Origin: Brooklawnia cerclae
Lineage (GTDB): Bacteria > Actinomycetota > Actinomycetes > Propionibacteriales > Propionibacteriaceae
Length of the DNA stretch: 64,000 nucleotides
Assembly (NCBI RefSeq): GCF_011758645.1
Contig: NZ_JAAMOZ010000004.1
Span: 124,001 to 188,000 of the forward strand
Direction: 5' to 3'
Shown here: piece after piece, positions 1-64,000 of the stretch
Numbering within the stretch: the stretch's first letter is position 1
How the letters are laid out: every line of letters begins with the position of its first letter
Position numbers and translations under genes: made by a program
The notes under the pieces: model-generated
Told to the model about the DNA's origin: nothing
The model's database searches: none
The model's input: the letters and a program-made list of their open reading frames with translations, nothing else

Positions 1-455
1 GGGCGGCGGTGGCCAACTTCACGGTCGCCTCGACGCCGCGCACGTTCGATCGGCAGAACAATGAGTGGAAAGATGGCGAGACCATGTTCCTCAACTGCTC
101 GATCTGGCGACAGGCGGCAGAGAACGTGGCCGAGACGCTGACCAAGGGCATGCGAGTGATCGTCCAGGGCCGCCTGAAGTCGCGCAGCTACGACGACCGC
201 GAGGGCAACCGCCGTACGGTCTTCGAGGTCGAGGTCGAGGAAGTCGGCCCCTCCCTGCGCTATGCGACCGCCAAGGTCGCCCGGACGTCGTCCGGCTCCG
301 GCGGTAACTGGCAGGGCGGCGGCCAAGGTGGCGGTCAGGGTGGCGCCAACCAATCCGGCGACAACTGGAACTCGGGCGGCGGCAACCAGTCGTCCAACCG
401 AGGCGCCATGAACGATCCGTGGGCCAACGCCCAGAGCGAGGAACCTCCCTTCTGA
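1..455 (+). CDS. ssb: Single-stranded DNA-binding protein, 5' truncated by window edge
   Basis: Binds single-stranded DNA as a tetramer during replication, recombination and repair. The reading frame is open from the first complete codon (base 3) and reads [15 protein letters not shown], the middle of the OB fold of bacterial SSB, so the true start lies upstream of the window; the GTG at base 9 is an internal Val codon. OB-fold landmarks follow: [18 protein letters not shown] and the block starting at [12 protein letters not shown] Gly/Gln/Asn-rich linker comes next, and the acidic tip ends in EEPPF, the partner-binding tail. Next come rpsR and rplI, the standard rpsF-ssb-rpsR-rplI order. Confidence 0.95.
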
Positions 456-576
456 TCGACACGCCTGATCGGCAGCCTCAGCGCGGCCGACGCGGCAATC
501 ACACATCCACAAGGCACATTCCGGTGAGAACCGGGCTCAGGGGACGGAGATCCCCGCTAGACAAAGGAGCACCACA

Positions 577-816
577 ATGGCCGGTCCACAGCGCAAGCCC
601 CAGAGCAAGCGCAAGATCGTCCCCGTCAAGGCGGTCAGGGTCGCGAACATCGACTACAAGGACACCGCCACGCTGCGGAAGTTCATCTCGGAGCGCGGCA
701 AGATCCGTGCACGCAGGGTCACGGGCCTCAGCGTCCAGGATCAGCGCAAGGTCGCGATCGCGGTGAAGAACGCCCGCGAGCTCGCCCTGCTGCCCTACAC
801 GAGCACCGCTCGCTGA
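577..816 (+). CDS. rpsR: 30S ribosomal protein S18, cysteine-free form
   Basis: Small-subunit protein that pairs with S6. 79 residues, normal length. The core reads [19 protein letters not shown], then [15 protein letters not shown] and the [11 protein letters not shown] end, all diagnostic of S18. A ribosome binding site (AAAGGAG, about 564-570) precedes the ATG. The protein has no cysteine: the CxxC upstream of DYKD and the Cys in the TGxC block of zinc-binding S18 are replaced ([12 protein letters not shown] and TGLSVQ). Actinobacteria often carry a Cys-free S18 as a Zur-controlled second copy; here it sits in the main ssb-rpsR-rplI operon. Confidence 0.95.
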
Positions 817-833
817 CAAGAAGGGACGCTGAC

Positions 834-1280
834 ATGAAGCTCATTTTGACCGCGTCGATCGACAGCCTGGGTGCGCCCGGCGACGTCATCGAGGTCAAGG
901 ACGGCTACGGCCGCAACTACCTGCTGCCCCGCCATCTGGCGATCCCGTTCAACCGCGGGACCGCCAAGCAGATCGAGGGCATCCAGCGCGCACGCTCCGC
1001 CAAGCAGATCCGTGACAACGAGCATGCCGCTCAGGTGCGCGACCAGCTCGAGGGCCTGCAGATCACCATCTCGGCCCGGGCCGACGGCACCGGCAAGCTC
1101 TACGGCGCCGTCACCACCAACGAGGTCGCCCAGGCGATCAAGAAGGCCGGCGGACCCGCCATCGACAAGCGCGCCGTCAAGGTCACCAAGCCGATCAAGG
1201 CCGCGGGCACGCACACCGTCGCCGTCAGGCTGACGGACGCCGTGACCGCCCACGTGCCGGTCGAGGTCGTCACCGCCTGA
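834..1280 (+). CDS. rplI: 50S ribosomal protein L9
   Basis: Large-subunit protein binding 23S rRNA at the base of the L1 stalk. 148 residues, the usual length, with the L9 N-terminal signature LGAPGDVIEVKDGYGRNYLLP (split here as LGAPGDVIEVKDG and YGRNYLLP, residues about 12-33). A connecting helix and a C-terminal domain containing GKLYGAVTTNEVAQAI follow. It starts 17 bases after rpsR with AAGGGA as ribosome binding site, so the two are co-transcribed. A strong intrinsic terminator follows at 1300-1347. Confidence 0.97.
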   Translation: MKLILTASIDSLGAPGDVIEVKDGYGRNYLLPRHLAIPFNRGTAKQIEGIQRARSAKQIRDNEHAAQVRDQLEGLQITISARADGTGKLYGAVTTNEVAQAIKKAGGPAIDKRAVKVTKPIKAAGTHTVAVRLTDAVTAHVPVEVVTA

Positions 1281-1299
1281 CCCACCCGCGTCGAACGAA

Positions 1300-1347
1300 C
1301 TCCAGGCCCTGCCCGTCTCCATGTCGGGCAGGGCCTGGAGTTTTCTT
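1300..1347 (+). terminator. Intrinsic terminator after rplI
   Basis: Perfect 15-bp inverted repeat: 1300-1314 (CTCCAGGCCCTGCCC) pairs with 1326-1340, with an 11-base loop, followed by TTTTCTT. It lies 20 bases past the rplI stop and ends the ssb-rpsR-rplI operon. Confidence 0.9.
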
Positions 1348-1454
1348 GCGCCCGGATCGTCGCACGATGTGACGCGTCCTGGTCGTCATCAGTCCTGGTC
1401 GTCGTCATTGGCCGGCTGTACGTCGATTCGTGCCGTATCCGCGCGCCAAATCAA

Positions 1455-1503
1455 CTCCCGCGAGCGAGATTTCGGGCGCGGGAGCTGATTTCGCTCGCGG
1501 GAG
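1455..1503. repeat. Imperfect palindromic element
   Basis: The 13-bp arm at 1455-1467 (CTCCCGCGAGCGA) is exactly complementary to 1491-1503. The centre (1473-1484) carries another GC-rich copy of the CGCGGGAG core. It lies in the 360-base gap between rplI and serC, well past the rplI terminator, and encodes nothing recognisable. It may be a dispersed hairpin element or a second terminator. Confidence 0.5.
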
Positions 1504-1628
1504 CCACGGCTTCTGGTCGGCCTCACCCGCGGTGCCGGACGATGGTCGCGCATCCGTCGGGTGCCACGACACCGCGTGCGGACGCGTCCCACCATCCGTT
1601 GTCAATGGCACCAGCCTGACCAGCGTGG

Positions 1629-1634
1629 CAGGAT
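1629..1634 (+). promoter_or_regulatory. Candidate -10 element for leaderless serC
   Basis: CAGGAT followed by 6 bases and then the GTG start of serC, with no ribosome binding site between. The spacing matches that seen before several other genes in this window (see the leaderless-start finding). Confidence 0.4.
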
Positions 1635-1640
1635 CGACGG

Positions 1641-2720
1641 GTGCGCGTCTACAACTTCTCCGCTGGTCCAGCCATGATGCCGATCGAGGTGCTCGAATCC
1701 GCCCAGGCCGAGCTCCTCGACTGGAAGGGTGGAATGTCGGTGATGGAGGTCTCGCACCGGGGCGGTGATTTCGTCGCCTGCGCCGCCGAGACGGAGGCCC
1801 TGCTGCGCGAGATCATGTCGATCCCGAGCAACTACACGGTGCTGTTCCTGCAGGGCGGCGCGTACGGCCAGTTCGCCGTCGTCCCCCTGAACCTCACGGC
1901 TCCCGGCGACAGCGTCGACTTCGTCCTCACCGGCTCGTGGAGCGACAAGGCGCTGGCCGAGGCGCGCAAGTTCGACCTCACGTGCAACGTCGTCGCGGAC
2001 GAGAAGGCCTCCGGCTACACCCGTGCGCCCGATGCGGGCAGCTTCGCGGCGACGCCCGGCGCGGCCTACCTGCACTACACCCCCAACGAGACGATCGGTG
2101 GTGTCGAGTTCGGGTACATCCCCGAGACCGGCAACGTCCCGCTCGTGGCAGACCTGAGCTCGACGATCCTGTCCCGGCCCATCGACGTGTCGAAGTTCGG
2201 CGTCATCTTCGCCGGGACGCAGAAGAACATGGGCCCTGCCGGGATGGCCGTGGTCATCGTGCGCGACGACCTGCTCGATCGCGCCCGCACGGACACCCCC
2301 TCGGTGTGGAACTACAAGCTGATGGCCGAGCACGACTCGATGCTCAACACACCCCCCACGTTCTCGATCTATCTGCTCGGCAAGATCCTCGAGTGGGTGA
2401 AGACCCAGGGTGGGCTGGAGGGAATGGCCGGGCGCAATCGCCTGAAGGCCGAGACGCTCTACTCCTTCATCGACGCCTCGAGCTTCTACTCCAACCCGGT
2501 CGAGCCCGCGTCCCGCAGTTGGATGAACGTTCCGTTCCTCATGACGAACCCCGACCTCAACAAGCAGTTCGTGGCGGACGCGGCGCAGGCCGGTCTCACC
2601 AACCTCGCGGGGCACCGGTCGGTCGGGGGCATGCGCGCGTCCATCTACAACGCCATGCCGATCGAAGGGGTGCAGGCGCTCATCGCCTTCATGAAGGACT
2701 TCGAGCGTACTCACGGCTGA
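1641..2720 (+). CDS. serC: Phosphoserine aminotransferase
   Basis: PLP enzyme that converts 3-phosphohydroxypyruvate and glutamate to phosphoserine, the second step of serine synthesis. 359 residues, close to family length. The N-terminus VYNFSAGPAMMPIEVL and the block GMSVMEVSHRG are class V aminotransferase SerC marks. The PLP lysine is expected to be K195 in FAGTQKNMGPAG. C-terminal HRSVGGMRASIYNAMP binds the substrate phosphate. The GTG start has no ribosome binding site but an apparent -10 just upstream. It stands alone, flanked by non-coding DNA. Confidence 0.96.
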   Translation: MRVYNFSAGPAMMPIEVLESAQAELLDWKGGMSVMEVSHRGGDFVACAAETEALLREIMSIPSNYTVLFLQGGAYGQFAVVPLNLTAPGDSVDFVLTGSWSDKALAEARKFDLTCNVVADEKASGYTRAPDAGSFAATPGAAYLHYTPNETIGGVEFGYIPETGNVPLVADLSSTILSRPIDVSKFGVIFAGTQKNMGPAGMAVVIVRDDLLDRARTDTPSVWNYKLMAEHDSMLNTPPTFSIYLLGKILEWVKTQGGLEGMAGRNRLKAETLYSFIDASSFYSNPVEPASRSWMNVPFLMTNPDLNKQFVADAAQAGLTNLAGHRSVGGMRASIYNAMPIEGVQALIAFMKDFERTHG

Positions 2721-2808
2721 GGCAAACCTGGCCGCGACGGGAAGCCCGTCGTCCTCCACCGAGTCGGGGATGCCCGCGGCTCGCACCATCCAAGGCGGAG
2801 CACGCAAG

Positions 2809-2871
2809 AATCTGACGCCAGATCGCATTTTCGTCTCTTTCAGAGCCCAGATCGTGATCTGGCGTCAGATT
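2809..2871. repeat. Palindromic element, TCTGACGCC family (copy 1)
   Basis: The 16-bp arm at 2809-2824 (AATCTGACGCCAGATC) is exactly complementary to 2856-2871, with a 31-base loop. The core AATCTGACGCC/GGCGTCAGATT recurs in the palindrome at 44250-44332. It lies downstream of serC and could end its transcript, but there is no clear T-run. Confidence 0.7.
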
Positions 2872-2998
2872 TTCGCGTTCGCAGAGGCCCTCGGCGTCGA
2901 CACTGCACGATCGCAGGTCTCACCCGACCGCCGGTGAACGCGGCTCTCGCACGGTGGGGCCGGGAGCACGCCGAGCCACACCCGAACCGGACCTTGTC

Positions 2999-3032
2999 AA
3001 TCCGGGTTGCATGGCCTCCGACAACCCGGATT
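2999..3032. promoter_or_regulatory. Inverted repeat upstream of pta, possible operator
   Basis: The 11-bp arm AATCCGGGTTG (2999-3009) is exactly complementary to 3022-3032, and each arm is followed by GCATGG. It lies about 36 bases upstream of the likely pta -10 (TAAATT, 3068-3073), a place suited to a regulator. No T-run, so not an obvious terminator. The binding protein is unknown. Confidence 0.4.
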
Positions 3033-3067
3033 GCATGGGACGCGGCGTGGCGCACAGCGATTGCACG

Positions 3068-3073
3068 TAAATT
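3068..3073 (+). promoter_or_regulatory. Candidate -10 element for leaderless pta
   Basis: TAAATT followed by 7 bases and the GTG start of pta at 3081. The spacing and lack of a ribosome binding site suggest a leaderless transcript, and support this start over one further upstream. Confidence 0.5.
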
Positions 3074-3080
3074 CAGACGC

Positions 3081-5144
3081 GTGACCAACAAGAGCGTCTA
3101 CATCGCATCGCCCGAGGGGTTGGTCGGCAAGAGCGCCATCGCCCTCGGGCTCATCGAATCCCTATCCCGCCAGGTCAAATCCGTGGGCATCTTCCGCCCG
3201 ATGGTGATCGGTGACCACGACACCATCGCCCAGGCCCTGCTCGCACAAACCGGCATCGACCAGACCTACGACGAAGCCGTCGGGCTCACGGTCCGACAGA
3301 CCGAGGACGATCCCGAGCAAGCCCTCACCCAGATCATCGAACAGTACGGTGCGCTGCAGGACCGCTACGACGCGCTCGTGGTCATCGGCAGCGACTACGA
3401 AGGCGTGGCCTCACCCACCGAGTTGGCGTTCAACGCCCGCGTCGCCGCGAACCTGAATGCTCCGGTGCTGCTGGTCGTCAGCGGCCGCGAGCGCGATGCC
3501 GACGAGGTCGTCGCCTCGGCCGAGCACGCGATCCGGTCGTTCGAGGATCAGCACGACAGGGTGATCGGCGTCATCGCCAACCGCGTGGACCCCGAGCACC
3601 TGGACGCCGTGAAGGCGGGGCTCGCCGCCATCGACCACGGGGTCAGCGCCGCGATCCCCGAGAGCGCGCTGCTCGCGGCCCCCTCGGTGCGGGCGCAGTT
3701 CGACCGGCTCGGCGCGCAGCTGTGGCGCGGCGACGAGAACAACCTCGACCGCGAGTCGCTGAGCGTGGTGGTCGCGGGCATGACTCTGCCGAACGTGCTC
3801 AACCGGCTCGAGCCGGAGTCCTCGGTCGTGGTCGCCTCCGACCGTACCGATCTGCTTCCCGGTCTGCTGCTGGCGCACTCCTCCGACACGTTCCCGAACC
3901 TCGCGTCCATCTTCCTGGTGGGTGGCTACGAGATCCCGGCCTCGGTCGGCAAGCTGCTCGACGGCCTCAGTGTCTCCGTGCCCGTCGGTCTGGTCCCCGA
4001 CAAGGGAACATTCGCCACCGCGACCGAACTGCACGACACGCACGGCACGGTCATCGGGTCGGCCCGCAAGTTCACCGAGGCACTGAGCCTCTTCCAGGAG
4101 CACGTGGACGAGGAGTCCGTCGTCGCCGCCCTCGATCTGCCACGCGCCCAGCTGCGTACCCCGCGCATGTTCGAGTACCAGGTGATGCAGAAGGCCCGCG
4201 CCGACAAGAAGACCATCGTCCTCCCCGAGGCCGACGATGCCCGGATCCTGGAGGCCACCTCGATCCTGCTCAAGCGGAACGTCGCGAACATCGTCCTGCT
4301 GGGCGAGCCCGAGCAGGTCAAGCAGGACGCGGCCCGGCTCGGTTTCGACATCGCGGGCGCCCAGATCCAGTCGATGAGCGATCCCGAACTGGTGGAGAAG
4401 TTCTCGGCCAAGTACGCCGAACTGCGCGCCAAGAAGGGCGTGACCATCGAGCAGGCCCGCGAGAAGATGACCGATCCTTCGTACTTCGGCACGATGATGG
4501 TCCACTTCGGCATGGCCGACGGCATGGTGTCGGGCGCCGCGCACACGACGGCGAACACGATTCGCCCGGCTCTGGAGTTCATCAAGACCAAGCCGGGACG
4601 CAAGGTCGTCTCCGGCGCGTTCCTCATGGCGATGCCCGATCAGGTGCTGGTGTTCGCCGACTGCGCGGTCAACCCGAACCCGACCTCGGAGCAGCTCGCC
4701 GACATCGCGATCGCCACCGCCGCCACTGCCAAGGCGTTCGACATCGATCCGCGCGTCGCCATGCTGTCGTACTCGACAGGCACGTCGGGCTTCGGCGAGG
4801 ACGTGGACGCCGTCCGCGAGGCGACCGAGTTGGTCAAGGCCACCCAGCCGGACTTCGCCGTGGCGGGGCCGATCCAGTTCGACGCCGCGATGGATCCCAC
4901 TGTCGGCCGGCAGAAGATGCCCGACTCGCAGGTGGCGGGCCAGGCGACGGTCTACATCTTCCCCGACCTCAACACGGGCAACAACACCTACAAGGCCGTG
5001 CAGCGCACGTCCGGGGCCGTGGCGATCGGCCCGATGCTGCAGGGCCTCAACAAGCCGGTGAACGACCTGTCACGAGGTGCCCTGGTGCCCGACATCGTCA
5101 ACACCGTCGCGATCACCGCGATCCAGGCGCAGATGGGCATCTGA
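3081..5144 (+). CDS. pta: Phosphate acetyltransferase, long form with DRTGG domain
   Basis: Interconverts acetyl-CoA and acetyl-phosphate; with acetate kinase it makes acetate and ATP. 687 residues from the GTG at 3081. The frame stays open upstream to 2934, but that part is low-complexity and homology starts at KSVYIASPEGLVGKSAIALG, the BioD-like P-loop domain of long Pta. Order: P-loop domain about 1-210, DRTGG domain about 215-330, catalytic PTA domain about 365-687 (KKTIVLPEADDARILEA, MVHFGMADGMVSGAAHTT, LSYSTGTSGFG). ackA follows after 367 bases. Confidence 0.95.
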   Translation: MTNKSVYIASPEGLVGKSAIALGLIESLSRQVKSVGIFRPMVIGDHDTIAQALLAQTGIDQTYDEAVGLTVRQTEDDPEQALTQIIEQYGALQDRYDALVVIGSDYEGVASPTELAFNARVAANLNAPVLLVVSGRERDADEVVASAEHAIRSFEDQHDRVIGVIANRVDPEHLDAVKAGLAAIDHGVSAAIPESALLAAPSVRAQFDRLGAQLWRGDENNLDRESLSVVVAGMTLPNVLNRLEPESSVVVASDRTDLLPGLLLAHSSDTFPNLASIFLVGGYEIPASVGKLLDGLSVSVPVGLVPDKGTFATATELHDTHGTVIGSARKFTEALSLFQEHVDEESVVAALDLPRAQLRTPRMFEYQVMQKARADKKTIVLPEADDARILEATSILLKRNVANIVLLGEPEQVKQDAARLGFDIAGAQIQSMSDPELVEKFSAKYAELRAKKGVTIEQAREKMTDPSYFGTMMVHFGMADGMVSGAAHTTANTIRPALEFIKTKPGRKVVSGAFLMAMPDQVLVFADCAVNPNPTSEQLADIAIATAATAKAFDIDPRVAMLSYSTGTSGFGEDVDAVREATELVKATQPDFAVAGPIQFDAAMDPTVGRQKMPDSQVAGQATVYIFPDLNTGNNTYKAVQRTSGAVAIGPMLQGLNKPVNDLSRGALVPDIVNTVAITAIQAQMGI

Positions 5145-5511
5145 CCCAGCTGGTCGGACGCCTCGACGAGGCTCGACGCGCGACAGCCCGGTCCTTGAGC
5201 CCGTCGAAAGAACGAAAGTCTCAACAAGCCCGGCGAGCTTGTGAGCGCGGCTGGCGAACGGCCGCGTCTTCGGCCCGGGGTCCTCATTGACAAGCACCGA
5301 TGTCGATGAGGACCCCGGGCCGATCTGCGTGGAGGGTGGGTTCGCGAGGCTTGCGCCCCGAACGCAGTTGAGGAAGATTTGTCACGGCCCCGTGCACTGA
5401 CCGGACGACGGAACCCCGCCCCTGCCTACGGGACGAGCGCGCGTCCGCCACTGAGCGGCGAGGCGCTAGGCTGACCCTGCGCAAACTCGCCAAGCGGAGG
5501 TCCCATCCACC
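5145..5511. other. Non-coding gap between pta and ackA
   Basis: 367 bases with no plausible gene. It holds one copy of the TTGAGC..GTCGAAAG repeat motif (5194-5210), a strong hairpin (5271-5322), and a -10-like TAGGCT at 5467-5472 before ackA. The ackA ribosome binding site (GGAGG, about 5497-5501) lies at its end. Confidence 0.6.
5271..5322. terminator. Strong hairpin between pta and ackA
   Basis: Perfect 17-bp arms: 5271-5287 (CGGCCCGGGGTCCTCAT) pairs with 5306-5322, with an 18-base loop. No T-run follows, which is common for actinobacterial terminators. It would separate pta and ackA transcripts, at least partly. Confidence 0.55.
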
Positions 5512-6708
5512 ATGCCCAAGCCGATCCTCGTCCTCAACTGTGGATCAAGCTCCATCAAGTACCAGATGATCGACACCGAAGGCGAGGAACTGCTCGCCAA
5601 GGGGCTCGTCCAGAAGATCGGCGACACGAAGCCCGGGACGATCGACCACGAGGTGCTCACCGGTGAGCCCGGCGAATACCACATCGACCAGCAGCTGCCC
5701 GATCACGAGACCGCCCTCGCTGGCGTCTTCCAGATGTTCCGCGATCACGGGCCCAACCTGGACGCCACCATCGCCGTCGCCCACCGCACCGTGCACGGCG
5801 GAGATCGGTTCGCCGCTCCCACACTCATCACCGACGAGGTCGTCGACACGCTGATCGAGCTGTCTCCCCTGGCTCCGCTGCACAACCCCCCGGGCATCGC
5901 CGGCATCAAGGCCGCCCGCAAGCTGCTCGGCAACGTGCCCCACATCGGAATCTTCGACACCGCGTTCTTCGTGAACCTGCCCGCCGATGCCTACACGTAC
6001 GCCCTCGACACCGAACTGGCCAGCAAGACCCGGCTGCGCAAATACGGCTTCCACGGAACCAGCCACCAGTTCGTCAGCCAGGAGGTCGCCAAGTTCCTGG
6101 GACGCGACGACCTCAAGCAGATCGTCTGCCATCTCGGCAACGGAGCGTCCATCTCGGCCGTCGACTCCGGTCACGCCATCGACACCTCCATGGGGCTGAC
6201 GCCGCTCGCCGGCCTCGTGATGGGCACCCGCAGCGGTGACATCGATCCGGGCGTCATGGGCTACCTTCACCGGGAGCTCGGCATGGACGTGGACGCCGTG
6301 GACGCCGAACTCAACAAGAGGTCGGGGTTGCTCGGCCTCACCGGCCACACGGACATGCGCGACGTCCGCGCCGCCATCGACGCCGGTGACGAGCGCGCGC
6401 GTCTGGGCATGGACGTCTACACCCACCGTCTTGCTTTCTACATCGGTGGCTACGCCACCCTGCTGGGCGGCCTGGACGCGATCACCTTCACCGCGGGCGT
6501 GGGCGAGAACGCCGCGGAGGTGCGCAGCGAGGTGTGCGCCCGGCTGGGCATCTTCGGTGTCGAGCTGGACGAGGAAGCCAACAAGGTGCGTAGCAAGCAG
6601 GCCCGGCTCGTCTCGACGCCCGGCTCGAAGGTCGCTGTGCTGGTCGTCCCCACGAACGAGGAACTGGCGATGGCCCGCCAGTCGGTCGAGCTGCTGGCTG
6701 CGAACTGA
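5512..6708 (+). CDS. ackA: Acetate kinase
   Basis: Transfers the phosphate of acetyl-phosphate to ADP, giving acetate and ATP. 398 residues, standard length. ASKHA-fold landmarks: N-terminal ILVLNCGSSSIKYQMID, HRTVHGG (about residue 91), FDTAFF, KYGFHGTSHQFVS, the phosphate loop HLGNGAS, GTRSGDIDPG, and C-terminal FTAGVGENAAEVR. ATG start with GGAGG about 12 bases upstream. It forms the acetate pathway with pta just upstream. Confidence 0.97.
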   Translation: MPKPILVLNCGSSSIKYQMIDTEGEELLAKGLVQKIGDTKPGTIDHEVLTGEPGEYHIDQQLPDHETALAGVFQMFRDHGPNLDATIAVAHRTVHGGDRFAAPTLITDEVVDTLIELSPLAPLHNPPGIAGIKAARKLLGNVPHIGIFDTAFFVNLPADAYTYALDTELASKTRLRKYGFHGTSHQFVSQEVAKFLGRDDLKQIVCHLGNGASISAVDSGHAIDTSMGLTPLAGLVMGTRSGDIDPGVMGYLHRELGMDVDAVDAELNKRSGLLGLTGHTDMRDVRAAIDAGDERARLGMDVYTHRLAFYIGGYATLLGGLDAITFTAGVGENAAEVRSEVCARLGIFGVELDEEANKVRSKQARLVSTPGSKVAVLVVPTNEELAMARQSVELLAAN

Positions 6709-6781
6709 CCGCCGGGCAGAGGCGTTCTCCTCGTGCGGGAGCTCGGGATGCTCGTGGTCGCACCAACCGGCGCGGGCCGGG

Positions 6782-6787
6782 TAAGTT
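6782..6787 (+). promoter_or_regulatory. Candidate -10 element for the SDR gene
   Basis: TAAGTT followed by 7 bases and ATG at 6795. It overlaps the in-frame TTG at 6786, which makes the ATG the better start. Confidence 0.45.
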
Positions 6788-6794
6788 GAGCACT

Positions 6795-7568
6795 ATGGCG
6801 TCTGCACTGATCACGGGGGGTACGTCCGGCATCGGTTTGGCGTTCGCGACCGAGCTCGCGACACAGGGGTACGACCTCGTCCTGGTTGCCCGCGACCAGG
6901 GACGGCTCGACCAGGTCGCGGCCGAGTTGTCCCGTGACCACGGGTGCCGGGTCGAGACGCTGCAGGCCGATCTCGCCGTACGGGACGACCTGGAGCCGAT
7001 CATCGCACGCCTCGGCGACCCCGATCGTCCCGTCGATGTGCTCGTCAACAATGCGGGGTTCGGACTCAACGCGAGCCTGCTCGACGCTGATGTGGCTTTG
7101 CAGGAGCGGGCGATGGACGTCATGTGCACCGCGGTCCTGATTTTGGCCGCGGCGGCGGGAAGAGCTATGAAAACCCGCGGACAAGGCATCATCGTGAATG
7201 TGTCGTCCGTATCGGCGTGGATCGTGAAGGGCAACTACTCGGCCATCAAACGCTGGGTGCTCACCTACACCCAGGCGCTGGCACTCGAACTCGACGGCAC
7301 CGGGGTCCAGGCCACCGCCGTGTGCCCCGGATGGGTGAAGACGGAGTTCCACGAGCGAGCCGGGGTGGCGCGTCCCAGCCTTCCCGCATGGGTCTGGGTC
7401 GATGCCGGCGAAATTGCCCGTTCGGCGTTGCGGGACGCCGGTCGCGGGCGCGTGATCTCGGTGCCCACCCGCCGGTGGAAGCTCGCGGTGTGGGTGCTGG
7501 AGCACAGTCCCGCAGCATTCCCCCGAGCCATCGCCCAGCGGATCAACCGATCCAGGAGCGTTCATTGA
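6795..7568 (+). CDS. Short-chain dehydrogenase/reductase
   Basis: NAD(P)-dependent oxidoreductase of the classical SDR type; substrate unknown. 257 residues. Cofactor loop TGGTSGIG at residues about 7-14, NNAG motif in VDVLVNNAGFG, catalytic Ser in VSSVSAW and catalytic YSAIK (YxxxK), followed by VCPGWVKTEF. The C-terminal region after about 215 is basic. The ATG at 6795 is preferred over the TTG at 6786 because a -10-like hexamer sits at the TTG. The stop overlaps the start of plsC by one base, so the two are translationally coupled, which hints at a role in lipid metabolism. Confidence 0.85.
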   Translation: MASALITGGTSGIGLAFATELATQGYDLVLVARDQGRLDQVAAELSRDHGCRVETLQADLAVRDDLEPIIARLGDPDRPVDVLVNNAGFGLNASLLDADVALQERAMDVMCTAVLILAAAAGRAMKTRGQGIIVNVSSVSAWIVKGNYSAIKRWVLTYTQALALELDGTGVQATAVCPGWVKTEFHERAGVARPSLPAWVWVDAGEIARSALRDAGRGRVISVPTRRWKLAVWVLEHSPAAFPRAIAQRINRSRSVH

Positions 7569-8407
7569 TGGCCGACCGCAAGCGCAAACGCGAGCGAGGC
7601 GACGATCGGAAGCGATTCACGTCGCCTCTCAACGCCCTTGCGACGACCACGGCCCAGCAGCTTCTGCTCAAGCCCGCGGTGTGGAGCGCCATCTCCGTCC
7701 ACGTTCATGGCGAGGAAGCCCTCGACGGCGTCGAGGCGCCCTTCATCGTCATCGCGAATCACTCGTCCCACTTCGATGCCCCGCTCATCATGGGCGCGTT
7801 GCCGCGTCGGCTCAGCCGCAGGCTCGCCACGGGTGTGGCCGCGGACACCTTCTACACGAACTGGCGCGACGCGACGACGGTGCAGCTGTTCATGAACGCT
7901 TTCCCCGTCAACCGGGGCAGCACCCGTAGTCACCGCGGCATGGCGAAGCAACTGCTCAGCGAGAGCGTCCCGCTTTTCCTGTTCCCGGAGGGCACTCGTT
8001 CGCGCACCGGCGGCATGGGCCCGTTCACTCCGGGCGTGGCTGCCCTGGCGATCTCGTTCAACTGCCAGGTGGTGCCGACCGCGATCGTGGGATCGTGGGC
8101 CGCCTGGCCTCCGCGTGAGCGGCGTTGGCGGCCCGGGCGCCCCGACGTGCATGTCGTCTTCGGGCTGCCGATGCGGCCGCGCCCCGGCGAGATAGCTCAT
8201 GAGTTCAACGAGCGGCTCCGGCGTAAGGTCATCGAACTGCACGATTCCATCGCGCACGCCTACGGCATGCCCACGCAGGCGGAGATGGCTCATCGCGCAG
8301 CCATCGAACCCGCTCCGCCCCCAAAAACGTCGAAGGACCGGAAGAGAGGGTCGTCGGAGTCCGGCTCCGGGGAGGCCTCCGACGGCAGCGACCAGCAGAA
8401 CCGATAG
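7568..8407 (+). CDS. 1-acyl-sn-glycerol-3-phosphate acyltransferase family protein
   Basis: PlsC-type acyltransferase, probably acylating lysophosphatidate or a related lipid at the membrane. 279 residues from the ATG overlapping the SDR stop. The catalytic HX4D box is NHSSHFD at about residues 64-70; acceptor-binding EGTRS lies at about 140-144. The N-terminus is strongly basic (ADRKRKRERGDDRKR) and the last about 35 residues are Lys/Ser/Glu-rich. The longer open frame back to 7124 only overlaps the SDR gene in another frame and is rejected. The gene's TAG stop forms part of the -10 of the next gene. Confidence 0.88.
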   Translation: MADRKRKRERGDDRKRFTSPLNALATTTAQQLLLKPAVWSAISVHVHGEEALDGVEAPFIVIANHSSHFDAPLIMGALPRRLSRRLATGVAADTFYTNWRDATTVQLFMNAFPVNRGSTRSHRGMAKQLLSESVPLFLFPEGTRSRTGGMGPFTPGVAALAISFNCQVVPTAIVGSWAAWPPRERRWRPGRPDVHVVFGLPMRPRPGEIAHEFNERLRRKVIELHDSIAHAYGMPTQAEMAHRAAIEPAPPPKTSKDRKRGSSESGSGEASDGSDQQNR

Positions 8408-8410
8408 GCT
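8405..8410 (+). promoter_or_regulatory. Candidate -10 element for the two-domain glycosyltransferase
   Basis: TAGGCT, whose TAG is the plsC stop codon, followed by 6 bases and ATG at 8417. This supports 8417 over the internal ATG at 8447 as the start. Confidence 0.45.
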
Positions 8411-8416
8411 CGCACA

Positions 8417-10324
8417 ATGGCACTGGGTCGTGAAACGGGGCAGGCAATGAAGCAGGCATCCGGAACCGACGGGTCCGGGCAGGAGACGCTGGGTGTGGCC
8501 GCGGTCGTGGTCACCTTCAACCGCGTCGCCCTGCTGCAGCGCCTCGTCACCCGTCTTCTCGAGCTGGGATCGGTGGACGCGATCCTGGTCGTCGACAATG
8601 CCTCGTCGGACGGCACCGGCGAATGGCTCGCCGACCTGTCGGCGCGCGAACCTCGCGTCCGCTACCGCATCCTGCCCACCAACGCGGGCGGCGCAGGCGG
8701 TTTCCAGGCCGGGCTGGAATGGGCGCACGATCTCGGCGCGGAACTGGCCTGGTTGATGGACGACGACGGGCTTCCCGCACCCGACTGTCTCGACAAACTT
8801 CTCGTCCACAAGGGTGAATACGACTTCTGGGGGCCGGCGGTACTGGCTCAGCAGCGCCCGGACGAGCTGTGCTTCCCGGTGCGGCTGCCCGGGACGGCGA
8901 CAGTGGCTCGTACCCTCGACCAACTTGAGGACGTCGCCGTCGACGGTCGGGTGGCCGATGTGGTGATCCCCTTCAACGGAGTGCTCGTCACTCACGAGCT
9001 CGTCGATCGCATCGGCACGGTGCGTGCGGAGTTCTTCATCTGGGGCGACGACGTCGAGTACCTGTGGCGGGCGATCGACGCGGGGGCCCGCGTCGCGACC
9101 ATCGTGGACGCGCACTTCCTGCACCCGGCCACCGACGATCTCGGCACGCCCATGCTGCGCGGTCTGACCACCTACAACCATTCGCCGAGCGACCTCAAGC
9201 ACTACTGCATGGCGCGCAACAACACGGTCAACCTACTGACGTTCCGGGGGCCGCTCCACGCGGCCGCCTTCTGGGCGAAGACAGCCTGGTTCTACACCTT
9301 CGTGAAGCCGAGTGCACGGCGACTGATCCTGTCGGCACAGGCGATCCTCGACGGGTTGCGGGGCAATTTCACCGGGCACGAGCGATTCCTGCCCCCGCGT
9401 CCGCCGCACCCCGCGTCCCCGGGCGAACGTGTCGCCGTCGTCGTGGTCACGTACAAGCGGCCCGAGCTTCTCGATCAGTTGCTCACCGATCTCGCCGCGC
9501 AGACCCGGCGTCCCGATGGGGTGTTCGTCGTCGACAACTCCGGCGACGAGGCCACGGCCCGAGTGCTGGAGGCACATAGCGAGCTTCCGCTACGGGTCGA
9601 TCATGTCGGAGCCAACCTCGGCGGTGCCGGCGGGTTCAACCGAGGGGTCCGGGCCGCCCATGAAGCCGGCTTCGACCGTCTGTGGCTGATGGACGACGAC
9701 GTGCGCCCCGCTCCATGGGCGTTGCAGGCCCTCCTCGCCGACGGTGGGGACTGCCTCGCCTGCGTACGAGAGGACCGGCGCGGAAACCTGGTCGAGAAGG
9801 CGGCCGTTCGCTTCGACCTGAGCAATCCACTGCAGCTGCGGCCGAAAGTGGCCAGCATCGAGCAGACCTACCCCTGCCGCGCATCCATGCCGGCCCGCAT
9901 CCACATCGAGAACGCGGCATTCGAGGGGTTCATGGTGCACCGCCGGGTGGTGGATGCCATCGGCTATCCCGACCCGAGCTTCTTCATCTTCTACGACGAC
10001 TGCGACTTCCAGCTGCGGGCGCAGCGTGCGGGCTTCGCGATGTGGGCGGTGAGGGATGCGCTCATGCGCCGCCAGTTCGACTTCGTCCAGTCCAACGATC
10101 TGGCCAGTTGGAAGGGTTTCTACATGTACCGCAACCTGTTCGCGGTGCACTTCCGGTACGGGACGAACGCCCTGGTGCGACTCAAACCGTTCGTGCTGAC
10201 CGCGGGGGTGGTCGCGCTGTCGCCGGTACGGGGTGGGCCCGGGGAGGCTCGCAACGTGCTCCGGGCGCTGGTGGGAGCGTTGCGCATGCGCAGGCTCGAT
10301 TCGCGGGCGAAGTTGGGCTCCTGA
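8417..10324 (+). CDS. Glycosyltransferase with two tandem GT2 domains (galactofuranosyltransferase-like)
   Basis: 635 residues containing two full GT-A domains. Domain 1 (about 27-300) starts AAVVVTFNRVALLQ, with VVDNASSDGTG, NAGGAGGFQAG and LMDDDG. Domain 2 (about 337-620) starts VAVVVVTYKRPELLDQ, with VVDNSGDE, NLGGAGGFNRG and LMDDDV. Both share the GGAGGF and DDD marks of GlfT1-type enzymes that start galactan on a lipid carrier using UDP-galactofuranose. glf, glfT2 and an ABC exporter lie about 1-6 kb downstream on the other strand, so a role in galactan assembly is likely (inference). The acceptor is unknown; the second domain could act on a different sugar. Confidence 0.82.
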   Translation: MALGRETGQAMKQASGTDGSGQETLGVAAVVVTFNRVALLQRLVTRLLELGSVDAILVVDNASSDGTGEWLADLSAREPRVRYRILPTNAGGAGGFQAGLEWAHDLGAELAWLMDDDGLPAPDCLDKLLVHKGEYDFWGPAVLAQQRPDELCFPVRLPGTATVARTLDQLEDVAVDGRVADVVIPFNGVLVTHELVDRIGTVRAEFFIWGDDVEYLWRAIDAGARVATIVDAHFLHPATDDLGTPMLRGLTTYNHSPSDLKHYCMARNNTVNLLTFRGPLHAAAFWAKTAWFYTFVKPSARRLILSAQAILDGLRGNFTGHERFLPPRPPHPASPGERVAVVVVTYKRPELLDQLLTDLAAQTRRPDGVFVVDNSGDEATARVLEAHSELPLRVDHVGANLGGAGGFNRGVRAAHEAGFDRLWLMDDDVRPAPWALQALLADGGDCLACVREDRRGNLVEKAAVRFDLSNPLQLRPKVASIEQTYPCRASMPARIHIENAAFEGFMVHRRVVDAIGYPDPSFFIFYDDCDFQLRAQRAGFAMWAVRDALMRRQFDFVQSNDLASWKGFYMYRNLFAVHFRYGTNALVRLKPFVLTAGVVALSPVRGGPGEARNVLRALVGALRMRRLDSRAKLGS

Positions 10325-10392
10325 GCCCGACAGACGCCGGGCCGAGGTCGGCTCACGGTGCTGAGCCCCCGCGATGTCACCTCCGTGCACTC

Positions 10393-10438
10393 ATTGCGGA
10401 AGGTTGGGGGGCATAGTCGCCTGTCAATCTTCCGCAAT
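10393..10438. repeat. Palindromic element upstream of the AbiEi/DUF559-like gene
   Basis: The 14-base arm ATTGCGGAAGGTTG (10393-10406) pairs with 10425-10438 with one G-T mismatch. The loop contains GCATAGTCGCCTG, which recurs in the loop of the element at 11425-11472. The two copies bracket the gene between them. Confidence 0.7.
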
Positions 10439-10501
10439 AGCGCGGCGGGAGTTATCCACAGGCCCAAACGCGCGTGCGCCGCGACGGGGCAGGGTAGGCA
10501 T

Positions 10502-11449
10502 GTGTACCCTCGCCAACCCGTTCCGGCTGAGATCCTGACCCTGGCCGAGCATCAAGCGCATGTCGTCACGCTCGAACAGTGCACCGGCCTCGGGCTCAGC
10601 CGCGATATCGTGCAGCGCCTTGTGGGCCAGCACACCTGGCAACCACTGAGCAGGGGCGTGTATTACGTCTCCGGATCCCAAGTGCCATGGCATGCCTGGG
10701 CCTGGGGTGGAGTTCTGGCGGCGGGTGAGGGTGCCATGCTGGCACGCAGCGCCGCAGCCTTCGAATGGAAGCTGACCCAGCAGGCACCGGACGTCATCGA
10801 CATCCTGATCGCCGAACATCGGAAAGTGGCACGCCAGAATCCCCGCTGGCGATTCCTGCGCACACGGAACATGCCCCAGCCGCACGGCTCACCACCCCGC
10901 ACGCCACTTCCCGAGACCGTCGTCGACGTCTGCTCGCTGGAACCGGAGCGAGCGGCATCCTGCCTGAGCGCCGCGCTGCACACCCGCAGGACCAGTGAGT
11001 CAGCGATCCTTGCCGCTGTGCAGGCCCGGCCACGCGTCCGTGGCCGGGCCACGCTGTTGTCGATGCTCGATCGGAGCCGCGCGGGGATCGAGAGCGAACT
11101 CGAACAGGTCTACGCCACCATCGAGCGAAGCCACGGCTTGCCTCGTGGGCGCCGCCAAGTGCGAGCCGGCCAGTACCGCCGTGATGTCGACTACGGCGGG
11201 CTCATCGTGGAACTCGACGGCAGGCTCGGCCATGACGGCGAGTCGCGATTCCGCGACATGTACCGGGACAACCACCATCTGGTGGCAGGGAAGATGACCC
11301 TGCGATACGGATGGGTCGACTGCAATGAGCACTCGTGCGACGTGGCTTTCCAGGTTGCTTCGGTGCTGCGTCGTCTCGGCTGGACAGAGCCTTATCAGGG
11401 CTGCCCGCGATGTCATGCGATGGTGATTGCGGAAGGTTTGCAGGCATAG
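10502..11449 (+). CDS. AbiEi-like antitoxin domain / DUF559-type nuclease-like protein
   Basis: 315 residues from GTG 10502; a GGGTAGG stretch lies just upstream, and the open frame before it is non-coding in character. N-terminal about 1-70 resembles the winged-helix domain of AbiEi-type proteins (LAEHQAHVVTLEQCTGLGL, then LSRGVYYVSG). The C-terminal part resembles DUF559, a restriction-endonuclease-like fold (YRRDVDYGGLIVELDGR, then a His/Asp-rich block and RYGWVDC). Such fusions are common in actinobacteria and their function is not settled. The stop codon lies in the loop of the downstream palindrome (11425-11472). Confidence 0.75.
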   Translation: MYPRQPVPAEILTLAEHQAHVVTLEQCTGLGLSRDIVQRLVGQHTWQPLSRGVYYVSGSQVPWHAWAWGGVLAAGEGAMLARSAAAFEWKLTQQAPDVIDILIAEHRKVARQNPRWRFLRTRNMPQPHGSPPRTPLPETVVDVCSLEPERAASCLSAALHTRRTSESAILAAVQARPRVRGRATLLSMLDRSRAGIESELEQVYATIERSHGLPRGRRQVRAGQYRRDVDYGGLIVELDGRLGHDGESRFRDMYRDNHHLVAGKMTLRYGWVDCNEHSCDVAFQVASVLRRLGWTEPYQGCPRCHAMVIAEGLQA

Positions 11450-11472
11450 TCGCCTGCAAACCTTCCGCAATC
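11425..11472. repeat. Palindromic element containing the stop codon of the preceding gene
   Basis: Perfect 21-bp arms, 11425-11445 and 11452-11472, with a 6-base loop ATAGTC holding the TAG stop of the AbiEi/DUF559-like gene. Sequence core GATTGCGGAAGGTT and the GCATAGTCGCCTG centre match the element at 10393-10438. It lies between convergent genes and may end transcription from both sides. Confidence 0.75.
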
Positions 11473-11477
11473 TCGTG

Positions 11478-12239
11478 TCAGTCGGGTGTGCTGGCCCGCA
11501 GCACGTCCACCGCTTCGCTAATCGGCGAGTCGTGGATGACCCGGCCGTGCTGCAGCACGATGCCGCGATCGCAGATGCCCTTGATCATCTCGAGGTCGTG
11601 GCTCACCACGACCAGCGTCTGGCCGTCCTCCCGAAGCTGGTGCATCCGGTCGAGGCACTTGCGCTGGAAGGGCTCGTCGCCGACGGCAAGAATCTCGTCC
11701 ACGAGGAAGATGTCCGGCTGGCAATGCACGGCGACCGAGAAGGCCAGGCGCATGTACATGCCGGACGAATAGAACTTCACCTCGGTGTCGATGAACTTCT
11801 CGATGCCGCTGAACGCGACGATCTGGTCGAACTTCTCGTCGATCTCGGCTTCACCCATGCCGAGGATCGCGCCGTTGAGATAGACGTTCTCGCGGCCTGT
11901 GAGGTCGGGATGCATGCCAGCACCCACCTCGATCAGGCCCGCGATCCGACCCCGCGTGCCGACGCTGCCGGCGTCCGGCAACATGACGCCGCTGATCAGT
12001 TTGAGCGTCGTCGACTTGCCGGATCCGTTGAAGCCGAGCAGGGCGACCGACTCGCCGCGGTTGATCGTGAAGGAGACGTCGTCCAGCGCCTTGAACGTCT
12101 CGCCGAGGTCGCCCTTGCGACCGGTGAACAACCACACGACGTACTCCTTGATGGACCGCGTGTGGCGCAGGAAGAACTTCTTGTCGATATGGCTGAGCTC
12201 CACCATCGGCAGAGGACTCGATGCGGCGGACGTGGTCAT
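11478..12239 (-). CDS. wzt: Polysaccharide ABC exporter, ATP-binding subunit
   Basis: ATPase that powers export of a lipid-linked polysaccharide across the membrane. 253 residues. Walker A GFNGSGKST (about residue 68), Q-loop region, signature YSSGMYMRLAF, Walker B IFLVDEILAVGD and switch VVSHD. The N-terminal HTRSIKEYVVWLFTGRKGD insertion is typical of Wzt/TagH/Rv3781-type subunits. There is no C-terminal sugar-binding domain. The ATG at 12239 shares a base with the stop of the permease; a GTG one codon earlier is possible. Last gene of the glf-glfT2-wzm-wzt operon, so galactan is the likely cargo. Confidence 0.92.
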   Translation of the reverse strand: MTTSAASSPLPMVELSHIDKKFFLRHTRSIKEYVVWLFTGRKGDLGETFKALDDVSFTINRGESVALLGFNGSGKSTTLKLISGVMLPDAGSVGTRGRIAGLIEVGAGMHPDLTGRENVYLNGAILGMGEAEIDEKFDQIVAFSGIEKFIDTEVKFYSSGMYMRLAFSVAVHCQPDIFLVDEILAVGDEPFQRKCLDRMHQLREDGQTLVVVSHDLEMIKGICDRGIVLQHGRVIHDSPISEAVDVLRASTPD

Positions 12240-13134
12240 CACAGCTCCTGCGCGAACTTGCCTTCGAGGCGATGGAAGATGACTTGCCCGCAGACCAGGA
12301 CGAGCAGCGCCACCAGCACCCCGACCCCGGACATGATCACCCAGTGAGGCGGCATGAGGTCGGCCGCGGCTCCCCCATCAGGGATCACGCCGTTGGTGGG
12401 CACCCAAAAGGCGTAGTGGGACAGCTCGACCCCCAGGGCCAGCGGGTTGAGCTGATAGAGCGTGAACAGCCACGTGGGGAACGCGTTGCTCACCATCGTC
12501 CACTGGTAGAACACCGGCGACAGCCAGATGGCCACCATCATGAGCAGTTCGATGATGTTCTCGGCGTCACGGAAATAGACATCGAAGGCAGCGAAGGCCA
12601 GTCCGATGCCCAGGGCGAACATACAGATGACGACCAGGGCAAGGACGCCGGCGAGCAGGTTGACCAGCCCCGGCCGCCACCCCATGAGCAGCGCCCCGAC
12701 GACGAGGACGACGATCTGGGGAACGACATGGACGAACGCGACCCACACGCTGCTCACCGGGAACAGCTCGCGGGGCAGGAAGATCTTGCCGACCAGCGGG
12801 GCGTTGAAGATGATCGAACGGGTGGTGTTGGACAAGATCTCGTTGAAGAAGTTGATCATCACCATGCCGCTGAACAGGTAGACGACGTAGCTGGGGATAC
12901 TGCGTCCCAGCCCGAGGAACTGCCCCATGGCGATGTAATACACGATCAGTTGCACGGCAGGCTTCACATAGCTCCACAGCATGCCGAGCACTGAACCCCG
13001 ATAGCGGACGCGAAGCTCCTTCTTGACAAGCAGCTTCAGCAGAAAGCGCCACCGAAAGAGCTCCAGGAGGCCGGCGCTGTGCCCCGGGGCACGCAGCGGC
13101 TCGTCCGCCAGGTCGACGTTGGTCGACGCCACCA

Positions 13135-13135
<1 letters not shown>
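12239..13135 (-). CDS. wzm: Polysaccharide ABC exporter, permease subunit
   Basis: Membrane half of the ABC-2 exporter. 298 residues with about six hydrophobic segments, starting after an amphipathic stretch (LFRWRFLLKLLVKKELRVRYRGS) that is quoted here only by its ends, LFRWRFLL and ELRVRYRGS. ABC-2 marks: SVLGMLWSYVKPAVQL and YFRDAENIIELLMM with LSPVFYQWTMV. Start ATG 13135 overlaps the stop of glfT2 by one base (TGATG), the same coupling seen at the next junction. Confidence 0.92.
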
Positions 13136-16397
<3,262 letters not shown>

Positions 16398-16512
16398 CCT
16401 GACCACCGGGACACCCTCCACCAGGACGGTGCCGACCAAGGCGGCGCCGACCGGCATGCTCGTCGCTAGAGTCGGGGGCATCCACGCACGTCCCCACTCG
16501 GAGGCATCCACA

Positions 16513-16962
16513 ATGGCACCTGACTTCATGAGGCTTCAGCTGACAAGCCCGGACTTCGGGCCGGAAGAGCGTCTGGCCGACGCATTCACCCAGAGCGGTG
16601 AGAACCGCACGCCCCGACTGGAGGTCACGGGCATCCCGCAGGGAACCGCCGAGCTCGCGATCATCGTGCACGACCCCGATGCCCCACGGCCCCACGGCTT
16701 CACCCATTGGACCCTCTACGGGCTGCCGGCCCAGGACGGCCCGATCGTCCCGGACGAGGGACGCCCCGGCCCGAACGACGCAGGCGGCATCGGGTACACC
16801 GGCCCCAAGCCGCCCAGCGGGCATGGCGTACACCACTACTTCTTCTTCGTGTACGCGCTGTCACGTCCTGTCGCGGGCGCACCCTCGCGGCTGGATTTCC
16901 TCGACGGTTACGCGGACGCGGTGCTTGCGGTCAGTCGCCTCGTGGGGACGTACTCGAACTGA
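16513..16962 (+). CDS. YbhB/YbcL family (PEBP-like) protein
   Basis: Small cytosolic phosphatidylethanolamine-binding-protein fold; bacterial members have no agreed function. 149 residues. Family marks: IIVHDPDAPRP (ligand pocket), FTHWTLYGLP, GIGYTGPKPPSGHGVHHY and FFFVYALSRP. ATG 16513 has GGAGG at 16499-16503; the longer frame to 16201 crosses glf and is rejected. TAGAGT at 16467-16472 may be its -10. It is divergent from glf and convergent with the membrane protein that follows. Confidence 0.9.
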   Translation: MAPDFMRLQLTSPDFGPEERLADAFTQSGENRTPRLEVTGIPQGTAELAIIVHDPDAPRPHGFTHWTLYGLPAQDGPIVPDEGRPGPNDAGGIGYTGPKPPSGHGVHHYFFFVYALSRPVAGAPSRLDFLDGYADAVLAVSRLVGTYSN

Positions 16963-16985
16963 GGGATCCTGGCGCCGAAGCGTTT

Positions 16986-18983
16986 TCACCCCAACCCGCA
17001 AGCCGTTATCTCGTAGAGAGTCGCATGGCCGCTGGCGGCCCTTGCGACGAAGCCCTGATTGTTCGCCAGGTTGTCGAATCCCAAGTACGGATAGTCCATC
17101 TCGTTGATGAGATCATCGTTCCCGAAATCCAGCACCCAATGCACATCCAGATCGATCAGCGCCTGACACACCCGCTCATTGTTGGAAGCCTCGTCCAGAT
17201 CCTCTATGAGTATCTCTTGGTCAGGAGTTGGTGCGTACAGCACGTGCGTGGCGGTTGTACGACGCCCAGTCAATGCGTAAACCATCGAACTGCCGTTGTA
17301 CGGATTGACTGCAATAACTTCATCCGGCGGAACGATCCCCGGGACCGCCTGGATTACCGCATACTCGTCGGAATTGACCAACTCTGAGTCACCCGTAATC
17401 GAGTACTCATCCTTCACTAATTCGATCGTTTTCTGCTTGGCGCCACTAAACTGCGTGCCCACAGCCAGCACCGCGGCCAACAGAACACCCACCAGTAGCC
17501 GACGCCGCATGGTCGTCGCGTCCTCACCTGACGGAAGAAGCGCCACGAGTTTCGATTCGAGGAACTGAGCCCCGAAAGCGGCTAGTGGAATCGCAGTCAA
17601 AGGGAGCAAACTTGCCAGGCGCGGTGGATCGCTGTACCAGGGGCCAACGAGGTACCACCGCAATCTACCAACCGGCTGTGTCGCGGCGATGAACCACAGC
17701 ACGCAGAACGCGCCATGAGCGACCAGCAACCAGGTGTGCCGCCCAGTTCGGAGAACTGCGTACAGACCAATAAGAGTCATGAGCGCGGGGAGGATAAACG
17801 TGGGCAGGTCTAGTGGGCTCATCAACAGAGCTTCACCGATCGCATCCGTACGGCTCTTGACGGGCTCCCAGAATGCGGCCTCATGCGCTGGGCGCAGCAC
17901 TACATACAAAGCCGTCGCAACAAGCGTGATGCCGAGCAATGCAATCAGTGCGCAAACAAAACGCCGACCGAACTCCCGAGCTCTCCAAGACTCACGTACC
18001 ACACGCAGTCCGAGGGTCCAGGTCATGATCGGGATCACCACACCGCAATAGACCAGCACGACATTGGGATGCGCGAGCCCCAACCCGACCAGACCGATCC
18101 CACCCGCAGTAAGCGTCGGCAACAACGGCAAGTGTTTTCCCTCACCCAACCGAAACAGACCTACGGCCAAGCCCATCATCGTGGGCAGCAGGCACAACCC
18201 CAGGAGGTTCGGATACAGCACGCCAAAAGCGAGCATGAAGTAGGGGAACGGGGCAAACGATGCTGCGAGGATCCCGGTCGTCAACGTGCCTGCAGGCGTG
18301 TGCTCCAGAACCATACGAGACAGGAATAGGCAGCCCAGAGGCCACACCACACCAACGACCGCAACGATGGTTGCGTTCATACCAGCCACAACATTCTGAC
18401 TACCCATGCTCAACAGGACCAAGGATGCGAGATCATGCCACGCGGTCGGGTAGAAGGCTGCGGGCGCATCTCCGCTCACCATGCGCATATCAATCGCGGA
18501 ACCGTTGTGGTTGTCGATGATCCACCGAACCGCGTTCAAATGAAAAATGTTGTCGTAGGTTTGAGAGAATGCCGTCGGTGTGCCAAGCATCGCGATCACG
18601 TCTCTACACAAAACGGTGATCGACAGGACGGCTGCAACCAGCACCCAGGTGGTGGGCCGAGCCCACCACCTGGGTGCTGGTTGCGCCGAAGCCTGCGTGC
18701 CTTCAGCGTTCGTGTCGATGCCTCGAATCCGACGAAGCCCAACCCTAAGGCCCAGCGCCACGAGAGCGAAGAACAGCGTCCAGACGACGACTGGCAGCGG
18801 TCCCCACGGGACACCGACGAACTGCGCAAGAATCGCAGCCGATGCAACGATTCCGGTGCTGACTGCTGGGGCTACAGCCAACGCAACGAGTGGGCGGAAC
18901 CCTGCGCTCAGGTTCACCGCGAGTCCAGGGAGAAGAACCACAGCCAACGCAACAAGAACGAACGGCAGCAGAGCCCACCACAT
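16986..18983 (-). CDS. Large polytopic membrane protein, DUF6541-like
   Basis: 665 residues with roughly a dozen or more hydrophobic segments and a C-terminal about 130-residue non-membrane part (from about KQKTIELVKDEYSI). Resembles the DUF6541 family of actinobacterial cell-surface loci, thought to have a GT-C-like layout; the reaction is unknown. Motif IDNHNGSAIDMRMV and AFYPTAWHDL lie in the first outer loop. Between TM segments near residues 100-117 the gene contains a perfect 23-bp hairpin (18635-18683). Start ATG has GGGAGG about 12 bases upstream. The setting suggests a glycosyltransferase or ligase for surface glycans (inference). Confidence 0.75.
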   Translation of the reverse strand: MWWALLPFVLVALAVVLLPGLAVNLSAGFRPLVALAVAPAVSTGIVASAAILAQFVGVPWGPLPVVVWTLFFALVALGLRVGLRRIRGIDTNAEGTQASAQPAPRWWARPTTWVLVAAVLSITVLCRDVIAMLGTPTAFSQTYDNIFHLNAVRWIIDNHNGSAIDMRMVSGDAPAAFYPTAWHDLASLVLLSMGSQNVVAGMNATIVAVVGVVWPLGCLFLSRMVLEHTPAGTLTTGILAASFAPFPYFMLAFGVLYPNLLGLCLLPTMMGLAVGLFRLGEGKHLPLLPTLTAGGIGLVGLGLAHPNVVLVYCGVVIPIMTWTLGLRVVRESWRAREFGRRFVCALIALLGITLVATALYVVLRPAHEAAFWEPVKSRTDAIGEALLMSPLDLPTFILPALMTLIGLYAVLRTGRHTWLLVAHGAFCVLWFIAATQPVGRLRWYLVGPWYSDPPRLASLLPLTAIPLAAFGAQFLESKLVALLPSGEDATTMRRRLLVGVLLAAVLAVGTQFSGAKQKTIELVKDEYSITGDSELVNSDEYAVIQAVPGIVPPDEVIAVNPYNGSSMVYALTGRRTTATHVLYAPTPDQEILIEDLDEASNNERVCQALIDLDVHWVLDFGNDDLINEMDYPYLGFDNLANNQGFVARAASGHATLYEITACGLG
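18635..18683. repeat. Perfect 23-bp hairpin inside a membrane-protein gene
   Basis: Arms 18635-18657 and 18661-18683 are exact reverse complements with a 3-base loop. It encodes APRWWARPTTWVLV in the linker before a TM segment of the DUF6541-like protein. The reading frame is undisturbed. Confidence 0.85.
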
Positions 18984-19166
18984 GAATCCTCGGCCTCCCT
19001 TGCGTCGCCAGACGGCCCGAGTCTAGTGGCCGAGTACGAGAAGCCGCATCAACCCGAGGCATCGAGCGACAAGCGGTCACGCTCGTGGTGCCCAACAAGC
19101 TCACCTAGTAGTGTGGCGAACGACTCAGCGTCGACACGCCGGAAGGCACCCCACAGGAGTTTGGCC

Positions 19167-20048
19167 ATGACAGTGGATGTTCTGTTCCCCTACTACGGCG
19201 ACGTCGACTTGATGAAGCTCGCGGTGCGCAGCGTCCTGCGCCAGACCCACCCAGATTTCCGACTGCTGGTCGTGGACGATGGCTACCCGGACGACTCCAT
19301 CCCGGGCTGGTTCGCGTCGTTGGACGACGCGCGGGTGAGCTACCAGCGCAACGAACAGAATCTCGGGGCCAACGGCAACTACCGCAAATGCCTCACCCTG
19401 GTCGAGAACGATCTCGTGGTGGTGATGGGTGCCGACGACATGATGCTGCCCAACTATCTCCATTGGCTCGTGGACCGTGCCGGGCGCTATCCGTGGGCGA
19501 ACGTCTTCCAACCGGGTGTGTATGTGATGGACGAGCACGGCGCCCCCTCGAACACCCTCGTGGAGCAGGTGAAGGCCCACTACCGTCCCGACGGTCAGGG
19601 GGTACGTCTGCTGAGCGGTGAGCGACTCGCCGTGTCGATCCTGCGCGGGGACTGGTTGTACTTCCCATCGCTGGGATGGCGAGCCGAGACCATCACACGA
19701 CTGGGGTTCCGCGAGGGCTACGACGTCGTCCAGGATATGGCACTGGTGCTCGACATCGCTATGAGTGGGGGCACCCTTCTCGTCGACGACGTGGCTGCCT
19801 TCATGTATCGGCGTCATTCGGGGTCCGACTCGTCGTGGCGGGCTCTGGAGGGCACGCGTTTCGCCGAGGAGCGACGCTACTTCCAGACGATCGCCAGGGA
19901 GATGGATGCCAAGGGCTGGCGTCATGCGGCACGCGTGGCGCGCCTGCACGTGTCATCCCGGCTCCATGCAGCGACGCTCGCACCGAAGGCAGCCGTCAAG
20001 CGCAACTGGAAGGGTGTCCGGAACCTCACCGAACATCTGGTGAAGTAG
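19167..20048 (+). CDS. Family 2 glycosyltransferase
   Basis: 293 residues. GT-A fold: VDVLFPYYGDVDLMKLAV, LLVVDDGYPDDS, NEQNLGANGNYRKCL, and metal-binding VVMGADDMMLP (ADD). The second half has GWRAETITRLGF and MYRRHSGSDSSW. Donor and acceptor unknown. ATG 19167 has AGGAG about 8 bases upstream; the open frame back to 18435 lies over the divergent membrane gene and is not coding. It is convergent with rmlA. A TAGTGT hexamer at 19109-19114 may be its -10. Confidence 0.87.
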   Translation: MTVDVLFPYYGDVDLMKLAVRSVLRQTHPDFRLLVVDDGYPDDSIPGWFASLDDARVSYQRNEQNLGANGNYRKCLTLVENDLVVVMGADDMMLPNYLHWLVDRAGRYPWANVFQPGVYVMDEHGAPSNTLVEQVKAHYRPDGQGVRLLSGERLAVSILRGDWLYFPSLGWRAETITRLGFREGYDVVQDMALVLDIAMSGGTLLVDDVAAFMYRRHSGSDSSWRALEGTRFAEERRYFQTIAREMDAKGWRHAARVARLHVSSRLHAATLAPKAAVKRNWKGVRNLTEHLVK

Positions 20049-20082
20049 ACGAATCGGTAGGGTCGGCCAGCCGAACGGACTG

Positions 20083-20952
20083 TCAGCGTCCGAAGGCGAC
20101 CAGTTGACGCAGGTAGGTGCCGTAGCCAGATTTCTCCAGGGCATCCGCGCGCTTGAGCAGAGCCTCGTCGTCCATCCAACCGTTGCGCCAGGCAGCCTCT
20201 TCGGGGCAACCGACCTGCAGACCTTGGCGCGCCTGGATCGTACGAACAAAGTCCCCGGCGTCGTTGAGCGAGTCGAAGGTGCCAGTGTCGAGCCAGGCGG
20301 TACCTCGGGGAAGCACCTCGACGTGGAGCTTGCGCTGCTCCATGTAGATGCGGTTGATGTCGGTGATCTCGAGCTCGCCCCGGGCGCTCGGCTTCAGGTT
20401 TCGCGCATACTCCACCACGTTGTCGTCGTAGAAGTACAAACCCGGCACCGCGAGGTGCGACTTGGGCTCAGTAGGCTTCTCCTCGATCGAGATCGCCGTT
20501 CCCGTGGCGTCTATCTCGACGACGCCGTAGGCCTGCGGGTCGGCGACCCAGTAGCCGAAGATCGCCGCACCCTCGACGTCCGAGTACTTGCGCAGTCGGG
20601 TGCCCAGGCCCGGACCATAGAAAATGTTGTCGCCGAGCACAAGCGCGGCCGCATCGCCGCCGAGGAAGTCGGCCCCGATAGTGAAGGCCTGCGCGAGACC
20701 CTTGGGTTCGGGCTGCACCGCGAACTGCAGGTTGATGCCGAAGTCGCTGCCGTCACCCAACAGACGGTGGAAGGGCTCGGCGTCGTGGGGTGTCGTGATG
20801 ACCAGCACGTCTTGGATGCCCGCGAACATCAGCGTCGACAGCGGGTAGTAGATCATCGGCTTGTCGTAGACGGGCAGCAACTGCTTGCTCGTGGCGACGG
20901 TGATGGGATGCAGCCGACTGCCCGTGCCGCCCGCAAGGATGATCCCGTGCAT
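20083..20952 (-). CDS. rmlA: Glucose-1-phosphate thymidylyltransferase
   Basis: Makes dTDP-glucose from glucose-1-phosphate and dTTP, the first step to dTDP-rhamnose. 289 residues, typical. N-terminal [16 protein letters not shown], then [18 protein letters not shown], with [10 protein letters not shown] and [12 protein letters not shown]. Own promoter likely (TAGATT at 21010-21015, minus strand) with GGAGG before the ATG. rmlB and the rmlC-rmlD fusion lie about 7 kb away on the same strand, so the pathway is complete here but split by glycosyltransferase genes. Confidence 0.97.
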
Positions 20953-21096
20953 GGTTGCGTGCCTCCTCGTCGTCGCCCGCGGACGACCATCAGACGTTCT
21001 CTGAACTCCAATCTAGTGGCAGGAGCCCGTGCGGCATCAAACACGGGCGGCGAACGTGCGTTTCGACGCCACGATGACACGATACGGGCCATTGGG

Positions 21097-21102
21097 TACA
21101 TT
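21097..21102 (+). promoter_or_regulatory. Candidate -10 for the glycosyltransferase operon
   Basis: TACATT about 50 bases upstream of ATG 21152, which has a strong AAGGAGG ribosome binding site at 21140-21146. It may drive the run of genes from 21152 to 25013. Confidence 0.35.
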
Positions 21103-21151
21103 GGGGCAACGTGCGATGCGATGGGACCGTTGCGGCTCCAAGGAGGCGACT

Positions 21152-22972
21152 ATGACAGCCTCTGAACACGTGCGGCCCGATACAGTCGGTCGTGGCCGGG
21201 TCAGCGTATGCATGGCTACATGGAACGGCTCCGAGTTCATATACGAGCAAATAACCTCGATCCTGTCGGAGTTGCGCCCGGACGATGAAGTAGTGGTGGT
21301 CGACGACGCATCGCAGGACAACACCGTTGCGCTGCTCCGCGGACTGGGTGATCCACGCATCAAGATTTTTCCCCAGCCGATGAATCGCGGATACGTCCGA
21401 ACGTTCGAGAAGGCATTGAGCCTGGCGAGCGGTGACTATGTCTTCCTGTCGGACCAGGACGATGTTTGGGTTCCTGGACGAGTTGACGCCATGGTGGAGG
21501 CGTTGCAGGACAACCAAGTGGTCGCCACCAACTTGGCAACTCTCAATGGCCCGGCTCGGATCGGGGGGCCGTTCGGGATCAAGGACTGGCGGCTCCGTTC
21601 TGGAGATTCCCGGCGGCACGCCTGGAATCTTCTTGTCCTCCTAAGTGGTCTCCAGTGCTACTGGGGATGCGCGATGGCTGTTCGTCGGGACGCGCTCGAC
21701 TATCTGCTGCCCTTCCCACCGGAACTCACCGAAACGCACGACCAGTGGATCGGATTGTGCGGAAACATGGCCGGCAGCATCGCCCACCTGGACGAGCGGA
21801 CTGTGCTGCGGCGCTATCACGGAGACAATCTGACCCCGGCGCAGCCTCGCGGCGTCCTGCCGGCACTTCGCTCTCGGGTGATGCTCATCCGCTGCCTGGG
21901 TGTCGCGCGACGCCGGGGGCTTGGGCATGTCAGCCAACTCCTCCGCTCTGCCGGTGCCAAACGGACTCCGTCGGAAGTCGGGAGTATCAATGGCCGGGCG
22001 GGAGCGACTGACGCTCCCCCGCCGTCTACCTCCAAACAGCCGCACGGCTCCAGGGTCGCCATTGTCGTCTCGCTCTACAATCCCCCCGGAAGTGTGGTCG
22101 ACCACGCAAGCCGATGGATAGCTGAGATAGGCCCCGTAATCGCGGTCGACGATGGTTCGCCTTCAGACAGGGCACACGACGTGCTCGAACGACTGAAAGC
22201 TGCCGGAGCCCACGTGATCGCCATCAGCCAGAACTCGGGGATCGCCCATGCGCTCAACATCGGGATCAAGCACGCGCTTACTACGCACCATCCCGACTGG
22301 ATCCTCACGATGGACCAAGACTCTGACCTGGACGCGGACTACGTAACGCGAGCCTTCCGGGCGCTACGGTTTGCGCCAGATCCATCTCGCGTTGGCATGC
22401 TGTGCGCAGAATCGCTAAGTGGGGTTCGCTGCCCTTCGTGGAAACCTTCTAGCGGGATTGAGGAACCGCTCGACCCGACCCAATCGGGCACGCTGATTCG
22501 GGCGTCTCTCTTTAGCGCGCTAGGATTCTTGCTCGAGCCATTGTTTATCGACAGTGTGGACTCCGAATTTAATGCACGGGCCAGGCAACAGGGATGGGTA
22601 CTGCTGCTCGCCCCCGGCTGCAACCTTCTACACTCCCTCGGGAAGAACCTTCCAGCAAAGGTCATGGGGCATACGTTACGACGGCACGGCAAGCCTGTAG
22701 AAATCCATTACCATCCTCCTTTCAGGGTTTATTACATGGCTCGAAACTACATCTTCCTACTTAAGCGGTATGCAGCTTCTCAACCTTCGTGGATCGCGAG
22801 AAAGATACGTATTGATTCGGGCACGCACATTATAAATTTGATTTGTGGCCCGAACCGAATCAAACACCTAGAGGCGACTGCTTATGGCGTTTTTCATGGC
22901 TTGACTGGACATTTTGGTCCCATCGATCCACATTTAGCTCACGAACTAGCTCTTCCGAAAGAAAGCTCCTGA
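21152..22972 (+). CDS. Glycosyltransferase with two different GT2 domains (rhamnosyltransferase-like)
   Basis: 606 residues. Domain 1 (about 16-270): VSVCMATWNGSEFIYEQ, VVVDDASQDNT, FLSDQDDVWVPGR. Domain 2 (about 308-590): VAIVVSLYNPPGSVVDH, IAVDDGSPSD, ISQNSGIAHALNIG, TMDQDSDLDADYV. The DQDDVW and MDQDS blocks are typical of two rhamnosyltransferase subgroups, so this looks like a natural fusion adding two sugars; with rmlABCD nearby rhamnose is the likely donor (inference). A shift to lower G+C starts within domain 2 (about 22.4 kb). ATG is set by AAGGAGG; the frame before it is rejected. Confidence 0.82.
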   Translation: MTASEHVRPDTVGRGRVSVCMATWNGSEFIYEQITSILSELRPDDEVVVVDDASQDNTVALLRGLGDPRIKIFPQPMNRGYVRTFEKALSLASGDYVFLSDQDDVWVPGRVDAMVEALQDNQVVATNLATLNGPARIGGPFGIKDWRLRSGDSRRHAWNLLVLLSGLQCYWGCAMAVRRDALDYLLPFPPELTETHDQWIGLCGNMAGSIAHLDERTVLRRYHGDNLTPAQPRGVLPALRSRVMLIRCLGVARRRGLGHVSQLLRSAGAKRTPSEVGSINGRAGATDAPPPSTSKQPHGSRVAIVVSLYNPPGSVVDHASRWIAEIGPVIAVDDGSPSDRAHDVLERLKAAGAHVIAISQNSGIAHALNIGIKHALTTHHPDWILTMDQDSDLDADYVTRAFRALRFAPDPSRVGMLCAESLSGVRCPSWKPSSGIEEPLDPTQSGTLIRASLFSALGFLLEPLFIDSVDSEFNARARQQGWVLLLAPGCNLLHSLGKNLPAKVMGHTLRRHGKPVEIHYHPPFRVYYMARNYIFLLKRYAASQPSWIARKIRIDSGTHIINLICGPNRIKHLEATAYGVFHGLTGHFGPIDPHLAHELALPKESS

Positions 22973-22974
22973 CC

Positions 22975-23925
22975 GTGCCGGACGCGCCAAATGAAGAAAG
23001 ATCGAGTACGCCCACCGTCGAGATCCTGCTCAGCACTTGGAACGGTGAGAAGTATCTTTCGCCACTACTCGACAGTCTCCTCGCACAGACCGCGGCAAAT
23101 CAGCTCCGAATACTAGTTCGTGATGACGGGTCAACCGATAGCACTCTGGCCATACTACGAAAGTATGCTTCCGCGCACGACAACATCCGTATCATTGAAG
23201 GGACCAACGTAGGCGTAATTCGCTCCTTTGGGGAGCTCATGGAGGCAATGAATCCAGATTCTACGCTCGCAATGTTTTGTGACCAAGATGATGTTTGGCT
23301 ACCGAATAAGGTATCGGCGGCGCTCACCTATATGTCACGCGCAGCCAGCGAACCTGAGCCAATCCTCTATTGTTCACGATCAATGGTAACCGATGAACAG
23401 CTGAACCCCATTCGGCCGACGATTGACCACCACCGCGCTCCAAGTTTTCAGAACTCCATGATCCAGAACATCGCGCCTGGACACACGATGATGGCCAATC
23501 GGGCGCTGGTGCTCGCTGCGCGCAAAAGTTACGACCCTGAGGCCGTCATCATGCATGATCACTGGTGGTATTTGGTTGCCGCGAGTTTAGGTCGGGTCTA
23601 TTTTGACCACTCGTGGTACACGCTCTACCGATCTCACAATAACAACGTCATTGGATATAGCGTCGGACTGACGCAGCGACTTCGTGGGCAGATCGAAATG
23701 TTTCTCTCACACGACTTCCATATTTATGCTACGCAATGCCGGGTACTTGAAAAATTTTTTTCCACTCAGCTATCTCCCCAACGACATGAATGTCTAGCAG
23801 GTTTCACTAATCAGGGTAACTTGTTCTCGCGAATGCGATATCTGTCCCGCTTTGGCCTGCAGCACGGGACCAAGGTCACCTCCTGGGCTTTGAGTATCCT
23901 CTTTCTCGTCGGACGCTACACATGA
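22975..23925 (+). CDS. Family 2 glycosyltransferase (rhamnosyltransferase-like)
   Basis: 316 residues from a GTG two bases after the previous stop. GT-A marks: VEILLSTWNGEKYLSPLL, VRDDGSTDST, FCDQDDVWLPNKV, and MHDHWWYLVA as acceptor-side block. The DQDDVW motif is shared with domain 1 of the preceding gene, and rhamnosyltransferases of this type act on dTDP-rhamnose (inference). Third-codon A/T is much more common than in housekeeping genes of the window. Its stop overlaps the start of a small frame (ATGA at 23922). Confidence 0.85.
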   Translation: MPDAPNEERSSTPTVEILLSTWNGEKYLSPLLDSLLAQTAANQLRILVRDDGSTDSTLAILRKYASAHDNIRIIEGTNVGVIRSFGELMEAMNPDSTLAMFCDQDDVWLPNKVSAALTYMSRAASEPEPILYCSRSMVTDEQLNPIRPTIDHHRAPSFQNSMIQNIAPGHTMMANRALVLAARKSYDPEAVIMHDHWWYLVAASLGRVYFDHSWYTLYRSHNNNVIGYSVGLTQRLRGQIEMFLSHDFHIYATQCRVLEKFFSTQLSPQRHECLAGFTNQGNLFSRMRYLSRFGLQHGTKVTSWALSILFLVGRYT

Positions 23926-24089
23926 CGTTTGCAGTTCGCTTGCTTGGATCAATCGCCGTGAAACACCGAAGCCTTCGGGCGAATATGCTCCGCGATTCCG
24001 TCTTGCCTGCCGATGATCGCTATGGTTGGAGCATCAGCCGCGTCGGAACTCGCGGAGTCATGAAGCTCTCCAGCCCTACGAGAAAGTGA
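23922..24089 (+). CDS. Small ORF, 55 residues, between two glycosyltransferases
   Basis: Starts with ATG overlapping the previous stop (ATGA) and ends 9 bases before the next ATG. It reads MTFAVRLLGSIAVKHRSLRA at the N-terminus and ends SSPTRK; basic, with no clear TM segment. I do not recognise it. The translational coupling favours expression, but it could equally be the remnant of a deleted gene in this low-G+C stretch. Confidence 0.35.
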   Translation: MTFAVRLLGSIAVKHRSLRANMLRDSVLPADDRYGWSISRVGTRGVMKLSSPTRK

Positions 24090-24098
24090 GGGAAGCCC

Positions 24099-25013
24099 AT
24101 GTCGTTCGTTGCCGTGGTCGTCTCCTACAATCGCATTGAGCTACTGAAGAAGTGCCTGCACGCACTCGAACACCAAACTCGCGCACTGGACGAAATAATT
24201 GTTGTTGACAATGGCTCAACCGACGGCAGCCCTGACTACGTTCGACAGATGCATCCACTAATAACCCTGTTTCAGACAAGCAAGAACCTCGGGGGTGCAG
24301 GCGGGTTTTCCTGGGGTCTCGAGATTGCCATGGCGCATGAACACGATGCGGCTTGGATCATGGATGATGACGCTGAGCCGGAACTTGACGCCTTCGAGCC
24401 GCTTGCTGCCTGTTTCGATTCCATGGTCGAAAAGCCAGCCTTTCTTGCCTCTCTAGTAACCGCCGGACGCGATACTTTCAATGATCTAAATCAGCCGACT
24501 ATCAGCCAAAGCACGGAAAAACAGTTGGTTGCGAACAAGCTCGACGGAATCGCTATAGACGCGGCAACCTTTGTGGGAGTCCTTATCAATTTGCGAATCG
24601 CGGAGAGGACGCATCTTCCCTTGAGCGATTTCTTTATTTGGGTCGACGATATGGAATATACGCAAAGATTGTCCCACAAAGGGTTGGCATTAACTATCCC
24701 AAGCAGTCGAGTTAACCATCCCAACACTCGCCCAGCATCGCTTGATATGGGATCTCGGTTATTTTACTATGTACGAAACAATCTGTGGTTTGTGCGCGAG
24801 AGAAGCTCCTCGGTCAGCAAGGACCTACTCGACACGGTAGGTGTCGCTCTTCACTGCGTAAAGCAGTTCTCGGTATCGAAGAACAAAGTCTTGTGGCTTA
24901 CTTCAACAACCCGCGGATGGTGGCAGGGCCTATTTAAGCGGCCTAGGCATCAGCTTCCAGGGTCGCTTCTGTCTTCATTAACCCCAGCCCAACGAGCGGC
25001 TATTGGATGCTGA
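24099..25013 (+). CDS. Family 2 glycosyltransferase, GlfT1-like
   Basis: 304 residues, the same length as mycobacterial GlfT1. GT-A marks: FVAVVVSYNRIELLKKCL, VVDNGSTDGS, NLGGAGGFSWG, WIMDDDAEPELD, and FFIWVDDMEYTQRL. The GGAGGF/DDD pattern matches both domains of the protein at 8417-10324, so three GlfT1-like domains exist in this locus. Likely transfers galactofuranose or a related sugar (inference). GAGGGAAG precedes the ATG. It lies in the low-G+C stretch. Confidence 0.85.
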   Translation: MSFVAVVVSYNRIELLKKCLHALEHQTRALDEIIVVDNGSTDGSPDYVRQMHPLITLFQTSKNLGGAGGFSWGLEIAMAHEHDAAWIMDDDAEPELDAFEPLAACFDSMVEKPAFLASLVTAGRDTFNDLNQPTISQSTEKQLVANKLDGIAIDAATFVGVLINLRIAERTHLPLSDFFIWVDDMEYTQRLSHKGLALTIPSSRVNHPNTRPASLDMGSRLFYYVRNNLWFVRERSSSVSKDLLDTVGVALHCVKQFSVSKNKVLWLTSTTRGWWQGLFKRPRHQLPGSLLSSLTPAQRAAIGC

Positions 25014-25118
25014 GATGCTCTGCAGTACGCCACCTACGGCCCTCCAGTTCCCAAATTCTGTGACGTGTACTTCGCCTCACGGAGGCAGCATTTGGTGCTC
25101 AATAGCAAAAGGACTCGG

Positions 25119-26354
25119 ATGATGGACGCAAGGCTGGCCGCGCTGAAGAGACTATCGGCCTTTGTTCTGACTTCCGGCATGAGTTCGCTGGTAAGTCTTA
25201 TTGCAGTGCCTGTGATTATCGCCCGAGCCGGCGACTATCAGTGGGGTATTCAAGCAGCGATCCAGTCTGCAGCAACGCTGTTCGGCGTGGTCGTCGCTTT
25301 CGGCTGGGGGACGACTGGCACTGGAGAAGTGGCGATTCTTCCGGTAGCGGAGCGTCCCCAGTTCTACGCGGGCTCCTTGGTCAGTCGCATCTACTTGTGG
25401 CTGCTGACTTACCCCTTGATGGCGCTCGTGATGGCATTGCTCAACCCTGACTTTGTATTGCTTGTGCTCGTTGGGTCGGCTACCTATCTGATGCCCTTCC
25501 TGGGCGCCTCTTGGTATTTCGTCGGTGAATCCAAGCCGTCACGCCTATTCTGGTTCGACGCGCTGCCACAAACCACTGGGCTCGCAGCAAGCGTTGTAAC
25601 GATGCTTATCACCAGTGATCTTGTCGCGACCGTTACAACCCAGCTCATCTTCAACACCATCGGGGTCAGTGTGTCTGCGCTGGTGGTCTTCCGGACCAGT
25701 GCCGCACCCGTGCGCCTAAACTGGTCCATTCCAGCTGCCTTCCGACGCCTTTGGGGGCAACGTCATTCAGTTGCAACCTCGGCTGCTTCGAGCCTTTATG
25801 TTTCCACGCCGCTGCTGGTTCTAAATGCTCTTCATCCGTCGGCAATGTCCTTATATGCGATGGGTGACAAGCTCTTCCGCTTCGGTCTCACGGCATTCAC
25901 GCCGGTCCTTCAGTTTATTCAGGGATGGCTGCCTGAAGGGGGACGGGAGAACTTGGCGTATCGTGTCAAACGAGCTGCTCAGTTCGTCCCTTTCATTAGC
26001 TTGGTCGGGGCAGCGTGCATCCTTGCGCTGGGACCTTGGGCCTCTAGACTCCTGTCAGCCAACCAGATCGACTTCGGTTTTGGCATGTCGCTGCCGTTCG
26101 CGCTCGTATTCTTCGCTGTCTCGATCACTCAGGTGTTGGGCCTTGCCTGCTTGGTGCAACTGAAGCGAACCAAGGCTCTTGCCACATCGACGATCATCGG
26201 GGCAACAGCTGGCATTCCTTTGGTCATCCTGAGCGCATGGTTCTTCGCAGCCCAAGGCGTGGCGTGGGCTCTCGTCGTTTCTGAAATCGCGGTGCTCGTG
26301 TACCAGGCGGTCGCCGTAGCTCGTGAGTTGCGCCAGCGAACCGTCGAACGATGA
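25119..26354 (+). CDS. Wzx-like polysaccharide flippase
   Basis: 411 residues and about 12 hydrophobic segments, the size and layout of MATE/MOP-type oligosaccharide flippases (FVLTSGMSSLVSLIAVPVI at the N-terminus, LGASWYFVGESKPSRL, YAMGDKLFRFGLTAF). Would move undecaprenyl-linked oligosaccharide across the membrane. The ATG at 25119 follows AAAAGGA by a few bases; a GTG at 25065 in the same frame lacks one. Its presence beside an ABC exporter suggests two surface glycans, or one whose repeat units are flipped singly. No clear Wzy polymerase is recognised. Confidence 0.78.
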   Translation: MMDARLAALKRLSAFVLTSGMSSLVSLIAVPVIIARAGDYQWGIQAAIQSAATLFGVVVAFGWGTTGTGEVAILPVAERPQFYAGSLVSRIYLWLLTYPLMALVMALLNPDFVLLVLVGSATYLMPFLGASWYFVGESKPSRLFWFDALPQTTGLAASVVTMLITSDLVATVTTQLIFNTIGVSVSALVVFRTSAAPVRLNWSIPAAFRRLWGQRHSVATSAASSLYVSTPLLVLNALHPSAMSLYAMGDKLFRFGLTAFTPVLQFIQGWLPEGGRENLAYRVKRAAQFVPFISLVGAACILALGPWASRLLSANQIDFGFGMSLPFALVFFAVSITQVLGLACLVQLKRTKALATSTIIGATAGIPLVILSAWFFAAQGVAWALVVSEIAVLVYQAVAVARELRQRTVER

Positions 26355-26465
26355 CCTGAGCCTGCCGTCCAAGTGGCCGTAAGCTGACTACCTCAGTCAC
26401 AGTCGGTTTACGATCGAGTTGGCACCAAGTGTGCCCGACACTCTGCAACTCCGCGAAAGCTGGCT

Positions 26466-27755
26466 ATGCCCAACAACCCCGTGTCAATAACCGCAGGCCC
26501 ACGTGCGAGTCGGCCGCGAGACGTGTTCTACATCTTTCTCTTCTGCCTGATTTTGGCCTGTGCACGAACCACGAGTGCTAATCGCTCCACCTTGTACGCT
26601 GAGGATGGCGCATTCTTCCTCCAAGACTGGCTCAATCAGCCCTCCGTGCTTCTGCCGTTCATGCCCTATGACGGCTACCTCCATGTTGTTCCTCGCGTCG
26701 CGACTGGCCTCGTATCGATGCTGCCTGTCGGCTTGTGGCCGGTCGGGTGTGTTTTCTTGGCATCCGTCTGCCTTGCGTCCGTAGGCGCTCTCGTGTGGAA
26801 GTCGCTGGAGTCCGTCGGTCTACCGACTTGGAGCCGTCTCTTGTTGGCAGGTATTCCACTGTGTTCGCCCGTCCCTTCTGTCGAGCCGATCGGCAATTTG
26901 GCAAATGCTCACTGGTTCTTCGCCTATCTGATCGTCTTTGTGGCCTTGATCAGGGTCGAGAATTTGCGGTCTGGCATCGCCTGGGGAGCAGTCGCTCTGA
27001 TCTGTGCTCTTACAGAGGTGCAGTGCGCCTTGGTGCTACCAGTCATGGCGTATCGACTGGTTCGCCATCGAAGCTTCCGGCCAGTAGCAATCGGGTGGGG
27101 TATCGGCATGGCCACGCAGACAGTGGCCACGCTGCTCGCGCCTCGCGCCAACTCAACAGGGGCCTTTCCCGACGGCATGGTTCTGGTCCGTGGGTACTTG
27201 ATCGATGTAGTCGCTGGATCTGTGACCTCCCGCCAAGAGGTCATTAGTGCCTTCGTTGAAGATCACGGGTTCGTGCCTCTCGCTGTAGGCCTGACGGTGT
27301 ATGTGGCCGTCTGCCTTGCTCTAGCAACCGTGAGCCGTCGGCCGTGGCGTTGGCAGGTCCCGCACTTTCTATTTCTATCCCTAGCCGCGTGGATGCTGGC
27401 TTCCGCATTCGGAGCCGGTAACAGTAGCTACACTTTCACGCGCGAGACGCCTTATCTACTGCGTTGGGGGACGACAGCCTCCCTATACCTACTGGCAGCC
27501 GGCGCCCTCGCCCTGGGATTGGCTGCACAGAGATGGCCTCGTCTAGACAAGGTAGGATTGGTTGTGATTGTAGTTGCGAGCGTGATCTGGATTCCGAGCT
27601 TTCGCTCGCAGCTCACTCTCAATGACACGGTCTGGGCAAGCGAGGTGGCTGAGGCTCAGCAGGAATGCGCTGCCAACGTGTCCGGTGTACCCACACTGGA
27701 CACGGCTCCCTCTGGGTGGTCCGTAGAGGTGCCTTGCGCTCGTCTTCGGCGGTGA
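26466..27755 (+). CDS. Polytopic membrane protein of unknown function in the glycan locus
   Basis: 429 residues with about 9-11 hydrophobic segments. An outer-loop motif STLYAEDGAFFLQDWL after the first TM, with acidic ED, recalls the first loop of GT-C glycosyltransferases; GNLANAHWFFAYL follows. Could be a GT-C enzyme or a Wzy-type polymerase; I cannot assign it. The C-terminal about 40 residues (after WIPSFRSQLTLND) are soluble and contain two Cys, in QQECAAN and EVPCARL. It is the last plus-strand gene of the cluster. Confidence 0.7.
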   Translation: MPNNPVSITAGPRASRPRDVFYIFLFCLILACARTTSANRSTLYAEDGAFFLQDWLNQPSVLLPFMPYDGYLHVVPRVATGLVSMLPVGLWPVGCVFLASVCLASVGALVWKSLESVGLPTWSRLLLAGIPLCSPVPSVEPIGNLANAHWFFAYLIVFVALIRVENLRSGIAWGAVALICALTEVQCALVLPVMAYRLVRHRSFRPVAIGWGIGMATQTVATLLAPRANSTGAFPDGMVLVRGYLIDVVAGSVTSRQEVISAFVEDHGFVPLAVGLTVYVAVCLALATVSRRPWRWQVPHFLFLSLAAWMLASAFGAGNSSYTFTRETPYLLRWGTTASLYLLAAGALALGLAAQRWPRLDKVGLVVIVVASVIWIPSFRSQLTLNDTVWASEVAEAQQECAANVSGVPTLDTAPSGWSVEVPCARLRR

Positions 27756-28221
27756 AACCGGATCTGACTCGTCCAACGAAGGAATTGGCCGCCGGAGTTG
27801 CTCGCCCCTGTACGGCCATGTGATAGCTAGCGAATATACGTCATTCCACTACCCCAGAAGACGCGCGTCGCGTACGCCGCGCAACCGACAGTTGTCGCGG
27901 TAGCCACCTCATCCAGCCCCGGCCTGGAGATCGCATTCCTAAGAAGCTAATGAACACTCCGCTGCCGATGACAACATCCACCTTAGTGTCGCTGAGCCAC
28001 CGATCCACGCTCCCGAATCCATCGCTAAGGAACGACCTCCCGGAGCCTCGCCGTCTCGCGCGCCCCTTCTACAGAAACCGTCCTCAGCCCGCAGGTAGCG
28101 ATCCGGTAGCTCACGGCAGAACCATGCGCTTCCGCCACAGAACCGCACCCGTACCTGCGACGAAAAATGCCCGAGGCCCATTCGGCTCAGAACTGCTAGG
28201 CGCGACTCAGGTCGCAATCCG
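27756..28221. other. Gap between convergent genes with a possible acyltransferase remnant
   Basis: 466 bases without an intact gene. On the minus strand at about 28024-27985 a frame reads SGAWIGGSATL and, one frame over, 27980-27946 reads VVIGSGVFIS, like the left-handed beta-helix repeats of hexapeptide O-acetyltransferases. If real, it is a frameshifted relic. No terminator hairpin was recognised. Confidence 0.3.
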
Positions 28222-29670
28222 TTACCCCAGATACTCTCCGAGCCGAAGATCCGCATCAACAGGCACGAACCCGGTGGCCTCGATCTTCGACAGGTCGAGT
28301 GTGCTCTTCAGCGGACGCGGCGCCACCACCTTGCCGGCGTAGTACTCCTCGGTGCTGATCGGCTTGACCGAAGCGGGGTCGTGCCCGGTCAGTTCGAACA
28401 CGCGTGCCGCCACCTGGTACCAACTGGTCACGGGGCCCTCGTTGGACAGGTTGTAGGTGCCGAACGGCACCCCCGACCCCAGCAGGTGGATGATTCCCGC
28501 CGCCAGATCGGCGGTGAAGGTCAGCCGGCCGATCTGGTCGTCCACCACCGCGGGCGAGATGCCCTTCTCGGCGAGCGAGGCCATCGTCCGGACGAAGTTC
28601 TTGCCGTCACCCACCACCCAGCTCGTGCGCACGAGGTAGTGCTGGGGGACGGACGCGACGGCCGCGTCGCCGCCGGCCTTCGACTGCCCGTAGACGCCGA
28701 GCGGGCTCGGGGGCTCGTCCTCGGTGTGCGGCGTGTTCGTGCCGTCGAAGACGTACTCGCTCGAGATGTGCACGAGCGTGATGCCGTTGGCCGAGGCCGC
28801 GCGGGCGAGGTTGGCCGGGCCGAGGGCGTTGGCCTTCCAGGCGGCCGGGCGCCCCTCGGGTGTCTCGGCGCCGTCGACGTTCGTCCAGGCCGCGGCGTTG
28901 ACGATGACGTCCCATTCCGACCAGTCGAACGCTTCGACGGCCGGTGCGTCGGAGATGTCGAAGCCGGGCAGGTCGACCCCGGTCGGAGCGAAGCCGGCCT
29001 CGGGTAGCTGGCGCATGAGTTCGCGTCCCAGTTGGCCGTTGGCCCCGGTCACCAGCACCTTCTTACCCGTCCCGGGGTCCGCCGGGCTCTCGGTGGCGGT
29101 CGGGAACGGCGTCACGTCGGCCAGACGAGGGTGTCCCTTGTCCTTGTCGGACAGGATCGCCTGGTCGAGCGGAATGGGCCACTCGATGGCGACGGTCTCG
29201 TCGGCCAGGTTCACGAAGGTGTAGGACGCGTCCGGGCTCCAGTGTGCGTTCACCAGATAGGTGTAGGCCGTGTGGGGTTCGAGCGTCTGATAGGCGTTGC
29301 CCACCCCGCGCGGCACGTAGACGGCCACGCTCGGGTCGATCTCACAGGTGTAGACGGCGCCGAAGCTCGGCCCCTCACGAAGATCGACCCACGCGCCGAA
29401 CACGCGGCCGGTGGCCACGGAGACGAACTTGTCCCACGGCTCCGCATGGATGCCCCGGGTGACCCCGACCTCGTCGTTGAACGAGATGTTGTTCTGCACC
29501 GGGCCGAAATCGGGCAGGCCCAGGCCCACCATCTTCTCCCGCTGCCAGTTCTCCTTGAACCAGCCGCGGGTGTCGCCGTGCACCGTCAGGTCGATGTGGA
29601 GGAAGCCGGGAATCGGGGTCTGCTCGATGCCCAGTTGCTTGCCGTACGCCAGATCAGCCATCGTCCGCAT
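28222..29670 (-). CDS. rmlCD: Fused dTDP-4-dehydrorhamnose 3,5-epimerase / reductase
   Basis: Catalyses the last two steps to dTDP-L-rhamnose. 482 residues. The RmlC part (about 1-195) has DTRGWFKENWQRE, NNISFNDEVGVTRGIHAEPW with the catalytic His, and VYVPRGVGNAYQTL. The RmlD part (from about 206) has VLVTGANGQLGRELMRQL, VNAAAWTNVDGAE, SSEYVFDGT and the YGQSK catalytic Tyr-Lys. Such fusions are known in some actinobacteria. It begins 6 bases after rmlB, forming an rmlB-rmlCD operon. ATG 29670 is used; a second in-frame ATG is at 29661. Confidence 0.95.
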   Translation of the reverse strand: MRTMADLAYGKQLGIEQTPIPGFLHIDLTVHGDTRGWFKENWQREKMVGLGLPDFGPVQNNISFNDEVGVTRGIHAEPWDKFVSVATGRVFGAWVDLREGPSFGAVYTCEIDPSVAVYVPRGVGNAYQTLEPHTAYTYLVNAHWSPDASYTFVNLADETVAIEWPIPLDQAILSDKDKGHPRLADVTPFPTATESPADPGTGKKVLVTGANGQLGRELMRQLPEAGFAPTGVDLPGFDISDAPAVEAFDWSEWDVIVNAAAWTNVDGAETPEGRPAAWKANALGPANLARAASANGITLVHISSEYVFDGTNTPHTEDEPPSPLGVYGQSKAGGDAAVASVPQHYLVRTSWVVGDGKNFVRTMASLAEKGISPAVVDDQIGRLTFTADLAAGIIHLLGSGVPFGTYNLSNEGPVTSWYQVAARVFELTGHDPASVKPISTEEYYAGKVVAPRPLKSTLDLSKIEATGFVPVDADLRLGEYLG

Positions 29671-29676
29671 CCTCGC

Positions 29677-30732
<1,056 letters not shown>

Positions 30733-31334
30733 CTACGGGTCAGGCGATTGAATCGGATCGTTCGCGGCTCCCTGCCGATGTATGTCGTCCGATTGTGAGG
30801 TGCTCGGCCCGTGATCGTGGCGACGTGCGGCCTGGGCCCACGCGCTTCCGACTGCCAGTGAATTCCGATAGGTGTCATCCGGGACTTGGAGAGTACCGAT
30901 CGGCCTGCCAAGTCGTTCCGCGCGACGAAAGACGTCCTCAGCGACGTGCAGGGCCTCATCGGGATCGAACCAGCCCACAGCGGTGTCATCGAACAGGCGG
31001 TTGGTGATGTCGGCAGCCCCGGAAGATCCATCTCGCCAGCGTCCGGATCGGGCTCGCTGGACAGGAACATGGCAGCAGCGGAGTTCAACCAGCGGGGATC
31101 GAGCCCATGCCGTTCGGCGACCTCAGCCGCCGCCGCACGAAGTTCCTCGCGGTGATCCCGCATGTCAGTATCGACATCCCGAGTCGTGCGGCGGCTGTTG
31201 ATCGTCAGGCTCATCGCGGTACCGCCGACCACATATATCGTGGCCACCAGCCCCTGCCCCGCAAGCACCTGCCCGACTTCGGTCAGAAGCTGGACGACGT
31301 CGTCCCGGGCGAGGTCGCGGTTGCCATCGTTCAT
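30733..31334 (-). pseudogene. Decayed nucleotidyltransferase-type toxin (DUF6036/AbiEii-like)
   Basis: The N-terminal part (residues 1 to about 107) is well preserved: IYVVGGTAMSLTINSRRTTRDVDTD is the GG..A/D.D nucleotidyltransferase core (shown as GGTAMSLTINSRRTTRDVD), followed by DPRWLNSAAAMFL. After GEMDLPGL the frame turns to nonsense. A second frame from about 31008 down to 30733 resumes with ADITNRLFDDTAVG and FDPDEALHVAEDVFRRAE, the helical C-terminal part. The region between, expected to hold a conserved substrate-side segment, is missing. So an internal deletion with frameshift has broken the gene. The ATG overlaps the stop of the partner gene (ATGA). Confidence 0.65.
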
Positions 31335-31705
31335 GCCGACTCGAAATCCTTCTCACTCAGGAAAATTCCCAACCTCGACAGTTCCGCCGGCGCATTCGCA
31401 ATGTCGTACAGCGCACGACCCTTGCCGATTTCGACGGGCCACCAGAATTTCTCCAAGGGTGCTTTGGCCGTCCATGCGGGAAGCGCGCGATATCCCATCC
31501 GGTGCAATCGGTACCGAACCGCACCAGCCAGCAAAGCGTCCCACCGGATGTCCCCCGTCGAACCCGGTTCGCCGAGCGCCTCGTCCAATCGCCCCGCTGC
31601 GTCCGCATCGGGGAGGTGACCGACTCCGTCCATGAGCATGCGAAGGGCGCGCGACATGTCACCGGCGGCGAGGCAACCGCGGACATCCTCGGCGATCTCG
31701 CTCAT
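31331..31705 (-). CDS. Putative antitoxin partner of the decayed nucleotidyltransferase
   Basis: 124 residues from ATG 31705; the frame also offers GTG 31732 (with GGAGGA close by) and ATG 31762. It reads MSEIAEDVRGCLAAGDMSRA at the start, has a central LLAGAVRYRLHRMGYRALP, and ends with PAELSRLGIFLSEKDFESA. Proteins of this shape often precede DUF6036-type nucleotidyltransferases in actinobacteria as proposed antitoxins; this is context-based. Its stop overlaps the start of the broken toxin-like gene, so the pair was once coupled. Confidence 0.55.
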   Translation of the reverse strand: MSEIAEDVRGCLAAGDMSRALRMLMDGVGHLPDADAAGRLDEALGEPGSTGDIRWDALLAGAVRYRLHRMGYRALPAWTAKAPLEKFWWPVEIGKGRALYDIANAPAELSRLGIFLSEKDFESA

Positions 31706-31844
31706 GGTGGGCCACCAGCGCTTGTCACCCACGACTCCTCCGATCCCTGCGCTGTCCACCATGCTGAACCGTCGCCGAGCCCGTTACCGGCAAGGACACA
31801 ATTGTCGGCAGGTCGGCATTCTCCCGTGGCCGCTTCCCCGCTGC

Positions 31845-32120
31845 CTACCTGACACGGAACCCCCGCATGCCCTCAGCGGGCACCAGGCGCTGCTCGACGC
31901 GCTCGACCGAGCCCCACGGCGGACCCTCGCGGCACCAGGCCACCATCGCGGCCACCGCGTCGGGCTCGCCCTCGGCGTGCACGCCCACCGAGCCGTCGCC
32001 CTCGTTCCGGACCCAGCCGCTCACGCCCAACTCACCGGCCCGATGCAGGCACGAGTACCGGAATCCGACACCCTGCACGAGTCCGATCACGCGCAGACGC
32101 ACAGCGATCACGCCCGACAT
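31845..32120 (-). CDS. acyP: Acylphosphatase
   Basis: Small enzyme that hydrolyses acyl-phosphates. 91 residues, the usual length. Signature VIGLVQGVGFRYSCLH (catalytic Arg in GVGFR) and VSGWVRNEGDGSVGVHAEG (catalytic Asn in RNEGDG). The ATG has no ribosome binding site; CACAAT lies 6 bases upstream (32127-32132, minus strand), suggesting a leaderless transcript and arguing against a longer start in the same frame. Acetyl-phosphate made by Pta is one possible substrate (speculative). Confidence 0.93.
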   Translation of the reverse strand: MSGVIAVRLRVIGLVQGVGFRYSCLHRAGELGVSGWVRNEGDGSVGVHAEGEPDAVAAMVAWCREGPPWGSVERVEQRLVPAEGMRGFRVR

Positions 32121-32205
32121 GTGCCAATTGTGGCCCACACCTTTCGTTAAGGGGAATGTCATGTACGGGAGGTATGCTGTCCGCGGTCCAGCAGGAGGAT
32201 GATCG

Positions 32206-33414
32206 ATGGCTCCCCCGAACGCCTTTTCGCGACGCACGTTGCTCGCCGGCGCCGCCGTGGTGACGTTGGTCGGCTGCGCCTCCGAGCCGTCGGACAGCGA
32301 CGACCCGACAGCAGGGGCGGGCAGCGGGACCCCCGTGTCCCCCTCGGCCGCCTCCACCGTCGCCCCGACCGTGCAGGTCACCGCCGAGCATGGGTTCGAT
32401 GCGATGTGGCCGCAGGACATCCTCGACATCCAGGTGAGCGGCGGGACGGTGTCGAAGGTCACCGTCACGAGCGCCGACGGCGGCGACGTACCCGGAACCC
32501 TCACCGGGGCGCAGTGGAAGCCCGAGCGGAACTTCCTCGTCCGGGCCACCTACACGATCACCGTCGAGGCCGAGAACGAGTCCGGCGTCGCGTTCCCGAC
32601 GACGGTGAGCGCCACCACCATCGATCCCGAGTTCGTCACCGAGGTCGACTTCCGGTACGCCGACGGTCAGATCGGCAACGGCATGCCCGTGTGGGTGCGG
32701 TTCGACATGAGCGTCACCGACGAGCAGCGCGCCGCGATCGAGAAGACCGCCACCATCACGACCGTGCCCGCCCAGGAGGGGTCGTGGGGCTGGATGGACG
32801 ACACCACGCTCGCCTGGCGCCCGCGCGACTACTGGCAGGCGGGCAGCACCGCCCACGTCGAGGTCAAGGCCGCTGGCCTGCCCGCCGCCGACACCTGGGT
32901 GCTGGCCGACGCCGCCGCCGACTACCAGTTCGGCGACCTTCGCGTCCTGAAGACCGACATCGACAACCACTCACTCACCTGCCTGCGCAACGGCAACGTC
33001 GACGCCGTCATCCCGGTGAGCCTGGGCAAGCCCGGGGACGAGACCATGACCGGCACCAAGCTGATCATGGAAAAGGAATACGAGACCATCATGGACTCGG
33101 AGAGCTACGGGGTCGACAACGAGAGCGCGGACGGCTACAAGGTGACCGTCTACTGGAACCAGCGGATCACCTGGTCGGGCGAGTACTTCCACGCGGCCCC
33201 CTGGGCGGACGCCTACCACGGCAACACGAACGTCAGCCACGGCTGCACCGGCATGACGACCGACAACGCCACCTGGCTGTACAACTGGACGCAGATCGGC
33301 GACCCCGCCGAGTTCACGGGGACGTCCGCCAAGGGTTCCGTGCCGGCCTGGGACACCTACGGCTGCTGGACCTACGACTGGGAGACCTGGAAGACCCTCA
33401 GCGCCGTCGCCTGA
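32206..33414 (+). CDS. L,D-transpeptidase lipoprotein
   Basis: Makes 3-3 crosslinks in peptidoglycan, outside the membrane. 402 residues. The N-terminus has RR (SRRTLLAGAA) and lipobox LVGC at about residue 24, so it is a possible Tat-exported lipoprotein. A Ser/Thr/Pro-rich linker and one or two Ig-like domains (about 60-230, WGWMDDTTLAWRPRDYW) precede the YkuD domain (about 245-375). Active-site motif YHGNTNVSHGCTGM, with Cys at about 347. Layout matches mycobacterial LdtMt2. Start ATG has AGGAGG upstream and TATGCT (32173-32178) as possible -10. Penicillin-binding protein gene follows within 2 kb. Confidence 0.94.
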   Translation: MAPPNAFSRRTLLAGAAVVTLVGCASEPSDSDDPTAGAGSGTPVSPSAASTVAPTVQVTAEHGFDAMWPQDILDIQVSGGTVSKVTVTSADGGDVPGTLTGAQWKPERNFLVRATYTITVEAENESGVAFPTTVSATTIDPEFVTEVDFRYADGQIGNGMPVWVRFDMSVTDEQRAAIEKTATITTVPAQEGSWGWMDDTTLAWRPRDYWQAGSTAHVEVKAAGLPAADTWVLADAAADYQFGDLRVLKTDIDNHSLTCLRNGNVDAVIPVSLGKPGDETMTGTKLIMEKEYETIMDSESYGVDNESADGYKVTVYWNQRITWSGEYFHAAPWADAYHGNTNVSHGCTGMTTDNATWLYNWTQIGDPAEFTGTSAKGSVPAWDTYGCWTYDWETWKTLSAVA

Positions 33415-33473
33415 GCGCCGGTTACGCTCCGGCAAGCACGGCGGACGCGTCCTGACGGACTCGGGGACCCAAA

Positions 33474-33650
33474 CGGCCGTCGAGCTTGTCGAAACGACCT
33501 CCACAACCGCTCCTTTCGACAAGCTCAAGGAGCACCAAGACGGCCGTTGAGCTTGTCGAAACGACCCTTCGACAAACTCAGGGACCCCAAACGGCCGTTG
33601 AGCTCGTCGAAACGACCCTTCGACAAGCTCAGGGACCGGGACCATCCGTC
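33474..33650. repeat. Tandem copies of the TTCGACAAGCTCA repeat (50-bp unit)
   Basis: Two near-identical 50-bp units (about 33540-33589 and 33590-33639) start ACGGCCGTTGAGCT, and a more diverged copy starts at 33474. Each unit holds an inverted pair, TTGAGCTTGTCGAAA and CTTCGACAAGCTCAGGGA. Related copies are at 37979-38146, 51594-51681 and 5194-5210. It lies just upstream of the aldo/keto reductase gene. Open frames through it (VVELVETT or FDKLRD peptides) are by-products. Confidence 0.85.
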
Positions 33651-33711
33651 GTCAAGCTCAAAGAGCACTCAGCCCATCGCGCCGGAGCCCGCGTCCGTGC
33701 ACAATGAGGCC

Positions 33712-34782
33712 ATGCTCACAGATGGAATCGCCTACCAGGCGTCGCCGGCGCGCTACGACGGCTCGATGATCTACCGACGCGCAGGTGCCTCCGGCCTGCT
33801 GCTACCGGTGATCTCGCTCGGCCTGTGGCAGAACTTCGGCGACCTGCACCCCTACGAGAACCAGCGGGCCATCGTCCGGGCCGCGTTCGACGCGGGGATC
33901 ACGCACTTCGACCTGGCGAACAACTACGGCCCGCCTCCGGGCCAGGCCGAGATCAACTTCGGCAACCTGCTGCGCACCGATCTCGCGCCCTACCGCGACG
34001 AACTCGTCGTCTCGACCAAGGCCGGCTGGGACATGTGGGACGGCCCCTACGGCGGTGGCCAGGTGGGCGGGAGCCGCAAGTACATCCTCGCGTCCCTCGA
34101 CCAATCGTTGCGCCGCCTCGGTCTCGACTACGTCGACATCTTCTACTCGCACCGTTTCGACCCCACCACACCGCTCGCCGAGACGATCGGCGCCCTCGAC
34201 ACCGCGGTGCGCCAGGGCAAGGCCCTCTACGTGGGTATCAGCAGCTACTCCGCCGAACGCACCCGCGAGGCCGCGGAGATCGCCCGCGATCTCGGCACAC
34301 CGCTGCTGATCCACCAGCCGAGCTACTCGATGCTCAACCGCTGGATCGAGAAGCCCACCACCCCGAACGGCTCGCTGCTCGACGAGTGCGCCGCCCAGGG
34401 CATGGGCATGATTGCGTTCACCGCACTCGCCCAGGGGCTGCTCACCACCAAGTACCTCGGTGGTGTGCCCGAGGGCTCGCGGGCCACGCGTCAAGGCAGC
34501 TTCGATCAGGGCTGGCTCAACGACGACGTGCTCGCACGGGTGCGGGGACTGGGCGACATCGCCGCACGTCGTGGCCAGTCGCTGCCCCAGCTGGCGCTGG
34601 CCTGGGTGCTACGGGACGACCGCATGACCTCGACGCTCATCGGCGCGTCCAGCGTCCGGCAGCTTCAGGACAACCTGGGCGCGCTGGGCAACCTGTCCTT
34701 CACCGCCGAGGAAATCGCCGAGATCGACCGATACGCGGTGGAGTCGGGCGTCAACCTCTGGGAGAAGCCGGCAACCGCCTGA
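33712..34782 (+). CDS. Aldo/keto reductase, YghZ-like (L-glyceraldehyde 3-phosphate reductase type)
   Basis: NADPH-dependent carbonyl reductase; YghZ members reduce L-glyceraldehyde 3-phosphate and methylglyoxal. 356 residues. SLGLWQNFGDL, FDLANNYGPPPGQAE (catalytic Asp/Tyr), VVSTKAGWDMWDGPYGGG (catalytic Lys), DIFYSHRFDP (His). The frame is open back into the repeat, but CACAAT at 33700-33705 sits 6 bases before ATG 33712, supporting this start. The gene stands alone. Confidence 0.9.
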   Translation: MLTDGIAYQASPARYDGSMIYRRAGASGLLLPVISLGLWQNFGDLHPYENQRAIVRAAFDAGITHFDLANNYGPPPGQAEINFGNLLRTDLAPYRDELVVSTKAGWDMWDGPYGGGQVGGSRKYILASLDQSLRRLGLDYVDIFYSHRFDPTTPLAETIGALDTAVRQGKALYVGISSYSAERTREAAEIARDLGTPLLIHQPSYSMLNRWIEKPTTPNGSLLDECAAQGMGMIAFTALAQGLLTTKYLGGVPEGSRATRQGSFDQGWLNDDVLARVRGLGDIAARRGQSLPQLALAWVLRDDRMTSTLIGASSVRQLQDNLGALGNLSFTAEEIAEIDRYAVESGVNLWEKPATA

Positions 34783-34928
34783 GGAGGCCCGTGGAGCGGC
34801 CTGTCGTCCCGGCGGTATCGACGAGTTCGGTCCCGGTCGCCTCGGCAGACACGACGACCACCGGCGAGACGGACACGACGGCCGCTCCTTGTGCGCCTGC
34901 CACCCGGTGTCGTGACAGAGGCGACGGC

Positions 34929-34934
34929 TAGTCT
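34929..34934 (+). promoter_or_regulatory. Candidate -10 for leaderless penicillin-binding protein gene
   Basis: TAGTCT followed by 6 bases and ATG 34941, with no ribosome binding site between. Confidence 0.45.
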
Positions 34935-34940
34935 CAAGTC

Positions 34941-36959
34941 ATGGAACTCGTGGGCACCCGGACGAAGACTTCCACGCGCCGGCGCGGGCTCGCGGGGCTG
35001 GTCGCGGCGGTGCTCGGGCTCACTGCCTGCTCGCTGGGCGATTCGCCCGGTTCGCAGCCGAGCCCCGGCGCCGATCAAGTGGCCGCCTCACTGGCCTCCG
35101 CCCTGGAGGAGGGAACGATCGATGGCCTCCCCCTGGCCGGGGACGCGTCCCGTGCTGAACTCGACTACCAGCAGGCTACCGGAGCCATGGACGGCCTCGT
35201 CCCCGAGGTGTCGGTCGGCGCGATCACCTACGACTCCGCGGGCACGACCGCGACCGTGGAGCTCGGCCAGACCTACTCCTTCGACCAGGGCGACTGGGAG
35301 TTCACCAGCTCCGCCACCCTGACCTGGACCGACAACCAGTGGCTCGTCGACTGGAACCCGACCGTCGTGCACCCCCAGTTGACCTCCACGACGCGGCTCT
35401 ACTACGAGCGGACGCAGGCCGACCGCGGCTCCATCACCGGGGCCGGGGGTGTGGCGATCGTCGAGGACCGGACGGTCTACAAGGTGGGCATCGACAAGAC
35501 CCGGGTCGACCAGGCACAACAGGACGCGTCCGCCCGTGCCCTGGCCGCCCTGGTCGGCGTCGACGCGGAGGCATTCGCCCAGCAGGTGGCGGCATCGGGG
35601 CCGCAGGCGTTCGTCCTGGCCATCACTCTGCGTCAGGGGCAGGTACCGCCCCAGATCGGCGACGTCGCCGGTGCCTCGGCCCTTGAGACGACGCTGCCGC
35701 TGGCTCCGTGGTCGAACTTCGCCGACGGGCTCATGGGCACCGCGGGCGAGGCCACCGCCGAGGCGATCGAGGCCGGCGACGGGAAGGTCGTCGAGGGCGA
35801 CATCGTCGGCCTCAGCGGGCTGCAGGCCGAACACGACGAGCAGCTCCGCGGGTCGCCCGGGCACACCATCAGCATCATTCCCCGGAGTGAGTCACAACTC
35901 GCCTCGTTGCCGCCCGCGACGCCGGACGCGTCGAGCAGTTCCTCCGGGACCGCGACGCCGGGCGCCGGGTCGTCGAGCACGCAGCCGAGCGCCTCGTCCA
36001 GCGGAAGTTCCGGCTCGGGGGACGAACAGCTCCTGTTCTCGCTGGCCGCGGTGGACGGCACCGACCTGGAGACCACCATCGACCTCGAACTCCAGCGGAA
36101 GACCGAAGGAGTGCTCGCCGCCTACACCGGTGAACTGGTGATGGCGGTCGTCCTCGACCGCCAGACCGGGGCGATCCTCGCCGCGGCCAACTCCCCCGTG
36201 GAGGAATCCCAGAACTTCGCGCTCACCGGCGCGTACCCGCCCGGCTCGACCATGAAGATCGTCACCTCGCTGGCACTGATCCGACGCGGAATGACACCCG
36301 ACAGCCTTGTGAACTGCACCGAGACCGCCGAGATCAACGGGCGCGTCTTCCACAACTACAACGGCTATCCCTCTGCCTACAACGGCATGATCCCGCTGCG
36401 CACCGCGGTGCAGAAGTCGTGCAACACCGCCTTCATGAACGCCTCGCTCGACCTGTCGCCCGACGAGCTCCGCAACGCCGCGGCCAGCCTCGGCATCGGC
36501 ATGGACCTCGACGCCGGCTTCGACGCGTTCTACGGGACGGTCCCGACGCTGGACGACTCCGTCGTGCGTGCCGCGAGTGCCATCGGCCAGGGCGACGTGC
36601 TTGTGTCACCGATGGCTCTGGCGGCCGAGGCCGCGTCCGCGGCGAGCGGGCACACCGTCGTCCCCTACCTGTTGACGCAGCAGGTGCCTGCCTCGACCGG
36701 GCAGGCGCTCACCGAGTCGGAGGCGGCAGCGCTGCGTGACCTCATGGGAGCCGTCGTCCAGTCCGGCGGGACGCTCTCGCAGATGGCCGGTGTCCTCGAC
36801 GGGGCCAAGTCGGGCACGGCCGAATACACCAACGACGATCCCCCGAAGACGCACAGCTGGGTGGTCGGCTACGACGACCGCTACGCGGTGAGCGTGATGC
36901 AGTACACCAACAACGGCGGCAGCATCCCGCAGGACGTCGTCACGGCACTGCTTTCCTGA
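34941..36959 (+). CDS. Class B penicillin-binding protein with NTF2-like (MecA_N) domain
   Basis: D,D-transpeptidase for peptidoglycan crosslinking. 672 residues. The N-terminus is basic, then hydrophobic, with lipobox-like LTAC at about residue 30, so possibly a lipoprotein. MecA_N-like domain about 45-165, dimerisation region about 170-330 and a Ser/Gly/Thr-rich insert at about 330-360. Transpeptidase motifs: S436-T-M-K439 (in PPGSTMKI), S493-C-N495 (KSCNTAF) and K623-S-G-T (AKSGTAEY). An ordinary KTG is replaced by KSG, which is an accepted variant. Followed after 17 bases by the MscS gene. Confidence 0.92.
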   Translation: MELVGTRTKTSTRRRGLAGLVAAVLGLTACSLGDSPGSQPSPGADQVAASLASALEEGTIDGLPLAGDASRAELDYQQATGAMDGLVPEVSVGAITYDSAGTTATVELGQTYSFDQGDWEFTSSATLTWTDNQWLVDWNPTVVHPQLTSTTRLYYERTQADRGSITGAGGVAIVEDRTVYKVGIDKTRVDQAQQDASARALAALVGVDAEAFAQQVAASGPQAFVLAITLRQGQVPPQIGDVAGASALETTLPLAPWSNFADGLMGTAGEATAEAIEAGDGKVVEGDIVGLSGLQAEHDEQLRGSPGHTISIIPRSESQLASLPPATPDASSSSSGTATPGAGSSSTQPSASSSGSSGSGDEQLLFSLAAVDGTDLETTIDLELQRKTEGVLAAYTGELVMAVVLDRQTGAILAAANSPVEESQNFALTGAYPPGSTMKIVTSLALIRRGMTPDSLVNCTETAEINGRVFHNYNGYPSAYNGMIPLRTAVQKSCNTAFMNASLDLSPDELRNAAASLGIGMDLDAGFDAFYGTVPTLDDSVVRAASAIGQGDVLVSPMALAAEAASAASGHTVVPYLLTQQVPASTGQALTESEAAALRDLMGAVVQSGGTLSQMAGVLDGAKSGTAEYTNDDPPKTHSWVVGYDDRYAVSVMQYTNNGGSIPQDVVTALLS

Positions 36960-36976
36960 CGGACACTGGAGACCCC

Positions 36977-37954
36977 ATGCGATTCACCTGGCCGGACACC
37001 CTGATCGAGATCACGGTCATCCTGGTACTCGCCGTGCTCGTCCGCGGCCTGCTCAAGCGCCTCATCAATCGCACCATCGCGCACGCCGCCAAGCGCGCCG
37101 AGGAGCAGAAGGCCACTCTCGGGGAGAGGGCGGCGGAGGTGCTGATCCGCGCCGGTGGCCTCGACACCGAGCGCCAGGTACACCGCACCCGGACGCTCGG
37201 CACGATGCTGAACTCCCTGCTGGACACGCTGATCGTCATCATCGTCGGGTTCACCGTGCTCCAGGCGCTGAACGTGAACATCATGCCGGCACTCGCGTCC
37301 GCGGGCATCGGCGGCATCGCCATCGGCTTCGGTGCGCAGAGCCTGATCAAAGATGTGCTCGCCGGCATCTTCGTCATCCTGGAAGACCAGTTCGGCGTCG
37401 GCGACTACATCAATGTCGGGGACCTCGAGGGCACCGTCCAGAGCGTCGGGCTGCGCGTCACCCGCGTGCAGGACCCCAACGGTGAGATGTGGTACGTGCG
37501 CAACGGCGAGATCGTGACCCTGGGGAACAAGTCGCAGGGATGGTCGACCTCGTACATCGCCATCCCCGCCAACATCACCGAGGACCCGTTCCGGGTGATC
37601 GGCCTGCTGGAAGAGCTGTGCGCGGCCCTGGACGAGGACCCGACCTGGCGCGACCAGATGCTGGAGACGCCGAAGGTGCTCGGCCTGACGGGCTTCGACG
37701 CCACCCAGGCCACGTACACCGTCATGATCAAGTGCCCGGCCAACAAGCAGTGGGACTCTGAACGCGAGGTGCGCGCGCGGGCGGTCGTCCTGTTCCGGCA
37801 GGCGGGTGTGAAGTCTCCCAGCCAGATCGTGCAGTCCGTCACCGGTCAGGCTGATCCTCCATCGGCCGCGTCGGTGATCCGCGCGGCACCCACCGGCTCG
37901 TCGCTGTTGCCGCGCGACCCGGGCGGCAACGACAAGGATCCGGTCGAAGGGTGA
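36977..37954 (+). CDS. Small-conductance mechanosensitive channel, MscS family
   Basis: Releases solutes on hypo-osmotic shock. 325 residues. One N-terminal TM (about 4-24), a charged linker, a second TM (about 75-100) and the pore helix with AGIGGIAIGFGAQSLIKDV, followed by the beta domain IFVILEDQFGVGDYI and the C-terminal alpha/beta domain. The last about 45 residues are disordered-looking. A short leader of 17 bases from the PBP stop with GGAGA suggests co-transcription. A repeat array starts right after its stop. Confidence 0.92.
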   Translation: MRFTWPDTLIEITVILVLAVLVRGLLKRLINRTIAHAAKRAEEQKATLGERAAEVLIRAGGLDTERQVHRTRTLGTMLNSLLDTLIVIIVGFTVLQALNVNIMPALASAGIGGIAIGFGAQSLIKDVLAGIFVILEDQFGVGDYINVGDLEGTVQSVGLRVTRVQDPNGEMWYVRNGEIVTLGNKSQGWSTSYIAIPANITEDPFRVIGLLEELCAALDEDPTWRDQMLETPKVLGLTGFDATQATYTVMIKCPANKQWDSEREVRARAVVLFRQAGVKSPSQIVQSVTGQADPPSAASVIRAAPTGSSLLPRDPGGNDKDPVEG

Positions 37955-37978
37955 TCCTTAAGCCTGCCGAAGAGCTCA

Positions 37979-38146
37979 TTTCGACAAGCTCAACGAGCGT
38001 TCCGCAAGTGGTCCTCGAGCCTAAGGAAGAACTCGTTTCGACAAGCTCAACGAGCATTCTGCAGGCGGTCCTTGAGCTGGACCGAGAGCTCGTTTCGACA
38101 AGCTCAACGAGCGTTCCGCAAGTGGTCCTTGAGCTTGTCGAAAGGA
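37979..38146. repeat. Tandem copies of the TTCGACAAGCTCA repeat (57-bp period)
   Basis: TTTCGACAAGCTCAACGAGC recurs at 37979, 38036 and 38093, a regular 57-bp period. The array closes with the inverse form CTTGAGCTTGTCGAAAGGAC (about 38127-38146). The spacing sequences are diverged copies of one another, so it is not a CRISPR. It lies between mscS and the cobalamin riboswitch and could act as a terminator barrier. Confidence 0.85.
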
Positions 38147-38199
38147 CGCGGCTACTCCCGGCATCTCCCGAAATGGTCCCGGGTGGCATCCGGGGACGG

Positions 38200-38310
38200 G
38201 CTGGGTTAGCCTCATAGGAGGATCCGATCGGGGGAATCTGGTGCAAACCCAGAGCTGACCCGCAGCCGTGATGGACGCCGATGCGTCCCAGCCGGAATGC
38301 CCGTGCGGAG
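38200..38310 (+). ncRNA. Cobalamin riboswitch
   Basis: The core 38230-38272 reads GGGGAATCTGGTGCAAACCC then AGAGCTGACCCGCAGCCGTG, matching the conserved GGGAA..GGTG.AA..CC....CTG.CCCGC..C.GT pattern of the class. The B12 box is at about 38290-38308 (AGCCGGAATGCCCGTGCGG). An upstream stem segment GGGTTAGCCTCAT lies at 38203-38215. Such RNAs bind adenosyl- or other cobalamins and switch off B12 transport or synthesis genes. It precedes the alpha/alpha-toroid and ECF operon by about 80 bases. Outer boundaries are approximate. Confidence 0.9.
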
Positions 38311-38365
38311 CCGACCAGTAACGCTCGTCGCGGTCCACGGGTGGGTCAGGCGCTCGTCGCACCTC

Positions 38366-38389
38366 CCCCGGACCAGGAAAGGACCGGGG
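38366..38389 (+). promoter_or_regulatory. Hairpin holding the ribosome binding site, likely riboswitch expression platform
   Basis: CCCCGGACC (38366-38374) pairs with GGACCGGGG (38381-38389) with one A-A mismatch. The loop and 3' side contain AGGAAAGGA, the ribosome binding site, and the ATG follows at 38390. A stem this close would block initiation, which fits translational control by the riboswitch (inference). Confidence 0.65.
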
Positions 38390-39550
38390 ATGAATCTCCG
38401 AAACAAGCTGCTGGCCGTCGGGATCGCGGCCGGCCTCGTTCTGACGCCCGTCGCATCAACGGCGCTCGCCAGCCAATCGCATGCGGGACCCGTCGTCTCA
38501 CAGGTGCAGAACCAGGACGCCGCCACCCGCGCGGCCGACTGGCTGAACAGCCAGTTCGTCGATAGCACGTATCTGACCGGTTTCACCGGCGAGGGGGACC
38601 CCTCCAACACCGCGGACGCAGTCTTGGCCCTGGTGGCCTCGCAGGCGCATCCCGAGACCATCACCAAGGCCGTTGAATGGCTACAGTCCCAAGCACCGAC
38701 GGCAGCCACGAACGCGGGCAATTCCGCTCGTTTCCTGCTGGTCGCGGACGCCATGGGCATCGACCCGACAGACTTCGGGGGCGTCGACCTGGTCAGCAAG
38801 GTTGCTGACGACGGCAGCAGCCAGGCCGGCAATCCCTACGGACTGGCTCTTCAGGTGCTCGCTCTGTCACGATCCGGTGCCACCGTGCCGGACGGGATCG
38901 TCAACGCACTGTCAGCCACGCAGGAAGCTTCAGGAGCGTTCGCCTTTCCCTCAGGCATCGATATCGACTCCACCGGCCTAGCCGCGCTCGCGCTTTCCCT
39001 CCTCACAGAAGACCCGGACGCTCAGGACGCCGCGGATGCCGCCGTCCAGTGGCTGCTTGACAACCAGTGCACAACGGTCGTCGGCCAGTGCACCAGCGTC
39101 GGCGCCTATTGGGGCAGTTACTCGCCCGCCAACACCTCGGGCCTGGTCATCCCGGCTCTGGCCACCGCGGGATACGACGAGACCGATGAGGTCGCCTGGC
39201 TGCTGACCCAGCAGACAGGCGACGGCGGCTTCGCCTACAACGGAGCCAGCGACATCTACGCCACCTCACAGGCACTCATCGCCATCACCGGTAGTTCCCT
39301 CGCAACGGTCGAGATGTTCGAGTACACCGAGCCGACCCAGACCCCCGTTCCGACCAGCGTCGCACCGACGCCGGTGCCGGAGGAGACCACCCCGACGACC
39401 TCGGCGAGCAGCACCAGCCCGGCGCCGACGGCCTCGGCCGACAAGCCCCAGAAGCTCCCGCAGACCGGGAGTGACGGCTCCGGCATGATCGGTCTCGCTC
39501 TGATCACCCTCGCGGCCGGGGTGGTCGCGGCATCGCGGATCCGGAAGTGA
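38390..39550 (+). CDS. LPXTG-anchored alpha/alpha-toroid protein, likely surface cobalamin-binding
   Basis: 386 residues. Signal peptide about 1-28 (MNLRNKLLAVGIAAGLVLTP ending STALA). Residues about 45-310 are a series of helical repeats like those of prenyltransferase/terpene-cyclase toroids and of the N-domain of transcobalamin and intrinsic factor: AADWLNSQF, AVEWLQSQ, GLALQVLALS, STGLAALALSLL, AVQWLLDNQ, VAWLLTQQTGDGGFAYNG. A Thr/Pro/Ser-rich wall spacer follows (about 320-350), then LPQTG at 356-360, a TM segment and RIRK, a sortase signal. A cobalamin riboswitch lies upstream and an ECF transporter downstream, so B12 capture is the best guess. Enzyme activity is not expected. Confidence 0.8.
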   Translation: MNLRNKLLAVGIAAGLVLTPVASTALASQSHAGPVVSQVQNQDAATRAADWLNSQFVDSTYLTGFTGEGDPSNTADAVLALVASQAHPETITKAVEWLQSQAPTAATNAGNSARFLLVADAMGIDPTDFGGVDLVSKVADDGSSQAGNPYGLALQVLALSRSGATVPDGIVNALSATQEASGAFAFPSGIDIDSTGLAALALSLLTEDPDAQDAADAAVQWLLDNQCTTVVGQCTSVGAYWGSYSPANTSGLVIPALATAGYDETDEVAWLLTQQTGDGGFAYNGASDIYATSQALIAITGSSLATVEMFEYTEPTQTPVPTSVAPTPVPEETTPTTSASSTSPAPTASADKPQKLPQTGSDGSGMIGLALITLAAGVVAASRIRK

Positions 39551-40500
39551 CCGCAGCCCTGCGCCGTCTTCTCCGCCCTCGCGGCGTGCTGGCCGGCGTG
39601 CTCCTGACGCTCCTCGTCCTCGCGGGGGCCGTGGGGTCGGCCCGGCCGGCCGCCGCGGATTCCGGTGCGGCCACCTGCATGGGCAACGGCGGCATCTACG
39701 TCTACGTCTTCAACCAGGGCAGCGAGATCGCTGAAGGATGCTCCTCGGGCAGCAACGCCTATCAGAGAGTCAGCTCGGTTGCCGGTGGGACGCAAGCCAC
39801 ATCAAGCGGATTCATCTGCAAGATCGGTGGCGTTCCGGACGGCGCCTGCGAGGTCGATTCGAGCACCCAGGTGTACTGGAGCTTCTGGTGGTGGCGGAAC
39901 GGCAGCTGGACCTATGCCACGGCCGGAGGTGGCTACGCGGGTGTCGCCGGCACGGCCGAGGCATGGAACTACTCCACCGGCCAGGCGCCCCCGGTGAGCC
40001 CGCCCGATCCTGCCGTGGCCCAGCCCGAGCCTGCCCCCGCGACCGAACAGCCCGCAGCGGCCCAGCCCGACAGCGGCTCCGGCCAGGACTCGGGCCAAGC
40101 AGGCGGCCAGGCCGCGGGCACCACCACCTCGCAGGGGTCCGGCCCCACGGCAGCGGGCGCCACGACCAGTGGTGGCCAGACCACGGCGAGCACCGACCCG
40201 TCGTCCGCATCGCAGTCGCCCGAATCCTCCTCGTCGAGCGGGACGCCGTCGGCGCAGGGCTCGGCGGACGCATCGTCCTCCGCCTCGTCGAACGCGTCGG
40301 TTTCGTCCACGCCCGTCTCACAGCCGACAACAGGTGGTGGCGGCCCCTGGGCCACCGTCGGGACGCTGTCGGCGCTGGCCGTCGGCGGTGCCGGCTACGG
40401 CCTGTGGACCTGGCGCAAGCACAGGCGTCCGGGCGACCCGATGATCTCCCCCGACCCGACGACCACCTTCGACCCGCCGACCCTGCCCGAGCCGGAGTGA
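39547..40500 (+). CDS. Membrane-anchored protein with transcobalamin C-terminal-like (DUF4430-like) domain
   Basis: 317 residues; GTG start overlaps the previous stop (GTGA). Signal peptide about 1-37 (ending ARPAAA). Domain about 40-145: IYVYVFNQGS, GFICKIGGVPDGAC, VYWSFWWWRNGSWTYATAGG, then AEAWNYSTG. The pattern Cys-x-I-x-G-x-P...C...YWSxW...G.WTY resembles the beta-domain of transcobalamin-like proteins. A long Pro/Ser/Thr/Gln spacer (about 150-265) leads to a TM segment (about 268-288) and a short basic-then-acidic tail. In animal B12 carriers the helical and beta domains form one chain; here they would be separate proteins. Domain call is by recognition only. Confidence 0.7.
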   Translation: MTAALRRLLRPRGVLAGVLLTLLVLAGAVGSARPAAADSGAATCMGNGGIYVYVFNQGSEIAEGCSSGSNAYQRVSSVAGGTQATSSGFICKIGGVPDGACEVDSSTQVYWSFWWWRNGSWTYATAGGGYAGVAGTAEAWNYSTGQAPPVSPPDPAVAQPEPAPATEQPAAAQPDSGSGQDSGQAGGQAAGTTTSQGSGPTAAGATTSGGQTTASTDPSSASQSPESSSSSGTPSAQGSADASSSASSNASVSSTPVSQPTTGGGGPWATVGTLSALAVGGAGYGLWTWRKHRRPGDPMISPDPTTTFDPPTLPEPE

Positions 40501-40504
40501 CCCG

Positions 40505-41638
40505 GTGAGCAGGGTGCTGCCACGCCCGGCGGTGGGCGTCCTGCAGGCGCCGCCCAGCCCGGGCGCCCGCATGGTCGGCCGTGTCATCCACCCCTGGGCG
40601 TGGTGGTCGTGGGCCATCGGCACCGGCATCGCCGTGAGCCTGGCCCACAACCCGCTCCTGCTCGTCCTGCTGATCGCCGCGGTGACGTTCGTCGTCCTGC
40701 AACGGCGGACGACCGCTCCGTGGGCGCGCTCGCTCGGCCTGTACTTCGTGCTGGCCGGCATCATCATCGCCGTCCGTCTCGTCTTCCAGGTGCTGATCGG
40801 GGGTCTCCGCGAGGGCACCGTGGTGTTCACCCTGCCCGAACTGACCCTGCCCAGCTGGGCCGCGGGCATCCGCGTCGGCGGGCCGGTCACGATCGAGGGC
40901 CTTGTGTACACGGTCTTCGACGCCGGACGGCTGGCCGGCCTGATCATCTGCATCGGCGCCGCGAACGCCCTGGCCAATCCCAAGCGGGCGTTACGCAGCG
41001 TCCCCCCAGCCTTCCACCAGATCGCGACCTCGCTGGTGATCGCGATCACCGTGGCCCCCCAACTGGTGGAGTCGGTGCTGCGCGTCCGGCGCGCTCGGCG
41101 GTTGCGCGGGGGCATCCGCAAGGGCATCGGTGGCCTGGTCTCGATCATCGTCCCCGTGCTGGAGGACGCCGTCGACCGGTCGTTGGCGTTGGCGGCGGGG
41201 ATGGAGTCGCGCGGCTTCGGTCGCACCCGGGCCGGACGACGCCTCGGCGTCCTCGACGCGGCCGCGCTCGTCGGAGCCATGATCCTGCTCGTCTTCGGTA
41301 TGTTCGCCCTGCTGGGGCTGCCCAGTGACAGCCTCCGGTGGGCGCTGCCCGTGCTGTTCGCCGGCCTGGTGCTGGGAGTCGTGGCCGTCTGGCGTAGTGG
41401 GCGCTACCTTGCCGTCACGCGCTATCGTCCCGACCCCTGGCAGGCCCCCGACTCGCTCGTCGCGGTCTGCGGTCTGGCCGCTGCCGCTCTGGCCGTGTGG
41501 CTGGTCAACTCCGAGCCTGCCATGACGATGGCCGCCTACCCGCTGGTATGGCCCCGGCTGACCCCCCTCATGGTGCTCACGGCCGTCGTCGCGGCGCTAC
41601 CCGGTGTGGCGACGCCTCGTCCCCCGCAGGATGCCTGA
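40505..41638 (+). CDS. ecfT: ECF transporter transmembrane subunit EcfT
   Basis: Scaffold subunit that couples the ATPases to the substrate-binding S component. 377 residues, starting with GTG 4 bases after the previous stop. Hydrophobic segments in the first half, then two amphipathic helices with the Ala-Arg-Gly type coupling motifs: VRRARRLRGGIRKGIGG and AAGMESRGFGRTRAGRR. More hydrophobic segments close the protein, making it longer than the usual about 260 residues. The neighbouring genes encode fused EcfA domains and an S component. Confidence 0.9.
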   Translation: MSRVLPRPAVGVLQAPPSPGARMVGRVIHPWAWWSWAIGTGIAVSLAHNPLLLVLLIAAVTFVVLQRRTTAPWARSLGLYFVLAGIIIAVRLVFQVLIGGLREGTVVFTLPELTLPSWAAGIRVGGPVTIEGLVYTVFDAGRLAGLIICIGAANALANPKRALRSVPPAFHQIATSLVIAITVAPQLVESVLRVRRARRLRGGIRKGIGGLVSIIVPVLEDAVDRSLALAAGMESRGFGRTRAGRRLGVLDAAALVGAMILLVFGMFALLGLPSDSLRWALPVLFAGLVLGVVAVWRSGRYLAVTRYRPDPWQAPDSLVAVCGLAAAALAVWLVNSEPAMTMAAYPLVWPRLTPLMVLTAVVAALPGVATPRPPQDA

Positions 41639-41669
41639 TGCCCACGCCACGGACCCCGGAGGTCTCCCG

Positions 41670-43346
41670 ATGATCGACTTCGACGACGTGACCATCAGCT
41701 ACGCCTCGGGGGAGGACCCGAACTCCTACGCGCCGCCCGTGCTGCGGAACGTGAGCCTGAGAATCCCCGAGGGCGACCTCGTGCTTGTCGTGGGACGCAC
41801 CGGCACGGGAAAGTCGACGTTGCTCGGTGCGATCAACGGACTCGTGCCGCATTTCACCGGGGGGCGGCTCACCGGCGAGGTGCGCGTGGCGGGCCGCCCC
41901 ACCAGGCTCAACAGGCCCCGCGACCTCGCCGACGTCGTCGGTTCCGTCGGGCAGAACCCGTTGCTGGGTTTCGTCACCGACCAGGTGGAGGACGAGATCG
42001 CCTACGGCATGGAGCAACTCGGCCTGAGCCCGCAGGCCATGCGCAAGCGTGTCGAGGAGACCCTCGACCTCATGGGCATCGCCGACCTCCGGCGGCGGCC
42101 CCTGCTCGACCTGTCCGGCGGGCAGCAGCAGCGAGTAGCCATCGCGGCCGTCCTCGCCGCGCAGCCACGGGTCGTCGTCCTCGACGAGCCCACCTCCGCC
42201 CTCGACCCGACGGCCGCGCAGGATGTGCTCTCGGCGATCACCACGCTCGTGCACGAGGTCGGCCTGACCGTCGTCCTGGCCGAGCACCGCCTCGAACGCG
42301 TCACCCAGGTGGCCGACCAGGTCGCCTGGCTGCCCGGCGACGGCACGGTCGACGTCGGGCCGACCGCCGAGGTGCTGGCGCGCTGCGACGTCGTCCCACC
42401 CCTGTCGGCGCTCGCCCGCCGTCTCGGCTGGGATCGGGTGCCCGGCAGCGTCCGCGACGCGCGCCGCCGTGTGCAGGCCGAGCGCATCGTGGTGGCCCCG
42501 GCCCCTCCGGATCCGCCCCTGCCCGACACCCCGACGGTCGTGCGAACCGACCGGTTGCGCGTCCGCTACGGCGAGGTGGTGGCCGTCGACTCGGTCTCAC
42601 TCGCCCTCGTGGGCGGAACCGTCACCGCCCTCATGGGACGCAACGGCGCGGGCAAGTCGTCCCTGCTGTGGGCGATCCAGGGCGCGGTCGCCAGCTCCGG
42701 AACCGTCGAGATCGGCGGCGTCGACCCCCGTACATTGCCCGCCGACGAGGTGGGACGCCTGGTGACGCTCGTCCCCCAGACGGCCTCCGACCTGCTCTAC
42801 CTGCCCACGGTGGACGCCGAGTGCGCACAGGCCGACCTCGAGTCCGGGGCTCCGCACGGCACGACGCGCGCGATCCTGACCCGACTCGGCGCCGATCTGC
42901 CCGGCGACCGTCACCCGCGCGACCTGTCCGAGGGACAGCGCCTGGCACTCGTCCTGGCGATCCAGTTGGCGAGCCACCCCGCGGCCCTGCTACTGGACGA
43001 GCCCACCCGCGGCCTCGACTACGCGATGAAGGCCGAGCTCACGCGCCTGATCACAGGTGTGGCGGCCGATGGCACCTGCGTGGTCATCAGCACCCACGAC
43101 GTCGAGTTCGCCGCCGCCTCCACCCAGCGGACGATCGTGATGGCCGACGCGGACGTGGTGGCCGACGGGCCGACGCGCGCGGTGCTCACCTCGTCGCCGA
43201 GCTTTTCGCCACAGATGGCCAAGATCTTCCATCCGCGCTCGCTGCTGACACCCGACGAGGTGGAACGCACCGACGGCCAGGCCTCCGGCGGGAGTCCCGC
43301 CTCCGCGAGCGAGGTTCGGCGAACGACCGAAGGGACGCTGCGATGA
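41670..43346 (+). CDS. ecfA: ECF transporter ATPase, two ABC domains fused (EcfA-EcfA')
   Basis: 558 residues holding both ATPase domains. Domain 1: Walker A GRTGTGKST, Q-loop GSVGQNPLLGF, signature LSGGQQQR, Walker B VVVLDEPTSALD, switch His in LAEHRLE. Domain 2: Walker A GRNGAGKSS, Q-loop VPQTASDLLY, signature LSEGQRLAL (second Gly of LSGGQ replaced by Glu), Walker B ALLLDEPTRGLD, switch ISTHDVEF. ATG 41670 has GGAGG 8 bases upstream; the frame extends back into ecfT (ATG 41631) without one. Stop overlaps the S-component start. Confidence 0.93.
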   Translation: MIDFDDVTISYASGEDPNSYAPPVLRNVSLRIPEGDLVLVVGRTGTGKSTLLGAINGLVPHFTGGRLTGEVRVAGRPTRLNRPRDLADVVGSVGQNPLLGFVTDQVEDEIAYGMEQLGLSPQAMRKRVEETLDLMGIADLRRRPLLDLSGGQQQRVAIAAVLAAQPRVVVLDEPTSALDPTAAQDVLSAITTLVHEVGLTVVLAEHRLERVTQVADQVAWLPGDGTVDVGPTAEVLARCDVVPPLSALARRLGWDRVPGSVRDARRRVQAERIVVAPAPPDPPLPDTPTVVRTDRLRVRYGEVVAVDSVSLALVGGTVTALMGRNGAGKSSLLWAIQGAVASSGTVEIGGVDPRTLPADEVGRLVTLVPQTASDLLYLPTVDAECAQADLESGAPHGTTRAILTRLGADLPGDRHPRDLSEGQRLALVLAIQLASHPAALLLDEPTRGLDYAMKAELTRLITGVAADGTCVVISTHDVEFAAASTQRTIVMADADVVADGPTRAVLTSSPSFSPQMAKIFHPRSLLTPDEVERTDGQASGGSPASASEVRRTTEGTLR

Positions 43347-44218
43347 GTGCCACAGCTGTCGCACCCCACGGCACCGGTTCCGGACGGCCGGATCGCCCCG
43401 AGCCCGGCGCTCCTCCACCGTCCCACCCCGGGACGATCCGGCCCCGGGCGGCGGCCGCCGTCGTCCCCCTCGGGGCCGCTTCGGCGATCATGCTCGTCAC
43501 GGCCGCGGTCGCCGGTGTCGTCGCGTTCACCTGGCCGCTGTTCCTGCGCCCGGACGCCGCCCTGTCCTACACCTCGCTCGCCCCGATCGTCATCGGCGCG
43601 ATCCTGCCGCTGCTGATCGCGCTCGTGCTCGTCCAGATCTCCAACGGGCAGTTGGACATCAAGGCCCTCGCCATGCTGGGCGTCCTCACCGCCCTGGGCG
43701 CGTTCGCCCGCCCCCTCGGAGCGGGGACCGCGGGCGTGGAGACCGTGTTCTTCCTCGTCATCCTCGCCGGGCGCGTTTTCGGGCCCGGATTCGGGTTCGT
43801 CCTGGGCAACACGACGCTGTTCGCGTCGGCGCTCATCACCGGGTACGTCGGGCCATGGCTGCCCTATCAGATGCTCGCCACCGGGTTCGTCGGGCTGGGC
43901 TCGGGGCTGCTCCCCCGGCGCCCGCGCGGGGCCGGGGAGATCGCCCTGCTGGCGGTGCACGGCGCCGTCTGGTCGTTCGTCTTCGGCATCGCCATGGACT
44001 TCGCCTACTGGCCGTTCGCCGTGGGCCAGGGCGGCGCCGGGTTCGATCCGGCGGCCGGCCCGCTGGAGAACCTGCGTCGGTTCTTCGTCGTCAACCTCGT
44101 CACGGGCATGGGCTGGAACGCCGGGCGAGCGATCACCAACATCGTGCTCGTCGTGGTGCTCGGGTCACCCGTGCTGCGTGTGCTGCGCCGTGCCTCGCGG
44201 CGTGCGGCCTTCGGCTGA
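43343..44218 (+). CDS. ECF transporter substrate-binding (S) component, probably for cobalamin
   Basis: 291 residues. An unusual Pro/Gly-rich cytosolic N-terminus (about 1-40) is followed by about six hydrophobic segments. The part from DIKALAMLGVLTALGAFARP to LVILAGRVFGPGFGFVLGN has the Ala-rich helix that contacts EcfT. CbrT-type B12 S components have this length and layout, and the riboswitch supports cobalamin as the cargo. A precursor such as dimethylbenzimidazole or cobinamide remains possible. ATGA overlap with ecfA. The operon ends at the palindrome at 44250-44332. Confidence 0.8.
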   Translation: MSATAVAPHGTGSGRPDRPEPGAPPPSHPGTIRPRAAAAVVPLGAASAIMLVTAAVAGVVAFTWPLFLRPDAALSYTSLAPIVIGAILPLLIALVLVQISNGQLDIKALAMLGVLTALGAFARPLGAGTAGVETVFFLVILAGRVFGPGFGFVLGNTTLFASALITGYVGPWLPYQMLATGFVGLGSGLLPRRPRGAGEIALLAVHGAVWSFVFGIAMDFAYWPFAVGQGGAGFDPAAGPLENLRRFFVVNLVTGMGWNAGRAITNIVLVVVLGSPVLRVLRRASRRAAFG

Positions 44219-44249
44219 TCGACCGCCAGTTCGGCTTGTTACTGCATCC

Positions 44250-44332
44250 GGCACAAGAGAATCTGACGCCAGTTCGATAATTTGCCCATCACGGCATCCA
44301 TACCGGCAACGGGCGTCAGATTCTCTTGTGCC
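44250..44332. repeat. Palindromic element, TCTGACGCC family (copy 2)
   Basis: Perfect 21-bp arms: 44250-44270 (GGCACAAGAGAATCTGACGCC, 21 bases, here given by its ends GGCACAAGAG and ATCTGACGCC) and 44312-44332, with a 41-base loop. The AATCTGACGCC core is shared with the element at 2809-2871. It follows the ECF operon by about 30 bases and may end its transcript. The rest of the gap up to 44502 shows nothing recognisable. Confidence 0.8.
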
Positions 44333-44502
44333 TAACAGGGTGCCAGGGCCTCCTCGCAGGGCGACAAGGTGACGTCCGCGCACGCCGATCGCCCTTGAGC
44401 CCAAGACATGCTCCCCGCCTCGCCCGGTCCGGCGACCGTCCTGGTGGGCCTCCGCCCGGCGGCCCCGGGCGATGGTTCGATCGTCCGGGCCGCGTTCACT
44501 TG

Positions 44503-44508
44503 TAGACT
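44503..44508 (+). promoter_or_regulatory. Candidate -10 for leaderless cca
   Basis: TAGACT followed by 8 bases and the GTG start at 44517, with no ribosome binding site between. Confidence 0.5.
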
Positions 44509-44516
44509 TGTTCGCT

Positions 44517-46028
44517 GTGCCAAACGTCAGCCACGACCGATCGACCGTGCTCGCGACCCTGCTGCCGGCCAGCGAGGTCGTCGGACGGCTGGGGCGAGGC
44601 TTCGCCAACGCCGGCCACGAGCTCTATCTCGTCGGGGGCTCCGTGCGCGACGCGTTGCTGGGCCGCCTGGGCAACGACCTCGACTTCACCACCTCGGCCC
44701 GCCCCGACGAGACCGAACGGCTGCTGCGCCGCCTCACCGACAACGTGTGGGACGTGGGCAAGGACTTCGGGACCATCAGCGCGAAGGCGGACGACGCGTC
44801 CGGGCGCTCGTGGCTGATCGAGATCACCACCTTCCGTGCCGACAGTTACCGCTCCGACTCACGCAAACCCGACGTGGCGTTCGGCGACACCGTGACCGAC
44901 GACCTGATCCGGCGCGACTTCACGGTCAACGCGATGGCCCTCGACGTCAGCGGCGGCGACCCCGGCACCTGGCGGTTCGTCGATCCGCACGGCGGGCTGG
45001 ACGATCTCGACGCCCGGCTGCTGCGCACGCCCTCGTCCCCGGAGGTGAGCTTCGGTGACGACCCGCTGCGCATGATGCGGGCCGCACGCTTCGCGTCCCA
45101 GCTCGGTTTCGAGCTGGCCCCGCAGACCGCTGCGGCACTGCCGGCGATGGCCCAGCGCATACAGATCATCAGCGCCGAACGCGTCCGCGACGAACTGAGC
45201 AAGCTGCTGCTCACCGACTCCCCGCGCGCCGGGCTCAACATCCTGGTCGACTCCACCCTGGCCGACTTCGTCCTGCCCGAACTGCCCGCCATGCGGTTGG
45301 AACGAGACGAACACATGCGTCACAAGGACGTCTACGAGCATTCGCTGACCGTGCTGGAGCAGGCCATCGAGCTCGAGAAGCGACGGGACCTCGTCGACGG
45401 CAAGCCCAACCCCCACCATCGGTCGGACCTCGTCGTCCGTCTAGCGGCGCTGCTGCACGACATCGGCAAGCCCGCCACCCGGGCCCTGGAGAACGGCAAG
45501 GTGACGTTCCACCACCACGATGTCGTCGGTGCCAGGCTCGCTCGCAAGCGCCTGACCGCCCTGCGGTATCCGAAGGACGTCATCTCGGCGGTCACGCAGT
45601 TGATCGCCCTGCACCTGCGTTTCCACGGCTACGCGGAGGGTTCCTCCGGCGGTCTGTCCAGCGGATGGACCGACTCGGCCGTCCGCCGGTACGTGAAGGA
45701 CGCCGGCGACCAACTCGAACATCTCCACATCCTCACCAGGAGCGACTGCACGACACGGAACATCCGCAAGGCCGAACGACTGCGCCGCGCCTACGATGAG
45801 CTGGAGTTCCGCATCGACGAGCTTGCCAAGCAGGAGGAACTGGACGCTATCCGGCCCGACCTCGACGGCAACGAGATCATGCGGATCCTCGGCATCGGCC
45901 CCGGCAGGGACGTCGGCCGTGCCTACCAGTTCCTGCTCGACCGCCGTATGGACGCCGGACCCCTCGGCCCCGATCGTGCCAGGGACGAGTTGCTCAGTTG
46001 GTGGGCCTCGGAGCATCGCACCGAGTGA
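44517..46028 (+). CDS. cca: CCA tRNA nucleotidyltransferase (PcnA type, with HD domain)
   Basis: Adds or repairs the 3' CCA end of tRNAs. 503 residues from GTG 44517, chosen from the -10 spacing. Class II nucleotidyltransferase core: LYLVGGSVRDALLGRLGN with DLDFTTSARPDE, then IRRDFTVNAMALDV and DPLRMMRAARFASQLGF. HD domain: RLAALLHDIGKPATR with FHHHDVVGA. Locus name pcnA in mycobacteria, where it heads the same block (DUF6049, pseudokinase, trxBA, parBA). Here an MFS gene follows. Confidence 0.96.
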   Translation: MPNVSHDRSTVLATLLPASEVVGRLGRGFANAGHELYLVGGSVRDALLGRLGNDLDFTTSARPDETERLLRRLTDNVWDVGKDFGTISAKADDASGRSWLIEITTFRADSYRSDSRKPDVAFGDTVTDDLIRRDFTVNAMALDVSGGDPGTWRFVDPHGGLDDLDARLLRTPSSPEVSFGDDPLRMMRAARFASQLGFELAPQTAAALPAMAQRIQIISAERVRDELSKLLLTDSPRAGLNILVDSTLADFVLPELPAMRLERDEHMRHKDVYEHSLTVLEQAIELEKRRDLVDGKPNPHHRSDLVVRLAALLHDIGKPATRALENGKVTFHHHDVVGARLARKRLTALRYPKDVISAVTQLIALHLRFHGYAEGSSGGLSSGWTDSAVRRYVKDAGDQLEHLHILTRSDCTTRNIRKAERLRRAYDELEFRIDELAKQEELDAIRPDLDGNEIMRILGIGPGRDVGRAYQFLLDRRMDAGPLGPDRARDELLSWWASEHRTE

Positions 46029-46061
46029 CCACCGACCCCGACCCGCACGACTAGGACCCCG

Positions 46062-47552
46062 ATGACCGACGAACTCCCCCAGAGCGGCCCCATCCGCGTG
46101 CCCGGAACCGACCGGGTGTACTACCGCCGGCTCATCCTCATCGTCCTGTTGAGCCTGTTGGCCATGACGTTGATGGCCATCTCGGCCATCAACGTGGCCC
46201 TGCCGACCATCGAGGAGACCATCGGCGCCAGCCCGGCCGACCTGCAGTGGATGCTGTCGGGCTACGCGCTCGCCTTCGGCATCGTCCTGGTGGCCGCCGG
46301 GCGCGTCGGCGACGTGATGGGACGCAGCACCTGCTTCGTCATCGGGGTCTCGGTCTTCACCCTCGCCTCACTGGCATGTGCGCTCTCCCACGACCCGATG
46401 ACGCTCAACGCGGCCCGCGTCGTGCAAGGGGTGGGCGCGGGCATCGCGTCGCCGCAGGTCAACGGCATGATCGTGCAGTACTTCGACGGGCACCGTCGTG
46501 CGCGTGCGTTCGCCATGTTCGGCATGACGGTCTCGGTGTCCGTAGCCGTGGCCCCGCTGCTCACCGGCCTGTCCATCGGTGCCTTCGGCCCCGATCTCGG
46601 CTGGCGGGTCTCGTTCTTCTGGAACGTGCCGTTCGGTATCGCCGCGGTGGTGCTCGCCTTCCGCTGGCTCCCCTTCGGGCAGGAGCGGGAGCGACGGATC
46701 GCCCGGGCCGAGGGCAGGAAGGTGTCCACCCACATCGACCTCGACCCCGTGGGTATGGCACTGCTGTCGCTGGCCGTGTTGTGCGTCATGGCGCCCTTCA
46801 TGCTCAAGCAGGCGATCTCGTTCCTGCTCATCCCGGCCGGTATCGGGCTGCTGGCGGCATGGGCGGCCTGGGAGCGCCGCTACGCCCGGATCGGCCGCGA
46901 GCCCATGGTCGATCTGTCCCTCTTCGAGTACCGCTCGTTCACCCACGGCATGGCCGTGTCCGGCACCCAGTTCATCGGGGGCACGTCGATCTTCGTCATC
47001 CTCGCCCTCTACCTGCAGTCGGGGATCGGAGCCTCCGCGCTCGGCGTGGGCCTGCTGGGTGTGCCCAACGCCATCGCATCGGCGCTGTCGTCGATGTGGA
47101 GCGGCGAACGAGTGCTGTACAACGGGCGCCGCACCGTGGTCACCGCCTTCGTCATCTACATCGTCGGAATCCTCGCCTGCATCGTCATGGGCTGGTTCAC
47201 CGATCCCGCACACGGTGGTCTCGACTATCGCTGGCTCACGTTGCCCCTGGTGCTGTGCGGCTGGGGCGTGGGCACGGTCAACTCCAGCACCCAGACCTTG
47301 AGCCAGCAGCACATCCCTGCCCCCATCGCGGGAACGGCTGGAGCCGTCAAGCAGGTGGCCGAGCGCATCGGCACCGCGCTGGGCAACGCGATGATCACCG
47401 CCGTGTTCTTCAGCCTCACCGCCGTCAGCTGGTCCCAGGGGTTCATGGGGGCCTTCGCCGTCATCGCCGTCGTCCTCGTCCTGGCCTTCGGGTGGGCGCT
47501 GTTCGACCTGCGAACCCTGGGTGATCCAGGGCCGCCTCCCGAAGCGGCATGA
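46062..47552 (+). CDS. MFS transporter, DHA2-like drug-exporter type
   Basis: 496 residues with about 14 hydrophobic segments. MFS motifs: INVALPTIEETIGASPADLQ, WMLSGYALAFGIVLVAAGRV, loop GDVMGRSTCF, and ARVVQGVGAGIASPQ (motif C-like), which together fit the 14-helix DHA2 exporters. Substrate not predictable. Starts 33 bases after cca and is probably co-transcribed; it has no counterpart in the usual actinobacterial order, where a NUDIX gene or DUF6049 comes next. Confidence 0.88.
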   Translation: MTDELPQSGPIRVPGTDRVYYRRLILIVLLSLLAMTLMAISAINVALPTIEETIGASPADLQWMLSGYALAFGIVLVAAGRVGDVMGRSTCFVIGVSVFTLASLACALSHDPMTLNAARVVQGVGAGIASPQVNGMIVQYFDGHRRARAFAMFGMTVSVSVAVAPLLTGLSIGAFGPDLGWRVSFFWNVPFGIAAVVLAFRWLPFGQERERRIARAEGRKVSTHIDLDPVGMALLSLAVLCVMAPFMLKQAISFLLIPAGIGLLAAWAAWERRYARIGREPMVDLSLFEYRSFTHGMAVSGTQFIGGTSIFVILALYLQSGIGASALGVGLLGVPNAIASALSSMWSGERVLYNGRRTVVTAFVIYIVGILACIVMGWFTDPAHGGLDYRWLTLPLVLCGWGVGTVNSSTQTLSQQHIPAPIAGTAGAVKQVAERIGTALGNAMITAVFFSLTAVSWSQGFMGAFAVIAVVLVLAFGWALFDLRTLGDPGPPPEAA

Positions 47553-47583
47553 CGACCGGATGAGCGAACGGGCGGCGAAGCCC

Positions 47584-47589
47584 TACCAT
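47584..47589 (+). promoter_or_regulatory. Candidate -10 for the DUF6049 gene
   Basis: TACCAT followed by 6 bases and GTG 47596. Confidence 0.4.
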
Positions 47590-47595
47590 TGTCCG

Positions 47596-49635
47596 GTGGA
47601 CAGGACCGGGATGCACGCGACGCGGCGGCGAGGGCGTCCCCTGGCCCGCCGAGCCCGGCGCCCGCTGCTCGCCGGTCTCGTCATGGCGCTGTTATGCCTT
47701 GTCATACCGTATGGGACGCCTGCCGCGAGCGCGGACGAGTCCACCTACCTCCGCGTCGAGTTGACGTCGGTCACTCCGACCGTGCTGACCTCCAGCGGTG
47801 ATCTCGTGGTCGAGGGGCGCATCACCAACACCTCCGGAGCCCCGATCACCGGCGCAGAGGTGCGACTGTGGCGCGATGCCACGCCCATCGACGACGAGGC
47901 GAGCCTCGACCGGGCGCTCAGCGACACCCAGCCGCTCGGCGCCACGATGGAGTCGGACGGCGCCCGCGTGCTGGTCGCCGACGGCGGGACGCTCGCCGAC
48001 GGGGAGTCCGCGGACTTCACCGTGCAGGCTTCGCTCGATCCGAACGCGGACGAGTCGCTCTGGCTCACACCCTCGGGGGCGGCCTACCAGGTGGGCGTCG
48101 AGGTCTTCGGGACGGCATCGGTCGGCGGGTACCAACTGCTGGGCCGTTCCGCGGCCCTCATGGCCTATCCGGACGACACGACCGTGTCGGTGTCCACCGT
48201 CGTCGTGCTGGCGAGCCGCCCCACCCTGCTCCCGCTGGACAGCACCGGCAGCGAACCGGCCACCTTCGTGGACGCCTCGCTGCTCGGCGAACTGGCCAAT
48301 CGGCTCTCCGACCTGATGCGCCTTGCCGAGCAGCCGGGAGTCACCACTGTGATCGATCCCGCGCTCTTCGACGAGGTCACGGCGCTCGCCGCGGGCTTCC
48401 GCGTCCAGTTGCCCGACGGGACGCTACGTGACGGGACTCCGCAGGAATCCGCGCTCGCGGCCGCCTGGCTCGCCCGGCTCCAGGCTCTGCAGGACGACGG
48501 CACCCTCTACCGCGGCCTCTACGGCTCGCCCGACGTGACCGCAGCCGTGAGCGCGGGCCGCACCGACGTCCTCCTCCGTGCCGCCGCCGCTCTCACCGCC
48601 GATCATCCCCTGGCCGGGTTGCCGCTCGTCGTCGTCCCCACCGACTACGAAGTCGACACCGCCACGCTCGACGCGCTGAAACAGCTCGATCCCACGCTGG
48701 TGCTGGCGGGCAACGCCACCGGGGACGACGGCGTCCTCCACACCCGCGACGGTCTCCGGGTGGTCTCGGTGGCCGCTGACATCGCCGACGGCGGACCCGG
48801 TGACGACGCGACGACCCCCGCTCAGGTGCGAGGACGTCTGCTCGCGCAACAACTCGTCACCGCGAAAGAGGGCTCGGTGGCCGTGTCCGTGGTGACCACG
48901 AGCGCACAGGCGGCGCTCGAAGCCGAGACCGTGTCGTGGCGCAACCGCGTCGGGCTCGCCGAGCTGACCGGCTCCGATGCCGTGACCACCGACCTCGAAC
49001 TCGAGCCCGTCAGCACCGTGCCGGAGACCGGGACCCTGGCCTCGCGCACGGACGCGGTCGCCGAGGCGGTCGCCGCCTGGGGCGAACTGCGGGCCGACGA
49101 CGACTCCGAGCACCGGCTGAACGTCATGACGGCGACCGCGTGGTCGGGTGTGTTCGGCCGCGACGAGGACGCCCAGGTCGCCTGGCTGGATCGCATGGCG
49201 GGCCCCACCACCGTCCTGCGGTCGGACGCGATCCAGGTGCACGTCAGCGACTGGGTCACCACCTCCGAGGACGACAACCAGCTTCCGGTCACCGTGATCA
49301 ACACCACCGACGAACCGGTGACCGTCAAGGTGCACTTCGAGTCGGAGAACCCGTTGCGGATCTCGGTGGCCGATTCCGACCTGGTCGAGGTGGAGCCCGG
49401 GGAATCCGCCACCGTGCGTGTCAGCCCCCGCACCTCGGGCAACGGTAAGGTCGCGATCACGGCCCAACTGGTCACCGAGGGCGGTCACCCCGTCGGCTCG
49501 CAGGCGGCCTTCGTGATCACCGGCACCGAGGCCGGGCGGGTTGCCTGGCTCATTATCGTGGGGTCGGGTGCGGTGCTGCTCATCGCGACGGCTCTGCGTA
49601 TCCGCCAGGTCCGCCGCGAACGCAGGCAGGCCTGA
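47596..49635 (+). CDS. DUF6049 family secreted/membrane-anchored protein
   Basis: 679 residues from GTG 47596 (ATG 47611 is the alternative). Signal sequence after an Arg-rich start (RRARRPLLAGLVMALLCL, cleavage near PAASA). A large outer domain rich in Asp/Thr/Val follows (LRVELTSVTPTVLTSSGDL at its start), with a C-terminal Ig-like part (NPLRISVADSDLVEVEPGES) and one TM (AWLIIVGSGAVLLIATALRI) before a short basic tail. The family (Rv3909-like) is conserved between pcnA and murJ in actinobacteria; its function is unknown but linked by context to cell-wall work. Confidence 0.85.
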   Translation: MDRTGMHATRRRGRPLARRARRPLLAGLVMALLCLVIPYGTPAASADESTYLRVELTSVTPTVLTSSGDLVVEGRITNTSGAPITGAEVRLWRDATPIDDEASLDRALSDTQPLGATMESDGARVLVADGGTLADGESADFTVQASLDPNADESLWLTPSGAAYQVGVEVFGTASVGGYQLLGRSAALMAYPDDTTVSVSTVVVLASRPTLLPLDSTGSEPATFVDASLLGELANRLSDLMRLAEQPGVTTVIDPALFDEVTALAAGFRVQLPDGTLRDGTPQESALAAAWLARLQALQDDGTLYRGLYGSPDVTAAVSAGRTDVLLRAAAALTADHPLAGLPLVVVPTDYEVDTATLDALKQLDPTLVLAGNATGDDGVLHTRDGLRVVSVAADIADGGPGDDATTPAQVRGRLLAQQLVTAKEGSVAVSVVTTSAQAALEAETVSWRNRVGLAELTGSDAVTTDLELEPVSTVPETGTLASRTDAVAEAVAAWGELRADDDSEHRLNVMTATAWSGVFGRDEDAQVAWLDRMAGPTTVLRSDAIQVHVSDWVTTSEDDNQLPVTVINTTDEPVTVKVHFESENPLRISVADSDLVEVEPGESATVRVSPRTSGNGKVAITAQLVTEGGHPVGSQAAFVITGTEAGRVAWLIIVGSGAVLLIATALRIRQVRRERRQA

Positions 49636-49704
49636 CCCCCGGGCACATCGCACAGCGTCGTACGGCAGACTTGAGCAGCGGAAACAGCAGAAGGGAGCGG
49701 GGAC

Positions 49705-51558
49705 TTGGGCGATTCGTACGCCACCGATCCCACTGGTCGGCTCGAACTATCGCAGGTGTCGGCGGGATTGATCCTCAGTGGTCGATACCGGTTGGACGCC
49801 CTGCTCGCCCACAGCCGAAACGTCATGACCTGGCGCGCCATCGACCAGGTGCTGTCCCGGCCCGTGCTCATCCACCTCCTGGAACCCGAGGATCCCCGGC
49901 TGGGGACGGTGTTCCAGGCCGCCCGCGAGGCCGCCACGGTGACCGACTCCCGGTTCCTGCGCGTGCTGGACGCCCTGGAGGCCCACGGACAGGAACCCTG
50001 GTCGTTCGTCGTCTGCGAGTACGCGATCGGTGATTCCGTGCAGCAACTCCTGACGGACGGCCACCTGAGCACGCCTCAGGCGGCGTTCATCGTCTCGCAG
50101 GTCGCCCAGGCATTGGCGCCGCTGCACGCTCGCGGCCTGTTCCACCTACGCATCAGCCCCGATTCGGTGATCATCACCGGCAACGGCAACGTCAAGATCG
50201 TCGGCCTCCTCGTGGACGCGGCGCTGCGTCCCGAGGCCGGGGAGAGCGAACTGGACTGGGTGAAGCGCGAGGCGATCGACATGCGCGGGCTCGGGGCACT
50301 GTTGTACGCGTGTCTCACGGCTCGCTGGCCGGTGCCGCCGACCGAACCTCAGCGCGTCCACTGGGGGCTGCCACCGGCACCGCTGCTGGGCCTTCCCCCC
50401 ATGCCCGGCGGGCCGAACGAACAGATGTGGCCCGCTCCGAACGAACTGGAACGCTCGGTCGACCCACAGGTCTCGTCGGTGGCCATGGCGGCCCTCCGTC
50501 CGGGCCTGGGCATCGCCGGGCCGAGTCTGCGCACGGCGGACGACCTGGTGGACGCGCTCGACAGCGTCGTCGACCGGTTGGACGCCGAGGAGTCGCTCGA
50601 GCATCTGGTTCTCACCCACAACGGCGAGGTGCCCTCACCTCTGCCACCGGCCGTCCTCCCCGGCGCGGACGAGGACGACCGTCCCACGCAGAACCTCCAG
50701 AACACCCACGTGGTGTCGATGGACGACATTCCGACCGCGGCCATGGCGGCGGTGCCGCCGGACGACGCAGGCCCCGGCACCCCGGGGCAGGGCAGATACG
50801 GCGCGATGCCCGCGTCCGCGTCGAACCCCTACACGAACCGCCCCGGCACCGACCCGTACGCGAGCCGCCCCGCGGCCGATCCCTACGCGGACCGACCCAC
50901 ACCCGTGCCCGCTCCCCCTCGGCAGCGCCCCCAGAAGGTGAGTGCCGGGACGCTGGGTCGGCGCTGGCTGCTCGTCCTGGCCGCTTTCGTCGTGATCTCG
51001 CTGGTCGTCCTCCAGGTACGCGGCTGTGCGCAGCAGGACGACTCATCGGTCGCCCCCACCGAGCAGGCCTCGAGCACCACCGTGCCGACCGATGTCGCCA
51101 TCGTGGACGCGTTCGACTTCGATCCGACCGCCGACGGCGGGGACGCCAACGAGAACGCCGAGGACGTGCCGCTGGCGGTCGACGGCGACCCGTCGACGGT
51201 CTGGCACACACTGACCTACTACAACAACCCGGCCTTCGGCGGGCTCAAGCCCGGCGCGGGGATCGTCCTCGACCTGGGCGAGCCGACCCTGGTGTCCCAC
51301 GTCTCGCTCGTGCTCGCCAACGAGCCCAGCCAGTTGCAGCTGATGGTGCCCGCTGAGGCCGACGCCGACCAGCCTCCGATGGACACCGTGGATCAGTGGG
51401 AGGTGATCGCCTCCGATGCCGCCGCCGGCACCGACACGACGCTCACGCCCGACTCACCCGTCGAGACCCGCTGGGTGATGGTCTACTTCACCGGGCTGCC
51501 CGCGGTGGCCAGCGCCCAGTACCGGTCGGGCATCGCCGAGGTCACCGTGAACGACTGA
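49705..51558 (+). CDS. Membrane-bound pseudokinase with extracellular discoidin-like domain
   Basis: 617 residues; TTG start with AAGGGAG upstream. The N-terminal kinase-like fold (about 25-300) lacks catalytic residues: the VAIK lysine position reads VLIHLLE, the HRD loop reads HLRISPDSVIIT, and DFG reads VKIVGLL. An acidic/Pro-rich linker (about 310-415) leads to a TM (RWLLVLAAFVVISLVVLQV, about 420-440) and an outer domain (about 465-617; VDGDPSTVWHT, LVSHVSLVL) like the sugar-binding domain of the MviN-associated kinase Rv3910. In relatives it is fused to or next to MurJ, and its phosphorylated form recruits FhaA. No murJ is present here. Confidence 0.85.
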   Translation: MGDSYATDPTGRLELSQVSAGLILSGRYRLDALLAHSRNVMTWRAIDQVLSRPVLIHLLEPEDPRLGTVFQAAREAATVTDSRFLRVLDALEAHGQEPWSFVVCEYAIGDSVQQLLTDGHLSTPQAAFIVSQVAQALAPLHARGLFHLRISPDSVIITGNGNVKIVGLLVDAALRPEAGESELDWVKREAIDMRGLGALLYACLTARWPVPPTEPQRVHWGLPPAPLLGLPPMPGGPNEQMWPAPNELERSVDPQVSSVAMAALRPGLGIAGPSLRTADDLVDALDSVVDRLDAEESLEHLVLTHNGEVPSPLPPAVLPGADEDDRPTQNLQNTHVVSMDDIPTAAMAAVPPDDAGPGTPGQGRYGAMPASASNPYTNRPGTDPYASRPAADPYADRPTPVPAPPRQRPQKVSAGTLGRRWLLVLAAFVVISLVVLQVRGCAQQDDSSVAPTEQASSTTVPTDVAIVDAFDFDPTADGGDANENAEDVPLAVDGDPSTVWHTLTYYNNPAFGGLKPGAGIVLDLGEPTLVSHVSLVLANEPSQLQLMVPAEADADQPPMDTVDQWEVIASDAAAGTDTTLTPDSPVETRWVMVYFTGLPAVASAQYRSGIAEVTVND

Positions 51559-51593
51559 GCCGGTGCGTCCAGCCGGATCTGCTGGTTGGTTCG

Positions 51594-51681
51594 AGTCCCT
51601 TCGACAGGCTCAGGGACCGGGAGACAGGCTCAGGGACCGGAGGCGGCGCGGATCACGGTCGTTGAGCCCGTCGAAACGACC
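51594..51681. repeat. TTCGACAGGCTCA repeat cluster
   Basis: CCCTTCGACAGGCTCAGGGA, then a partial copy GACAGGCTCAGGGACCGG, then the inverse GTTGAGCCCGTCGAAACGACC given as GTTGAGCCCG/TCGAAACGACC. It lies between the convergent pseudokinase and glpD genes, fits a bidirectional terminator, and belongs to the family at 33.5 and 38.0 kb. Confidence 0.8.
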
Positions 51682-51699
51682 ACCACCAACCGCCCAGCT

Positions 51700-53436
51700 T
51701 CAGCCCTCGATCGGCCCTGCCAGGTCGGTGGGAACGATGTCGGACGCCTGCATGCGTGCCTGCGAGGCCGACCGGTCGTCCGGCTCCTCTTCCGCCGCGA
51801 GTTCGGCGGCCACCCGCGCCAGGTAGTTCTCCCGCTCGTGTGTACATCGCTCGGCGTCCCAGTCGAGCAACGGCGCCGCGATCTCGAGCACCTCGTCGAC
51901 GGCCTCGGCGCCGCGATCGCGGTATTCCGAGTTGAGCCGTACCCGCTGCACCAGGATGTCCTCCAGGTGCTGGGCACCCTCGGCCACGCAAGCACGGGCC
52001 ACCTCGACGCGGAGGTACTCGGGAGCGGCTCCCAGCGGCGCCGCGAGGCCCGGGTCGTCGTCCACGAGTTCCAGAAGCTCGGGCAACTCGCTGCCGTAGC
52101 GGTCGAGCAGGTGAGTCATGACGGTCCTGTTCCAGCCGTAGATGCCTCCGATGCGGTCGGACTGGTTCGCCATCGCCTCCAACCCCTGCGCACCCAGCAG
52201 CGGGGTGTGGTCGGTGATGCTGGGGCGCTTGCGCGCCTCGTGCTTGCCGAGCAGGAAGTCCACCGCGTCGCGTGCCATCACCCGGTAGGTGGTCAGCTTG
52301 CCACCGGCGATCGCGACCATGCCCGGCGCGACCCTGGTGACGCTGTGCTCGCGACTCACCTTGGTCGTCTTCGCGCCGGAACTGCGGTGCGGTTGCAGCA
52401 GCGGCCGCAGGCCGGCGTAGGTGCCGCGGATATCGTCCCTCGTCAGCGGCTTGGCGAGCACCTGGTTGGCCTGCTCCAGCACGTAGTCGATGTCCTCACT
52501 GGTGGCCACGGGATGTTCGCGCTGCTCGTGCCAGGCGGTGTCGGTGGTGCCGATCACCCAGTAGTACTGCCAGGGAATGATGAACAGCACCGATTTCTCC
52601 GTGCGCAGGAAGATGCCGGTCTGCGCGCGGATGCGATCGCGCGGCACGACGATGTGAATGCCCTTGGACGCCAGCACCTGGAGCCCGGCCTCGGGGGCGG
52701 CCAGTGCCTGCGTCTGCTCGGTCCACACGCCGGTGGCGTTGATGATCCCCTTCGTGCGCACCGCGGTCTCATCGCCGGTCTCGAGGTCTCGCACGACCAG
52801 TCCGGTGACCCGGGTGCTCGGCCCGCGCGTGATCGACACCACCTTGGTGCGGCTGACCGCCCGCGCCCCGTACTCGAGGGCCGTGCGCACCAGCGTGAGC
52901 ACCAGGCGCGCGTCGTCCACGCGTGCGTCGTAGAACTCGATCGCTCCCACGAGGGAGTCGGCCTTTATGTCCGGGAACCGCTCGACGGCGCCTTCGCGGG
53001 TGCGGTGCCGCTGTGGTGGGACGCTGCGCCCGGTCTGGACGAACGACAGGGCGTCGTACATGCCGACGCCCACCGCGGAGTACGTGCGCTCGACCACCGG
53101 GGTCTTGAGCGGCCACAGGAAGGGCTGGGCCTTGACCAGATGCGGGGCCAGCGTGTTGAGCAGCAGCCCGCGTTCGTGCAGCGCCTCGGCCACGAGTCTG
53201 AAATCGAGCTGGTAGAGGTAGCGCAGACCACCGTGAACCAGCCGGCTCGACCGGCTCGACGTGCCGGACGCCCAGTCCTGCGCCTCGACGATCGCCGTTC
53301 TCAGCCCGCGCGACGCCGCGTCGAGGGCGATACCGGCCCCGGTCACGCCGCCCCCGATGACCACGACGTCGAACTCCTCCTCGGCGAGCGCCGCGAGATG
53401 CTGCTGACGCTGCTCGGGATTCAATCTGTTACCCAT
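51700..53436 (-). CDS. glpD: Glycerol-3-phosphate dehydrogenase, FAD-dependent
   Basis: Oxidises glycerol-3-phosphate to dihydroxyacetone phosphate at the membrane, passing electrons to quinone. 578 residues. FAD loop VVVIGGGVTGAGIALDAASRG, SSRSSRLVHGGLRYL, FIIPWQYYWVIGTTDT, AIAGGKLTTYRVMA. The start at 53436 is preferred over 53460 because GGGGGGA lies about 9 bases upstream of it. TAGAGT (53479-53484, minus strand) may be its -10. It interrupts the usual pseudokinase-sigM-trxB order and is divergent from the phosphatase gene. Confidence 0.95.
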   Translation of the reverse strand: MGNRLNPEQRQQHLAALAEEEFDVVVIGGGVTGAGIALDAASRGLRTAIVEAQDWASGTSSRSSRLVHGGLRYLYQLDFRLVAEALHERGLLLNTLAPHLVKAQPFLWPLKTPVVERTYSAVGVGMYDALSFVQTGRSVPPQRHRTREGAVERFPDIKADSLVGAIEFYDARVDDARLVLTLVRTALEYGARAVSRTKVVSITRGPSTRVTGLVVRDLETGDETAVRTKGIINATGVWTEQTQALAAPEAGLQVLASKGIHIVVPRDRIRAQTGIFLRTEKSVLFIIPWQYYWVIGTTDTAWHEQREHPVATSEDIDYVLEQANQVLAKPLTRDDIRGTYAGLRPLLQPHRSSGAKTTKVSREHSVTRVAPGMVAIAGGKLTTYRVMARDAVDFLLGKHEARKRPSITDHTPLLGAQGLEAMANQSDRIGGIYGWNRTVMTHLLDRYGSELPELLELVDDDPGLAAPLGAAPEYLRVEVARACVAEGAQHLEDILVQRVRLNSEYRDRGAEAVDEVLEIAAPLLDWDAERCTHERENYLARVAAELAAEEEPDDRSASQARMQASDIVPTDLAGPIEG

Positions 53437-53575
53437 GAAGCCTGATCCCCCCGCGACCATCCGGCAGATGTTGCCCCCACTCTAGGCGCGGGGCTCTCAG
53501 AGGCACTATCGAACGAGTCTTCCGCTCCGCCGTCGGGTGCGAGCGGCATTGGCCGGGCATGCCAAGATGGGGCCC

Positions 53576-54301
53576 GTGAAGCTGCTGATCATCCGCCACG
53601 GACAGTCCTCCAACAACCTTCTGCAGGAGACCACAGGCTCTTTCGTCGGACGATCCCCCGATCCTGTGCTGACCGATCTGGGACAGCGGCAGGCGGCACG
53701 CCTGGCGGAGGCGATGAGGACCGGCGTGCAGCCCGCTCCCGCGGTGCTGTACTCGTCGCTGATGGTTCGGGCGGTGCAGACCGCTGCTGTGCTGGCCGAG
53801 GCTCTCGACGTCCCGGTGGCGGGCCATCTGGAGGCCTACGAGTGCGGCGGCCCCTACGAGGGCTCGCCGCTGCATCCGAAGCCGCATCCAGGATCGCCCG
53901 CGAGCGTGCTACACGGCATCACCTCGCGGCTGAACCTGCCCGAAGGAGCCGGCGAGCAGGGCTGGTACCGCGGCGACGGGGAGGACGACGCCGCCCGCGC
54001 GCGGCGTGGGGCCCGCGTCATCGATGACCTCAAGCACAGGCACCTCGGTCAGGACGTCTTGGTGGGCCTCGTGTGCCACGAGTGGATCAGCCAGCACCTG
54101 ATTCGCGCCGCGATCGGCTTCGACGCCCCGGGAGGGCTCGCCGAGCCCTGGTTCAGCCTCAACAACACCGGAACGGTGCTCATCGACTTCGAGCAGCCCG
54201 TGCCGGTCACCGAGGTCGCCCACAACGGCGGTTCGGTGGAACGGGTGCTGGAGTGGCACAACAACTGCCGCCACCTGGCACCGGACGAGATCTCCAGCTG
54301 A
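53576..54301 (+). CDS. Histidine phosphatase (phosphoglycerate-mutase-like) family protein
   Basis: 241 residues. RHG motif in LLIIRHGQSSNN at the N-terminus makes the phospho-His; SSLMVRAVQTAAVLA, AYECGGPYEG and the second His in LVCHEWISQHL complete the site. Substrate unknown. GTG 53576 is chosen because it leaves KLLIIRHGQ at the N-terminus and CAAGAT (53563-53568) 7 bases before it may be a -10; ATG and upstream codons in the same frame are possible. Confidence 0.87.
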   Translation: MKLLIIRHGQSSNNLLQETTGSFVGRSPDPVLTDLGQRQAARLAEAMRTGVQPAPAVLYSSLMVRAVQTAAVLAEALDVPVAGHLEAYECGGPYEGSPLHPKPHPGSPASVLHGITSRLNLPEGAGEQGWYRGDGEDDAARARRGARVIDDLKHRHLGQDVLVGLVCHEWISQHLIRAAIGFDAPGGLAEPWFSLNNTGTVLIDFEQPVPVTEVAHNGGSVERVLEWHNNCRHLAPDEISS

Positions 54302-54502
54302 GGTCGCCGGTCGCCTCGTCGAGTTCGGTACCGGCACGAGAGCCGGGGCGAACCTGCGGGACGAAACCCTGGGCGAGTGGGCAGGCCGGGGTTCGATCGC
54401 GTAGTATTCCCATCTCTAGTAATTCTGCAAGATTCATTTAGAAACCGGTCGAATACGGACGCCGCTGCCGGGTCGAAGACCCGCCGCCGCGGGCGGCATG
54501 AT

Positions 54503-54528
54503 GGAATAGCAGGCACAGCTGCGGCGTT
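54503..54528 (+). promoter_or_regulatory. SigR/SigH-type promoter of trxB
   Basis: GGAAT (54503-54507), 18 bases, then GTT (54526-54528). This matches the GGAAT-N18-GTT consensus of the thiol-stress sigma factors SigR (Streptomyces) and SigH (mycobacteria), which control trxB-trxA. It lies about 57 bases before the trxB ATG. The rest of the 283-base gap upstream contains no gene. Confidence 0.65.
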
Positions 54529-54584
54529 GTTCGTCCGCAACGGTCGCACAGTCGACCGCACGTCTTCTCCAGAGAGGTCACGTC

Positions 54585-55685
54585 ATGACGACCAACCCGT
54601 TCGCCACCGCCGGCGGCAACCTGGCCGGCCTGTCGGTGCCGTCCACCGGCGCAGATCACGTGCCTGTGGCCGAATCGGCGTCCGACGAGGCCGGGGAGGT
54701 CCGCGAGGTCATCATCGTGGGCAGTGGACCCACCGGGTACACCGCGGCCATCTACACCGGCCGCGCCGAACTGCGGCCGATCGTCCTGGAGGGGTCGGTG
54801 ACCGCGGGCGGAGCCCTGATGACCACGACCGACGTCGAGAACTTCCCGGGCTTCCCCGAGTCGGTGCTCGGGCCCGATCTGATGGCCAAGATGCGCGAGC
54901 AGGCCGAGCGTTTCGGGGCGGAGCTCATCGCGGACGACGCGGTGCGGCTCGACCTCACCGGCGACATCAAGACCGTCGAGGACTCGTCCGGCAACATCTA
55001 CCGTGCCCGGACCGTGATCCTCGCGATGGGCTCCGGCTACCGCAGGCTCGGCATCGCGGACGAGGAGAGGTACTCGGGCAAGGGCGTGAGCTGGTGCGCG
55101 ACCTGCGACGGCTTCTTCTACCGCAACAAGCCGATCGCCGTCGTCGGGGGCGGCGACTCCGCCGCCGAGGAGGCCACCTTCCTCACCCGCTTCGCCTCCG
55201 AGGTGACCCTCATCCATCGGCGCGATGAGCTGAGGGCCTCGAAGATCATGGTCGACAGGGTTCGCAGCAACCCCAAGATCAAGCTCGCATGGAACAGCGA
55301 GATCGTCGACATGGACGGCGATCCCACGCTGAAGGAGCTCACGCTCCGCGACACCACGACGGGACAGACCCGGACGATCCCGGTCGACGGCCTGTTCGAG
55401 GCAATCGGGCACGTGCCGCGTTCCGAGCTGGTCGTCGGCCAGGTGGACGTCGACGAGGCCGGCTACGTGCTGGTGCAACCCGACACCACCCGGACGAACC
55501 TTCCCGGCGTCTTCGCCGCCGGCGATCTCGTCGACCACACCTACCGGCAGGCCGTCACCGCGGCCGGCTCGGGGTGCAAGGCGGCCCTGGACGCCGAGCG
55601 CTACCTCGCCGAACTGGACGACGCGGCCCCCGCGGTGGAGGTGCCCGTCATCGGGCGCCTCAAGACCGCCGCCACCGCGTCCTGA
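54585..55685 (+). CDS. trxB: Thioredoxin reductase
   Basis: NADPH-dependent flavoenzyme that reduces thioredoxin. 366 residues, about 40 longer than usual at the N-terminus ([15 protein letters not shown] to SDEAGE), low-complexity and without homology. FAD loop [16 protein letters not shown], redox pair C171-A-T-C174, NADPH loop [22 protein letters not shown] and C-terminal [17 protein letters not shown] precedes ATG 54585. The next in-frame Met is far inside, so the extension seems real. trxA follows after 86 bases. Confidence 0.96.
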
Positions 55686-55771
55686 TCCGCAGGATTGTCA
55701 CACCGGAGCCGTAGCATAGTGCGGCGTTGTCCCACACCCGTCGTATGGGGCAGATGAGAGAGGAGAACCCC

Positions 55772-56092
55772 ATGGCTGTGATCGAGGTCACCGACACGAC
55801 CTTCGAGCAGGAAGTTCTGAAGGCCACCAAACCAGTGCTCGTCGACTACTGGGCCGACTGGTGTTCCCCGTGCAAGCAGCTCAGCCCGATCGTGGACGAG
55901 CTCTCCGAGACCTACGGCGACCGCATGGTCTTCGCGAAGCTCGACACCAACACGAATCCCGACGTCCCGATGAAACAGGGCGTGATGGCGCTGCCGACCC
56001 TACAGTTCTTCGTGAACGGCGAGGTCGTCAGCGCACTCCAGGGCGGCAAGACCAAGGCTGCCCTGGTGAAAGCCATCGAATCGGTTCTCTGA
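55772..56092 (+). CDS. trxA: Thioredoxin
   Basis: Small dithiol protein reduced by TrxB. 106 residues. Active site WADWCSPCKQL with C31 and C34, where the second residue between the Cys is Pro but the first is Ser instead of the common Gly. cis-Pro in GVMALPTLQFF. AGAGGAGA precedes ATG 55772. TAGCAT at 55713-55718 may give it a promoter of its own besides read-through from trxB. Confidence 0.96.
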   Translation: MAVIEVTDTTFEQEVLKATKPVLVDYWADWCSPCKQLSPIVDELSETYGDRMVFAKLDTNTNPDVPMKQGVMALPTLQFFVNGEVVSALQGGKTKAALVKAIESVL

Positions 56093-56100
56093 GCACGGCA

Positions 56101-56144
56101 AACGAACGCCGGGTCCGGTCATCGCACCGGGCCCGGCGTTCGTT
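56101..56144. terminator. Bidirectional terminator between trxA and parB
   Basis: AACGAACGCCGGGTCCGG (56101-56118) pairs with 56127-56144 with one mismatch and an 8-base loop. It lies just after trxA and 32 bases from the end of the convergent parB. Confidence 0.8.
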
Positions 56145-56175
56145 CGTCCACACGCCATGCGTCCGGACGCTCGTC

Positions 56176-57132
56176 TCAGAGTCTTGCGGCGTCCTCGGGA
56201 CTCAGGATCGCCAGGATCCGTTCGAGATCATGTCTGTCGGCGAACTCGATGGTCAGCTTTCCCTTACGGGAACCGACGCTCACCTGCACCCGGGTGTCGA
56301 GCCGGTCGGCCAGTGTCGTCGCCGCCACCCGGACGTCCTCAGGAACCTCACGCTTCCGCCGGTCACCGGAGCCTCCGGCGCGATCCGGGCGACCCGATTC
56401 GGATGCCCGGACCATCAGCGTCACGGCTTCCTCGGCGGCGCGTACCGACATGCCCTCGGCGACGATCCGCTGGGCCAGCCTCTCCTGGTCGAGCGGATCG
56501 TCCAGCATGAGGATCGCACGCGCGTGTCCCGCCGACAGCACGCCGGCCGCCACGCGGCGTTGCACCGGCGAGGGCAGGTTGAGCAGGCGCAGCGTGTTGG
56601 AGATGTGCGGACGCGACCGCTGGACGCGTGTGGCCAGCTCCTCCTTGGTGCATCCGAAGTCGTCGAGGAGCTGCCGATAGGCGGCCGCCTCTTCCAGCGG
56701 GTTCAGCTGTGAACGGTGCAGGTTCTCCAGCAGCGCGTCCCGCAGCATGTCGCCGTCATCGGTCGCACGGACGATCGCCGGGATCTTCTCCAGCCCGGCC
56801 AGCTGGTGCGCGCGCCAACGCCGCTCGCCCATGATGAGTTCGTATCCGTCTCCCCGCCGGCGCACCACGACGGGCTGCAGCAGGCCGACGTCCCGCACGC
56901 TGTCGGCCAGCTCCTGCAGCGCGTCCTCGTCGAAGGTCTTCCGCGGCTGGTCCGGATTGGGGACGATGTCGGCGACCGGAATCTCGGCGAACCACGAACC
57001 GTCCTCCATCGGGGCGGACGCCTGCTGATCGGAAGGAACCTGGCGCTGGGAGGTTTCCACAGCTTCCAGGTCGGTGCGCTGAAAGAGCTCACCGAGGCCT
57101 CTCCCCAGACCGCCGGGTCGTTGCGGGCTCAT
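56176..57132 (-). CDS. parB: Chromosome partitioning protein ParB
   Basis: CTPase clamp that loads at parS and spreads, guiding origin segregation and SMC. 318 residues. N-terminal GGLGRGLGELF, ParB/Srx domain IPVADIVPNPDQPRKTF with ELIMGERRWRAHQLAG, HTH domain RVQRSRPHISNTLRLLNLP, and C-terminal dimerisation part (GKLTIEFADRHDLERIL). Its ATG overlaps the parA stop (ATGA). Confidence 0.97.
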   Translation of the reverse strand: MSPQRPGGLGRGLGELFQRTDLEAVETSQRQVPSDQQASAPMEDGSWFAEIPVADIVPNPDQPRKTFDEDALQELADSVRDVGLLQPVVVRRRGDGYELIMGERRWRAHQLAGLEKIPAIVRATDDGDMLRDALLENLHRSQLNPLEEAAAYRQLLDDFGCTKEELATRVQRSRPHISNTLRLLNLPSPVQRRVAAGVLSAGHARAILMLDDPLDQERLAQRIVAEGMSVRAAEEAVTLMVRASESGRPDRAGGSGDRRKREVPEDVRVAATTLADRLDTRVQVSVGSRKGKLTIEFADRHDLERILAILSPEDAARL

Positions 57133-58019
57133 TCGGACTCCCCTCTCCGCGGCAGGTATTCGTCATTCGGGTCGATCTGCGCCCCCCTGCGCGCGATCTC
57201 GACCGCCGCCTTGACGTAGGCGCGAGAACCTACCGACATCGGATCGTAGGTCAGCGCGGTGCATCCGTAGCTCGGCGCCTCACTGAGCCTCACGGAACGC
57301 GGGATGAGCGTGACCAGTGTCTGGTCCGGGAAGTGGGCGCGAACTTCCTCTCCGACCTGGGACGACAGCTTCGTCCGCGCGTCGTACATCGTGAGCAGCA
57401 CGGTGCTCAGTTCCAGGTCGCGGTTCAACTCCTCCCGGACAAGGGAGATCGTCCGCATGAGCTGGGTCACCCCTTCGAGCGCGTAGTACTCGCACTGGAT
57501 CGGGATCAGGATCTCGGACGCAGCGACCAGCGCGTTGAGAGTCAAGAGCCCGAGGGACGGCGGGCAGTCGAAGATCACGTAGTCCGTGGGGTGATCGGCG
57601 AGGTACTTGCGGATGGCCTTCTTCAGACGCTGCTCGCGCGCCACGAGCGGGACCAACTCGATCTCGGCACCCGCCAGGTCGATGGTGGCCGGCACCACGC
57701 GCAGGTTCTCCGACTCCGGCGAGGGCTGGACGACCTCGGCGATCGGGAGCTGCTGGAGAAGCACCTCGTAGGTGCCCCGGACGCCTGTGCGGTGCTCGAC
57801 GCCCAGCGCCGTGCTCGCGTTCCCCTGCGGGTCGAGGTCGACGAGCAGGACGCTCAACCCTCCCAACGCGAGCGCCGCGGCTATGTTCACCGCCGTGGTG
57901 GTCTTGCCGACGCCCCCCTTCTGGTTCGCGATGACGATGACCCTCGTCGCCACCGGGCCGGGGAGTTCCTCGACGGTCGTTTCACGTGAAACGACCGCAA
58001 CCTGTTCGCCCACCTGCAT
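57129..58019 (-). CDS. parA: Chromosome partitioning ATPase ParA
   Basis: Walker-type ATPase that pulls ParB-parS complexes. 296 residues from ATG 58019. Deviant Walker A KGGVGKTTTAVN in VIANQKGGVGKTT, DLDPQGNASTALG, VIFDCPPSLG (Walker B), QCEYYALEGV. The frame continues to an ATG at 58142 that would add 41 residues; GAGAGGGA upstream of 58019 favours the shorter form. A parS site lies within its first codons. rsmG normally precedes parA but is absent. Confidence 0.96.
   Translation of the reverse strand: MQVGEQVAVVSRETTVEELPGPVATRVIVIANQKGGVGKTTTAVNIAAALALGGLSVLLVDLDPQGNASTALGVEHRTGVRGTYEVLLQQLPIAEVVQPSPESENLRVVPATIDLAGAEIELVPLVAREQRLKKAIRKYLADHPTDYVIFDCPPSLGLLTLNALVAASEILIPIQCEYYALEGVTQLMRTISLVREELNRDLELSTVLLTMYDARTKLSSQVGEEVRAHFPDQTLVTLIPRSVRLSEAPSYGCTALTYDPMSVGSRAYVKAAVEIARRGAQIDPNDEYLPRRGESE
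57975..57996. promoter_or_regulatory. parS: parS site inside parA
   Basis: 22-bp perfect palindrome with the core GTTTCACGTGAAAC (57979-57992), near the consensus TGTTTCACGTGAAACA. It codes for VSRETTVEE near the ParA N-terminus. Confidence 0.92.
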
Positions 58020-58230
58020 CGGGTCGTATCCCTCTCGTCTGTCACCGTCGTCGTTCACCAGCGCGCAATCGGATTCGCACGTCATCACGCCCGCTTCGAA
58101 CACCGACGTTAGTCGATCACTCCACACCGAGGCGTACGCCATGCCTGCCCGATCCGGATAGGTCGGTACGGGCCCTCATCATGCGCGATGTCACGCCAGG
58201 TCGGCGGCCTCGAGGCGTCGGACGAGCCGC

Positions 58231-58246
58231 CGTTTCACGTGAAACG
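58231..58246. promoter_or_regulatory. parS: parS site between parA and the LysR gene
   Basis: CGTTTCACGTGAAACG, identical in its 16-bp core to the site in parA. The gap around it (58020-58352) contains no recognised gene; in relatives rsmG, often with a parS in it, lies here. Confidence 0.92.
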
Positions 58247-58352
58247 AGTCCGTTCAGCACGTCCACGGACTCCAATCCCGGCCGGCGGGTCGCCAGGCGG
58301 GCCACCTACCCCTCGGCCCCGGGCACGACACGCGCCCAGGGTGCCATTCACC

Positions 58353-59297
58353 TCAATCGGCCTCGAAGAGTTCCACCATCTGCCTGAGGAAGGACAGCAC
58401 CGACGGCTCGTTGGCGTCGGGGCGCCAGTACATACGAGTCGAGAGTTCGAGCGACTCGTCCGCAAGCGGCACGAACGACACACCCTCGACCGGATATCTC
58501 GACAGCGACCGGGGGACGAGCGCCACGCCGAGCCCAGCGGCCACGAAACCGGTGTGCTCGACAAACGACGCGTAGACATCGTCGACGAGAGGAGAGAAGC
58601 CGACGCGTCGCGCAGCGAGGATGAGGTCGTCCTGGCTGTCGGAGTAGGTCTCGCGCGTGAAGGTGATGAAGGTTTGATCCTTGAGTTCCCGCAAGGCGAT
58701 CGTGTCGGCGTCGGCGCGAGGATCACCGGACTGCAGCGCTATCACGTAGGGCTCGTGACAGACGACGGTTCCCTTCAACCGGTTCACCGGTACCTGCGAG
58801 TAGGTGAACAGAACATCGAGGCGCCTGTCCAGAAGTGCCCGGACGCCGTCGCCATGGTCAAGGCGATGCATCGTCACTCGGACGCCCGGGAAATGCCTAC
58901 GATAACGGTGCAGCTTCACAGGGACCGTCCCGAGGTGCAGCAGGGAGGGCACGAGCCCCACCCGTACTTCCCCGACGGTTCCCGCCGCGGCTTCGCTGAC
59001 GAACGATGTGATCGACCGATACCCCTCGAGGATCTCCCGGGCGCGCACATAGACACCGTGACCCGTCGCGGTCAACTCGAACGGCTGCACGCTGCGGTCG
59101 ATGAACTCCGCCCCGAGCTCGTGCTCGAGCTTACGAATCTGTTGACTGAGCGCCGACTGGGAAATGCCACATCGCTGGGCGGCCGCGCTGAAACTCCGTT
59201 CCTCCACCAGTGTGACGAAATAGCTGAGCCGCTTGTCGGGCGCGATCTCATGCCGTTGTGAGGTCGGCTCCGGTTCGTCGTCCTGGCTGCTGGTCAC
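58353..59297 (-). CDS. LysR family transcriptional regulator
   Basis: 314 residues from GTG 59297 with GGGTGGG upstream; a TTG at 59324 is the longer option. The winged HTH (about 20-80) reads RSFSAAAQRCGISQSALS then QQIRKLEHELGAEFIDR. The effector domain (about 105-305) begins GEVRVGLVPSLLHLG. Divergent from hyuA, so it probably controls the hydantoinase operon in response to its substrate (inference by LysR habit). Confidence 0.9.
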   Translation of the reverse strand: MTSSQDDEPEPTSQRHEIAPDKRLSYFVTLVEERSFSAAAQRCGISQSALSQQIRKLEHELGAEFIDRSVQPFELTATGHGVYVRAREILEGYRSITSFVSEAAAGTVGEVRVGLVPSLLHLGTVPVKLHRYRRHFPGVRVTMHRLDHGDGVRALLDRRLDVLFTYSQVPVNRLKGTVVCHEPYVIALQSGDPRADADTIALRELKDQTFITFTRETYSDSQDDLILAARRVGFSPLVDDVYASFVEHTGFVAAGLGVALVPRSLSRYPVEGVSFVPLADESLELSTRMYWRPDANEPSVLSFLRQMVELFEAD

Positions 59298-59727
59298 TGC
59301 CCACCCGTCCCACTTCGGTCGCAATGCGCTCGCGGGTTCCCTCGTGGTGCGGATGGGAGCCCCGATTCACTTGCGCTCCATGATGCCATGTCACGGCGGG
59401 CAGCGGTCGCTACCACGACGAGAGCCTGTGACAACGCCTGACACCGCGCGAACGGGAGATCCGAGTCCTTTCCCCGTCGGACCGGAGCGCCAAGCGAGCC
59501 GGTCCGACCGTGCGAGATATCCGAAGCACCGGCGCAAGTTCCCGCGTAGTGGTAATGGAGCTAGCCCATATCGCATGGGATGCATATACTCGCAAGCACA
59601 ATTAATAACTACGGTGCTCTCTCATTAGAAAAACAGATGGCCATCGCGAAACGCGCAGCGTCCGCATGCGACGAGCCATAGGGCAGAAACACCGTGCGAC
59701 GGGCAATGAGCGAGGACACGGAACCAG
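59298..59727. other. Divergent intergenic region between the LysR gene and hyuA
   Basis: 430 bases, notably A/T-rich at 59550-59640. A short palindrome CCCAT-ATCGC-ATGGG lies at 59565-59579 and ATGCAT follows at 59580-59585; these are LysR-size candidates for an operator. The ribosome binding site for hyuA is weak (CGGA, GAGGA). No gene is seen. Confidence 0.4.
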
Positions 59728-61833
59728 ATGATCATAAGCGTCGACGTGGGTGGGACCTTCACGGACATCGTTCTGGCCGACCCGGAGCGGGGCCTGACGA
59801 TATCAAAGGTCGTCTCGCGTCCGGACGACTACACGGCCGACATCGTCAACGCGGTCGAGACCGTCCTGCGCAAGGCCCAGGTATCCCCCGAGCAGATCAC
59901 GCGCGTCGCCCTCGGGACGACCGTCGGGCTCAATGCGGTCATCGAGCACCGCGGTGCCATCACCGCCGTCCTGGCGACCAAGGGCTTCGAGGACGTCCTC
60001 GAGATCGGGCGCCAGAAGCGCCCCCGTCTCTACGACCTCTTCATCGACACCCCCACCCCGGTGTTCATCGCCCCCCGGCATCGCAGGCGCGGCATCGTCG
60101 AGCGGATCTCGGCCACCGGTGAGGAACTCGTCGCCTTGGACGAGGAGCAGGTTCGCCGGACCGTACGCGACCTCGTGGACAACGAGCACGTCGAGGCCAT
60201 CGCGGTGTGCTGCCTGTTCAGCTTCCTGAACCCTTCCCACGAGCAGCGGATCCGCGAGATCGTCAACGAGGAATACCCGGGCCTGGCGGTGTCCATCTCG
60301 TCCGACGTCGACCCGGTCTTCCGCGAGTACGAGCGGCTGTGCGTGACCGCCCTCGACGCGTACCTGAAGCCCGTGATGCAACGCCACGTCGAGCAGGTGA
60401 ACGCCGGCCTGAGGGACGCCGGCCTGCGCGTCGACCTCGACATCATGCAATCCCGCGGCGGCATCGCCGGATTCCGGTCGATCGTGCACACCCCGGCTCG
60501 CACGCTCGTGTCCGGGCCGGCGGGCGGCGTCCGCGGCGCCCACTGGGTCGCGAGCCGCGTCGGGCATCCCAACATCATCAGCCTCGATGTGGGCGGCACA
60601 TCGGCGGACATCGCCGTCGTCCGGAACAGCAGGATCCCGACCACGACGGAAGGCAAGATCGCCGACTATCCCGTGCGGCTCCCCATGATCGACTGCAGTT
60701 CGATCGGCGCCGGCGGCGGCTCGATCGCCTGGCTCGACCCGACCAACGGGCTCCACGTCGGCCCACAATCGGCGGGCGCCCAGCCCGGACCCGTCGCCTA
60801 CGGCCGGGGCGGCACCGAGCCCACCGTCACCGACGCGAGTCTCGTCCTGGGCTGGCTCGACGCGTCCAACTTCGGTGACGGGCAGGTGCCCATCGACGTG
60901 GAGGCCTCGCACCGTGCCCTCGACACGCTCGGGGCCTCCCTCGGTCTGCCCGCCGAGGAGGTCGCCTGGGCCATCCATGCCATCACCAACGCGAACATGG
61001 CCGAGGAGATCCGGCTCTGGACGGTCAACCGGGGCTACGACCCACGGGAGTTCGCCCTCGTGGTCGCCGGCGGAGGTGGTGCCGTACACGGTGGCCTGGT
61101 GGCCCGGCTGCTGTCCATCCAGACCGTCATCGTCCCGCCGACCCCGGGCGTCCTGTCCGCGCTCGGCATCCTGGTGGCCAACATCGAGCACGACAACGCC
61201 CTGTCCTTCAATCGCACAGCGGCCGACACCGCACCGGACGACCTGCGTGCGGCCTACGACCACCTCGACGAACTGGGCTCACGCCAACTCGCCGAGGAAC
61301 GCGTCGCCGCTGACCAGGTACGCATCACGCGCACCGCCGACCTGCGCTACGTCGGCCAGTCCTACGAGCTCAACGTCGACCTGCGCGGGCCGATCGACGG
61401 GTCCACCGTCGGGCAACTCGTCGAGGACTTCCACGCCCGCCATCGCCAGGTCTACGGCCAGGCCGCCGAGGACGCGCCCACCGAGATCGTGAGCGTCCGC
61501 ACGGTGCACTGGAGTCCTCTGCCCAAACCGGCGACCTCTCCCCACGAGGGGACGGGCTCCTGGGACGAAGCACTCAAACACCACCGCATCGCCCGCTTCT
61601 ACCCGGAGTACCCCGACGGTGTGCGCACCCCGGTCTTCGACCGCCTCAAGGCCCCGGTGGACGTCGCCCTGTACGGCCCCGCGATCATCGACCAACTCGA
61701 CACCACCACCGTCGTCTACCCGGGCTTCCTCGCCCGCGTCCATCCGGACGGAACGATCATCATGACCGCAGAGACACCCGGCGTCCCGGTCAGGAACCTC
61801 CTCGACGAGACCCAGAAGGAGCTGGTGAGATGA
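59728..61833 (+). CDS. hyuA: Hydantoinase/oxoprolinase family protein, subunit A
   Basis: ATP-dependent amidohydrolase half acting on cyclic imides such as N-methylhydantoins or 5-oxoproline, paired with HyuB; the real substrate is unknown. 701 residues, typical length. ASKHA-type start MIISVDVGGTFTDIVLADPE, GTTVGLNAVIEHRG, QSRGGIAGF, LVSGPAGGVRGAHWVA, SLDVGGTSADIAVV and GAGGGSIAWLD. Divergently placed LysR gene upstream; its stop overlaps hyuB (ATGA). Acetone-carboxylase-type relatives share the fold and cannot be excluded. Confidence 0.92.
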   Translation: MIISVDVGGTFTDIVLADPERGLTISKVVSRPDDYTADIVNAVETVLRKAQVSPEQITRVALGTTVGLNAVIEHRGAITAVLATKGFEDVLEIGRQKRPRLYDLFIDTPTPVFIAPRHRRRGIVERISATGEELVALDEEQVRRTVRDLVDNEHVEAIAVCCLFSFLNPSHEQRIREIVNEEYPGLAVSISSDVDPVFREYERLCVTALDAYLKPVMQRHVEQVNAGLRDAGLRVDLDIMQSRGGIAGFRSIVHTPARTLVSGPAGGVRGAHWVASRVGHPNIISLDVGGTSADIAVVRNSRIPTTTEGKIADYPVRLPMIDCSSIGAGGGSIAWLDPTNGLHVGPQSAGAQPGPVAYGRGGTEPTVTDASLVLGWLDASNFGDGQVPIDVEASHRALDTLGASLGLPAEEVAWAIHAITNANMAEEIRLWTVNRGYDPREFALVVAGGGGAVHGGLVARLLSIQTVIVPPTPGVLSALGILVANIEHDNALSFNRTAADTAPDDLRAAYDHLDELGSRQLAEERVAADQVRITRTADLRYVGQSYELNVDLRGPIDGSTVGQLVEDFHARHRQVYGQAAEDAPTEIVSVRTVHWSPLPKPATSPHEGTGSWDEALKHHRIARFYPEYPDGVRTPVFDRLKAPVDVALYGPAIIDQLDTTTVVYPGFLARVHPDGTIIMTAETPGVPVRNLLDETQKELVR

Positions 61834-63629
61834 GCACGGTCACCACAGCCACGCGTTTCGACCCGATCACCCTCGAAGTGCTGCGGAACCGCATGGAGAT
61901 CATCGCCGACGAGATGCAGGCCGCGATGATCCGCTCCGCCTTCTCCACGATCATCAAGGAGGGCGGTGACTGCGGTGTGGCGATCTTCGACGCCGACGGC
62001 GGCCTCATCGCCCACGCCAACGCCCTGCCCGCCAACCTCGGGATCCTGAACTCCTCGGTCGCGCGCATCCTGCGCGACTTCCCCGCCGACACCATGGACG
62101 AGGGCGACGCCTACTGCTTCAACGACCCGTACGAGGGCGGCACCCACATCCCCGACGTGGCGATCGTCGTCCCGATCATCCACGAGGGACGCACCGTCGC
62201 GCTGTCCGCGGTCATCGCCCACCAGCAGGACTTCGGCGGGATGACCCTCGGGAGCCTGCCCCCGGACTCCACCGAGATCTTCCAGGAGGGGCTCATCCTG
62301 CCGCCCACCCGGCTCATCCATCGTGGTGAGTGGAACCGGGAGATCCTCAACATCATCCTGAAGAACATCCGCCTCCCCGACAAGACCATGGGCGACTTCC
62401 GCGCCGAACTCGCCGCCGGTGACGTCGGACGGCGCCGCTTCCTCGAAACCGTCCGTGACTACGGTCTGGAGACCGTCCAGTCGTATCTCGCCGAACTGAA
62501 CGACCGGGCCGAGACCCAGGCTCGCGCACGCATCAGCGAGATTCCCGACGGTGTGTACAGCTTCGAGGACTTCCTCGACAGTGACGGGATCGATCTCGAC
62601 ATCAGGCGGAAGATCGCCTGCACGGTCACCGTGGCGGGGTCGGAGATGACCTTCGACTTCGAGGGCACCGACCCCCAGCTCCGGGGAGCGGCGAACAGTG
62701 CGATCTCGGGGGCGATCTCCTGCTGCTACTACGTGGCCCACTGCCTCTACGGGGAAGGGGTTCCCAACAACGCGGGCTGCTACCGGCCACTCACCGTCAA
62801 GGTACCCAAGGGAACCATCCTCAATCCCGAGCACCCCGCCGCCCTCAACTCACGGACGATGACCGTGCTGCGAGCCGTCGACACCGCCTTCGGCTCACTC
62901 ATGCGCGTCATCCCGGAGCGCCTCCGCGCGTCCTCGGGCGGCATGGAAGGCGTGACCTTCGCCGGCCGCCGCCCGGACGGCGGTGCCTACGTGTACCTGG
63001 AGTTGTTCGCCGCAGGAATGGGCGCCCGACCGACCAAAGATGGCGTCGACTACGTCGAATGCGACACGACCAACATGCTGAACACTCCCGTGGAGGCCCT
63101 CGAGCTCAACTATCCCGTCAGGGTCCACCGGCTTGAGCTGCGCACCGACGGTGGCGGCGCCGGCAAGTACCGCGGCGGGACCGGGCTCGTCAAGGAGTTC
63201 GAGGTGCTCGACGACACCACGGAGATCTCGCACCGCGGTGATCGGTTCGCCACCCAACCCTGGGGACTCTACGGCGGCGAACCGGGCGCCAGCTGGGAGA
63301 CGATCGTCACCACGGCCGAGGGACAGGTCACACGGATCCCCTCCAGGAAGCGCTTCATGCTGAAGAAGGGCGACCGGATGGAGTGTTCCACGGCCGGCGG
63401 CGGAGGCTACGGCGACCCTCTGGAACGTGATCCCGAGGCCGTGGCCCGCGACGTCCACGATCGCAAGGTCAGCCGCGAGGCGGCGCGGTCCAGCTACGGC
63501 GTGGTCCTCGACGACGACGGAGCGGTGGACGCCGATGCGACAGCCGCGACCCGACAGGACTTGGCCAGGATTCGCGGCGCCGCCGACTGGGTCTTCGACC
63601 GTGGCGCCGCGCTCGGCCGTCAGGCCTGA
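61830..63629 (+). CDS. hyuB: Hydantoinase B/oxoprolinase family protein, subunit B
   Basis: Partner of HyuA. 599 residues. Family marks: IKEGGDCGVAIFDADGGLI, FNDPYEGGTHIPDVAIVVPI, GAISCCYYVAHCLYGEGVP, and the C-terminal AGGGGYGDPLERD. Start ATG overlaps the hyuA stop. A gap of 60 bases separates it from a DUF1684 gene that is probably in the same operon. Confidence 0.92.
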   Translation: MSTVTTATRFDPITLEVLRNRMEIIADEMQAAMIRSAFSTIIKEGGDCGVAIFDADGGLIAHANALPANLGILNSSVARILRDFPADTMDEGDAYCFNDPYEGGTHIPDVAIVVPIIHEGRTVALSAVIAHQQDFGGMTLGSLPPDSTEIFQEGLILPPTRLIHRGEWNREILNIILKNIRLPDKTMGDFRAELAAGDVGRRRFLETVRDYGLETVQSYLAELNDRAETQARARISEIPDGVYSFEDFLDSDGIDLDIRRKIACTVTVAGSEMTFDFEGTDPQLRGAANSAISGAISCCYYVAHCLYGEGVPNNAGCYRPLTVKVPKGTILNPEHPAALNSRTMTVLRAVDTAFGSLMRVIPERLRASSGGMEGVTFAGRRPDGGAYVYLELFAAGMGARPTKDGVDYVECDTTNMLNTPVEALELNYPVRVHRLELRTDGGGAGKYRGGTGLVKEFEVLDDTTEISHRGDRFATQPWGLYGGEPGASWETIVTTAEGQVTRIPSRKRFMLKKGDRMECSTAGGGGYGDPLERDPEAVARDVHDRKVSREAARSSYGVVLDDDGAVDADATAATRQDLARIRGAADWVFDRGAALGRQA

Positions 63630-63689
63630 GACCACGGGACGCACCCCTTCGTCCCTCCCCCGATCAACCGCATCTTCTCGAGGAGACAC

Positions 63690-64000
63690 ATGGGCCAGGA
63701 AGGCTACGCACAGACCTGGGAACAATGGCACACAGCCAGGAAGGACGACCTCAACAGCCGTCATGGCTGGCTGTCGCTGGTGAGCCAGGACTGGCTTGAG
63801 GAAGGTATCCCCTTGTCAGCTCCAGGGGTGCCCGGGCAGTGGCTGCTGTCGGACGGGACGATCTGGTATCTGCCCCCCGAGACGGCCCTCGACCCCCACG
63901 TGCTGGTGGACGGTGTGCCCGCACTCGAACGCATCCCGATTCCCCTCGGCCGCAACAAGAACGCCGGGCACGGCTCGAGCGTCCCGATCGCCTACGGCGA
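63690..64000 (+). CDS. DUF1684-like protein, 3' truncated by window edge
   Basis: The reading frame is open from ATG 63690, with AGGAGA 4 bases upstream, to the window end (103 codons seen). N-terminus MGQEGYAQTWEQWHTARKDD, then SRHGWLSLVSQDWL, close to the start of DUF1684 proteins (W..R...L....GWLSL..L.WL). Function unknown. Its place after hyuB suggests a role with the cyclic-imide substrate, or in using its products. Confidence 0.65.
   Translation, partial: MGQEGYAQTWEQWHTARKDDLNSRHGWLSLVSQDWLEEGIPLSAPGVPGQWLLSDGTIWYLPPETALDPHVLVDGVPALERIPIPLGRNKNAGHGSSVPIAYG

Follow-up and report, generated by a model that had tools for sequence, protein, structure and literature searches.

Bacterial scavengers of vitamin B12 that combine an alpha/alpha toroid with an SLBB domain, and that are accompanied by CbiO and CbiQ, were already proposed in 2007 (Burroughs et al., 2007; PMC1796856). 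As set out in the main text of that paper, the clade is placed in low-GC Gram-positives, planctomycetes and euryarchaea, its ligand is left as 'B12 or its precursors', and the names "Streptomyces" and "Propionibacterium" do not occur. An importer has been described separately, ECF-CbrT, which according to that report is a Lactobacillus ECF transporter for B12 (PMC5997447). For Actinobacteria, no paper on such a system was found among the titles and abstract openings of the open-licence literature, where absence carries little weight; one paper names SCO2321, in the part available on an unrelated matter, a skin-delivery peptide. To our knowledge, the capture of B12 outside the membrane of Gram-positive bacteria, ahead of ECF import, has been little studied.

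The window analysed here is a stretch of 64,000 nt from Brooklawnia cerclae (assembly GCF_011758645.1, contig NZ_JAAMOZ010000004.1, positions 124,001-188,000, forward strand), and all coordinates below are relative to it. It contains a cobalamin riboswitch followed by five tightly packed genes, encoding a toroid protein, a beta protein, EcfT, a fused EcfA and EcfS (Table 1). An earlier sequence-only reading had described exactly this arrangement, with a toroid protein anchored by sortase through an LPQTG motif and a separately encoded, membrane-anchored beta-domain protein. The open reading frames, Pfam matches and translations bear out the gene set, the RF00174 match the riboswitch, and inspection of the translations by eye the anchors of both surface proteins. 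The GTG start of the beta gene (39547) overlaps the toroid stop (39550), and the EcfS start (43343) overlaps the EcfA stop (43346). Scans for promoters and terminators of the operon, using sigma-70 type models only, found none.

Table 1. Features of the B. cerclae operon, in window coordinates.
Feature	Position	Strand	Evidence
Cobalamin riboswitch aptamer core (RF00174)	38231..38302	+	35.9 bits, gathering score 31.5, E 1.9e-5
Possible ribosome-site hairpin (putative expression platform), AGGAAAGG at centre, immediately 5' of ATG	38367..38388	+	MFE fold of 38205-38392
Secreted, sortase-type-anchored alpha/alpha-toroid protein, 386 aa	38390..39550	+	PF01122 Cobalamin_bind match
LPQTG sortase motif of toroid protein	39455-39469	+	Read by eye
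Membrane-anchored beta-grasp (transcobalamin C-terminal-like) protein, 317 aa, GTG start	39547..40500	+	Predicted fold
Beta-grasp domain, aa 37-151 (portion folded)	39655..39999	+	pLDDT 89.1, pTM 0.83
C-terminal hydrophobic anchor of beta protein, then RKHRR	40345..40413	+	Translation, by eye
EcfT transmembrane component	40505..41638	+	PF02361 CbiQ 32.4 bits, cut-off 25
Fused EcfA-EcfA' ATPase	41671..43346	+	PF00005 E 9.9e-47, two ABC stretches; TIGR04521
EcfS substrate-binding membrane component, ATG start	43343..44218	+	Alignment with 18 relatives, 48-59% identity

We consider it probable that this is a cobalamin-controlled operon for corrinoid uptake, in which both surface proteins hold B12 or a related corrinoid and pass it to the ECF importer. 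Low intracellular cobalamin would permit expression of the operon, with the riboswitch presumably acting in repression; the toroid protein would be exported and attached to the cell wall by sortase, and the beta-grasp protein held in the membrane. The corrinoid, by analogy with the way the two domains of transcobalamin hold their ligand, would then be held between toroid and beta domain, delivered to EcfS and imported with EcfT and EcfA.

The riboswitch, whose family responds to cobalamin, is the sole Rfam match at the gathering score within the 64-kb window. Of 19 related loci, 14 have a cobalamin-clan riboswitch directly 5' of a toroid gene, as do 2 of 7 further loci; the other 5 of the 19 and 5 of the 7 (L179, L180, L181, L183 and the congener L186) have none at the gathering score. 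The leader hairpin is a weak candidate for an expression platform, since the leader RNA folds no better than shuffles (z -0.92, with 33 of 200 shuffles folding equally well or better).

The same gene order is found again across Actinobacteria, which places the observation beyond chance. Counts were made on the best 80 of 289 confirmed stretches, ranked by similarity to one query, and therefore do not represent the phylum evenly. In these loci, where testable, the toroid lies 5' of the beta gene in 59 of 67, EcfT lies 3' of the beta gene in 66 of 71, EcfA is in the expected order in 55 of 60 and an EcfS of the window's family follows in 55 of 60. Within the window, the EcfA reading frame is listed from a GTG at 41604; an alternative ATG at 41671, which follows GGAGG, is the more likely start judged from the sequence. 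The ATPase matches TIGR04521 with E 6.2e-77 and 258 bits, below the cut-off of 330. The window EcfS alone matches no Pfam family, and 13 of the 19 members of its alignment match PF12822 at E <= 0.1.

The sequence-only reading had assigned the beta protein to DUF4430 (PF14478) and to the transcobalamin type. The predicted structure has the element order E E H, followed by two short strands (46-48 and 54-57) and a closing E E E. All of its 15 best VIA rows belong either to C-terminal domains of the animal carriers transcobalamin, haptocorrin and intrinsic factor or to bacterial 3u7z (Z 8.7-9.6), the next-best match reaching only Z 5.8. The model thus predicts a transcobalamin-type beta-grasp fold, and the structural match to transcobalamin that the sequence-only reading depended on was found for the beta product. 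In Foldseek with this model alone every E value was above 0.001, with transcobalamin, haptocorrin and intrinsic factor chains at E 0.12 and weaker. The PF14478 label itself did not stand, as the protein gives no match up to E 1 (gathering score 23.8 bits) and the B. cerclae genome none at E 0.001; the DUF4430 assignment is instead supported by fold and by profile comparison, in which actinobacterial DUF4430 sequences gave 94% probability and E 1.3e-7 with alignment A1, and 84% and E 7.4e-6 with alignment A5, each being a single pair. A beta profile searched against PDB sequences returned only chance nanobody matches and no transcobalamin chain, and single-sequence searches with the toroid and with the beta protein gave nothing useful. 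In a tree of 120 beta domains at most 35% identical to the window beta, from which the congeners L030 and L031 (43-47% identical) were left out, the window protein is poorly placed, with an end branch of 3.22 and unsettled bootstrap values.

A separate observation concerns the SCO2322 family, 12 beta proteins of which look circularly permuted, unlike the window beta. The case was built on profile comparison, shuffles, cysteines and NCBIfam pieces; the listed cysteine positions give four in each of the 12, and a regular expression for the pattern matched 1 of 12. A half-profile trial gave 0 permuted proteins at the chosen cut-off, because the scores of the N-terminal half were weak (E 0.1 to 61).

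Natural fusions bear on whether the two surface proteins act together. Toroid and beta domain share one reading frame in 10 of the 80 loci (best of 289), 8 in the order toroid-beta and 2 in the order beta-toroid. We folded one such fusion, L122, from alignment A8, whose 50 rows include 12 that cover the toroid and 46 that cover the beta domain, a coverage that follows from leaving out alignments A6 and A7, in which distant toroid rows ran into beta columns. The model (pLDDT 93.7) has as its top 15 Foldseek matches exclusively animal B12 carriers (E 1.8e-11 to 1.7e-7, over 413-446 alignment columns). Superimposed on transcobalamin, the model, which holds no ligand, matches in each domain with an overall rmsd of about 16 A, and the closed clamp is not reproduced. 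We hold only tentatively, at a little under even weight, the more specific reading of a two-protein transcobalamin, in which the wall-bound toroid and the membrane-bound beta domain would close on B12 and the beta domain adjacent to EcfT would present it to EcfS. As part of that reading, Actinobacteria have split, duplicated and circularly permuted forms side by side with fusions in either order, and the animal carrier would be one fused product of a system that is modular in bacteria.

Against this it may be argued that the operon encodes a B12 importer whose ligand is bound by a single surface protein, beta or toroid, the other being a scaffold or serving another step, with no clamp. The L122 model without a closed clamp would be consistent with such an arrangement, as would the structure of the human transcobalamin beta domain alone with cyanocobalamin (5np4, by its title). 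Moreover, a separate beta gene is kept beside the toroid-beta fusion in 7 of 8 fusion loci (in the eighth, L075, the sequence ends too early) and 35 of the 80 loci (best of 289) have at least two beta domains close together, so the EcfT-adjacent beta domain may act on its own. However, fusion of the two domains in both orders, and the regular position of the toroid ahead of the beta gene noted above, speak for a joint role, and we regard a single binder as unlikely.

Instead of cobalamin, the ligand could also be another corrinoid or a B12 precursor, namely cobinamide or a non-cobalamin cobamide, taken up by the same machinery in a salvage role. The cobalamin response of the riboswitch family argues against this, and we judge it improbable, while the genome gives it some footing: B. 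cerclae carries genes for the corrin ring, CbiC and a CbiA-type gene, the latter downstream of a riboswitch-like site scoring below the cut-off. The organism may thus make B12 itself, and plain scavenging of B12 would be less needed. The 2007 proposal likewise did not decide between B12 and a precursor (Burroughs et al., 2007; PMC1796856, as worded in its main text).

The toroid protein has a signal-peptide-like start and, after the LPQTG motif, a hydrophobic stretch and a basic tail, all read by eye; the genome has 5 sortase matches. It passes the PF01122 Cobalamin_bind cut-off (27.8 against 25 bits), the check on toroid families that the sequence-only reading had called for, and is the only PF01122 match among 198 genomes, which makes this profile impractical as a marker. 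In structure comparison the toroid alone matches terpene cyclases (Z 22.6), intrinsic factor (21.8) and GH76 mannanases (21.4), so the modelled fold on its own does not discriminate among these families. A secreted terpene-cyclase-like enzyme, in an operon for another substrate, is favoured by this similarity of fold and by a sequence profile closest to squalene-hopene cyclases in the PDB (squalene cyclases E 5.8e-30, transcobalamin E 0.28), but is highly improbable, and terpene cyclase identity was rejected, given that the catalytic DxDD of squalene/terpene cyclases is missing from the window toroid (DxDD[TS] occurs in 1 of 84 toroid segments) and given the signal and wall-anchor motifs, the cobalamin riboswitch, the PF01122 match and the relatives in which the toroid is fused to a beta domain of transcobalamin type.

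Corrinoid uptake through both surface proteins is the reading we prefer, and the operon points to a bacterial relative of animal B12 capture, with B12 binding putative. With both transcobalamin halves encoded next to a complete ECF transporter in a conserved, riboswitch-linked operon, the question of capture becomes directly testable. The operon also suggests what the SCO2321 and SCO2322 families may do, and its split, fused and permuted versions offer material for studying the origin of the animal carriers.

The concept as such goes back to earlier work (Burroughs et al., 2007; PMC1796856), and the window system represents a divergent branch of it, actinobacterial and mostly split. Going by the main text of that paper, the earlier systems, like the window, have a secreted or anchored toroid and a transcobalamin-type SLBB domain with an ABC ATPase and a CbiQ-type protein in the operon, and, like the window's relatives, fusions in both orders. 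Unlike that clade, the window branch is actinobacterial, mostly split and below PF14478 detection, and whereas the bacteria described there usually lack key enzymes of B12 synthesis, B. cerclae carries CbiC. ECF-CbrT, as reported, shares with the role proposed here an ECF-type importer for B12 (PMC5997447); the window EcfS has no sequence link to CbrT, its profile giving a lone, chance-level match against PDB sequences (E 0.96). The NCBIfam families SCO2321_fam and SCO2322_fam, whose descriptions name no function, likewise have toroid and beta neighbours adjoining EcfT, EcfA and EcfS, and the window proteins score far under both cut-offs (66 bits for the toroid against the 300 of SCO2321_fam). 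Finally, animal transcobalamin, intrinsic factor and haptocorrin share with the window an alpha/alpha toroid and a beta-grasp domain, and the C-terminal half of the beta family, with consensus YWSYW... GAxxYxPxxG, recalls WQLL...GIADYRPKDG of human transcobalamin 377-409 when aligned by eye, the window beta having the Y and the G of the GAxxYxPxxG motif without the P; whereas the animal carriers are one chain, each half in the window is a protein of its own, one with a wall anchor and the other with a membrane anchor, encoded beside the importer.

A cobalamin riboswitch, the sole RNA in the 64 kb window to reach the Rfam gathering score, precedes five forward-strand genes that overlap or lie close together. 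The product of the first, the toroid protein, begins with what resembles a signal peptide and contains a toroid region and an LPQTG anchor, and there are five sortase matches in the B. cerclae genome. Read by eye, the product of the second, the beta protein, consists of a signal-peptide-like start and a Cys/Trp-rich domain of ~115 residues, followed by a long Ser/Thr/Pro/Gln linker, a C-terminal hydrophobic anchor and a basic tail.

Riboswitch and genes of the operon (window positions)
Feature	Position	Strand	Match
Cobalamin riboswitch	38231-38302		Rfam, 35.9 bits (gathering 31.5)
Toroid gene (first of five)	38390-39550	+	PF01122 Cobalamin_bind (Pfam), 27.8 bits (cut-off 25)
Beta-protein gene (second of five)	39547-40500	+	no Pfam family
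EcfT (downstream of beta)		+	PF02361
Fused EcfA		+	two ABC stretches
EcfS (last component of the operon's ECF set)		+	

Shortly 3′ of EcfS lies a 25-nt inverted repeat (44250-44332, 96% complementary, 33-nt spacer), possibly a terminator or a small mobile element. The intergenic repeat TTTCGACAAGCTCAACGA, with copies just upstream of the riboswitch (37979-38143) and at 33477-33612, occurs nine times in the window (0 expected) and 291 times genome-wide, against one for the reversed control.

The sequence-only reading had labelled the beta protein DUF4430 (PF14478) and likened it to the beta domain of transcobalamin. The Pfam label was not borne out, as the protein matched nothing in Pfam up to E 1 and DUF4430 has no match in the genome at E 0.001, but the proposed fold is supported. 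A profile built with relatives from searches defines a clear family and matches 68 of 396 genomes from the phylum. In named genomes 289 beta stretches were confirmed, and the 80 best loci among them were retained. The model of the window domain, folded with 70 relatives (pLDDT 89.1, pTM 0.83), has beta-grasp strand order, with the helix followed by a hairpin. Foldseek placed 3u7z, rat transcobalamin and haptocorrin first (E 0.04 to 0.13, none below 0.001), while a second structural aligner filled all of its top 15 places with haptocorrin, transcobalamin, intrinsic factor and 3u7z (Z 8.7-9.6), followed by a RAS/RAF complex at Z 5.8. Comparison with a profile of 24 DUF4430 sequences from the phylum's genomes gave probabilities of 94% and 84% with two family alignments (A1 and A5, respectively) and, together with the fold match, supports a transcobalamin-type domain. 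DUF4430 matches above the Pfam cut-off also lie close to beta-family genes (locus L178 of genome G227, ~8480-8630; G040:C203:4034-4207), thus both beta types can share one neighbourhood.

Toroid and beta domains share one reading frame in some of the best 80 of the 289 stretches, in the transcobalamin order in 8/80 and in the opposite order in 2/80; both orders are reported from other bacteria in passages of Burroughs et al. (2007; PMC1796856). For the fusion of locus L122 (pLDDT 93.7, pTM 0.85), the 15 best Foldseek matches were without exception animal B12 carriers (transcobalamin, haptocorrin or intrinsic factor; E 1.8e-11 to 1.7e-7), aligned across 413-446 columns with rmsd 16 to 17 Å and TM 0.41-0.48. 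This match in both domains supports a transcobalamin-type architecture, although in the ligand-free model the mutual placement of the two shared domains is predicted to differ from that in the animal carriers. The fold class of the toroid is clear, but the toroid by itself does not settle function, because in the fusion model it matches terpene cyclases (Z 22.6) about as well as intrinsic factor (Z 21.8), and by profile comparison squalene cyclases lead. The DxDD motif is absent from the window toroid.

Seven fusion loci (L063, L066, L093, L096, L101, L105 and L122) also carry a separate beta gene, directly 5′ of EcfT in six of the seven (EcfT was not found in L063), which suggests a distinct role for that beta protein. 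The fusions of L066, L093, L096, L101, L105 and L122 have an extra C-terminal region of ~80-100 residues after the beta domain, with a WYRSG/WYRNG motif.

The 80 loci (the best of 289 stretches) were picked by the beta domain alone. EcfT lies downstream of beta in 66 of 71 testable loci, and EcfA and EcfS in 55 of 60 each. In 59 of 67 a toroid is encoded no more than 3.5 kb upstream of beta. The loci come from Propionibacteriaceae, Micromonosporaceae, Pseudonocardiaceae, Intrasporangiaceae, Nocardioidaceae, Nitriliruptoraceae, Streptomycetaceae and others. Of the 19 loci inspected for a cobalamin-clan riboswitch, 14 have one directly before a toroid gene, and none was found there in L055, L057 (with almost no sequence upstream of its toroid), L064, L117 and L121. 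Seven further loci gave two such riboswitches (L185, L187) and none in L186, L179 (where no toroid was detected), L180, L181 and L183. In L083 a strong divergent cobalamin riboswitch (3914-4130, reverse strand, 95.8 bits) adjoins the operon's own (33 bits), and in L180 and L181, which are SCO2322-type loci, EcfA appears as two adjoining pieces or genes and not one fused chain.

The beta domain of the NCBIfam SCO2322 family, whose model, like that of SCO2321, names no function, looks circularly permuted from its sequence relative to the window type. Twelve proteins (L006, L007, L008, L009, L170-L177; 11 from one family of genomes, taken to be streptomycetes, and one from another) have the YWSFW...GFRF half first and then the four-cysteine half. 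All 12 pass the family cut-off and have four cysteines in the second segment; having been chosen because the beta profile covered mainly their C-half, they do not provide a rate. Their first half agrees with the C-half profile at 98% (E 2.5e-14). Agreement of the second half with the N-half profile is weaker (43% probability, E 2.5e-4), but its score of 26.4 exceeds all 100 column shuffles (maximum 16.6). In a protein of normal order (G134), two pieces match the SCO2322 model in swapped order. Circular permutation is described for the E1 UFD domain in a beta-grasp review, in passages that make no link to transcobalamin-type domains (PMC1949818).

Most likely, the operon serves corrinoid uptake: it would be expressed at low cobalamin, the two anchored proteins would capture the corrinoid and EcfS-EcfT-EcfA would then import it. 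Their conserved co-occurrence, the fold and the existence of fusions support joint action of toroid and beta protein; we infer the ligand, a clamp of the two proteins and hand-over to EcfS. B. cerclae carries CbiC and a CbiA-type gene and may therefore make B12 and also salvage it.

The general kind of system is already known. In the passages concerned, Burroughs et al. (2007; PMC1796856) proposed a role in scavenging B12 or B12 precursors for bacterial proteins with toroid and transcobalamin-type SLBB domains, which are often anchored and accompanied by CbiO- and CbiQ-like genes, and an origin of the animal toroid/SLBB proteins from low-GC Gram-positives. The actinobacterial, mostly split branch, lying under DUF4430 detection and related to SCO2321 and SCO2322, is a variant for which we found no paper in the open-licence literature searched. 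As far as those passages describe them, the earlier systems share with this branch a toroid, a transcobalamin-type domain and ABC/CbiQ-type genes, whereas this branch is actinobacterial and mostly split.
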